From contig JAKOTN010000067.1 of the NCBI GenBank assembly GCA_029776255.1, positions 1 through 40,062 of the forward strand: a DNA stretch of 40,062 bases, given 5' to 3'. Position numbers and translations under genes: made by a program. The notes under the pieces are model-generated. The model was given only the letters and a program-made list of their open reading frames with translations. It did not search any database and was not told the DNA's origin. Below, one piece after another: positions 1-40,062 of the stretch. Within the stretch, counting starts at the first letter, position 1. Each line of letters starts with the position of its first letter. Source of the DNA: Pseudomonadota bacterium. GTDB taxonomy: Bacteria; Pseudomonadota; Gammaproteobacteria; Burkholderiales; Rhodocyclaceae.

Positions 1-133
1 TGATCCAGTTGCGCAAGGTCTGGTCGCTCAGCCCGAGTTCCCTGCAAACCATGCCTACGCTTTGCCCGTCCTTGACGCGCTTGACCGCCAGTTCCTTGAA
101 CTCGGTCGTGTATGCCTGCTTCGGTATCTTCAT
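1..133 (-). CDS. IS3-family transposase OrfA, N-terminal part (runs off window)
   Basis: Reading leftward from an ATG at 133, 44 codons stay open to the window edge and begin MKIPKQAYTTEFKELAVKRV, followed by a helix-turn-helix ending ...LGLSDQTLRNWI. This is the standard start of IS3-family OrfA, the DNA-binding half of the transposase that is normally joined to OrfB by programmed frameshifting. A GGAAGG ribosome-binding site precedes the ATG. The element's end should lie in about 134-205, but I could not fix the inverted repeat with only one end visible. OrfB and the other end lie outside the window. Confidence 0.85.
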   Translation of the reverse strand, partial: MKIPKQAYTTEFKELAVKRVKDGQSVGMVCRELGLSDQTLRNWI

Positions 134-207
134 TTCCTGCCTTCCAAAAGTGACGACAATTTTAGGTCACCCTTGGCAGACGAAATTTCGGGGGAAGCTC
201 AATACCA

Positions 208-618
208 ATGCAACAAGAATCAGACCTGCCAACAAGTTCTAAACCCCCCGCATTCCCTATCGCCCTTGTTCTGCGTTGGCTATTGGGACTCTATCTAATC
301 GTAGGATCTATTTCTGTAGCCATTTCAATTTATTCGAACTGGCAGTCGGTTCATTACATGACGGAGGTCGATCCGACCTTTAGTTTGTACCCAATGGCTA
401 TCGGGTGGCTATTTAAGCTTGCTTCGGGCGTCTTGTTACTTGCCCGGTCGAAATGGCTGTTAGTCGCAATCCCAGGTTGGGTCCTTGTGTTTCTAGTTGA
501 TTTTTTCTCGCGCAATAAATTTGACCAACTACCTCCTGAGTTCTTTTCTGCGGTCGTAGTGCAATTGGCAATCTTTTCCTTTGCCATATGGTTGCATGGC
601 CGTGGACACCTAAGATGA
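208..618 (+). CDS. small hydrophobic membrane protein, cassette-like
   Basis: This 136-residue protein has four likely membrane segments, at about residues 20-42, 60-78, 83-100 and 112-130, with short polar loops. I recognise no family. It ends in a basic HGRGHLR tail. Its base composition is more AT-rich than the core genes further right, and it carries many rare-looking codons, which suggests recent acquisition. A purine-rich GGGGAAGC lies about 15 bases before the ATG. An attC-like sequence begins two bases after the stop, so it may be the gene of an integron cassette. The function is unknown; small multi-span proteins are common in cassettes. Confidence 0.6.
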   Translation: MQQESDLPTSSKPPAFPIALVLRWLLGLYLIVGSISVAISIYSNWQSVHYMTEVDPTFSLYPMAIGWLFKLASGVLLLARSKWLLVAIPGWVLVFLVDFFSRNKFDQLPPEFFSAVVVQLAIFSFAIWLHGRGHLR

Positions 619-620
619 CA

Positions 621-719
621 CTTAGCATTGGGTTATGGCCCACATCGCCCGACAATCCGGTCCACCGTACCTCCGGCAAGCTGCGCTTGCCAGCGTCCGG
701 TGACCTAGAACGTTACGCC
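621..719 (+). repeat. attC-like cassette recombination site
   Basis: This stretch has attC layout. The right end carries GACCTAGAAC-GTTACGC, resembling the L' and R' boxes, and the left end CTTAGC-ATTGGGTTA is partly complementary to it. The centre folds into an imperfect hairpin with GGCAAG (675-680) pairing with CTTGCC (685-690) within CCGG-flanked arms. It sits exactly between two small unrelated genes. The R' box deviates from GTTRRRY at one base, so the site may be degenerate. Confidence 0.45.
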
Positions 720-746
720 ACACAAACGCTACCGACATCGACATCC

Positions 747-1316
747 ATGGATAAGAGCGAGCAAAAGCGCCTCAAGCAGAAGTACAAGGCGAAGACAGCC
801 GAGGCTGATCAAAAAAAGGCCTTGGCCGAGAAGGCCCGGGATGAGAAAGCTTGGAGTCTTCTCCACAAATACCTTGCCGGGGCAACACAAGAGGAGCTTC
901 ACATCTACGCGGACAGGTCGAACTACGACTGCAACAAGCGAGCGATCGAATTCATACTTAACAACCCAAGGACTGCTGAAGCAACGGCGGTCATGATCTT
1001 CTGGAAACTTGGCGCCGACTACTACGCCCGGCGCCTCTCTGAAGAAATCCCCGAGTTTCAGCGTTCGTCGGACCACCTCGTCTGGGTGATCGAACGTCGT
1101 GTTCGCGAAGGCTTCTACAGTGTTGGCAATTTGCAGTTCGATCCTATGGCCTGCTGCACACCTCCTGGGGAGTACGTCGATATCGGCCCAATCAAGCGGC
1201 CAATTTCCGTGTTCATGCATAAGTCATATCACGGCAACGGGCCCGACCCTGATTGTGACAATATGTATGATGAAGGCATTCCAATCAAGTTGGCTGGCTC
1301 TCTGATGGCTCTGTAG
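747..1316 (+). CDS. DUF4274-domain protein, cassette-like
   Basis: The 189-residue protein starts at MDKSEQKRLKQKYKAK. The frame is open further upstream to 588, but that part runs through the attC-like site and back into the preceding gene. Residues 1-35 are a charged, probably helical or coiled-coil lead-in. From about residue 40, the pattern W-LLHKYLAG, YADRSNYDC, AIEFILNNP and AVMIFWKLGADYY matches DUF4274, a small all-helical family of unknown role often found near toxin/immunity loci and in cassettes. The C-terminal third (CCTPPGEYVDIGPIKRP) belongs to no family I know. No signal peptide is visible. A GCCTAAC box follows the stop. Confidence 0.65.
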   Translation: MDKSEQKRLKQKYKAKTAEADQKKALAEKARDEKAWSLLHKYLAGATQEELHIYADRSNYDCNKRAIEFILNNPRTAEATAVMIFWKLGADYYARRLSEEIPEFQRSSDHLVWVIERRVREGFYSVGNLQFDPMACCTPPGEYVDIGPIKRPISVFMHKSYHGNGPDPDCDNMYDEGIPIKLAGSLMAL

Positions 1317-1322
1317 AGTGTG

Positions 1323-1340
1323 GCCTAACATGCCGGGCAA
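1323..1340 (+). repeat. possible left half of an attC site
   Basis: GCCTAAC (1323-1329), followed by a GC-rich ATGCCGGGCAACC, is a good match to the R''-L'' start of an attC site and lies seven bases after a cassette-like gene stop. The matching GTTAGGC half is not found before the next gene, so the site would be truncated or fortuitous. Confidence 0.3.
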
Positions 1341-1374
1341 CCGGAGGCACCACGGCAGGCCCACCGAAAACCGC

Positions 1375-2112
1375 ATGGCCTCCTACGCGCAACAGTACAT
1401 CCGGACGCTTGAATCACTCGGTCGGGCGTTATCGCCTGCTGATACCATGCCCGCGACACTGATTGAGCGTGCCGAGGATCGACTGGGCATACGAATCCCC
1501 GAGGCTCTTCGCGCCTTCCATCTCGTTGCCGGTCGCGCCACCGATTTCACGGATCGCCACGACCACTTCCTCCCACCAGACAAATGGTGTCTTCACGGCG
1601 GTGTCCTGACGTTTCTCGCTGAGAACCAAGCCGTGGTCCTGTACGGGATACACGGCAGCGCCTCCCCTCCTCCAGACCCTCCCGTCTTCATGAGTACCAA
1701 CCACTCGCCCTTCGACTGGTACGACGTGTGCCGCTCCACCTCCGAGTTCGTGCGGGGTATGCTGTGCTGGGAGGCTGCCTTTGGCGGCGCAATGCCCTTC
1801 ACTGCCACAGCCCTGACACCTCCCGCCTTTACGAACCTGCTCGACCAGCAGGGCTGGGTCCTCCAGGGCGAAGTGAACGCGATGCGAGCATACTCGCTAA
1901 CCCGCCGCGCCGTCTGCCATGTTGAGTGGTCGGACGGATGGAGGGCCTTCGTCGGGGCAGCCACGGCGTCCGATCTCTCGGCACTCGCAAGCGAACTCGC
2001 TCTCGACTTCTCCGACGAGTACCGAAGCCGCGGGAGTTCGCCGCTGGAAGGCCTGCCTGCACGGGGAAGAGGAAATCGCCCGGGGCTATCGCAAGGCGAA
2101 CAGGACGATTGA
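1375..2112 (+). CDS. SMI1/KNR4 (SUKH)-family protein
   Basis: The 245-residue protein contains the SUKH pattern. An N-terminal helix leads to IERAEDRLGIRIPEALRAF, then GRATDFTDRHDHFLPPDKW, GGVLTFLAENQAVVLYGI and PVFMSTNHSPFDWYDV. SUKH proteins are best known as immunity proteins against contact-dependent or polymorphic toxins. No toxin gene is next to it, so that role is only a family expectation. I prefer the ATG at 1375. A GTG at 1318 is in frame but lies inside the attC-like half-site. The last roughly 30 residues (after DEYR) are Gly/Arg/Pro-rich and read like a frame that has run into foreign sequence, so the natural C-terminus may be lost. Confidence 0.65.
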   Translation: MASYAQQYIRTLESLGRALSPADTMPATLIERAEDRLGIRIPEALRAFHLVAGRATDFTDRHDHFLPPDKWCLHGGVLTFLAENQAVVLYGIHGSASPPPDPPVFMSTNHSPFDWYDVCRSTSEFVRGMLCWEAAFGGAMPFTATALTPPAFTNLLDQQGWVLQGEVNAMRAYSLTRRAVCHVEWSDGWRAFVGAATASDLSALASELALDFSDEYRSRGSSPLEGLPARGRGNRPGLSQGEQDD

Positions 2113-2129
2113 GCACTTCGCGAAGGAAG

Positions 2130-2294
2130 GCGAAGGGCCATGTTCTTCTATGCCTCGACGGAGAACTCGATACCGAGCTTCACGACGGCCGAACCTTTCG
2201 GCTGACTCCAGGCATGTCATACCAAGTCGCGAACCTGGCGGAGCCGCATCGCTCTTCGACCAAGACTGGCGCGAAGCTCTTCATCGTTGACTGA
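2130..2294 (+). pseudogene. C-terminal remnant of a DHCW-motif cupin protein
   Basis: From about 2136 the frame reads KGHVLLCLDGELDTEL, then DGRTFRLTPGMSYQV, AEPHRSSTKTGAKLFIVD and a stop. This is the C-terminal half of the small DHCW-motif cupin family as I remember it. The N-terminal half with the DHCW motif itself is missing: the same frame upstream is arginine-rich nonsense overlapping the end of the SMI1/KNR4 gene. No start codon or ribosome-binding site lies in a sensible place. It is therefore a truncated relic, probably joined to its neighbour by deletion. Confidence 0.65.
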
Positions 2295-2685
2295 TTATCG
2301 GTGCGGCTAATGCGGCCTACTTCGTTAGGTGCTGAACCTTCTACAACAATCGGTGACTGCATCAAGCATTTGCCGACAAGACGCCGGACATGAATTACTT
2401 CGCCGGCTCGCCGCACGAGAACATCGCCGCATAAAAACCGCGTTATCCTCCGCGGTGCTCCACTTTTTTACACCGTGGAAAATCTGCCCAAGCAAACGTG
2501 GCCAGATCTGCTGGACGGCTATGCAAGTTAACGGAATCGATATCCGTGGCGTTGTTACCGAAACGACATGACGCAGAAGAACATAGAAATAGTAGTTCTA
2601 TCCGCTATCCTTTCCCGCCGCCCTCGATCCGCGTCCATTCCCGACGGCAAACGCGCCACCCACGTTGGACAACAAACGACAATCA
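2295..2685. other. gene-poor stretch with an attC-like half box and ORF debris
   Basis: No intact gene is seen here. Just after the cupin stop, CGTTAGGTGC (2323-2332) resembles the R' end of an attC. A decayed ORF follows (separate entry). An inverted repeat ATAGAA/TTCTAT lies at about 2585-2603, with no T-run to make it a terminator. The final 80 bases lead into the acyltransferase and show no clear promoter. Confidence 0.4.
2357..2531 (+). pseudogene. decayed ORF, C-terminal fragment with a frameshift
   Basis: One frame reads PDMNYFAGSPHENIAA and stops at TAA 2432-2434. The next frame continues smoothly through HKNRVILRGAPLFYTVENL and PKQTWPDLLDGYAS to TAA 2529-2531. The two halves meet at a run of five A's, a plausible slippage site, and together look like the end of a real protein whose start is gone. 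I do not recognise the family. Confidence 0.3.
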
Positions 2686-3801
2686 ATGAAAATTTCCGAT
2701 TTCACGCAGGGCCGCGACAATAATTTCAATCTTATCCGCGTGCTTGCCGCCTATGCGGTGTTGGTGACCCACAGTTTCGCCCTGGCCATCGGCACGCCGG
2801 ACGCCGAGCCGTTTCGCGAAACGCTTGGCATGACCATGGGTTCGATCGCCGTCGATATTTTCTTTGTGACCAGCGGCTTTCTGGTCACCGCCAGTCTGCT
2901 GACCAGGCAAAGCACCATCGAATTCGTTTGGGCGAGAACCCTCCGGATCGTGCCGGCACTGTTGGTGATGCTGTTATTGACGGTTTTTGGGTTGGGACTG
3001 TTTTTCACTACAAAACCGTGGCCCGCGTATTTTTCCGATCCGAAACTTGTTACTTATTTTGTCAAATGCCTGACATTGATCGGTGGCGTGGCCTACGAAT
3101 TGCCGGGGGTTTTCGAAACCAATCCTTATCGCGGTGCCGTAAACGGCTCGCTGTGGACCATGCCGCACGAAATACGGATGTACGCGATCTTGGCGGCGAC
3201 CTGGGTGGTTTTAGGGGTGCTGCCCGCAAGTCGTCCACGGATATTCAAAGCACTGATCATGGCTTGGACAAGCGTGGCGGGGTTTTTTGTTTTTCTGGCG
3301 CACTTCCATGTCGTGACCGGCGAAAGTCCATTCTTTCACCTGTTCTTCATGTTTTTCACCGGATCGACATTCTTCATTCTCAAAGACCGGATCACGTTGT
3401 CGCCCGCGGCGTTTATTACCTGCGTGACGGCCATGCTACTGTCAATGTGCGATCCTCGGACGTTTTTTGTCGTCTACATGCTGACGCTCGCCTATATCCT
3501 GTTCTATTTTGCCTATGTTCCGTCCAGATTGATCCACTCCTACAACAGACTCGGCGACTACTCGTATGGGATTTACATCTACGCGTTTCCGGTTCAACAG
3601 TCAGTCGCCGCGCTGTGGCCCGGCGTTTCCGTTCTGTCGATGATTCTCATCTCGACGTTGGTAACATTGACCTTGTCCGTTCTCTCCTGGCATTTGCTGG
3701 AGAAACACGCGCTCAGGCTGAAGAGCCGCTCGATCCACCACACCGGAAAACTTTTTTTTCGGCATCAACCGCTCGCGGCAACACCGCCTCGAACAAAATA
3801 A
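2686..3801 (+). CDS. acyltransferase 3 family membrane protein (OafA/YrhL-like)
   Basis: This 371-residue integral membrane protein has about ten hydrophobic segments. The family hallmark is near the N-terminus: NFNLIRVLAAYAVLVTHSF, with the conserved Arg and the His of the first segments, then VDIFFVTSGFLVTASLL and the WARTLRIVPALLVMLLL block. NGSLWTMPHEI is the usual loop around the conserved W and E. Such enzymes move acetyl or other acyl groups across the inner membrane onto O-antigen, exopolysaccharide or lipid sugars. No polysaccharide genes are adjacent, so the substrate is unknown. A TTG at 2665 is in frame, but the ATG gives the usual short cytoplasmic lead. The C-terminal tail after about residue 345 is basic and variable. 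Confidence 0.85.
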   Translation: MKISDFTQGRDNNFNLIRVLAAYAVLVTHSFALAIGTPDAEPFRETLGMTMGSIAVDIFFVTSGFLVTASLLTRQSTIEFVWARTLRIVPALLVMLLLTVFGLGLFFTTKPWPAYFSDPKLVTYFVKCLTLIGGVAYELPGVFETNPYRGAVNGSLWTMPHEIRMYAILAATWVVLGVLPASRPRIFKALIMAWTSVAGFFVFLAHFHVVTGESPFFHLFFMFFTGSTFFILKDRITLSPAAFITCVTAMLLSMCDPRTFFVVYMLTLAYILFYFAYVPSRLIHSYNRLGDYSYGIYIYAFPVQQSVAALWPGVSVLSMILISTLVTLTLSVLSWHLLEKHALRLKSRSIHHTGKLFFRHQPLAATPPRTK

Positions 3802-3849
3802 GCGAATTCCGCACGACAATGTAGCGACCTTGACCCAACACGAGGCCGC

Positions 3850-6444
3850 TCAACTGTTGGTGCGCAACAGCAATTCGGCGAATTCCTGCGGTGGCAGCGG
3901 CCGACTGAAGTGGAATCCCTGGATTTCTTCGCACCCCTCAAGGCGCATGAACTCCATTTGGGCGGCGGTTTCGACACCTTCGGCGATCACCGACATGCGC
4001 AGATTGCGGGCCATGCCGATGATGGCGCGGGCGATTGCCGAATCGTCGCCGTCACCGGGAACGCCGCGAACGAAAGATTGATCGATCTTGAGATTGTCGA
4101 CCGGGAAGCGTTTGAGGTAGGACAGGCTGGAATAGCCGGTGCCGAAATCGTCGAGCGTCAGCCGCAAACCGGCCTCGCCGAAATCGCGCATCATGGCGAC
4201 CACCGAATCCGCGCTGTGCATCAACATGCTCTCGGTGATTTCCAGTTCCAGCGCGTCGTTTGGAATGCCGTGCTGCGCGATGATGGCGACGATCTTGCCA
4301 GGCAAAGTGGCGGTGAACTGGCGGGCGGAGAGATTAACCGCGATACGCACGTCAGGTAGCTGCAAATCGCGCCACTGCCGAATCTGAGTGCACGCGGCGT
4401 TTATCACCCAATCACCAACGCTCTCGATCAAACCGGTTTCCTCGGCCAGGGGGATGAACTCGGCCGGCGGAATGAGACCGCTTTCCGGATGGTGCCAACG
4501 TAACAAGGCTTCCGCGCCGGAGATGCGGCCGGTGGCGAGATTGAGCTGCGGCTGGAATAGCAGTTGAAATTCGCCGCGCTCACTGGCGCGGCGCAAGGCA
4601 CCTTCCAGCTTGAGCTGCTCCAGCGAACGCAGATTCATTTCCTGCGAATAGAACACATAAGCGTTGTTGCCGCATTTCTTGGCACGATAGCGGGCCACCG
4701 ATGCATTCCGCAGTAGAGTTTCGGCATCCGCGCCGTCTTCAGGGAAAATGCTGATCCCAACACTGGCCGAGAGAAGAATTTCGTGCGTGCCGAGAAAAAA
4801 CGGCTCGGCGACGGTGGCGAGAATTTTTCTGGCCACGTAACCCGCGTACACACGACGGTGGATATTCGGCAAGGCAATGACGAATTCGTCAGCGCCCAGT
4901 CTGGCAACAAAATCCTCCTCGCGAAGCGCGGCGGAAAAGCGTCGGCTGACTTCTTTGAGAATGGCGTCCGCCTGCGAATGCCCAAACGAGGCGTTGACCT
5001 GTTTGAAGCGGTTCAAATCGAGGTGTAACAGCGCGCCGTGACCGCGACGACGCTGCAGTTCGCTGAGCGCCTGCTCGAACAGTAGCTGGAACAGCGTGCG
5101 ATTGGGCAGTGCCGTCAGGCTGTCGTAGTAAGCCAGACGGTGAATCTGGCTTTCGGCGTCCTTGGTTTCGCTGATATCCGAAAAAACCAGGAAATAGTTG
5201 CTGGGTTTGCCGCCAGCATCGTTTACCACGCCAATCACCGTTCGCCCAGGAAAGCTGCCGCCCCCCTTCCGCCGGAACTGCAATTCGCCGCGCCACTGTT
5301 CGCCACCGGCGATGCCGGCGTGTACGGTGCCGTACAGCTTGCCGTCGTGCGCCCGAGGTACGAAACTCGCCAACGACTGACCAAGCACTTCGTTTTCCTG
5401 GTAGCCGGTGATGACCGAGAATGCCGCGTTGCTCGAAATGATTCGCTCGCTGGCATCGGCGACCACTACAGCCTCGTTGTTGCGTTCGAGAATGGTCGCA
5501 TACAGACCGAGCTTCTCCTTGACTGCCAGATGATTCGACGCATCGGTCAATTGGGCGACGACTCCGACGGGCAGACCGGCCTCGTCGTGCGCGACAGTCC
5601 ATGCGATATTGACCCAAAAAACAACGCCCGATTTTTTTCGGCATCTGACCGTTTTTTCGCCGCCGTCACTGCCGCTGAATTCGTCAAGGAGCGGCCGCGC
5701 GCTGTCGGCACCGAGAATGGCGACACTCTTGCCAAGCATCTCGGCGGCCGTATGGTCGAAAAGACGTTCGGCGCCGTTGTTCCAGGCGGTCACCGTGCCT
5801 GTTGGGTCGATACCGATCACCGCGCCGTGCAGACAATCGAGCAGCCACGCCGGTTGTTGCCAACAAGGCGCTGCTCCGGTCGACAAAGGAACGGCGGACA
5901 GATGATCCCCCGCCCGACCACTCAATTCAGTGGCCACCAGGGCGACCAGATCGCCAAGTGGGCGAATCACCAGGGATTTTTTCTCGCCAGAACCCGCGCC
6001 GCCCACGAATACCAGCATTTCGGGTTCCGATGCCGGACGGTCGACAAGCCTGCCGCTTTCGAGCGGCTTGTCAGGCAATTGCCGACACGTCGTCCACGCA
6101 TCGGCGACGAAATTCCGCCGCGAACCCTGCGTGCCGTCGGCTAACGTTTCCGACCATACGAAACACGCATCCGCCTCTGCCACCGCCCGGCGCAGGGCTA
6201 CCGCCACTTTTTCGGTAAGCTTCAGGCGTGCTGAATCGGTTACGGTGCGTGCAAGGCGATTGGATAGATCAGGATTGGCGGCACGAATCGGACCGTCATC
6301 ATCGCCGTTCAACAGCTTGGGAGTGATCATCGGCGAAATGTCGTAAAGTGAAAAAGAATCGGCGCCTGCGTCATTGGCCGACTCGGCGGCCTGACACACC
6401 CCCACGCAAGGCCCCGCTTGGTGCTCGCCGAGAAAAATGGACAC
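3850..6444 (-). CDS. PAS-PAS-GGDEF-EAL c-di-GMP signalling protein
   Basis: The 864-residue protein has an unassigned N-terminal region (about 1-195), PAS domains at about 200-305 and 315-430, a GGDEF domain at about 437-600 and an EAL domain at about 615-860. The EAL part has every phosphodiesterase signature: EALLRW (645-650), NLSARQF, LEITES, DDFGTGYSSLSYLK and IAEGVET. It should hydrolyse c-di-GMP to pGpG. The GGDEF motif reads GADEF (517-521), with LDLNRFKQVN in place of the usual LDLDRFK.IND, while an inhibitory-site RxxD (REED, 508-511) is kept. The cyclase half may be weak, or act as a GTP or c-di-GMP sensor. No membrane segment is evident, so it is probably cytosolic. The GTG start at 6444 lacks a good ribosome-binding site; ATG 6330 is an alternative. 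It is convergent with the acyltransferase. Confidence 0.9.
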   Translation of the reverse strand: MSIFLGEHQAGPCVGVCQAAESANDAGADSFSLYDISPMITPKLLNGDDDGPIRAANPDLSNRLARTVTDSARLKLTEKVAVALRRAVAEADACFVWSETLADGTQGSRRNFVADAWTTCRQLPDKPLESGRLVDRPASEPEMLVFVGGAGSGEKKSLVIRPLGDLVALVATELSGRAGDHLSAVPLSTGAAPCWQQPAWLLDCLHGAVIGIDPTGTVTAWNNGAERLFDHTAAEMLGKSVAILGADSARPLLDEFSGSDGGEKTVRCRKKSGVVFWVNIAWTVAHDEAGLPVGVVAQLTDASNHLAVKEKLGLYATILERNNEAVVVADASERIISSNAAFSVITGYQENEVLGQSLASFVPRAHDGKLYGTVHAGIAGGEQWRGELQFRRKGGGSFPGRTVIGVVNDAGGKPSNYFLVFSDISETKDAESQIHRLAYYDSLTALPNRTLFQLLFEQALSELQRRRGHGALLHLDLNRFKQVNASFGHSQADAILKEVSRRFSAALREEDFVARLGADEFVIALPNIHRRVYAGYVARKILATVAEPFFLGTHEILLSASVGISIFPEDGADAETLLRNASVARYRAKKCGNNAYVFYSQEMNLRSLEQLKLEGALRRASERGEFQLLFQPQLNLATGRISGAEALLRWHHPESGLIPPAEFIPLAEETGLIESVGDWVINAACTQIRQWRDLQLPDVRIAVNLSARQFTATLPGKIVAIIAQHGIPNDALELEITESMLMHSADSVVAMMRDFGEAGLRLTLDDFGTGYSSLSYLKRFPVDNLKIDQSFVRGVPGDGDDSAIARAIIGMARNLRMSVIAEGVETAAQMEFMRLEGCEEIQGFHFSRPLPPQEFAELLLRTNS

Positions 6445-6760
6445 AAGACAAAGGCATTGTGAAAACTCATGCGTTTTTCGTTTTTGGTCAGGCTCTTGCT
6501 GTCGGCGGCGCGGTCCCTTGATTCCGATTCGCGAGCCACATCGAAAGTGACATTAATTATATTTTAAATCAATGTTACTTCTTAGGTTACATGATTATTC
6601 ACGACTAAACGGCGAATTTCTTTAATTTTTTGGGGCCACGACCGATCCGCCGTGAATTTTGGAGACGCGAGCACAGACCCTATTCATTCCGCTCGCGAAA
6701 CTCAGACGGCGAGAGACGCCGCAAGGCGCCGGATCACTTTGATCCGGCCTCGAATGGCCA
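6445..6760. other. intergenic region between truB and the GGDEF-EAL gene
   Basis: The part near 6545-6620 is strikingly AT-rich. On the minus strand it contains TATAAT (6561 to 6556), a likely -10 for the GGDEF-EAL gene about 110 bases downstream, but I find no good -35 at 16-18 bases. Between about 6640 and 6725 nothing is recognised. The terminator-like hairpin after truB is listed separately. Confidence 0.4.
6728..6748 (-). terminator. hairpin after truB, probable operon terminator
   Basis: GCCGGATCA pairs perfectly with TGATCCGGC around a 3-base loop, beginning 12 bases past the truB stop. On the minus strand the hairpin is not followed by a T-run, so it may end transcription with Rho or protect the 3' end rather than act as a classical intrinsic terminator. 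Confidence 0.5.
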
Positions 6761-7660
6761 CTACGGTGCGACGACCACGCGGCGTGGCTGCAAACGGCCG
6801 GAATCTTCGACTTCGCCGAGTCCCAGCAGGCGAGAAAAACCATACACGCGGTATTTTCCGGCATCGGCGCTAACCGTCACCGGATTACCGTGCAGGAAAC
6901 GCAGGCCGTCCGCGTCATCAAGGTGTACGGCTGGCAAACTTTGCAGCAGGGTATCGAGCGACAGCAAATGCCTTGCCCTGTCCTGTTCCGGTTGTGTGGT
7001 CAATTGCTCCAGCGTCACCGCGCCGGTCACGCACAAGGAACCGACGGCAATGCGGCGCAACGCGGTGAGATAGGCACCACAATCGAGGGTATTACCAATG
7101 TCCTCAGCCAATGCGCGGATGTACGTTCCCTTGCTACATCTGACGCGCAGACGACAGCGATCACCCGCGAAATCGAGCAATATCAGTTCGTGGATGGTCA
7201 CCTCGCGCGCCTCCCGCTCGACTTCCACGCCTTGGCGAGCCAATTCGTATAGCGGCCTGCCGTCGCGCTTGAGCGCCGAGTACATCGGCGGAATCTGCCG
7301 CAAGGGACCGCGGAAACGGGCAAGAACGGCTTCGAGTTCGGCCAGTTGAAAAGCAACCGGGCGACGCCGCACGACAGCGCCTTCGGCGTCACCGGTGTCG
7401 GTATTGGCGCCGAACAGCAGATCCGCTTCGTAGGTCTTATCGGCGGCGAGCAGATCGATCGAAAACTTGGTGGCTTCGCCAAAACACAGCGGCAACAAAC
7501 CGCTGGCCAGGGGATCGAGAGTGCCAGTGTGACCGGCCTTGGCGGCCGAGAACAGCCGCCGCGCGCTCTGCAAGGCCGCGTTGGAGCTACAACCGCTTGG
7601 CTTGTCGAGCAACAGCACGCCATCGACGCGCCGCCAGGTTTTGCGGACGCTCGAACTCAG
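6761..7660 (-). CDS. truB: tRNA pseudouridine(55) synthase TruB
   Basis: TruB converts U55 of tRNAs to pseudouridine. The catalytic motif GHTGTLDPLASG with its nucleophilic Asp is intact, and LLLDKPSGCSSN, KTYEADLLFG, QIPPMYSALKRDG, the Lys-Gly-Thr-Tyr-Ile-Arg block (KGTYIRALAEDIG) and a C-terminal PUA-like segment follow. Family-like residues (RKTWRRVDGVLLLDKP) extend upstream of the first ordinary start, a GTG at 7618. The only start-like codon reaching them is CTG at 7660, which overlaps the rbfA stop as CTGA. I place the start there (299 residues, near the usual length), but a GTG start at 7618 giving 285 residues cannot be excluded. It is the last gene of the rimP-nusA-infB-rbfA-truB operon. 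Confidence 0.88.
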   Translation of the reverse strand: MSSSVRKTWRRVDGVLLLDKPSGCSSNAALQSARRLFSAAKAGHTGTLDPLASGLLPLCFGEATKFSIDLLAADKTYEADLLFGANTDTGDAEGAVVRRRPVAFQLAELEAVLARFRGPLRQIPPMYSALKRDGRPLYELARQGVEVEREAREVTIHELILLDFAGDRCRLRVRCSKGTYIRALAEDIGNTLDCGAYLTALRRIAVGSLCVTGAVTLEQLTTQPEQDRARHLLSLDTLLQSLPAVHLDDADGLRFLHGNPVTVSADAGKYRVYGFSRLLGLGEVEDSGRLQPRRVVVAP

Positions 7661-8073
7661 AGCGGCTGCGCCGGCGCGGCGTCCGGTTTGTCGTCCGCCG
7701 GCGGATTATCGTGATCCGAGATCGCCACCGCCTCGCCGATCAGGCGCGACAAATGCGCGCCACGCTCTAGGGAATCGTCGAAAACAAAATGCAATTGCGG
7801 CGTCGTGTGAATGCGGATGCGCTTGCCCAGTTCGCCCCGCAAAAAACCGGACGCTTTTTGCAAACCGGCGAGAACGGTGTCCAGGCCCGCGCCACCCTCC
7901 AAGGTGCTGAAGAAAATCTTGGCGTGCGCGTAGTCTGGGCTGATCTGCACGTCGGTCAGACTGACCATGCCGACGCGGGGGTCGCGCAACTCGCTACGCA
8001 ACACTTCCGCCAATTCGCGGCGGATCTGCTCGCAAATCCTGTCACGACGAGAATATCCCTTATGGTCAACCAT
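7657..8073 (-). CDS. rbfA: 30S ribosome-binding factor RbfA
   Basis: This 138-residue protein of the RbfA family helps mature the 16S rRNA 5' end and the 30S subunit. Recognisable parts are RRDRICEQIRRELAEVL at the start, DPRVGMVSLTDVQISPDYAHAKIF across the KH-like core with its interrupted Ala motif, and TTPQLHFVFDDSLERGAHL. The last roughly 20 residues are a Pro/Ala/Asp-rich tail. Its ATG follows the infB stop with no gap (TAA then ATG), and its own stop overlaps the proposed truB start. Translation of the three genes is therefore probably coupled. Confidence 0.95.
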   Translation of the reverse strand: MVDHKGYSRRDRICEQIRRELAEVLRSELRDPRVGMVSLTDVQISPDYAHAKIFFSTLEGGAGLDTVLAGLQKASGFLRGELGKRIRIHTTPQLHFVFDDSLERGAHLSRLIGEAVAISDHDNPPADDKPDAAPAQPL

Positions 8074-10938
8074 TTACAGCGTCCTGGCGACTTCCGTGAC
8101 GTCGTAGGCTTCGACTTGGTCGCCTTCTTCGTACGCGCTGAAGTTCTTCAGCGACAGACCGCACTCGAAGCCGCCGCGCACTTCCTTGACGTCGTCCTTG
8201 AAACGCTTGAGCGATTCGATTTCGCCGTCCCAGACGACGATGTGCTTGCGCAGTACGCGCACGCGTGAACTGCGCTTGACGACCCCTTCCAGGACATAGC
8301 AACCGGCAATGGTGCCGATCCGGGTTGCCCGGAACACTTGCCTGATTTCGACCAGACCGGTGATGTCCTCGCGTTTTTCGGGCGCGAGCATGCCGGACAG
8401 GGCGGATTTGACCTCGTCTACCGCGTCGTAGATGATGTTGTAGTAGCGAATGTCGACGCCCGCCGTTTCCGCTGCCTTGCGCGCGCCGGCATCCGCCCGG
8501 GTATTGAAGCCGATGATGACCGCCTTGGACGCCTGCGCCAGATGCACGTCGGACTCACTGATCGCCCCGACCGCGGCATGAATGACGTTGACCTTGACCT
8601 CGGCGGTGGACAATTTTTGCAGCGACTGCACCAAGGCTTCTTGCGAGCCCTGCACATCGGCCTTGATGATCAATGCCAGCACCTTGGCTTCGGCTTCGGT
8701 CATTTGATCGAGAATGGTTTCGAGATTGGCGGCCTGCTTGGTCGCCAGCTTGACGTCACGGTATTTGCCCTGACGGAAGAGCGCGATTTCACGCGCCTTG
8801 CGCTCGTCGGCCAACACCACGGCTTCCTGTCCGGCGGTAGGCACTTCGGAAAGACCGAGAATTTCGACCGGAATCGACGGCCCCGCTTCCTTGACGGTTT
8901 TGCCGTTCTCGTCGTGCATCGCTCGCACCCGGCCGAAAACCTGACCCGCCAGCAGAATATCGCCTTGGCGCAAAGTGCCTGAAAGAACCAGCATGGTCGC
9001 CACCGGACCGCGCCCGCGGTCGAGACGTGCTTCGATGATCAGTCCTTTCGCCGGTGCCTCTTTCGCCGCCTTGAGCTCCAGCACCTCCGCCTGCAACAGC
9101 ACGTTTTCGAGCAGCTCATCGATACCGGCGCCGGTCTTGGCCGAGACATGCACGAACGGCGCGTCGCCGCCATACTCTTCCGGCACCACCTGTTCGGTCA
9201 CCAGTTCCTGCTTGACGCGCTCGGTATTGGCGCCCGGCTTGTCGATCTTGTTGACCGCCACGATGATCGGCACACCGGCCGCCTTGGCGTGGTGAATGGC
9301 TTCCCGGGTCTGCGGCATGACGCCATCGTCAGCGGCGACCACCAGGATCACCAGGTCGGTGGCCTTGGCGCCGCGCGCGCGCATCGCGGTAAACGCTTCG
9401 TGACCGGGGGTGTCGAGGAAGGTGACCATGCCGCGGTCGGTCTGCACATGGTAGGCGCCGATATGCTGGGTGATGCCGCCCGCCTCGCCGCTGGCGACGC
9501 GGGTACGGCGAATGTAATCGAGCAGCGAGGTCTTGCCGTGGTCGACGTGACCCATCACCGTGACCACCGGCGCCCGCGGTTCCAATGGCACGTCCACCTG
9601 ATCGACCGAATCGTCGAGGAAGGCATCGGGGTCGTCGAGCTTGGCGGCAAACGCCTTGTGGCCCATTTCCTCGACGATGATCATCGCCGTTTCCTGATCG
9701 AGCACCTGGTTGATGGTGACCATCGAACCCATCTTCATCAGCGACTTGATCACCTCGGTCGCCTTGACCGCCATTTTGTGCGCGAGATCGGCGACGGAGA
9801 TGGTTTCGGGGACATACACCTGATGAATCACCGGATCGACCGGCAACTGGAAGGAATGCTGCTCGTCGTCGGCGCCGCCGCCACGACCTGGCCGCTTGCC
9901 ATGCTTGGCGTCGCGCCAACCCGACGCGCCGGTCGCGCCACGCGTCTTGAGTCCCGGACGCTTGTTGGCGCCTTCGTTTTTCCACGGTCCCTTTTTGTCG
10001 GCGACCTTCTTTTCCGGCGCTTTCTTGTCGCCGGTTTTTTTGTCACCGGGAGTCGCCGGCTTGGCCGCCGGTTTATGAATCGTTTTATCTTCGGCGGGCC
10101 GTTCACTGGCCGTTTGCGCGGCCGCCTGCTTGGCGACGACCGCCGCTTTGGCAGCGTTGGCTTTTTCCTCGGCGTCCTGCTTCAGGCGCGCGAGATCCGC
10201 GGTGCGCTGCTGCTTGCTCTTGAATTCCGCTTCTTGAATCGCCCGCAGTTCCGCGTTCCGCCGCTCCTCTTCCGCGCGCAAACGCTGCTGCTCCTCGCCG
10301 ATGATCGATGCGCGAGTCACCACTTTCTTGGTGCCTGGCCTGGTGTCGGTTCCCGGTTCGGGTTTTGCCGGCACGCCCTTGCCATCGGCGTGCCGCTCCG
10401 GCCTCGTTTTGGTGGCCGTCGCGGACTTGATCCCAGGTGGGGAATCAACCAGCGGTTCCGGCATCTTCACCTCTTCGACCGGTGGCGTGGGCGCGGCCTC
10501 GACCACGGGTTCGGCGCTAACGATGGCAACAACGGGTTCGACGATAGCCACCGGCGGCGCAACAGGCTCGACCACCGTCGCCGTCTCGACGAGCGCCTCC
10601 TCTTCCGCTGACGGCGCCTTCTCGGCGCGCGCCTCCGGGACATCGCGCTTGACCAGCACGCGTTTCTTGCGCACCTCCACCTGCACGGTATGCGACTTGC
10701 CGTGCGCATCCTGCGCCCGAATCTCGGTCGTTTCCTTGCGTGTCAAAGTGATCTTGGTCTTGGCTTCTGCCTGGCCGTGGGACCGCCGCAGATAGTCAAG
10801 CAGTCTGGATTTGTCCTGCTCGGACAGGATATCGTCGGCCTGCTTCTTGGCCACGCCGGCTTTCTGCAATTGCTCGAGCAGCGTACCAGCAGGCATCTTC
10901 AACTGCGTGGCAAATTGGGCAACACTTGTTTGCGCCAT
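8074..10938 (-). CDS. infB: translation initiation factor IF-2
   Basis: IF-2 is the GTPase that brings fMet-tRNA to the 30S subunit and promotes subunit joining. In the 954 residues one sees the small IF2 N-domain (about 1-55), a long Ala/Lys/Glu/Pro-rich linker (about 95-370), a second N-domain ([16 protein letters not shown] onward, about 375-430), and the G domain with GHVDHGKTS (about 462-470), DTPGHEAF and [11 protein letters not shown]. The C-terminal domains that bind fMet-tRNA end in [18 protein letters not shown]. The ATG is preceded by GGGAAAGAGGAATTC, a strong ribosome-binding site. nusA lies 19 bases upstream. Confidence 0.97.
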
Positions 10939-10957
10939 ATGAATTCCTCTTTCCCGC

Positions 10958-12430
10958 TTACTCGAACCAGTGCGCGCGCGCCGTGGTAATTAATTGTTTC
11001 GCCCTTTGGGCATCGATGCCGGTCATCTCGGTGAGTTCATCGACCGCCAGATCGGCCAGATCGTCGCGCGTCTTGATCCCGCTGCTGGCCAGTTTGCCTG
11101 CCAACGTTTTATCCATGCCTTCGAGACCCAGCATGTCGTCGGACACGTCGCCGATTTTCTCCTCGGTGACGATGGCCTCGGTCAGTAAAACGTTGCGTGC
11201 CCGCTCCCGAAGTTCCTGCACCGTCGCCTCATCGAAGGACTCGATTTCGAGCATCTCGTGAAGCGGCACGTAGGCCACCTCTTCAAGAGTCGAAAACCCT
11301 TCTTCGATCAGGATGTTGGCGACTTCTTCATCGACGTCGAGCCTTTCCATGAACAATACGCGGATCGCCGCCGCCTCCGCCTCGACCATGGTTTTCGACT
11401 CTTCCTCGGTCATCAGGTTGATCGTCCAGCCCGTCAATTCCGACGCCAACCGAACGTTCTGCCCACCGCGGCCGATGGCGATCGCCAGATTTTGCTCGTC
11501 GACGACCACATCCATGCAGTGCTTCTCTTCATCGACGATGATCGAACTGACTTCCGCCGGCGCCAGCGCGCCGATGACGAACTGGGCCGGATCGGACGAC
11601 CAGAGCACGATATCGACCCGCTCGCCAGCCAACTCGTTGGTCACCGCCGTCACCCGCATGCCGCGCATGCCGACGCAAGTACCGATCGGATCGATGCGCT
11701 GGTCGTTGGACTTGACGGCGATCTTGGCGCGCATGCCAGCATCGCGCGCGGCCGCCTTGATTTCCAGCAGCCCGTCGTCGACTTCCGGGACCTCCTGGGC
11801 GAACAGTTTGATGATGAACTCCGGCGCGGTTCGCGACAGGATCAACTGCGGTCCGCGCGCCGAGCGGTCGATGCGCAACAGGTACGCCTTGACGCGGTCG
11901 CCGACCCGCAGGTTTTCCCGCGGGATCATTTGATCGCGCGGCAACAAGGCCTCGACCTTACCCGTCTCGATGATCGCGTTGCCGCGCTCCATGCGCTTGA
12001 CGCTGCCGGTGACCAAGTGCTCCTTGCGACTCAGGAAGTCATTGAGAATCTGCTCGCGCTCGGCATCGCGAATTTTTTGCAGGATCACCTGTTTGGCCGC
12101 CTGCGCGCCGATGCGCCCGAAATCGATGGGTTCCAGCGCCTCTTCGAGAAAATCGCCAATCTCCACCTCGGGGTCCTGTTTGACGGCATCCGACAAGGGA
12201 ATCTGATGCTCGTCGTGCAGGAAGTCGGCATCGGCGACGATTTCCCAGCGGCGAAAGGTTTCGAAATCGCCGGTTTCACGATCGACCACCACCCGTACGT
12301 TGGCGTCGTCGTGGACGCGCTTTTTGGTCGCCGACGCCAACGCCATTTCCAGCGCCCCAAAGACAATGTCCTTGGTGACGTTTTTTTCACGCGCCAGCAC
12401 ATCCACCAGCAGCAAGATTTCGCGGCTCAT
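10958..12430 (-). CDS. nusA: transcription termination/antitermination protein NusA
   Basis: NusA binds RNA polymerase, increases pausing and intrinsic termination, and takes part in rRNA antitermination. Order in the 490 residues: the RNAP-binding N-domain (1-125), S1 (about 130-200, [18 protein letters not shown]), and KH1 and KH2 (about 225-345, with [12 protein letters not shown] and [13 protein letters not shown]). Two C-terminal helix-hairpin repeats (about 360-490) follow, as in other proteobacteria. A near-perfect AGGAGGTGA ribosome-binding site precedes the ATG, and the rimP stop codon TAG lies within it. The operon leader carries two terminator-like hairpins, a plausible target for NusA feedback. 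Confidence 0.97.
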
Positions 12431-12444
12431 CTCTTCTTCACCTC

Positions 12445-12912
12445 CTAAACCAGCCTGTCACTCGATTTCGTCAGCTCGTAACTGGGCACCAGCCGAGCCT
12501 TGTCAATAGCTTCCAAATCGAACTCGAATTCGCCGGCATCGACACTCAAGCGAATCTTGCCCTCCCGTACACCGCGCAGAACACCGTTGAAGTTGCGGCG
12601 ACCATTCAGCGGCAACCGCAGCCTGAGCGTGATTTCCGAACCCGCGAAACGTTCGAAATCGGCCACTTTCTTCAAAACACGGTCCATCCCCGGCGACGAA
12701 ACTTCCAAACGATCGTAGTCGACCTCTTCAACCATCAGGACGCGCGACAACTGGTTGCTGACTAGCGCGCAGTCCTCCACGTCCACTCCGCGCGGTTTTT
12801 CCGGCTTGTCGATGAAGACGCGCAGGACGCGACCATGCGGACTACGCTCGAGATCGACCAACTCGTAGCCGAGACCGGTGACCGTTTTTTCCAGAATTCC
12901 GTGGACATCCAT
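12445..12912 (-). CDS. rimP: ribosome maturation factor RimP
   Basis: RimP assists 30S assembly around the S12/S5 region. The protein (155 residues from the ATG at 12912) shows the family pattern [23 protein letters not shown], then [18 protein letters not shown], the signature [14 protein letters not shown], and the C-terminal SH3-like part. A TTG at 12924 is in frame but lies in the terminator T-run. The start has almost no ribosome-binding site: the 11 bases between T-run and ATG are GTTTGCAGCC-like. Initiation may therefore be weak or depend on the leader. It is the first gene of the rimP-nusA-infB-rbfA-truB operon. Confidence 0.93.
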
Positions 12913-12922
12913 GGCTGCAAAC

Positions 12923-12944
12923 AAAAAATGGGCGAAACGCCCAT
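12923..12944 (-). terminator. second leader hairpin with T-run, just before rimP
   Basis: On the minus strand ATGGGCG pairs perfectly with CGCCCAT around TTT and is followed at once by TTTTTTG. This is a textbook intrinsic terminator shape. It ends 10 bases before the rimP ATG, inside the transcript expected from the promoter at 12989-13017. Confidence 0.8.
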
Positions 12945-12949
12945 CCCCG

Positions 12950-12971
12950 AAAAAATTGCCCCCTGGGGGGC
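12950..12971 (-). terminator. first leader hairpin with T-run, upstream of rimP
   Basis: On the minus strand GCCCCC and GGGGGC flank a 2-base centre (the real loop is probably four bases) and are followed by AA and TTTTTT. It lies immediately upstream of the second terminator-like hairpin and downstream of the predicted rimP promoter. It could also serve to end rluB-operon transcripts. Confidence 0.7.
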
Positions 12972-12988
12972 GAGCGGAAAACCGTTGG

Positions 12989-13017
12989 ATTATAACGAGA
13001 ATAGCGGCGCGGGTAAA
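12989..13017 (-). promoter_or_regulatory. sigma-70 type promoter for rimP-nusA-infB-rbfA-truB
   Basis: On the minus strand TTTACC (13017-13012) is separated by exactly 17 bases from a perfect TATAAT (12994-12989). Transcription would start at about 12982, giving a leader of roughly 70 bases that includes both hairpins. It lies between the rluB stop and rimP. Confidence 0.7.
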
Positions 13018-13044
13018 TGCACCCGCGCGCGGACTCGAGATCGT

Positions 13045-14178
13045 TCAGCGCTCACGTCCGACGCGCGCCGTCCGGCCAGGCGACGGGTTGGCCATGCCGA
13101 CGTCGGACAGCAGTTTGCGCACGTCCGCCTCGGTCAACTCAAGAACTCGCCCGCGCTTGAGGTTGGGCGGCAACAGGAACGAGCCGTAGCGAACGCGAAT
13201 CAAACGACTGACCACCACGCCGACGGCCTCGAACATCCGCCGGACTTCGCGATTGCGTCCCTCGAACAATGAGATCCGGTACCAGCGGTTGGCGCCATCG
13301 CCTCCCGCCTCCTGAAAACTGGCGAACCGCGCCACGCCGTCGTCGAGTTCGATACCTTCGAGCAGACGCGCCTTCGCGTCCTCGGGAAGTTCACCAAGAA
13401 TTCGCACCGCGTATTCGCGCACCAGTTGGTAACGCGGATGCATCAAACGGTTGGCGAGATCGCCGGAAGTAGTCAGCAGCAGCAGGCCGCTGGTGTTGAA
13501 ATCGAGACGACCGACCGCCACCCAGCGGCCGGCCGACATCCGGGGCAGCGAGGTAAAAACGTTCGGCCGGTGGTCGGGGTCGTTGCGCGAAACGATCTCG
13601 CCTTCCGGCTTGTGATAGAGGATCACCCGTGGCAGACGGTCGGAGAAGCGCGGTTGTACCAATTTGCCATTGACCTTGATGCGATCACGGGGATGGACCA
13701 CCTGGCCCACCTGCGCCGGCGCGCCATTGACCGTGATGCGGCCGGCGACGATCATCGCCTCCATTTCGCGCCGCGAGCCAATGCCGCTGTTGGCCAGCAA
13801 TTTATGCAGGCGCTCGGGCTTGCCGGCCGGTTCATGTTGGCGCGCACGCCCCGGGGAAAGCGGTTTGCCGCCGGGACGGGCCGGGCCGCGCGGCGGTTCG
13901 GCGGGTGTGGGAACACCGGCCGTCGCCGGTGTCGGCGAGTTCGTCCGCCGGCGATTGTCCTCCGCGCCTTCCGGACGTCGACCGCCGCGCCCGGACAACG
14001 GCGCCACGGCACCGGGACGCGCGGGACTGCGCGGCCTTCCTTTGGCGACCGTCTCTTTCGCCGCGGCCGGTGAATTGGAAAACGCCGCCGCCGACGGTCG
14101 CCGCCGTTGCTCCGAAGACGAACCCGGGCGCGGCGGACGAGGGAAATCGGCGGGAGATCTGCGCTTGTTAGTGGGCAT
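13045..14178 (-). CDS. rluB: 23S rRNA pseudouridine(2605) synthase RluB with long basic N-terminal tail
   Basis: The protein belongs to the RsuA/RluB group. An S4 RNA-binding domain (about 121-170, [20 protein letters not shown]) precedes a catalytic domain with [15 protein letters not shown], which carries the catalytic Asp, followed by [15 protein letters not shown] and [15 protein letters not shown]. The first roughly 120 residues are low-complexity Arg/Pro/Ala/Gly, surely disordered and probably RNA-binding. Similar but often shorter tails are seen in beta-proteobacterial homologues. It overlaps scpB by 11 bases and ends the PHP-yciO-M50-trpS-scpA-scpB-rluB run. Confidence 0.92.
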
Positions 14179-14767
14179 CGGTCAGGTCCAGGGTTGAATT
14201 GAGTTGTTCGAGAGGCGGCAGCTCGGCGAGACCGCGCAAGCCGAGGTCGTCGAGAAATTTTCGGGTGGTGGCCAGCAGGGCCGGCCGACCGGGTGTATCG
14301 CGATGGCCGACGGCATCGACCCAGCCACGCTCCTCGAGCACGCGGATGACCTGCGTGGCGACGGTGACGCCGCGAATATCCTCGATGTCGCCACGGGTCA
14401 CCGGCTGGCGATAGGCGATGATCGCCAGCGTTTCGAGCACCGCGCGTGAGTAGCGCGGCGGTTTGTCCGGGTTCAGCCGTTCCAGATACGGCAGGAATTC
14501 GGCGCGCGTCCGGAACCGCCAGCCGCTGGCCACCTGCACCAGTTCCAGCGGCCGAACGCGCCATTCGGCGCGCAATTCGTCGAGCAGCACCCGCAGGACG
14601 TCGTTGTCGATCCGGTCGGCAAACACCTTGCGCAGATCGGACAGCGACAAGGCTTGGCGAGCGCTCAACAGCACCGCCTCCAGCACGCGTTTCGCGTCGG
14701 CTGGCGAGAGCGCCGGTTCGAACGCCGGGTCACTCGGCGGGTGCGGTTCCAGCGTCGCTTCGTTCAT
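14168..14767 (-). CDS. scpB: segregation and condensation protein B (ScpB)
   Basis: ScpB is the winged-helix partner of the SMC-ScpA condensin complex that compacts and separates chromosomes. The 199 residues contain two winged helices: [19 protein letters not shown]... in the first, then [29 protein letters not shown] with the family core, [28 protein letters not shown], and FLDDLGL near the end. The start overlaps the end of scpA by 38 bases and the end overlaps rluB. No smc gene is in the window. Confidence 0.95.
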
Positions 14768-15593
14768 CGGTCAACCTTAAATAAATCGGCGCGAAAGCCT
14801 CGGCCTGCGTCATTTCCAGCAACTGTTCGCGCGCCAGTTCGAGCAAGGCCAGAAAGTGCACCACCAGCACCGGCACGCCCAAGGTCGGATCGAAAAGCTC
14901 GCCGAATTCGACGAAGCCGCCGGCGCCACGTAGTTGCCGGAGAATCGTCGCCATATATTCTCGCACCGACAGTTCTTCGCGCTGCACCAGATGATGGGTA
15001 TGCAATCGGGCCTGCTTGAGAATCGCCGTCCAGGCGTTCCGCAGATCGTCAACGCAAACCGCCGGCTGAGGACGCATCAAGTTTTTCTCGACCCAGACCT
15101 CGATCCAGTCGAAATCGCGCTCCGCTTGCGGCAACGCATTGATTTTGCGAGCCGCCAGTTTCATCTGCTCGTATTCGACCAGACGACGAACCAGTTCGGC
15201 GCGCGGGTCTTCCGCCTCATCGCCCTCGACCGCTTTCGGCCGCGGCAACAGCATCCGCGATTTGATCTCGATCAACATCGCCGCCATGACCAGATAGTCG
15301 GCGGCGAGTTCGAGATTCCGCGCGCGCATCGCTTCGACATAGACAAGGTATTGATCGGTCAACGGCGCCATCGGAATATCGAGCACATTGACGTTGGCCT
15401 TGCGTATCAGATACAGCAACAGGTCGAGCGGCCCTTCGAAAGCGTCGAGCATCACCGCCATGGCGTCGGGCGGAATGTAGAGATCGTGCGGCAACCGTGC
15501 CAGCGGTTCGCCGTAGATGCGCGCCAGCGGGCTGCCGACTGTCTCCGCGGAGCCCTCTTCGAGGGGCGCGATGGACGCCACCGGATCGCTCAT
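14730..15593 (-). CDS. scpA: segregation and condensation protein A (ScpA)
   Basis: ScpA is the kleisin that links SMC heads and binds ScpB. The hallmark [21 protein letters not shown] lies near residue 55, followed by [31 protein letters not shown]. The C-terminal winged helix ([13 protein letters not shown] and [10 protein letters not shown]) is intact. I start at the ATG at 15593, 20 bases past the trpS stop (287 residues). An upstream in-frame ATG at 15743 would overlap trpS by 130 bases and encode basic nonsense. Confidence 0.94.
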
Positions 15594-15612
15594 CGCCGCC
15601 GGCCAGGGCACG

Positions 15613-16815
15613 TCAACGGTAATGCAGTCCCATGGCGTCGCGGACATCGCGCATCGTCTCGCGCGCCAGGCCGCGCGCCTTGGCATTGCCGTCGTCGATG
15701 ATCGCCCGCACCAGCGCCGGATCGTCGAGATACGGCTGCGCACGTTCGCGCATCGGCGCCTGCTCCTTGAGGATGCCGTCGATCACCGGCTGTTTGCAAT
15801 CCAGACAACCAATGCCGGCGCTGCGGCAACCCTTTTGCACCCAGTCCCGGCAAGCGTCGTCCGAATACACCTGATGCAGTTGCCAAACCGGGCACTTGTC
15901 CGGATCGCCGGCATCGCCGCGGCGAATCCGCGCCGGATCGGTCGGCATGCGGCGCACTTTTTGTGTCACCGAGGCCGCGTCCTCGCGCAAGGTGATGGTG
16001 TTGCCGTAGGATTTCGACATTTTCTGGCCGTCGAGCCCCGGCATCCGCGAGGCTTCGGTCAATAGCGCGCCCGGTTCGACGAGAATCGTCTTGCCGGTGC
16101 CTTCGAGATAGCCGTGCAAACGCTCGCGCTCCACCGGTGTCAGCGCCGGCACTTCGTCGAGCAGCGCGCGCGCTCGCTCGACCGCCACTTGCTCGCCTTC
16201 TTGCTGAAAACGCTTGCGCAACTCGTCGTAGCGGCGGGCGCGCTTGGCGCCAAGCTTGCTCACCGCCTCGCGCGCCTTGTCCTCGAAACCCGGTTCGCGA
16301 CCGTAAAGATGATTGAAACGGCGGGCGATCTCGCGCGAGAACTCGATATGCGGCACCTGATCCTCCCCCACCGGCACCTTGTCGGCGCGATAGATCAGGA
16401 TGTCGGCCGACTGCAACAGCGGATAGCCGAGAAAGCCGTAGGTCGACAAATCCTTGTTTTCCAACTTTTCCTGCTGATCCTTATAGGTCGGGACCCGCTC
16501 CAGCCAGCTCAGCGGGGTCATCATCGACAGCAGCAGATGCAGTTCGGCATGTTCGGGCACCTGCGACTGGATGAAGAGGATCGCGCGCGCCGGGTCGACG
16601 CCGGCGGCCAGCCAGTCGACCAGCATGTCGTGCGACGAACCGACGATACCGTGCGGATCGTCGTACTGTGTAGTCAATGCGTGCCAGTCGGCGACGAAGA
16701 AAAGACAGGGGTATTCGTGCTGGAGCGTGATCCAGTTTTTCAGCACCCCGTGATAGTGCCCGAGGTGCAGGCTACCGGTCGGGCGCATGCCGGAAAGGAC
16801 GCGTTCTGCGTACAT
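15613..16815 (-). CDS. trpS: tryptophan--tRNA ligase
   Basis: This class I synthetase charges tRNA-Trp. GSLHLGHYHG (about 15-24) is the HIGH motif and GQKMSKSYGN the KMSKS loop. The 400 residues include the insertion between these motifs (about 185-265, rich in Glu/Arg) that marks the long TrpS form common in beta- and gamma-proteobacteria. The C-terminal GCLDC cysteine pair is present. The ATG lies 16 bases past the M50 protease stop. Both trpS and trpE are in the window, but on opposite strands and in different operons. Confidence 0.96.
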   Translation of the reverse strand: MYAERVLSGMRPTGSLHLGHYHGVLKNWITLQHEYPCLFFVADWHALTTQYDDPHGIVGSSHDMLVDWLAAGVDPARAILFIQSQVPEHAELHLLLSMMTPLSWLERVPTYKDQQEKLENKDLSTYGFLGYPLLQSADILIYRADKVPVGEDQVPHIEFSREIARRFNHLYGREPGFEDKAREAVSKLGAKRARRYDELRKRFQQEGEQVAVERARALLDEVPALTPVERERLHGYLEGTGKTILVEPGALLTEASRMPGLDGQKMSKSYGNTITLREDAASVTQKVRRMPTDPARIRRGDAGDPDKCPVWQLHQVYSDDACRDWVQKGCRSAGIGCLDCKQPVIDGILKEQAPMRERAQPYLDDPALVRAIIDDGNAKARGLARETMRDVRDAMGLHYR

Positions 16816-16831
16816 GGTCGGTCTCGAGTGC

Positions 16832-17488
16832 TTAGAAAGGTATTTGAAAGAAAAACTCGACCAGCCCGCCGATCAGATGAATCACCGGGCTGAGCAGCCA
16901 GTTCAGAACGCCGGTGTAGAGCAGCACCAGCAGGATCGGAAAACCGAAAGGCTCGATTCTCGCGAACTGCCAGGCGAGACGCGACGGCAACAGGCTGACG
17001 GCGATCCGCCCGCCATCGAGCGGCGGCAAGGGAAAGAGATTGAGCACCATCAAGGCCAGATTGATCGACATGCCGAACTCGGCCATGCGCGTCATCGGCA
17101 AGGTGAAGAAATTCATCGGCAACAGCCAGGCGAGCTTGGCCAGCAACGCCCAGCCGAGCAGCATCGCGAAGTTGGCCCCCGGTCCGGCCGCCGCCACCCA
17201 CAGCATGTCGGCCTTGGGGTGGCGCAAGCGGCCGAAATTGACCGGCACCGGCTTGGCCCAGCCGAACAAGATGCCACCGGTGGTCAACAGCAGCAGCAGC
17301 ACCGGCACGAGGATGGTGCCGATCGGGTCGATATGCTTGAGCGGATTGGCGGTGATCCGCCCTTCCTGCCAAGCCGTCGGGTCGCCGAAGTGCCGCGCCG
17401 CGTAACCGTGCGCCGCCTCGTGCAAGGTAATCGCCAGAACCACCGGCAAGGCGGCGATGGCGATGGTCGGGATCAAGGAAGCGTCCAT
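16832..17488 (-). CDS. site-2 protease family (M50) membrane metalloprotease
   Basis: This short rhomboid-sized M50 protein is a likely inner-membrane zinc protease. The metal motif HEAAH is at residues 23-27 in the first membrane helix, and the third ligand motif NLFPLPPLDGGRI lies in a later helix. There are about five hydrophobic segments and no PDZ domain. This compact group, often beside trpS and scpA in beta-proteobacteria, has no established substrate. An in-frame TTG at 17512 overlaps the upstream gene by 14 bases; I prefer the ATG at 17488. Confidence 0.9.
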   Translation of the reverse strand: MDASLIPTIAIAALPVVLAITLHEAAHGYAARHFGDPTAWQEGRITANPLKHIDPIGTILVPVLLLLLTTGGILFGWAKPVPVNFGRLRHPKADMLWVAAAGPGANFAMLLGWALLAKLAWLLPMNFFTLPMTRMAEFGMSINLALMVLNLFPLPPLDGGRIAVSLLPSRLAWQFARIEPFGFPILLVLLYTGVLNWLLSPVIHLIGGLVEFFFQIPF

Positions 17489-17498
17489 CTGTAGGTGC

Positions 17499-18125
17499 TC
17501 AGTCAAGGCCAAGTGGCGCCAGCGCGCCGAGGCCGGCGCGGACCAACAGCGGCACCGAGCCAGTCAGGTCGACCACGGTGGTCGGCTCGACACCGCAATA
17601 ACCGCCGTCGAGAATCAGTTCAAGCTGGCTGTCGAGGCGATCCCGGATTTCCCAACCGTCGGTCAGCGGCGCATCGTCGCCGGCGACGATCAAGGTCGAG
17701 GTCAGCAGCGGCTCGCCAAGTTCCTCAAGCAAGGCCAGCGCCACCGCATGCGCCGGCACGCGCAGACCGATCGTCTTGCGCTTGGGATGCATCACGCGCC
17801 GCGGCAATTCGCGGGTGCCTTCGAGAATGAAAGTGTAGCTGCCGGGCGTCGTCGCCTTGAGCAGACGGTAACGCGCATTGTCGACACGCGCGAACTGGCC
17901 AATCTGCGACAGGTCGCGGCACATCAGCGTCAGGTGGTGCCGGTCGTCGACACCGCGCAAAGCGCGTATGCGCTCGACCGCCGCCTTGTCGCCGAGGTGG
18001 CAACCGAGCGCGTAACTGGAATCGGTCGGCAAGGCGATCAACCCGCCTTGGCGTACCGCTTGCGCCGCTTGCTGCAACAAACGCGACTGCGGATTGTCCG
18101 GATGAATCGAAACGTAGTGAGCCAT
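17499..18125 (-). CDS. YciO/Sua5/YrdC-family protein (L-threonylcarbamoyladenylate synthase-like)
   Basis: The 208 residues carry the YrdC fold: GGLIALPTDSSYALGCHLGD, the basic RGVDDRHHLTLMCRDLSQ nucleotide-binding loop, GSYTFILEGT, KTIGLRVPAHA and the C-terminal TTVVDLT. True TsaC/Sua5 proteins make threonylcarbamoyl-AMP for tRNA t6A. The wording of the loops (DSSYALG, HLTLMC) is closer to the YciO branch, whose role in t6A is uncertain. The ATG follows the PHP gene stop by 19 bases. Confidence 0.88.
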   Translation of the reverse strand: MAHYVSIHPDNPQSRLLQQAAQAVRQGGLIALPTDSSYALGCHLGDKAAVERIRALRGVDDRHHLTLMCRDLSQIGQFARVDNARYRLLKATTPGSYTFILEGTRELPRRVMHPKRKTIGLRVPAHAVALALLEELGEPLLTSTLIVAGDDAPLTDGWEIRDRLDSQLELILDGGYCGVEPTTVVDLTGSVPLLVRAGLGALAPLGLD

Positions 18126-18144
18126 TGGGGGACCTCCTCGAGGC

Positions 18145-18975
18145 TCAGAACACGGTCCAGACGGGTGTCAGACCGTCCGGCAGCGGCGCCAGCTTGCCGA
18201 GATCGACATAACTTTCGTCCGGCCCGTGGAAATCCGAGCCGCGCGAGGCGAGAAAACCGAACTCCCGCGCCAGACGCCCGAAAATCTCGACATGCTCGGC
18301 GGTATGACTGCCCGACATGACTTCGATGGCCTGCCCGCCGAGATCCTTGAATTCACTCAGGAAACGTCGCATGTCGGCACGCGACAGCTTGTAACGGCCA
18401 GGGTGCGCCACCGCCGCCACGCCGCCGGCGCCATGCACCCAATTCAGCGCATCGCTCAACCGCGCCCAACGATGCTGGACATAACCCGGCTTGCCTGGAA
18501 CCAGATACGATTCGAAAACGCTGCGTGTATCCCGGCACACCCCGTTGGCGACCAGATAGCGGCCGAAATGCGAACGGCTGACAAGGTTCGGATTGGCCAC
18601 CAGACGCATGGCGCCGTCGAAAGCGCCGTGGATGCCCACTTTTTCCAGGTCGGCCGACATCCGCCGCGCACGCTCGATACGCCCCGAACGAATACCGGCC
18701 AGACCAGCGTTCAACGCGGCATCGGTACGATCGAAAGCCAATCCAAGCAGATGAACCTGCAAGCCTTGCCATTCGATCGAAATCTCGACACCGTTGACGA
18801 AGGCGACCCCGCGGTCGTCGGCCACCGCGCGCGCCACCGCCAAGCCATCGAGATCGTCGTGATCGGTCAGCGCCAACATGTCGACCCCGTTCGCCGCCGC
18901 CCGCTCGACCACCGCCGCCGCCGACAGCAAGCCGTCGGAGCAGGTGGAATGGCAATGCAGGTCGCAGTTGAGCAT
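18145..18975 (-). CDS. PHP-domain phosphatase/exonuclease (YciV / RNase AM-like)
   Basis: The 276-residue PHP protein has all expected metal-binding positions: DLHCHST (H7, H9), CSDG, LTDHDD, GVEIS, a conserved His in PNLVSRSHFGRYL, VAAVAHPGRY and GSDFHGPDES. Close homologues remove nucleotides from 3',5'-bisphosphates and trim 5' ends of small and ribosomal RNAs. It is the first gene of the operon ending with rluB. A TATCAT at 19017-19012 on the minus strand could be its -10, but no matching -35 is obvious. Confidence 0.9.
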   Translation of the reverse strand: MLNCDLHCHSTCSDGLLSAAAVVERAAANGVDMLALTDHDDLDGLAVARAVADDRGVAFVNGVEISIEWQGLQVHLLGLAFDRTDAALNAGLAGIRSGRIERARRMSADLEKVGIHGAFDGAMRLVANPNLVSRSHFGRYLVANGVCRDTRSVFESYLVPGKPGYVQHRWARLSDALNWVHGAGGVAAVAHPGRYKLSRADMRRFLSEFKDLGGQAIEVMSGSHTAEHVEIFGRLAREFGFLASRGSDFHGPDESYVDLGKLAPLPDGLTPVWTVF

Positions 18976-19228
18976 GAGTGGCCATCGGCAGCGGAAAATC
19001 GAGAACTGCGCATGATAGCACAGGCCCTGGCCGGGCTTCGCCGCCGGAGAAAGCGGCTCAATTCGCCGCGAGAGTCTCTTTTTTACCCCGAAAACGCGGC
19101 GAATCCGAATTCAGCCTTCAGGCAGGCGAACCGGCCCGGTGGCCGCGACCTCGCGTGCCAGACTTTTGCGGCCGCGCCGGCGCGCTGCGCCGCTGTCGTG
19201 GGTGGCGCATTCAGCCCTATTTCAGTCC

Positions 19229-19234
19229 TATAAT
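19229..19234 (+). promoter_or_regulatory. -10 element for rdgC
   Basis: A perfect TATAAT lies 24 bases before the rdgC ATG. The region 17-18 bases upstream has no good -35 match, so other factors or an extended element may help. The leader would be under 20 bases. Confidence 0.45.
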
Positions 19235-19257
19235 TCCCGACTTTTTCGGATTTCGCC

Positions 19258-20157
19258 ATGTGGTTCAAGAATCTCCAGGTTTACCGCCTGCCCAAGAACT
19301 GGAACGCCGACGCCGCCCAACTTGAAGAGCAGCTCGCCAAAATGCCTTTGCAAGCCTGCAGCGCCACCGAACCACGCAGCATCGGCTGGATTCCGCCACG
19401 CGACGACGGCACGCTGGTGTGCGCCGTCAACCACCAACTGCTACTCACGCTTGGTATTGAGGAGAAACTGTTGCCGGTTTCGATCGTCAAGCGCTTCGCC
19501 AGCGACAAGGCCAAGGAAATCGAGGATACCGAAGGACGTCGTGTCGGCCGTCGCGAAATGCGCGAAATGATCGAGGAAATGACCATCCAGCTCCTGCCGC
19601 GCGCGTTCACCCGCCAACGCCGCACCTTCGGCTGGATCGACCGCGCCAATGGCTGGCTGGTCATCGATGCGGCGTCGCCGGCGAAAGCCGAGGAATTTAT
19701 CGAGCATCTGCGCGAATCGCTGGAAAGCCTGCCGGTCAAGGTGCTCAAGGTGACACAATCGCCGTCGGCGGCGATGACCGGCTGGGTCGACAGCGGCGAA
19801 GCGCCGGTAGGTTTCACGGTCGACCAGGATCTCGAACTGCGCTCGACCGAGAAAGCCACCGTGCGCTACGCCAATCATTCGCTCGAAGGCGAGGAAATCC
19901 GCCAGCACATCGCCGACGGCAAAATCGTTACCCGTCTGGCGATGACCTGGAACGACCGCATTTCCTTTATCCTCAACGATGTGCTGCAAATCAAGCGCTT
20001 GACCTTTCTCGACATCCTCAAGGAGCAATCGGAAAGCCAGAGCGACAACGCCGACGAGCGCTTCGATATCGATTTCACCCTGATGACCGGCGAGGTCGCG
20101 CATCTGCTCGACGATCTGATCGACGCCCTGGGCGGCGAGGTAGCGCCAACCACTTAA
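19258..20157 (+). CDS. rdgC: recombination-associated protein RdgC
   Basis: RdgC forms a ring around double-stranded DNA and restrains RecA. The full-length 299-residue protein starts MWFKNLQVYRLP, with typical blocks SIGWIPPRDDGTLVCA, LLPVSIVKRFASDKAKEIED, GRREMREMIEEMTIQLLPRA, GWLVIDAASPAKAEE and the C-terminal DFTLMTGEVAHLLDDLIDALGGE. It is divergent from the PHP gene and probably monocistronic. Confidence 0.96.
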   Translation: MWFKNLQVYRLPKNWNADAAQLEEQLAKMPLQACSATEPRSIGWIPPRDDGTLVCAVNHQLLLTLGIEEKLLPVSIVKRFASDKAKEIEDTEGRRVGRREMREMIEEMTIQLLPRAFTRQRRTFGWIDRANGWLVIDAASPAKAEEFIEHLRESLESLPVKVLKVTQSPSAAMTGWVDSGEAPVGFTVDQDLELRSTEKATVRYANHSLEGEEIRQHIADGKIVTRLAMTWNDRISFILNDVLQIKRLTFLDILKEQSESQSDNADERFDIDFTLMTGEVAHLLDDLIDALGGEVAPTT

Positions 20158-20239
20158 GCGGCGGAGTCTATCCCAGGCCGGTCACCGCACTACCGCGCGA
20201 GCGGCCCTCGTCGAAAAATTTTTCAAAAAGGAATCAACG

Positions 20240-20875
20240 ATGTCGCTCGATACCTGGCTCCTGTATGTCGCCGCGGTGGTCGTCCTGACGGTCACCCCCG
20301 GCCCCAGCGTGCTGATGTGCGTCACCAGCGGTGTCAATTTCGGCGCGCGCCTGACCTTGTACGCGGCGCTGGGCAGCATTACCGCCGTGCTAGGAATCAT
20401 GAGTTGTTCGGCGGTCGGCCTGGGCACCCTGCTGGCCACCTCGGAACAAATGTTTCAAATCGTCAAATGGCTGGGCGTCGCCTACTTGCTCTATGTGGGA
20501 ATCGGCGCGCTTCGCTCGACGGACTCTGAATTCAAGCTGCCAGCACGCGAGGACATGCCTGGAACGCGCCGGCGCCTCTTCGTCAGAGGGCTGCTGGTCG
20601 GCGGCAGCAATCCCAAGGCGCTGTTGTTCTTCACCGCTTTTTTTCCTCAATTCATCGATCCATCGGCCACGCAATGGCCGCAATTCCTGATTCTCGGCGC
20701 GACTTTCGTTGGTTTCGAGTTCTGTTGCCTGATGTTTTACGCCTCGTTCGCCTCCCGCATCGCGCCATGGCTGCGAGTCACCGGCCGGGCGAGGCTTTTC
20801 AACCGGATTTTCGGCGGCTTGTTTGTCGCCGCCGCCGCGCTGCTGGCCACCACCGGACGGACGCGCGACGTGTAA
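20240..20875 (+). CDS. LysE/RhtB-family amino acid or metabolite exporter
   Basis: The 211-residue protein has six hydrophobic segments and the LysE-family start VVVLTVTPGPSVLMCVTSGVN, followed by AALGSITAVLGIM, VKWLGVAYLLYVGIGALRS and GGSNPKALLFFTAFFPQFID. The family exports amino acids such as lysine, threonine or homoserine lactone; the substrate cannot be read from sequence. An AAGGAATC ribosome-binding site lies nine bases before the ATG. An AT palindrome, GAAAAATTTTTC (20214-20225), lies just upstream. Confidence 0.88.
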   Translation: MSLDTWLLYVAAVVVLTVTPGPSVLMCVTSGVNFGARLTLYAALGSITAVLGIMSCSAVGLGTLLATSEQMFQIVKWLGVAYLLYVGIGALRSTDSEFKLPAREDMPGTRRRLFVRGLLVGGSNPKALLFFTAFFPQFIDPSATQWPQFLILGATFVGFEFCCLMFYASFASRIAPWLRVTGRARLFNRIFGGLFVAAAALLATTGRTRDV

Positions 20876-20910
20876 TTTCGCCTAGGCCGTCAAGGGAGGC
20901 GGAATTTATC

Positions 20911-20953
20911 TTGATTTGGGTCAACCCGCGTGCACGCCTTGAAGCACTACACT
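20911..20953 (+). promoter_or_regulatory. FNR/Anr-like box and -10 for the V4R gene
   Basis: TTGAT-TTGG-GTCAA (20911-20924) matches the FNR consensus TTGAT-N4-ATCAA at nine of ten positions. TACACT (20948-20953) is a reasonable -10. The start it predicts, near 20960, would put the box centre at about -42, the standard place for activation by FNR-type regulators. The V4R gene begins at 21033. Confidence 0.55.
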
Positions 20954-21032
20954 CATGCGGTTTAACACGCCTCTCCCCCAACGGCAACGCGCTCTTGCGG
21001 GGTAGCCGCGCCCACACCCCCCGGAGTCGCCC

Positions 21033-21488
21033 ATGGAGCCCGTTGAAATCGCCAATGCCCTGCAAATCAATCGTCCGCAACTGGGAAATATGACTGGCGT
21101 CGGCCTGTACCGACTCTTCCGCCTCGTGGCCATGGAAGACATTCTCGGCACCGGCGCGTCGGCGATCAGCTATTACGCCGGCAAGAAAATGGGTAAGGAA
21201 TTGCAGATCAAGCAACTGGACGACTTCCTGGCACTGTGCGGCGAACTGAAAATCGGCCGGATCGAGATTCCGGTGATGACCAAGGAATTGATCCACGTCG
21301 ACGTACACGAATGCGTCACTTGCTCCGGACTGACGCCGATCGGGCGCGCCTTGTGCCATTTCGAGGGTGGCCTGATCGCTGGCGTGGTCGAAGGCATTCT
21401 CGGTAAAACCGTGCAGGCGCGCGAAGTCAGCTGCATTGGCGGTTTTGGCCACGACACCTGCGGTTTCGAACTCCGCTTCCGCACTTGA
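21033..21488 (+). CDS. V4R-domain protein, cysteine-rich
   Basis: The 151-residue protein is almost wholly a V4R (4-vinyl reductase) domain: GAGASAISYYAGKKMG-like helix, VDVHECVTCSGLTPIG, CHFEGGLIAGVVEGILG and VSCIGGFGHDTCGFEL. The six cysteines, including a CxxC in ECVTC, are typical of V4R proteins that bind a small hydrophobic ligand or metal, as in the BchJ and XylR/DmpR sensor domains. There is no output domain, so it would act alone or on a partner. The ATG has GGAG seven bases upstream. An FNR-like site upstream suggests induction at low oxygen. Confidence 0.85.
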   Translation: MEPVEIANALQINRPQLGNMTGVGLYRLFRLVAMEDILGTGASAISYYAGKKMGKELQIKQLDDFLALCGELKIGRIEIPVMTKELIHVDVHECVTCSGLTPIGRALCHFEGGLIAGVVEGILGKTVQAREVSCIGGFGHDTCGFELRFRT

Positions 21489-21731
21489 GCGTCTGACGCG
21501 ATGGCGCCGGTAACCCGGCAGTGTCGCCAGCCATCGCACACGGCGGCGATGCCGAGCCAAACATTCACTCCTTATATCAGTAATAGACTACAGTAGATTA
21601 CGGCACCCCGAGGCACACTGCCCAGGGGCCGGATTTGAACGTGCCGAAACGGGTCAGCCGTCGATTGACGACGGGCTGACCATCGCGCGCTGAATCCATT
21701 GTCTGACGAGTCATCATGGAGGACTACTGAA

Positions 21732-22502
21732 ATGCGGACGACGAACTTCATCCACAGTGCCGTAATTGCCACATCACTGTGGGTGGCCGCGGTCAGCGTC
21801 AACGCCGCCGAAGAACTGAAAATCGGTGGCGGCGGCGCGGCGATGAGCGGCATTTTCCTACCCGTGAAGCCGGCCTTCGAGAAAGCGACCGGCATTACGC
21901 TGATCAATTTGCAGTCCTCTCCGAAAGATGGGCTGGTGGATTTGAGCAAAGGCAAGGTGGACGCGGCAGTCGCCGCCGTACCGGTCGACAGCATGATTGC
22001 CGGCGCCGCCAAGGACGGTGTGACCATTGACAAAGCAACTTTGCAGGTCGCCGAAGTCGGGAAAAACCGTACCGTTATGTTCGTACACCCAAGCAATAAA
22101 GTCGCCAAATTGAGCAAGGAACAGGCGAAGGGCATTTTCACCGGCACCATTGGCAATTGGAAGGAAGTCGGCGGCGACGACAGGGAGATCATCGTGGTCT
22201 GGGGCAAGGGCACGCCCGGTCAGAACGCCCAGTTCAGCAAGGAGATTCTCGATGGCGCCCCAGTGGCGAAAGACGCTCTGGAATCAGGGAACTATGCAAA
22301 AATAAAGGAGACGGTGTCCTCCACGCCGGAAGCCATCGGCATCGATCCGTTCGGCATGGCCGACAACTCGGTCAAAGTCGTCGACAGCGAACCGCCGCTC
22401 TCGGGTCCGATCATCGTCGTGACCATCGGCAAACCAACCGCCAAGGTGCAACGGTTGATCGATTACGTCAAGGGCGAAGGCAAGGCGTTCACCAAGCACT
22501 AG
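21732..22502 (+). CDS. PstS-like periplasmic substrate-binding protein, unlinked to a transporter
   Basis: The 256-residue protein has a signal peptide of about 25 residues (cleavage after VNAA). The mature part reads as a type 2 periplasmic binding protein of the phosphate-binding (PstS-like) group: [13 protein letters not shown] at the start, then [20 protein letters not shown], the group's signature, and [11 protein letters not shown]. The ATG at 21732 has GGAGG nine bases upstream; an ATG 33 bases earlier is less likely. No pstC, pstA or pstB genes follow. Instead a chemoreceptor gene starts 25 bases downstream, suggesting the protein presents a ligand to it. The ligand itself is not known. 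Confidence 0.85.
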
Positions 22503-22527
22503 TACAGATACCGCCCGACGCCACGCG

Positions 22528-25014
22528 ATGAAAATCCGCACCAAACTGCACTTGTTCGCGCTGCTGACCATCGCCGGTATCGCCGTGATCGGCGGTATCA
22601 GCCTGGTCGGCATGCTTTTCATTCAAGGAAAGCTGCATGTTCTGACCGAGCGTTCGACACCGTACCAATTAAAGACCATTGAGTTGCAACGCGCGATGCA
22701 GGAACACACGTCGAATCTCCTGCAAGTGACATTTGCCACCAACAGCGCGGAGCTGCTTGCGGCCCGCGAGGCAAGCGAGAAAAGCGAAAACGAGCTAACA
22801 CAGCGGGCTCGCGATTTAAGGACGCTCACCGAGTCGGAATCGACAAATACCGTCAAGGTGGACGGTTTGACCGAGCTGGCGCGCGAAATCATCGCCAATT
22901 CCGATGGCCGTCTCAAGGCCGAGGAGGCCGCCAAAGCGGCCGACATGGCGATGAAAAAACAACTGAGCGACGTCAACCAGCAACTGGACCAGCTCACCGC
23001 CTCGATGAACAAGCTTCAGAAAGGCTCCAGCAGGCAGTTGTCGGTGGCCACCGACAAGGCACGGGACATCACCCAGAAACTGGTCAATCTGACCCTGATG
23101 CGTGACAGCCTGAAAGATATCAATTTCGCCTTCCTCGAAATTCAAAAAGCGGAAGGCAGGAAACCGTTATTGCTACTACGTAGCCGCCTGGACACCGCGC
23201 TGGGGGAATTCGCCAAGAACCGGCTCACCGGTTCGACGACGGAAGCCGGCGTCAAGTCGATCATAGACCGCGTCGCCGAAATAAAGCGACAAGGCGCCGG
23301 TCTGATCGAGCAACGCGGCCTGATCATCGCAAAAACCGCCACCGACGAGCAAAAACAAAGCTATGAGCAGTTGGTACAGGGCGTCGGCGGTCAACTGAAC
23401 AGCGCACTGATCGAAATCGAGCAACAGATCACCATCGCCACCGACCGATATTCGATCGAGAACAAGAGTCACGACCACTCGCTCAAGGAGTCGACAGCCG
23501 CCAGCGACACCTTGTCGCTAACCAGCGGCCTGATCGCGACGTGCTTCGAAATCAATAGCCGGGCGCGCGAACTGTTCGGCGCACGCAGCCGCGACGACCT
23601 GGAGAAAACCGCGACGGAGGTGCGCGCCAGTTTCGCGGCCGCCGAGGAACTGGCTCTCCAATTACGCCGCACACTGGCTACCAGCGGCGCCAAAACCGAA
23701 GCAAAAGTCCTGGGCGAAGTCTCCGCGGCGTTGACGGATACCGCCAAACTGCTCTTTGACACCGGCGGTGTCCTGGAACGCCTCGGGCAGGTTTTGGATA
23801 TCACCCGTCGGTCGCTCGAGCTGAACAGTCGTCTGAAAAACCTGGTTGCCGAACAACGCCGCGCCGGTGAACAAGGCGTCAACGCCGCCCAGGACGAACA
23901 GGCAAAAGCGGTGAGTTCCGTTAACGGTGTCGTCGTCACCAACATCGCCACCATCGCCTTGGTCGGCCTGAGCGTACTGATACTGGCGATCGTCGCCAGC
24001 GCGCTCTTGGCACGCAGCATCACCCGACCAATTAAAGAGTTGACCACCATGGCCGAGCAATTTGGCGACGGCGATTTCGGTACACAACTCGATGACCGAA
24101 GAAAGGACGAATTCGGTCAATTGGCGACCCACTTCAATGGCACCGCCGCGCGCCTGCAAGACATTACGACCGGTCTGCGTACGGCGATCGACGATTTGGC
24201 GACCAACTCGCGCGATCTGTTGCGTACCGCCGATGAGCTTAGTCACGGCGCCAAGCAACAAGCCGATCAGGTGGTGCAGGTCGCCGAGGCGATGACCGAA
24301 ATAGAACAGCAGATCCGTGCAGTGGCTGAAAATGCCAACAGTGCCTCCAAGGCCACCAGCCACGCCCTGTCGCTGGCCGGAGACGGCCGCGGAAGCGTCA
24401 CCCGGACGGTGGAAGGGATGGAACAAATCGCCATCTCGGTCCGAACGGGAGCGGAAGCCATCGGTCACCTCGGCGCCAGCTCTGAAACCATCGGCGGCAT
24501 AGTCAAGACGATCAACGAAATTGCCGATCAAACCAATCTGCTGGCCCTCAATGCCGCGATCGAGGCCGCGCGCGCCGGCGAAAGCGGACGCGGGTTCGCC
24601 GTGGTTGCAGACGAGGTACGGCGGCTCGCCGAGCGCACCACCGAGGCCACGGCGGAGATCGCCGGGATGATCGAAAAAATCCAGCAACAAACCCGCCAAT
24701 CGGTGAAAAACATGGAAAGAGGCACCTCGCTGGTCGAGGAAGGCGTCACGCTTGCCGGCGGCGCGAGTCAGGCGTTGGGAAGTATCGTCGATGCGTCACG
24801 CCAATGTACCGACATGGTCACCCGTATCGCCGCGGCCTCGGAGCAACAGTCGAAAACCGCCTCGGCCGTGGCGTCGAGCATGGATGCGATCCAGACCATT
24901 ACACGCGCCACGGAAACCTCGACGGTAGACGTCAGTCATGCCGCACAAAAACTGAATCGGCTCGCCGATGAACTGAAAACGATGGCGGCTTGGTTCAAGG
25001 GTCAGCACGCCTGA
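22528..25014 (+). CDS. methyl-accepting chemotaxis protein with very large periplasmic domain
   Basis: The 828 residues contain a first membrane segment (about 8-33), a periplasmic region of about 430 residues that is almost entirely helical and rich in Lys/Glu/Ala, and a second membrane segment (about 468-490). HAMP follows (about 492-545, [22 protein letters not shown]), then the cytoplasmic signalling hairpin. Its tip ([20 protein letters not shown], about 664-684) is intact, with [12 protein letters not shown] after it, so coupling to CheA/CheW is expected. There is no C-terminal CheR-binding pentapeptide. The gene lies 25 bases after the PstS-like gene and lacks a strong ribosome-binding site, so the two are probably co-transcribed. 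Confidence 0.93.
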
Positions 25015-25094
25015 CATTCCTCACCGGCATCGAGGATCGCCCGTCTCGCTGTCCGGCCGGTCTCGTCGCGAGTTGGCGAATCCGTTTCGACGCA

Positions 25095-25697
25095 CTATAC
25101 GGCGGCAAGGCGACGCAGGCGTATCCGCCTGAACCAGCCGGCCGCCAGCGCTGGCTGGTCATGTTCGAGGATCAACTCCGGCGTCTGCCGCAACACATCC
25201 TCGAACACCACGTCGAAACGCGTTGCCACCCGGCGCACCAGCGGGTTGAGCAAGCGCCGCAGCGGCGCCCGTTGCCCTGCCCGCAGAAATTTATCGAAAA
25301 TCAGAACGTTGCCGCCAGGCGCCAGTACGCGAGCGGTCTCGCGGAGACACGCCGCCGGGTCGGGAACCACCGCAAGAATCAGGTGCAAGACCACATGATC
25401 GAAACTCGCATCGGCGAAAGGCAGTGACTGCGCATCGCCTTGCACACCACAAAAGTCCAGTCGCCGCGATTGCGAAACCGCTCGCCGCAGCATGGCATGC
25501 GTCAAATCCAGACCGGTGTAGGAGTGTTGTTCCGGCAACAAGGGCAGATCCAGCCCCGTGCCGACACCGGTCAGCAAGACCCGCGCCGGTTCGGCCGGCA
25601 ACCGCGCCAGATTGGCCCGGCGCGTGGCGCGCGTGACCGACGACAGAAAAACATCGTACAGCGGTGCGATCAGCGTATAGGTGTGTCGCAGACCCAC
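25095..25697 (-). CDS. class I SAM-dependent methyltransferase
   Basis: The 200-residue protein has the Rossmann methyltransferase motifs: VLLTGVGTGLDLPLL (motif I), YTGLDLTHAMLRRA, GDAQSLPFADASFDHVVLHLIL, and ETARVLAPGGNVLIFDKFL. It resembles UbiE-type small-molecule methyltransferases, but the substrate is unknown. I place the start at GTG 25697, three bases past the apaG stop. The open frame continues upstream inside apaG, but that part is nonsense. It is likely co-transcribed with apaG. Confidence 0.85.
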   Translation of the reverse strand: MGLRHTYTLIAPLYDVFLSSVTRATRRANLARLPAEPARVLLTGVGTGLDLPLLPEQHSYTGLDLTHAMLRRAVSQSRRLDFCGVQGDAQSLPFADASFDHVVLHLILAVVPDPAACLRETARVLAPGGNVLIFDKFLRAGQRAPLRRLLNPLVRRVATRFDVVFEDVLRQTPELILEHDQPALAAGWFRRIRLRRLAAV

Positions 25698-25699
25698 GA

Positions 25700-26083
25700 T
25701 CAGTGCAGGACGTGCGGCACCGCCAGGGTGAACTCCGGGATCGGCACATCGAATTGCATGCCGTCCACCGCTGTCGCCTGGTAGCTGCCGCGCATCGTTC
25801 CGACCGGGGTGGCGAGTTGGCAACCGCTGGTATAGACGAATTTTTCGCCGGGCTGCAACAACGGCTGCCGACCGACGACACCCAGGCCGCGCACCTGCTG
25901 CACCTCGCCATCGGCATCGGTAATGATCCAGTGCCGTGAAATAAGCTGTGCGGCCACCGTGCCGACATTTTCGATCGTGATCGTATACGCGAAAACGTAT
26001 TGGCCACCGGCGGGCTCCGACTGCTCGGGGAGGTACTGCGGAACAGCACTAACCGCAAGGTCGTACTTTTTGCTCTCGGTCAT
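25700..26083 (-). CDS. apaG: ApaG domain protein
   Basis: The protein (127 residues from the ATG at 26083) is a single ApaG/F-box-A beta-sandwich. It reads YVFAYTITIENVGTVAAQLISRHWIITDADG, then VRGLGVVGRQPLLQPGEKFVYTSGC with the GxGVVGxQP hallmark, and GTMRGSYQA. The family is linked by old genetics to Co/Mg resistance; its biochemical role is unsettled. An in-frame ATG at 26122 would add 13 atypical residues. It and rpe probably flanked each other originally, with the kinase/binding-protein pair lying between them here. Confidence 0.93.
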   Translation of the reverse strand: MTESKKYDLAVSAVPQYLPEQSEPAGGQYVFAYTITIENVGTVAAQLISRHWIITDADGEVQQVRGLGVVGRQPLLQPGEKFVYTSGCQLATPVGTMRGSYQATAVDGMQFDVPIPEFTLAVPHVLH

Positions 26084-26222
26084 GTTGGCCCAATAGCGGA
26101 ACGATGAGAAAGTGCATTGCACACCAAAGGGCCGACACTGGCAAGCCCGATCTGGGAAGCGGCGGTTGCGAACCCTTGTGGCGTCACCGCCGAATCAGGC
26201 GACACACGGACCGTCGAGTCGC

Positions 26223-28367
26223 TCAAGATCCCTCGCGCTCGTCGGCGGCACCGGAGCGCCCCACCTCGCCGCCAGCATATTGGGCCACGACCCGCGCTAA
26301 ATCCTCGGCCCGCACCGGCTTGGCCAGAAAACCATCCATTCCGACAGCCAGACAGGTTTGGCGGTCGCTGTCGAAGGCATTGGCGGTGAGGGCGACAATC
26401 GGCACGCGCTGCCGCTGACTGGCCGACTCCAGCGCGCGAATCCGGCGCGTTGCCTCGATGCCGTCCATGGTCGGCATCTGCCAGTCCATCAGGATCAAAT
26501 CGTAGTCGTTCTCCTCATAGGCGGCGAGGGCCTCGGCACCGTCGTTCGCGAGCGTCACGTCACTCCCGAGAGAAGCCAACATGGCTTGCGCGACCAGTTG
26601 GTTAACCAGATTGTCTTCCGCCAGCAACACTCGCCACGACCGTCGGGCCTCCGCGCCCGCGGTGACCACGTCCCCCGTCGGCACGGCCACGGCGCGGTCA
26701 TCCATGGCGGATAAGGGCTTCCCACCGGCCGCGCTTACCGGATGGTCCGATGAATCTGCACCGTTCACAAGACCCGGGCGCTCCGAAACCGTGGCACCTT
26801 GAACGGCATCCGGTGCAAAAGGCACTGTGAACCAAAAAGTGGATCCCTTGCCTTCGACGCTCGACACGCCGACCTCGCCGCCCATCATCCGCACCATTTT
26901 TTTAACGATCGCCAAGCCGAGACCGGTTCCACCATGCGCACGCGCCGCCGACGCGTCGACCTGGGCGAAGGCATCGAAGACCTCCGACAATCGGTGTTGC
27001 GGAATGCCGATTCCGGTATCGACCACTTCCAGACGGGCATGCGCGCCGCCATTCGCCGCGATCACTGGTTGGAGGCGTACCAGAATCTCGCCGTGATCGG
27101 TGAATTTCAGGGCATTACCCAACAGATTGCTGAGCACTTGCCGTATACGCAGCACGTCGCCGAGCACGGAGGGAATCATCACGGGGAGATCCAGGCGCAA
27201 ACGGATGTTCTTGGCGCGCGCTCTTTCGCCGAAAGCGCGGCAAAAGCTTTCAAGTTCGCGGGCCAAATCGCACGGGGCCAGCGCCATGTCGATCTTGCCG
27301 GCCTCGATTTTCGACAGATCGAGAATGTCGTTGATGATCGACAGCAACATTTCGCCGGAATGGCGAATGGTGTCGATATAGCGCTTCTGCGTACTGTCCA
27401 GGCGCGTCTTCGACAACAACTCCGCCATTCCCAACACACCGTTCATCGGTGTCCGAATTTCGTGGCTCATATTGGCCAAGAATTGCGACTTGGCCAAATT
27501 CGCCGCCTCGGCGGCATTCTTGGCCACCCGCATCTCCTGCCACGTCTGCTGCAACTGGGTATTTGCCAGATGAATGTGCCGGGCAAACAACACCCCGGCG
27601 GCCATCACCAGCAGAATCACCAGGACGGCCGCCGCCAGTTGCAGCGATTTGTAATGCTGCCGCTGGTCGACAAGGCGGGCCTCGATCTCGCGCAAGCGCT
27701 CCGTGCTGTCGAAAAACAGGCGATTGGCGTTCTCGTTGATGCGGAAAAAATACGACGGCAACAGTTTGAGGTGAAGTTTGACCCTTTGCTCGACGGCGCG
27801 CATGGCCACGGCATTCTCGGCGTCGCGAGCCGCCTCCCGTTCCTCGAGCATTGCGAGTAATTCCTGTGCCTTGCGTGGAATCTGGTCGAGATAAGGGCCG
27901 AGCTCGATCATTTCCATGACGTAGGAACGGCCGTCGTCCTGACGGACATAGTCAACCTCGCGCACCATTTCGTCGTGGCCTTCGATGTTGAGGTAGATCA
28001 CGCGCCGAACCTTGCCACCGTCGCGAAGAACCGTGATATCGGCTGCCAGCTTGCGAGTTTTTTCCAGCAGACTGGCGTGGATGCGCCGTTCGCCGACCAC
28101 GCTGGTCGTGACGGCCATGCGGTAAAAATCGGTTTCAATATCCTGAATGCCGCGCAAAACCTCGTCGCCGACGAACAAGCGCGCCCGCTCGTTACCGCCA
28201 CGGCGATCAAGATCGTCGATCAGCCCCGAGAAAAAGCTGTTCAGGGCCATCACTGCCAGGAATCCGACGAAAAACAGGCCGATCAGCCACAACAAACCCG
28301 CTCGCGCGGCAAGAGGCGCGCCCGCGTCCGGCCCGGATATTTTGGGGTTTGCGTCGAACGTGCGCAT
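26223..28367 (-). CDS. hybrid sensor histidine kinase (TorS-like layout)
   Basis: The 714 residues contain a first membrane helix (about 23-46), a periplasmic sensor of about 195 residues that is mainly helical, and a second membrane helix (about 243-262). HisKA follows with [15 protein letters not shown] (His302), then HATPase ([32 protein letters not shown]). A receiver domain carries [10 protein letters not shown] and [13 protein letters not shown] with Asp628. There is no HPt domain, so phosphate must go to a separate protein. The gene begins only six bases after the stop of a solute-binding protein gene, as in systems where a binding protein signals through a kinase. No response-regulator gene is next to it. 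Confidence 0.93.
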
Positions 28368-28373
28368 GGCCGA

Positions 28374-29162
28374 TCAGCGAGTGCCGTTCATTTTGTTGTC
28401 CAGAAAACCATGCTTGCGAAAGACCGCCTGCCCCTCCGACGACGCGACGTAATCCATGAAGCGGCGGGCAAGCGCCGGCATCTTCGACAGCTTGAGACGG
28501 ATCAGCAACAAGGCCTGCGGCGTCGCCAGCTTGGGATCGAGATCGATCGCATCGACCAGTGGCACGCTATCGGCGAAAAACGCCGTCGCCCGCCAGTTGA
28601 GCGCCAGATCGGCCTCCCCTCGCTTCATCAACGTGGTCAATGCGCGCGAATCGGGCACCAGGGCGACGGCCTTGCTCACCACCGCCGGATAAATTCCGAC
28701 CTTGTCCAGAAGTTCCTTGCCTTGCTGGCCAACACTACCGCTTTCGGCATTGCCGATCGCCACCAGTAAATCCTTGCGCAACAATTCCCTAGGCTCATTG
28801 CGAACCTTTTTTGGATTCCCTTTCTGAACCATGAATGCCAACTGATTGTATCCCACGATCACATGCTCGTCGAACAAGCCTGCGGAAAAGTGTTTCTCGC
28901 GGTAACTCGGCTCGCCCGGCAGATAGAGGTCGCCCAGGCCGCTTTTCTTGGCGCTCTGGAAAAGATCCTCTGAACCGCCCTGGGCAATAGTGATTTTCAC
29001 GTTTTCGCGCTGCTCGAAACTCCGCGCGAGTTCGGTTATCGGCCGCACCATGGTGATGCCACAGTAAACCAGCAACTCGTTTTTGATCTGCTGCGCCCAG
29101 CCAACGCCCGCCATGCCGCAAAGCAGCGCGCCAAAAACAAGATTAACAATCTGTTTTATCAT
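28374..29162 (-). CDS. ModA-like periplasmic substrate-binding protein paired with a kinase
   Basis: The 262-residue exported protein has a signal peptide of about 25 residues (LVFGALLCGMAGVGWAQ). The mature part (LLVYCGITMVRPITELARSF, then GGSEDLFQSAKKSGLGDLYL and YNQLAFMVQKGNP) is of the molybdate/sulfate-type binding-protein fold, with typical phrasing of the extracellular solute-binding 'PBP2' group. No ABC permease or ATPase is adjacent. I chose ATG 29162, seven bases past GGAG; ATG 29165 is next to it. The tight spacing to the hybrid kinase suggests it is the ligand-binding partner of that kinase. The anion or other ligand cannot be told from sequence. Confidence 0.85.
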   Translation of the reverse strand: MIKQIVNLVFGALLCGMAGVGWAQQIKNELLVYCGITMVRPITELARSFEQRENVKITIAQGGSEDLFQSAKKSGLGDLYLPGEPSYREKHFSAGLFDEHVIVGYNQLAFMVQKGNPKKVRNEPRELLRKDLLVAIGNAESGSVGQQGKELLDKVGIYPAVVSKAVALVPDSRALTTLMKRGEADLALNWRATAFFADSVPLVDAIDLDPKLATPQALLLIRLKLSKMPALARRFMDYVASSEGQAVFRKHGFLDNKMNGTR

Positions 29163-29357
29163 CATTGTTCTCCAATATTGTCCGCCATTCGGTCGACGGC
29201 ATGACAGAAACACAGAGTCTTAGAACTCCCGCCGCCATCGATGACCGGTCGAAACGACCCGCCACCGCATCATGACAAGATAATCCAGTTTGGCCGAGCG
29301 GTTCGGATCTTTCGGGTTACAATCAGCTAACTCCATCCTAGTTTAGGGTTTTCCGTC

Positions 29358-30059
29358 ATGCACGTTATCGCGCCCAGCATCCTTTCCGCCAATTTCGCGA
29401 AACTCGGCGAAGAAATCGTCAACGTCATCGCCGCTGGCGCCGACTGGATACATTTCGACGTGATGGACAACCACTACGTGCCCAATCTGACCATCGGGCC
29501 GCTGGTTTGCGATGCCATCCGCCCCTTGACACAGGCGCCGATCGATGTGCACCTGATGGTCAAACCGGTCGACCGGCTGGTGCCCGACTTCGCCAAGGCC
29601 GGCGCCAACATCATCACCTTCCATCCCGAGGCGTCCGAACACATCGACCGCACGCTGTCGCTGATTCGGGAACACGGCTGCCAGGCCGGCCTGGTCTTCA
29701 ATCCGGCGACGCCTCTCGACTACATGGATTACGTGCTGGACAAGCTGGACGTGGTTTTGTTGATGAGCGTCAACCCCGGCTTTGGCGGCCAGAAATTCAT
29801 CCCGTCGACGCTGGACAAACTCCGGGCGGCGCGCGCCCGACTCGACGCCCACCAGCGTGACAGCGGCCACCGCATCCGGCTGGAAGTCGATGGCGGCGTC
29901 AAGATCGACAACATCGCCGAAATCGCCCGTGCCGGCGCGGACGCCTTCGTCGCCGGCTCGGCGGTTTTCGGCGCCGGGCGCGACGACGACGCCCATCGCT
30001 ACGACACGGTAATCGCCGCGCTGCGCGAGCAACTGGCGCCCTTTGTGAATCCGCGCTAG
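29358..30059 (+). CDS. rpe: ribulose-phosphate 3-epimerase
   Basis: The enzyme interconverts ribulose-5-phosphate and xylulose-5-phosphate in the pentose phosphate and Calvin pathways. The 233-residue TIM barrel shows [49 protein letters not shown], the [12 protein letters not shown] loop, [12 protein letters not shown] and [12 protein letters not shown], so all active-site residues look intact. A TACAAT (29318-29323) upstream is a candidate -10. gph follows almost at once. Confidence 0.96.
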
Positions 30060-30069
30060 GAGCAATGCC

Positions 30070-30753
30070 ATCGCCACGCCACTCGCCATACGCGCCGTCC
30101 TGCTCGATCTCGACGGCACGCTGCTCGATACCGTTCTCGACCTGCACGCCGCGGCGAACGGCATGCTGCGCGATCTTGGCCGACCCGAAATCGCGGTAGA
30201 CACCATTCGCAGCTACGTCGGGCGCGGCATTCCCAACCTGGTCAAACGCGTGCTGGCCGGCGACATGGCCGCCGCCGACAATGCCGAGCCGCCACCGCCG
30301 GCGGCCCTGGCCAGCTTCCGGCGGCACTATGCGGACGAAAACGGCCGCAACGCCGTGCTGTTTCCCGGCGTCCGCGACGGCCTGGATGCCTTTCGGGCGC
30401 TGGAACTGCCGCTGGGGGTGATCACCAACAAGGCCGAGGCCTTTACCCTGCCGCTGCTGCGACACACCGGCTTGACGCCTTACTTCGACGTCATCGTCAG
30501 CGGCGACGTTCTGCCGCGCCCGAAACCCGACCCGATGCCGCTGCTCTGGGCCAGCGGCCGGCTGGCGGTTTCGCCGATCGACGTGCTGATGATCGGCGAT
30601 TCGCTGCACGACTTTCACGCCGCCCGCGCCGCCAACTGCCACGTTTTTCTGGTGCCCTACGGTTACAACGAAGGACGTGATGTTCGCAGCCTCGCCTGCG
30701 ATGGTATAGTTTCGACCATTGCCGACGCCGCCGCACGAATCACACGCGCATGA
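30070..30753 (+). CDS. gph: phosphoglycolate phosphatase (HAD family), start codon unusual
   Basis: This HAD phosphatase removes phosphate from 2-phosphoglycolate. The nucleophile motif LLDLDGTLLDT lies near the start, GVITNKAEAF provides motif II, PKPDPMPLLWA motif III and MIGDSLHDFHAA motif IV. The first ordinary ATG in frame (30163) would cut off the nucleophile, so it cannot be the true start. AGGAG at 30058-30062 is perfectly spaced for ATC at 30070, which would give MATPLAIRAVLLDLDG. The ATG at 30065 is in a different frame. Either an AUC start is used or a single base differs here. Its stop TGA overlaps the ATG of the leader ORF before trpE. Confidence 0.88.
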   Translation: MATPLAIRAVLLDLDGTLLDTVLDLHAAANGMLRDLGRPEIAVDTIRSYVGRGIPNLVKRVLAGDMAAADNAEPPPPAALASFRRHYADENGRNAVLFPGVRDGLDAFRALELPLGVITNKAEAFTLPLLRHTGLTPYFDVIVSGDVLPRPKPDPMPLLWASGRLAVSPIDVLMIGDSLHDFHAARAANCHVFLVPYGYNEGRDVRSLACDGIVSTIADAAARITRA

Positions 30754-30845
30754 CCCCCCTCCATCACGCACTCCACTCCCTCCATCGGCGCCCGATGCCC
30801 GCCAGACGGGCGGGGGCCTGGCCCTGGCGAATCCGGCGCCCCTAG
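30750..30845 (+). CDS. trpL: candidate Trp-rich leader peptide before trpE
   Basis: A 31-codon ORF starts at an ATG overlapping the gph stop (ATGA). It encodes MTPLHHALHSLHRRPM and then PARRAGAWPWRIRRP, ending in TAG. Two Trp codons, separated by one Pro, sit six codons before the stop, and GC-rich hairpins follow before trpE. The position and content are what a tryptophan attenuator would show. An internal ATG at codon 16 gives a shorter peptide of 16 residues with both Trp codons. The ORF could be chance in such GC-rich DNA, since TGG is common, and no strong ribosome-binding site precedes it. Confidence 0.4.
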   Translation: MTPLHHALHSLHRRPMPARRAGAWPWRIRRP

Positions 30846-30887
30846 ACCGCGCCCTGCGGTCGCGTCCGGTCGCGCGCCATGGCGCGC
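30845..30887 (+). promoter_or_regulatory. GC-rich hairpins in the trpE leader
   Basis: GACCGC-GCCCT-GCGGTC (30845-30861) is a perfect 6-bp hairpin starting on the leader-ORF stop. GCGCGC-CATG-GCGCGC (30872-30887) is a second perfect palindrome. A weaker TCTGT-TCCG-ACAGA (30891-30904) is followed by GTTTTCC. These could form terminator and antiterminator alternatives for trpE, although the strong hairpins lack a T-run. Confidence 0.4.
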
Positions 30888-30933
30888 ACATCTGTTCCGA
30901 CAGAGTTTTCCAGCGTTTCCTTGTGGAGTTCCA

Positions 30934-32406
30934 ATGACTGAAGCTTATTTCAATCGCCTTGCCGCCGAAGGCTATAACCGCATTCCCGTCACCCTCGAGA
31001 CCTTCGCCGATCTCGACACGCCGCTGTCGATCTACCTCAAGCTGGCCAACGGCCCCTACACGTATCTGCTCGAATCGGTGCAAGGCGGCGAGCGTTTCGG
31101 CCGCTATTCGATCATCGGCCTGACCAGCCCGACGCGGATCGTCGTCAATGCCCATCAGGTCCTGGTGTTGAACGGCAACCGCATCGCCGAACGCGAGGAC
31201 GACACCAACCCGCTCGATTTCATCGGTAAATACATGCGGCGCTTCCGTGCCGCGCCGACCACCGGCCTGCCGCGCTTCTGCGGCGGACTGGTCGGCTGCT
31301 TCGGCTACGACACGGTGCGCTACATCGAAACGCGCCTGACCCGTTCGCAAAAGGAAGACGATCTCGGCATCCCCGATATCGTGCTGCTGCTGTCGGAGGA
31401 AATCGCCGTCGTCGACAACCTCTCGGGCAAGCTGACGCTGGTGGTGTACGCCGAACCCGGCGTTCCCGGCGCCTACCAAAAGGCGCAGGCCCGCTTGCGG
31501 GAGCTGTTGTTGAAACTCCGCGAACCGGTCGGTATTCCGCCGGAAACGCCGCGGACCTCGCAGCCGGCCGCCTCGATGTTCGGCGAAGCGCAATTCAAGA
31601 AGGCGGTGCTCAAGGCCAAGCGTTACATCGCCGACGGCGACATCATGCAGGTGGTCCTCTCGCAGCGCATGAGCAAACCGCTGGCCGCCAGCCCGATGGC
31701 GCTGTATCGCTCGTTGCGTTCGCTCAATCCGTCGCCATACATGTTCTATTTCGATCTGGAAGATTTTTACGTCGTCGGCGCGTCACCGGAAATCCTGGTC
31801 CGTCTTGAAGGCGACACCGTTACCGTGCGGCCGATCGCCGGCACACGGCGACGCGGCGTGTCGTTCGAAGAAGACCAGGAACTGGCCAGCGAATTGCTGT
31901 CCGATGAGAAGGAGCGCGCCGAACACGTGCAATTGCTCGACCTCGGCCGCAACGACGCCGGCCGCGTCGCCCGCGTCGGCACGATCAGGATCACCGAAAA
32001 CATGATCGTCGAGCGCTACTCGCATGTGATGCATATCGTCTCGAATGTCGAGGCCCGGTTACAGGCCGACCTGAACGCGCTCGACGTGCTCAAGGCCACC
32101 TTCCCGGCTGGCACCGTCTCCGGCGCGCCCAAGGTGCGGGCAATGGAGATCATCGACGAGCTTGAACCGGTGAAGCGCGGCATCTACGCCGGCGCGGTCG
32201 GCTACCTCGGTTTCAACGGCGACATGGATCTGGCGATCGCCATCCGCACCGCCATCGTCAAGGACGGCCAGTTGCACGTGCAGGCCGGCGCCGGCATCGT
32301 CGCCGATTCCGACCCGGCGTCGGAATGGCAGGAAACCCAGAACAAGGCGCGCGCCGTGCTACGGGCGGCGGAACTGGCGGAACACGGACTGGACACCCGC
32401 CTGTAA
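30934..32406 (+). CDS. trpE: anthranilate synthase component I
   Basis: TrpE makes anthranilate from chorismate, the first committed step of tryptophan synthesis. The 490-residue protein has the regulatory Trp-binding stretch YLLESVQGGERFGRYSIIG in the N-domain. The chorismate-binding domain carries YIADGDIMQVVLSQRMS, NPSPYMFYFDLEDF, GASPEILVRLEG, RPIAGTRRRG, ERAEHVQLLDLGRND, PAGTVSGAPKVRAMEII and RGIYAGAVGYLGF. A GGAG lies eight bases before the ATG. In related genomes trpG, trpD and trpC usually follow; here a convergent efflux operon does. Confidence 0.96.
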   Translation: MTEAYFNRLAAEGYNRIPVTLETFADLDTPLSIYLKLANGPYTYLLESVQGGERFGRYSIIGLTSPTRIVVNAHQVLVLNGNRIAEREDDTNPLDFIGKYMRRFRAAPTTGLPRFCGGLVGCFGYDTVRYIETRLTRSQKEDDLGIPDIVLLLSEEIAVVDNLSGKLTLVVYAEPGVPGAYQKAQARLRELLLKLREPVGIPPETPRTSQPAASMFGEAQFKKAVLKAKRYIADGDIMQVVLSQRMSKPLAASPMALYRSLRSLNPSPYMFYFDLEDFYVVGASPEILVRLEGDTVTVRPIAGTRRRGVSFEEDQELASELLSDEKERAEHVQLLDLGRNDAGRVARVGTIRITENMIVERYSHVMHIVSNVEARLQADLNALDVLKATFPAGTVSGAPKVRAMEIIDELEPVKRGIYAGAVGYLGFNGDMDLAIAIRTAIVKDGQLHVQAGAGIVADSDPASEWQETQNKARAVLRAAELAEHGLDTRL

Positions 32407-32411
32407 GACGA

Positions 32412-32439
32412 CCGGCGACCGGGCCTAGGCCGTCGCCGG
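32412..32439. terminator. bidirectional hairpin between trpE and the efflux pump
   Basis: CCGGCGAC (32412-32419) pairs perfectly with GTCGCCGG (32432-32439), and the interior GGCC-TA-GGCC can extend the stem. It spans the short gap between the convergent trpE and RND genes and includes the RND stop codon. No T-run follows on either strand. Confidence 0.5.
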
Positions 32440-35400
32440 CGCCACCACCCGTTGGCCCGCCTTCGAAAAGCGGGCCAGGTAAACGTACACCACCGGCGTC
32501 AGGTACAAGGTCAGGAACTGCGACAACAGCAGCCCGCCGACGACGGCCAGACCGAGCGGCCGCCGCACCTCGGCGCCGGCGCCAATGCCGAGGGCAATCG
32601 GCAGCGTGCCGACCAGGGCGGCCATGGTGGTCATCATGATCGGCCGAAAGCGGATCAGACAGGCGTTGAAAATCGCCTCGACGGCCGCCATGCCATCGCC
32701 GCGCTGCCGTTCCAGCGCGAAGTCGATCATCATGATCGCGTTTTTCTTGACGATGCCAATCAGCATGATCACCCCGACAAAGGCGTACAAGCTGAGATCG
32801 ACGCCGAACAGGAACAGGGTCAGCAAGGCGCCGAGACCGGCCGACGGCAAGCCGGAAAGAATGGTCAACGGGTGAATGAAACTCTCGTACAGCACACCCA
32901 GAACCAGATACACCACCAACACCGCCACCAGCAGCAGCACGCCCAAACCCTGTAGCGACGACTGGAAGGCTTGCGCGGTTCCCTGCAGACTGGTGTTCAG
33001 CGACACCGGCACGCGTACCTCCCGCTCCAGCAACTTGATCTTGTCCACCGCCTCGCCCAGCGACACGCCCGGCAGCAGATTGAAGGAAATGGTCACCGAC
33101 GGCAGCTGCCCCTGGTGATTCACCGTCAGCGCCTGCGTCTTGCGACTAAAGCGGGCCACCGCCTCCAGCGGTACCAGTTTCCCGGTCGTGGCGCGAACGT
33201 AGAGACGCGACAAGGCCGTGGGGTCGGCCTGATATTCCTTCGCCACTTCGAGAATGACCTGGTACTGATTGGTCGAGCCGTAGATGGTCGATACCTGCCG
33301 GGCGCTGAAGGCGCTCTGCAAGGCATCTTCGACCTGACCGTAGCTCAATCCGAGCGACGCCAGCTTGTTGCGGTCGATATCCAGCGCCACCACCGGGCTG
33401 AGATTGTTGAGATTGTTGGTCACATCGACGAAGCCGGGCAACTGGCGGATGCGCCCGGTCAGCGTGCCGGCCCACTGATACAGCTCGTCCAGATCGGTAT
33501 CCTGCAAGGTGTATTGATATTGCGCGGCGGTAATCTGGCCACCGATGCGGATCACCGGCGGATTTTGCATGTAGGCCTTGATGCCGGGCACCGCCGCCAG
33601 TTTGGGACGCAGGCGCTGGATGATTTCATCCGGCGACGAACGCCGCTGGTCGCGCGGCTTCAGGATCATGAAAATGGTGCCGGTGTTGGCCGTCGGCCGG
33701 ATGCCGCCGGCGCCGACCGCCGACATGAACGAGGCGACATCGGGGTCCTGACCGACGATTTCGGCCAGGGCGCGCTGATGCCGCACCATCGACTCGAAGG
33801 ACACGTCCTGCGCGCCTTCGGTAAACGTGATGATCTGCCCGGAATCGCCACTTGGCAGAAAATCCTTGGGCACCGAGGAAAACAGCAGGCCGGTCAGCAG
33901 CAGCGTGCCGAAGAAACTCGCCAGAATGGTTCGCGGATGCGCCATCGCCACCCGCAGCGTGCGCTCGTAAGCCGCCAGCAAGGCGGCGAAGAAACGCTCG
34001 AACATCTGGAAAACGCGACCGTGCGCCGTCGGTTCGGCATGTTTGAGGTAGCGGCTACAGAGCATCGGCGTCAACGTCAGCGAGACGAAACCGGAAACCA
34101 GGATCGCCGCGCAGATGGTGACCGCGAACTCGTGCAACAAACGTCCGACGATGCCGCTCATGAACAGCACCGGGATGAACACCGCGACCAGCGAAATGGT
34201 CATCGAAATAATGGTGAAGCCAATTTCGCGCGCGCCGGTGATCGCCGCCCGCAACGGCTCTTCGCCCGCCTCGACGTGCCGGACGATGTTTTCAAGCATC
34301 ACGATCGCGTCATCGACGACAAAACCGACCGACAACGTCAGCGCCAGCAAGGAGAGATTGTCCAGGCTGTAGCCCAGCACCGACATCATCGCGAACGTGC
34401 CGACGATGGAGATCGGCAAGGCCAGGCTGGGGATGATCGTCGCCGAGAGATTGCGCAAGAACAGCAGGATCACCAGCAGAACCAGAAAACCGGCCAGGAT
34501 CAGCGTGAATTGCACGTCGTCAATCGAGTCGCGAATCGAAACGCTGCGGTCGAACAGCACATTCATCGAAATCGCCGCCGGCAGCTTGGATTGAAACGAC
34601 GGCAGAATACGCTTGATCGAATCGACGGTTTCAATGGTGTTGGCGCCGGGCTGGCGCTGTATCGCCAGCACGATGGCCCGCTTGTCGACGTTCCAACTGG
34701 CGATCCGGTCATTCTCGACGCTGTCGATCGGTGTCGCCACGTCCTCCAGCCGCACCGGCGCGCCGTTGCGCCAGGTCACGATCAGCGGACGGTAGGCGGC
34801 GGCCGTCGACAACTGCCCGCCATCCTTGATGGCGAAGGTCTGCCGGCTACCGTCGAGCTGCCCGACCGGCTGATTGACGTTATTCGTGACCAGCGCCTGC
34901 TGAAGTTCGTCGATGCCGATGCCGCGGCTGGCCAACTGGTCGGGGTTGGCCTGCACGCGCACGGCGAATTTCTGCGAACCGTAAATCTGCACCTGCGCGA
35001 CACCGGGAATCGTCGACAGACGTTGCGCCAGCTGCGTTTCCGCATACTCGTTCACCAGCGACAACGGCAGGGTCGGCGACAACATGGCGATATAGAAAAT
35101 CGGCGCATCGGCCGGATTCACCTTGCGGAACGACGGCGGCGCCGGCATGTTCGGCGGCAGTTTGCGCAAGGCGCCGGAAATCGCCGACTGCACGTCCTGC
35201 GCCGCCGCGTCGATGTTGCGATCCAGCGAAAATTGCAAGGTGATCGATGTCGAGCCCTGCGCGCTGGTCGAGGTCATCGAATCGAGGCCGGCGATGGTCG
35301 AGAACTGTCCTTCCAGCGGCGTGGCGACGGCGGCGGCCATGGTTTCCGGCGACGCGCCGGGCAAATTGGCGGTCACCGAGATGGTCGGAAAATCGACGCT

Positions 35401-35514
35401 CGGCAACTCGGACACCGGCAACGCCCGGTAACCGATCAAGCCGAAAATCAGGAACGCCGCCATCAGCAGCGTGGTCATCACCGGCCGGCGGATACAGAGT
35501 TCGGGCAGATTCAT
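32425..35514 (-). CDS. RND multidrug efflux permease (HAE-1 type)
   Basis: This 1029-residue inner-membrane proton/drug antiporter is of AcrB/MdtB/MdtC type. It begins MNLPELCIRRPVMTTLLMAA. The proton-relay aspartates occur in VGFVVDDAIVMLENIV, and the matching lysine in GIVKKNAIMMIDFALERQR. Two large periplasmic loops have the usual repeats, and the membrane segments duplicate at about residue 520. It sits ten bases after its adaptor gene, so the two are an operon. No TolC-like gene is nearby, so an outer-membrane partner must be encoded elsewhere. Confidence 0.94.
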   Translation of the reverse strand: MNLPELCIRRPVMTTLLMAAFLIFGLIGYRALPVSELPSVDFPTISVTANLPGASPETMAAAVATPLEGQFSTIAGLDSMTSTSAQGSTSITLQFSLDRNIDAAAQDVQSAISGALRKLPPNMPAPPSFRKVNPADAPIFYIAMLSPTLPLSLVNEYAETQLAQRLSTIPGVAQVQIYGSQKFAVRVQANPDQLASRGIGIDELQQALVTNNVNQPVGQLDGSRQTFAIKDGGQLSTAAAYRPLIVTWRNGAPVRLEDVATPIDSVENDRIASWNVDKRAIVLAIQRQPGANTIETVDSIKRILPSFQSKLPAAISMNVLFDRSVSIRDSIDDVQFTLILAGFLVLLVILLFLRNLSATIIPSLALPISIVGTFAMMSVLGYSLDNLSLLALTLSVGFVVDDAIVMLENIVRHVEAGEEPLRAAITGAREIGFTIISMTISLVAVFIPVLFMSGIVGRLLHEFAVTICAAILVSGFVSLTLTPMLCSRYLKHAEPTAHGRVFQMFERFFAALLAAYERTLRVAMAHPRTILASFFGTLLLTGLLFSSVPKDFLPSGDSGQIITFTEGAQDVSFESMVRHQRALAEIVGQDPDVASFMSAVGAGGIRPTANTGTIFMILKPRDQRRSSPDEIIQRLRPKLAAVPGIKAYMQNPPVIRIGGQITAAQYQYTLQDTDLDELYQWAGTLTGRIRQLPGFVDVTNNLNNLSPVVALDIDRNKLASLGLSYGQVEDALQSAFSARQVSTIYGSTNQYQVILEVAKEYQADPTALSRLYVRATTGKLVPLEAVARFSRKTQALTVNHQGQLPSVTISFNLLPGVSLGEAVDKIKLLEREVRVPVSLNTSLQGTAQAFQSSLQGLGVLLLVAVLVVYLVLGVLYESFIHPLTILSGLPSAGLGALLTLFLFGVDLSLYAFVGVIMLIGIVKKNAIMMIDFALERQRGDGMAAVEAIFNACLIRFRPIMMTTMAALVGTLPIALGIGAGAEVRRPLGLAVVGGLLLSQFLTLYLTPVVYVYLARFSKAGQRVVAPATA

Positions 35515-35524
35515 CGGACGATTC

Positions 35525-36682
35525 TCAACTGCCGGAACGCGGCGCGGCGGTCGGCGCGGCCCCGGCGGACGGCGTCTTCACCTGCACCGTCGCCCCGGGA
35601 GCCAATCGCAACTGGCCGTCGGTCACCACGGTGTCGCCGGCGGCCACCCCCTTGCCGATCGCCGCCATGCCATTCACCGTGGTCAGCACCTCGATCTTTC
35701 GCAATTCGGCGACATTGTTCGGTCCGACGGCGAACAGGAAATTGCCCTCCTGCCCCTGCTGCACCGCCTCGCCGGGAACGACCACGGCGCCGGTCAGAGT
35801 TTCGAGAACCATGCCGATATCGACAAACTGGCCGGGCGTCAGCTTCTCATCGCGATTTTCAAGCACGGCCTTCAATTGAATGGTGCCGGTGGCGGCATCG
35901 ACGGCATTGTCGATGAACCGCAGTTTCGCCTCGAAGCGCTGCCCTTTGTCGCCCGGCAGGCTGACGACCACCGGCAACTGGCGACCGGCCATCGCCGTCC
36001 GCAGACGCGGCAGATGCCGCTCGGGAATCGCGAAGCCGACATAGAGCGGCTGCACGCGGTTGACCACCGCCAGCGCCGTGTCATTGACCTTCACCGCCGA
36101 ACCCGGAAAGACCAGACGCGCGCCGACCACGCCGGCGAAAGGCGCGCGAACGGTCGCGTAATCGAGCTGGCGGCGGGCCAGATCGAGCGCCGCCTTGTCG
36201 GCCTTCTGCGTCGCCAGCGCCGCCGCCTCGGCGGTACGCAACTCGTTAACCTTTTCCTCGGAGATAAAACCGCGGGCCTGTAGAGCCACGTAGCGTCGCA
36301 CATCGGCGCGCGCCTTCGCCAGTTGCGCCTCGTCCCGCGCCAGATTGGCCTCCGCCTGTCGCACACGGGCCTCGAAATCGCCGGTATCGAGCCTGAGCAG
36401 CACCTCGTCCGCCTTGACATGCCGGCCTTCGGTATAAACCACCGTGGCCACCTGCCCATCCACGCGCGCCTTCAAGGTGACGCTTTCGTAGGCTTCCGCC
36501 CGGCCGACGACCTGCAGCAGAACCGGCACGTCGGCGACAGTGGCCCGCGCCACCGTCACCGGCACCGGCGGAGTCGCCTTGGCGCCGCCGGCGGTTGCCG
36601 AGCGCGAGCTTTGATACCAGTAACCGGCACCGCCAACGGTCGCCAGCAATGCGACCAACAACAGCATCTGTGATTTTTTCAT
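35525..36682 (-). CDS. RND efflux periplasmic adaptor (membrane fusion protein)
   Basis: The 385-residue adaptor links the RND pump to a TolC-type channel. An N-terminal membrane anchor (LLLVALLATVGGAGYWY) is followed by the lipoyl/barrel-sandwich half VPVLLQVVGRAEAYESVTLKARVDG, then a helical hairpin (RQAEANLARDEAQLAKARAD), the second lipoyl half (RAPFAGVVGARLVFPGSAVK) and beta-barrel parts up to GATVQVKTP. It is not obviously a lipoprotein, as there is no Cys after the anchor. I prefer ATG 36682; ATG 36715 adds 11 residues. The tail is Ala/Pro-rich. Confidence 0.92.
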   Translation of the reverse strand: MKKSQMLLLVALLATVGGAGYWYQSSRSATAGGAKATPPVPVTVARATVADVPVLLQVVGRAEAYESVTLKARVDGQVATVVYTEGRHVKADEVLLRLDTGDFEARVRQAEANLARDEAQLAKARADVRRYVALQARGFISEEKVNELRTAEAAALATQKADKAALDLARRQLDYATVRAPFAGVVGARLVFPGSAVKVNDTALAVVNRVQPLYVGFAIPERHLPRLRTAMAGRQLPVVVSLPGDKGQRFEAKLRFIDNAVDAATGTIQLKAVLENRDEKLTPGQFVDIGMVLETLTGAVVVPGEAVQQGQEGNFLFAVGPNNVAELRKIEVLTTVNGMAAIGKGVAAGDTVVTDGQLRLAPGATVQVKTPSAGAAPTAAPRSGS

Positions 36683-36879
36683 GGAAAAACGAAGAGTCGG
36701 CGGCAACGCCAACATCGGCAGGCCAAGGAAACCGGCTAGCCTACCGCAATTTCACCGTCAGGTGCGCGCCGACTGGCCGGCGATCCAGACCGACGGCGAA
36801 CGGTCAAGGTGAAATATCTCGCATAACGCTGGCGTGCCGATCAAGGTGAGGCAGGTCGTCAACCATAGAGTTCAACGGG

Positions 36880-36936
36880 TTAAGCGACTATCTGTTTTGC
36901 ATGGTAGCGCTGACTGAAAGCGGCAGGCGAGAGTGA
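36880..36936 (-). pseudogene. C-terminal remnant of an IS3-family transposase
   Basis: In one minus-strand frame the last 18 codons read SLSPAAFSQRYHAKQIVA and stop at TAA. This is the usual end of IS3-family OrfB (the ...LSPxxFExRYxxK pattern). Upstream the homology ends within three codons and cupin-like sequence takes over in another frame. Only the tip of the element is left. Confidence 0.55.
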
Positions 36937-37019
36937 GTCTTATCGCCGAAAACAAGCGTCTTGAGTTCGATGCCAGGGAGGACCGCCTTGTAGTCGTTTG
37001 GACTGGACTTGTAGAACAC
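36888..37019 (-). pseudogene. N-terminal remnant of a cupin-domain gene
   Basis: A GTG at 37019 with GGAGGG seven bases upstream opens 43 codons: FYKSSPNDYKAVLPGIELKT, then LVFGDKTH, and a short tail to TAG. The opening matches the start of small cupin proteins with KTLxxGEKT before the metal-binding histidines. The reading turns into IS3 sequence right after, so the metal-binding half is gone. It has no likely function now. Confidence 0.5.
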
Positions 37020-37257
37020 GCTGCCCTCCTATTGATCCGGCCTGTTGAAGTTTGAACCACGCATGCTCTCAAACATGCTTCTGCAATCGGGGCAGGCTTA
37101 AGGCAGTTAAAACAAAATCGTTCTGGATCAATAAGGGTGAGACGCCCAACGAATGAAAGGGACATCCCCGTCCCGAGGCCACGGCGGACGCCGCAAACGG
37201 CAGCGAGTGCCATGATGGGATTTGCAGGTCACATCCAAACCACGAAAGGGGAAGTCC

Positions 37258-37968
37258 ATGAGCACTATCACGGTAGGAAACGATCTTGCCAAGAACGTCT
37301 TCGCGGTGCATGGCGTTGATGATGATGGCAAGGCGGTGCTGGTCAAGCCCAAAGTTGCCCGGGACACGCTGCTGGAGCTGGTGGCCAACCTGCCGCCGTG
37401 CCTGATCGGCATGGAAGCCTGCTCCGGCGCCCACCACTGGGCGCGGCGGTTCCGGACGCACGGACACACCGTCCGGCTCATGGCCCCCAGGTTTATCGCC
37501 CCCTACCGCCTGTCCGGCAAGCGCGGCAAGGCCGTCGCCGCCGATGCCGCCGCCATCCGCGAATTCGGCATCGTCCTGCCCCAGAAGGTCGCCAACCCGC
37601 GGCGGCGGATCGGCGAGCACCTGGAGGATCTGTGCCCGGCTACGCCAACCGGTGTGTCGGCGACCTGCTGGCCCACGCCGACGTCCTCGACGAGCGCATC
37701 GCCGAATACGACCGGGCCATCGCCCAAGTCGCCCGGGACGATGCCCGCAGCCGACGCCTGATGGAACTGCCCGGCATCGGCCCGACCACGGCCAGTGCCC
37801 TCCTGGCCAGCCTGGGTGGCGGCCTGGATCGGACTCACGCCCGGGCAATACAGCGGCGGCGGCACGGCCCGCCTGGGGGGGCGGATCACCCGGGCCGGCG
37901 ACCGCTACCTGCGCAGCCTGCTGATCATGGGGGCGCGTGCCATTCCCAGCGGCCTGGGAAGCCATGCC
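37258..37968 (+). pseudogene. IS110-family transposase, decayed (copy A)
   Basis: The ATG has GGGGAA six bases upstream and reads TVGNDLAKNVFAVHGVDDDG and LIGMEACSGAHHWARRFR, the DEDD catalytic N-domain of IS110-type recombinases. At about 37560 roughly 50 codons appear deleted (AADAAAI runs straight into REFGIVLPQKV). The frame then shifts at about 37635 to one reading VGDLLAHADVLDERIAEYDR and MELPGIGPTTASALLASLGG. It shifts back at about 37825, with another small loss, to GLTPGQYSGGG and ITRAGDRYLRSLLIMGARA. It then ends in a junction with copy B near 37945-37999. It is inactive. Confidence 0.8.
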
Positions 37969-38457
37969 TTGGGGGAGCCGACGCGGGCGGGACATGTCGT
38001 CGCCGATCTCGATGAGGATCAGGGCGGCGGCCACGTGGTCGATGCCGGGGAGGGTCTGCAACAGGCCATGCGCCCAGGCGTAGGGCTTCATGACCGCCAT
38101 CAGGCAGGCGTCGATCTCGATGGGGCCGCACACCCGGCCGAAGCGCGCCAGCACGGCCAGCCATTCCGAGTCGAGCATGTCGGCCTTGCGGCCGGGCACA
38201 TGCTTGATGAAGTGGTCATTGACCACTCACGCCGTGATGCCGGCATTCTCCAGGTGGGAGAACACGCTCTTCCAGTAGATGCCGGTGCTCTCCATGACCA
38301 CCAGTTGCACCCGCAATTCGACGAGCCACTGGACCAAGGCGCGGCTATCGCGTTTGAAACCGCTGAACTTCCGTCTGTGCTTGGCGATCGAGGCGTCGGG
38401 TTGCTTGATCGGCACGGTGACCACGTGCCGCATGCGGTGCACATCGATTCTGGCCAT
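37969..38457 (-). pseudogene. IS110-family transposase, decayed (copy B, opposite strand)
   Basis: The minus-strand ATG at 38457 begins MARIDVHRMRHVVTVPIKQP, the IS110 catalytic start, and reaches VVMESTGIYWKSVFSHLENAG. A TGA at 38229-38227 interrupts the frame where relatives have Trp, so a single TGG-to-TGA change is likely. The frame resumes as FIKHVPGRKADMLDSEWLAV, then jumps across a large deletion after LARFGR to IDACLMAVMKPYAWA and LLQTLPGIDHVAAALILIEI. It breaks off at GDDMS where copy A begins. The two elements are different in sequence and meet tail to tail. Confidence 0.8.
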
Positions 38458-38844
38458 ACGCCGGTACAAGGGCGACAAACCCGCCATGACAAGGCTCTTG
38501 TATGTAAAGTGCGAGGCAGCGCGCAGGGGCATCTCCCGTGGGCGGTGCGTCGGGCGGCGGCGTCTGCCGCAGCACGACAAATCGGTGAGCGGGAAGACTC
38601 TTCGAACCGCGAACGGTTCGGACCTCTTTACCGTACGTGTGGCCACCCGGTCCATGGGAATGGACCGGGAAGCGCTACAATCGGGGGGCGAGCCAGTTCG
38701 GTGGCGGTCCGGTTAGGCAACGGGTCGGGCCTTCATTCGTTTGGCGATCTCTTCGCCCTTGTGCGCCATCTCATATGATGCACCTGCACAGGGCTTTCAT
38801 GGTCGAGAGCGAGTGGACACACTCGTGGTGGGTTAGGAGTCAAG
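38458..38844. other. non-coding end of IS110 copy B and start of a cassette
   Basis: 38458-38700 lies upstream of copy B on its strand and shows structured DNA: CCCGGTCCAT-GGGA-ATGGACCGGG (38646-38669) is a perfect 10-bp hairpin, and CGAACCG-CGAA-CGGTTCG lies at about 38602-38619. IS110-group elements encode bridge RNA in such a region. GTTAGGC (38712-38718) is an exact attC R' box and may mark the boundary between the insertion sequence and the next cassette. 38719-38844 leads into the cassette gene. Confidence 0.45.
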
Positions 38845-39285
38845 ATGAATCGTGTGGCTCTCATGCTTTTGGGCTCTATCTTGTACACATCGGCAAACTC
38901 ATATGCGCTTGATAGTTCTGATGTTGGCACCTACGCAGTTGTTCATCGAGATGGCCACGTTACAAACTTCACTTTCTATGCATCTGTTTCGGCTACCAAA
39001 TGGAACATCGAACAAAAAGTACCCAATGGTTCATGGTCCAACGTGACTTGTGAGACTGATTGCATTCTGCGAGACTCAAATCCAAAAGCAATCCGTCGCT
39101 TTTTCCCCGCTAGCGTCTTAAAAGATATCGAACCCAACTGCGTACACAATAGCGCCTTTGCGTTCTGCAACTTTACGCATACGTCGCGTCCCGGAAGCAA
39201 AGGTTATGTAATGGTCGCCCTCGTTACCCAACAGCCAACCCCAGTGCGGCTCAGGAAACTATCGAATGAACGCCTTGCTCCCTAA
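38845..39285 (+). CDS. exported protein of unknown function in a cassette
   Basis: The 146-residue protein has a signal peptide (VALMLLGSILYTSANSYA, cleavage at about 20-22). The mature part is beta-rich, with TYAVVHRDGHVTNFTFYASV, four cysteines (TCETDC, NCVHN, FCNF) that could form disulphides, and a basic C-terminus. I recognise no family. AGGAG lies six bases before the ATG. Its base composition is more AT-rich than the core genes. The stop codon is part of the attC-like left box, as is typical of integron cassettes. Confidence 0.65.
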   Translation: MNRVALMLLGSILYTSANSYALDSSDVGTYAVVHRDGHVTNFTFYASVSATKWNIEQKVPNGSWSNVTCETDCILRDSNPKAIRRFFPASVLKDIEPNCVHNSAFAFCNFTHTSRPGSKGYVMVALVTQQPTPVRLRKLSNERLAP

Positions 39286-39366
39286 CATTTCGGTCAAGGT
39301 CGCTTCGGCCTGCGGCCTCCGCTGGACGCGCCGCAAGCGGCGCGCCCCTTACTGTCGACGCTAGGC
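39280..39366 (+). repeat. attC-like cassette recombination site
   Basis: The left end CCCTAAC-ATTTCGGTCAAGG and right end CCCCTTACTGTCGA-CGCTAGGC are recognisable R''-L'' and L'-R' boxes, partly complementary to each other. The centre contains GCGCCGC-AA-GCGGCGC and GGCC-TGC-GGCC hairpins. The length of 87 bases is normal for attC. The R' box has GCTAGGC where GTTAGGC is usual, one base off. It separates two small exported-protein genes in the same orientation. Confidence 0.65.
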
Positions 39367-39383
39367 ACCACCAAGGCGCAAAC

Positions 39384-39860
39384 ATGACCGCCCTACAAAA
39401 CGCCCTTCTCCCACTTCTCCTTGCGGCGGCAGTGAGCGGACCCGCCTCCGCTGCGGCCGTTGACCACTGCAAGGCCATTGTTCCACTCGTTAAGGAACTG
39501 ATGGAATCAACAAGCCCTGTATGCTCAATGACGCCAGCGCTACCTGGTTCGGAACAGTCGATTCGCCTGATGGCTACGCGTCCCGTCTCGAACACTGACT
39601 CCGCAAGGTCGCTGTGGAGAATTTCGACTTGCATATCGGTCGGCCATCAACTGAATCAAACTCGAGATGACACTGTAAAGTTGCTCGTTTTGATTGACCC
39701 GTTTTCGAAGACCGCGGACGCTACCGTCTCACTCCCGACAAAACTCTGCCGGGAACTTCAATCCAAGCTTGAAGACGATGCGATCTCACTGGAAAAAGCG
39801 ATTGCGCAAATTGGCGCCGCAGCGAGACCAAAATCTAGTTTGGACGGAAAACCCAAGTGA
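39384..39860 (+). CDS. exported protein of unknown function in a second cassette
   Basis: The 158-residue protein has a signal peptide (LLPLLLAAAVSGPASAAA, cleavage at about 24) and a small, mixed mature part with cysteines in DHCKAIV, SPVCSMTP, STCISVGH and KLCREL that could pair. The C-terminal helix reads LEDDAISLEKAIAQIGAA. I recognise no family. It begins 17 bases past the attC-like site, as expected of a cassette gene. No attC follows it; the sequence runs into a transposase end, so its own site may have been lost. Confidence 0.6.
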   Translation: MTALQNALLPLLLAAAVSGPASAAAVDHCKAIVPLVKELMESTSPVCSMTPALPGSEQSIRLMATRPVSNTDSARSLWRISTCISVGHQLNQTRDDTVKLLVLIDPFSKTADATVSLPTKLCRELQSKLEDDAISLEKAIAQIGAAARPKSSLDGKPK

Positions 39861-39904
39861 TGCCTCTTAAGAAACACCTCCCAAGTGACTGATTGGCAAT
39901 GACG

Positions 39905-40062
39905 TCAACAAGCCGGTTGTGGATTGTCGACGAGTCTCATGCCCAATTTCTCGGCACGAAGGGAGAGTTGGCGAAGCACCCTTTGGCGGTAACGTTCCTC
40001 GAAGTAATCCTGGCCCTGATCGGTATATTCCTCGCCCTTGGTCAGCATCGTGTAGATCAGGC
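39905..40062 (-). CDS. transposase C-terminus (runs off window), probably IS110 family
   Basis: Fifty-one codons are open from the window edge to TGA 39907-39905, reading LIYTMLTKGEEYTDQGQDYF, then EERYRQRVLRQLSLRAEKLG and MRLVDNPQPAC. This is a typical transposase tail, and I think of IS110-type proteins, but the catalytic part lies outside the window, so the family is not certain. It faces the cassette genes. Confidence 0.6.
   Translation of the reverse strand, partial: LIYTMLTKGEEYTDQGQDYFEERYRQRVLRQLSLRAEKLGMRLVDNPQPAC

Follow-up and report, generated by a model that had tools for sequence, protein, structure and literature searches.

The rimP-leader, a hairpin with a GGGc...gCCC stem, was ranked first among attenuators by Naville and Gautheret in 2010, who gave Firmicutes and Gammaproteobacteria as examples, favoured NusA as the effector while naming RimP as a possible one, and described a tandem form with an inverse hairpin in several Gammaproteobacteria (PMC2965389). 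In Escherichia coli, rimP is preceded by two terminators, t1 and t2, and the operon that encodes NusA is affected by NusA itself (PMC6511841), and in Bacillus subtilis NusA is autoregulated via NusA-stimulated termination in its own leader (reviewed in PMC12288461). The expression of an E. coli rimP 5' UTR fusion is reduced in a Rho mutant (PMC7815308), and controls besides NusA may thus act on the rimP operon too. As for the terminators themselves, interruptions of the distal U-tract are linked in B. subtilis to NusA-dependent termination, and both TTNTTT and a stem with basal A-U pairs to NusG-dependent termination (PMC8060035).

The leader described here is probably a rimP-leader transcription attenuator of rimP-nusA-infB-rbfA-truB tuned by NusA feedback. 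The idea of NusA autoregulation, already put forward for this locus in a sequence-only reading, is largely right and not new, the hairpin next to rimP (H2) being the rimP-leader of Naville and Gautheret. The rimP-nusA attenuator, described for Gammaproteobacteria as Rfam RF01770, is extended to a betaproteobacterial order, in which it is very widespread, mostly one per genome and often at the start site of the operon; its conserved interrupted U-tract, for which no description was found in the rimP-leader literature cited here, offers a concrete point at which to test how the level of NusA, and perhaps of NusG, might be sensed by the factor itself outside the model species.

The locus and its gene order

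The window, i.e., the whole stretch of 40,062 nucleotides that was analysed, comes from a genome of the genus Candidatus Accumulibacter; among the named genomes (best 80 of 264 loci) the closest NusA, with 94% identity, belongs to an Accumulibacter MAG. Members of Accumulibacter are wastewater bacteria. The features of the locus are the following:

13045-14178, minus strand: RluB-like pseudouridine synthase, upstream gene (NF007976, 277.3 bits, slightly below the cut-off of 290; TIGR00093 above cut-off)
12989-13017, minus strand: sigma70-type promoter TTTACC-17-TATAAT, best pattern match, conserved in the genus, predicted start about 12986-12982
12950-12971, minus strand: H1, C-first hairpin GCCCC(CCAG)GGGGC then AATTTTTT (sequence, terminator scan, fold)
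12923-12944, minus strand: H2, putative rimP-leader attenuator hairpin ATGGGCG(TTT)CGCCCAT with proximal U-tract (sequence, fold, conservation, pattern and model matches)
12919-12928, minus strand: interrupted U-tract T6-G-T3, holding TTGTTT, distal part of H2, with its first T paired to an A of H2
12445-12912, minus strand: rimP, ribosome maturation factor, first gene after the leader (NCBIfam NF000929, 201 bits versus a cut-off of 147)
10958-12430, minus strand: nusA, transcription termination/antitermination factor, proposed regulator (NCBIfam TIGR01953, 421 bits versus a cut-off of 253.4)
8074-10938, minus strand: infB, translation initiation factor IF-2 (NCBIfam TIGR00487, 836 bits)
7657-8073, minus strand: rbfA (NCBIfam TIGR00082)
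6761-7618, minus strand: truB (NCBIfam TIGR00431)

Along the minus strand, the stop of the RluB-like gene is followed by the promoter, H1, H2, GTTTGCAGCC and the rimP ATG, with GTTTGCAGCC representing the ten bases that separate the T's of H2 (end 12923) from the ATG at 12912. The promoter, the two hairpins and a rimP ATG lacking a ribosome-binding site had all been claimed from the sequence, and every element was recovered at its minus-strand position; in particular, no Shine-Dalgarno sequence was found in the window before the ATG (12922-12913), which is preceded by GCAGCC. This pre-ATG sequence is identical in 23 of 25 genus genomes, and an AGGAA-like sequence stands before rimP in several Zoogloea-type relatives. 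RimP was detected in 193 of 199 genomes by a family-wide search; the rimP queries began at 12915 and included one extra residue ahead of the start. No tRNA gene was found in the window.

Conservation of H2

H2 consists of ATGGGCGTTTCGCCCAT and five T's, with the stem-loop at 12944-12928 and the T's extending to 12923; taken alone it folds at -9.8 kcal/mol (z -3.4 versus shuffles), and the pattern TGGGCN{3,8}GCCCATTTTTT has one match in the window and none in 100 shuffles. The general motif of the rimP-leader, a GGGc...gCCC hairpin with a U-stretch, is found here as ATGGGCGTTTCGCCCATTTTTT at 12944-12923, 10 nt ahead of the rimP ATG and within the 4-130 nt before rimP that define its location. 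A hairpin of this type occurs in 78 of 80 named loci, the other two being cut off upstream, and before RimP in all of the 60 order pieces (41 families), in which one (L057) is a GGCC variant. The named loci are the best 80 of 264 from the NusA scan, several of them from the same genomes as the genus set, and the order pieces were picked from those genomes whose RimP coordinates were listed.

The six outer pairs of H2 are invariant in 47 leaders, and within the genus variation is confined to the loop and the innermost pair; a stem that is invariant rather than covarying is expected if a protein or the polymerase reads its sequence. The H2 profile was anchored on the hairpin, and the GGG, the CCC and the first four T's are therefore not independent observations in it. 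There are 76 distinct named leaders, and alignment A2 (n = 47) was made without L137, L139-L141, L145 and L146; alignment A3 holds 7 of 9 leaders and A4 holds 9, with the remaining distinct named leaders outside the alignments. A leader peptide starting from the AUG of H2 was considered and rejected, since single-base changes of loop or U-run length in close relatives (L007, L020, and L110, judged by eye) break the frame.

Specificity for rimP

In the order, the H2 pattern is found in 208 of 300 genomes, hence not in all of them, and the reversed control pattern gives three matches; more than one match occurs in only 15 of the 208, so that the element is mostly present once per genome. Among the 150 matches listed, 81 are in genomes with a listed RimP position, the other 69 being uncheckable, and 77 of these 81 share the strand of rimP and precede it by 7-154 nt; one of the four matches away from rimP is a second site in the genome of the window itself (C133:236021).

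A covariance model, R1, was built from 25 order sequences of equal length (alignment A6), the first model alignment (A5, 40 sequences) having mis-stacked the 5' arm owing to unequal loop lengths. At E 0.01, R1 retrieves the rimP-leader site alone in the genome of the window and sites in 73 of 398 phylum genomes, a count which the strict filters and the order-built model lower; the exact form of H2 is not universal in the phylum. The best 30 phylum loci of R1, one of which (L186) is a training sequence, comprise 29 with rimP-nusA directly downstream and one (L198) with neither gene. The operon specificity that characterizes the general rimP-leader is thus also seen here (77/81; 29/30), and a hairpin tied to one gene is unlike an ordinary operon terminator. 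Further properties shared with the general rimP-leader are the GGGc...gCCC terminator with a U-tract just before rimP-nusA-infB, a sequence-conserved stem, and, a transient alternative fold aside, no visible antiterminator.

The interrupted U-tract

The tract behind H2 is composed of five to seven U's, one or two other bases and at least three further U's in 25/25 genus genomes, 78/78 named leaders and 50/60 order pieces, the most common form being U6-purine-U3 (TTRTTT) anchored to H2. Among 16 further terminator-like sites that the finder saw in 236.5 kb of this genome, a small control set drawn from one contig, none has the interrupted form; one shuffled copy of this sequence contains three sites. 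The block can stay by the hairpin even when rimP is distant (~78 nt in L072 and ~160 nt in L192). Simple termination would not require the stretch after the proximal U-run, and yet this stretch is conserved. In comparison with the NusA- and NusG-dependent terminators of B. subtilis, H2 shows all three features, namely the distal interruption, the basal A-U pairs of the stem and TTNTTT, which is a parallel and not a proof. For the general rimP-leader, the main text of Naville and Gautheret (PMC2965389), supplementary lists aside, makes no mention of an interrupted tail.

The ten order pieces without the interrupted tail include seven with U8-10, one with U6-A-U2 (L054), one with U4-CA-U3 (L079), and the GGCC variant L057. 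The uninterrupted tract of U8-10 is present in L067, L068, L071, L076, and L077 (families f31, f10, f8, f4), whose hairpins are more than 100 nt from rimP, as well as in L037 (58 nt) and L036 (16 nt), the latter from a genus in the same family as the window; these pieces perhaps form a second leader subtype.

The promoter and the predicted start of transcription

The promoter boxes on the minus strand are TTTACC (13017-13012) and TATAAT (12994-12989), separated by a 17-base spacer; with a score of 10/12 this is the top of six sigma70-like matches in 15 kb (2.6 expected), and TTTAC-18-TATAAT has one match in the window and none in 100 shuffles. All 25 genus genomes, the window among them, have both promoter and H2; in them ATTTAC is invariant, the spacing is constant and the -10 box is TATAAT in 24 and TACAAT in one. 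On the basis of the -10 box, transcription is predicted to start at about 12986-12982; numbering from ~12983, H1 would extend from ~+13 to +26, H2 from ~+40 to +56 and the ATG would be at ~+72, with release at H2 at ~+57 to +63.

In the order pieces, a TATAAT-like hexamer (at least 5/6) ends 10-22 nt before the H2 stem in 30/60 and lies 10-60 nt before it in 47/60; going upstream in 13-nt windows to 65 nt, such boxes number 7, 27, 6, 8, and 5 of 60, and from 66 nt onwards 0-4 of 52-60 per window. The box ending 10-22 nt before H2 suggests that in many cases fewer than 20 nt of transcript precede the attenuator.

Two minor elements were observed around the promoter. An inverted repeat, GCGCGGGT-GCATTT-ACCCGCGC at window positions 13028-13007, overlaps the -35 box and, judged by eye, is lost in several relatives. 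A tiny hairpin, CGG-UUUU-CCG (window 12984-12975, alignment A2 columns 27-36), lies where the leader is predicted to begin, with one pair maintained via two-sided changes in 3 of 47 leaders.

H1 and the folding of the leader

H1 consists of GCCCCCCAGGGGGC and AATTTTTT, with the stem-loop at 12971-12958 and the T-run at 12955-12950. A general terminator scan of the window listed H1 and missed H2 (20 sites in all versus 16.0 expected), while a second finder, requiring at least six stem pairs, listed H2 and one other window site and missed H1, whose stem is under the minimum. A C-first stem can be drawn by eye at the H1 position in each of the 25 genus genomes; the T-run between this stem and H2 reaches at least four T's in 19 of them and at least five in 14, the six genomes below four having an AACC-type sequence (five) or TTCTTT (one). 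The seven aligned Zoogloea-type leaders carry a different hairpin at this position, without a U-run.

The proposal of two terminators gains support for the near-invariant H2, and the equal conservation that it implied does not extend to H1; likewise, the expected conservation of promoter and both hairpins in relatives holds for the promoter and H2 and fails for the T-run of H1. As a terminator, H1 appears less certain than H2. Its description as a covarying conserved RNA was also set aside: two pairs are changed on both sides in 47 Rhodocyclaceae-type leaders, a level reached by 106 of 500 shuffles, the level of the Zoogloea set is reached by 37 of 500, and no covariation of H1 was found within the genus.

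As a whole, the 71-nt leader folds no better than its shuffles (z -1.0). The region from the predicted start to H2 is modestly more stable than its shuffles (mean z -1.18); z is below -1 for 30 of the 65 distinct named leaders analysed, after six of the 78 named leaders had been skipped for having no -10 box.

Proposed mechanism and alternative explanations

The anatomy, the conservation, the rimP-specificity and the unusual U-tract are read from the sequence, and the start site, the termination, NusA as effector and the role of H1 are deduced. Transcription would begin ~12 nt before H1, and part of the RNA polymerases would be released at H2, with a leader RNA of ~60 nt as the product, while the remainder would read through into rimP. 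H2 would be a deliberately imperfect terminator, with a short invariant AUGGGC/GCCCAU stem, A-U pairs at the base and an interrupted U-tract, so that its efficiency would depend on NusA, perhaps together with NusG; more NusA would lead to more termination at H2 and hence to less new NusA. H1 would be an accessory, lineage-specific hairpin that may provide another, weaker termination site where Accumulibacter genomes have kept its U-run. A more specific proposal is tentative, and rather doubtful in its full extent: H2 as a sequence-specific, factor-tuned terminator whose conserved U6-purine-U3 tail, read as TTRTTT on the non-template strand, is a NusA/NusG pause-and-release signal common to Beta- and Gammaproteobacteria, which acts within about the first 30-60 nt and couples the level of NusA (and NusG) to promoter-proximal escape without an RNA switch.

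The simpler reading, in which ordinary intrinsic terminators only end the transcripts of the rluB operon and the operon promoter is elsewhere or the predicted one is incidental, agrees with the co-directional RluB-like gene, whose stop at 13045 is ~73 bases upstream of H1. It is nevertheless distinctly unlikely, given that the promoter is kept at fixed spacing in 25/25 genus genomes, a -10-like box ends 10-22 nt before H2 in 30/60 order pieces, H2 is retained in two order pieces having tRNA genes upstream (L059, L088), and its sequence is rimP-specific, unlike that of general terminators. The sequence-only reading had already disfavoured this explanation, and two of its claims, a terminator that operon transcripts have to traverse before they reach rimP and control most likely by NusA, gain support from the conservation, the rimP-specificity and the literature on the same element (PMC2965389, PMC12288461, PMC6511841). 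Attenuation might also be real with RimP or some other factor as the effector, as Naville and Gautheret considered for RimP; this is very unlikely, since the same authors preferred NusA (PMC2965389) and self-control by NusA is reported in both E. coli and B. subtilis.

NusA feedback would be dispensable if the hairpin mainly yielded a stable short leader RNA, as an sRNA bound by ProQ- or Hfq-type proteins, or served as a 5' stabiliser or translation element. A rimP-leader RNA is among the ProQ-associated, attenuator-derived sRNAs (PMC5391140), and the U-rich stretch might aid ribosome binding to a rimP without Shine-Dalgarno sequence; however, the U6-R-U3 block remains by the hairpin where the start codon is far off (L072, L192), which makes this explanation improbable; a stable RNA is, moreover, compatible with attenuation. 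An RNA switch, in which the C-rich 5' arm of H1 pairs with the G-rich 5' arm of H2 as an antiterminator, as proposed for the gammaproteobacterial tandem, is consistent with the polarity of H1 and H2, equal to that of the tandem (PMC2965389), and with the alternative pairing being the minimum-energy fold at 50 and 55 nt of transcript (-16.7 and -18.3 kcal/mol). The final fold with H1 and H2 is more stable (-27.3 kcal/mol), and in 30/60 order pieces the -10 box is too near H2 for any H1; the switch is unlikely because the competing fold is transient and the Zoogloea-type leaders are devoid of the needed C-rich arm.

Comparison with related leaders and Rfam families

With NusA feedback as the preferred reading, the leader of the window resembles that of B. 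subtilis nusA (ylxS), from another phylum, in its proposed logic, NusA-stimulated intrinsic termination within the 5' leader of the nusA operon. With RF01770 (E. coli t1/t2) it shares the tandem form, an upstream inverse CCC...GGG terminator (here the GCCCC...GGGGC of H1 with its T-run) followed by a G-first hairpin, with a U-run behind each; the spacing between H1 and H2 is 13 nt in the window and much larger in E. coli. RF01770 is below its gathering threshold in the window and, at E 0.001, has no match in the window's genome, with 102 bits for the copy of E. coli; at gathering threshold, no Rfam family matched in the window. A tRNA-Met or tRNA-Val gene lies shortly upstream of the tandem in 9 of 12 class members scanned, in contrast to the window; its H1 resembles the gammaproteobacterial arrangement, with a promoter standing upstream in place of the tRNA gene.

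In eight class members outside the order (L174, L176, L178, L180, L182, L188, L193, L199), a terminator-like hairpin, C-first except in L193 where it is G-first, is located between the tRNA-Met/tRNA-Val gene and H2, and the upstream hairpin of the gammaproteobacterial tandem may be a leaky tRNA terminator. L051 (family f19) has two G-first terminators in tandem before rimP, ACGGGCCGAGGGCCCGTTTTTT then GATGGGCCAAGGGCCCATTTTTT, which suggests that the tandem arrangement may have more than one origin.

RF02420 (Bp1_162, a Burkholderia sRNA candidate) scores 26.7 bits in the window, on the opposite strand and versus a cut-off of 50, without matches at E 0.01 in the window's genome. In the 300 order genomes it has below-cut-off matches in 36 other genomes and three over-threshold matches, all on rimP leaders and antisense to rimP, whose gene lies just downstream:

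L214, G309:C1:1488607-1488703
L215, G279:C1:218023-218123
L216, G143:C44:373275-373371

Because the T-run of the hairpin is on the rimP strand, RF02420 may be a mis-stranded rimP leader.
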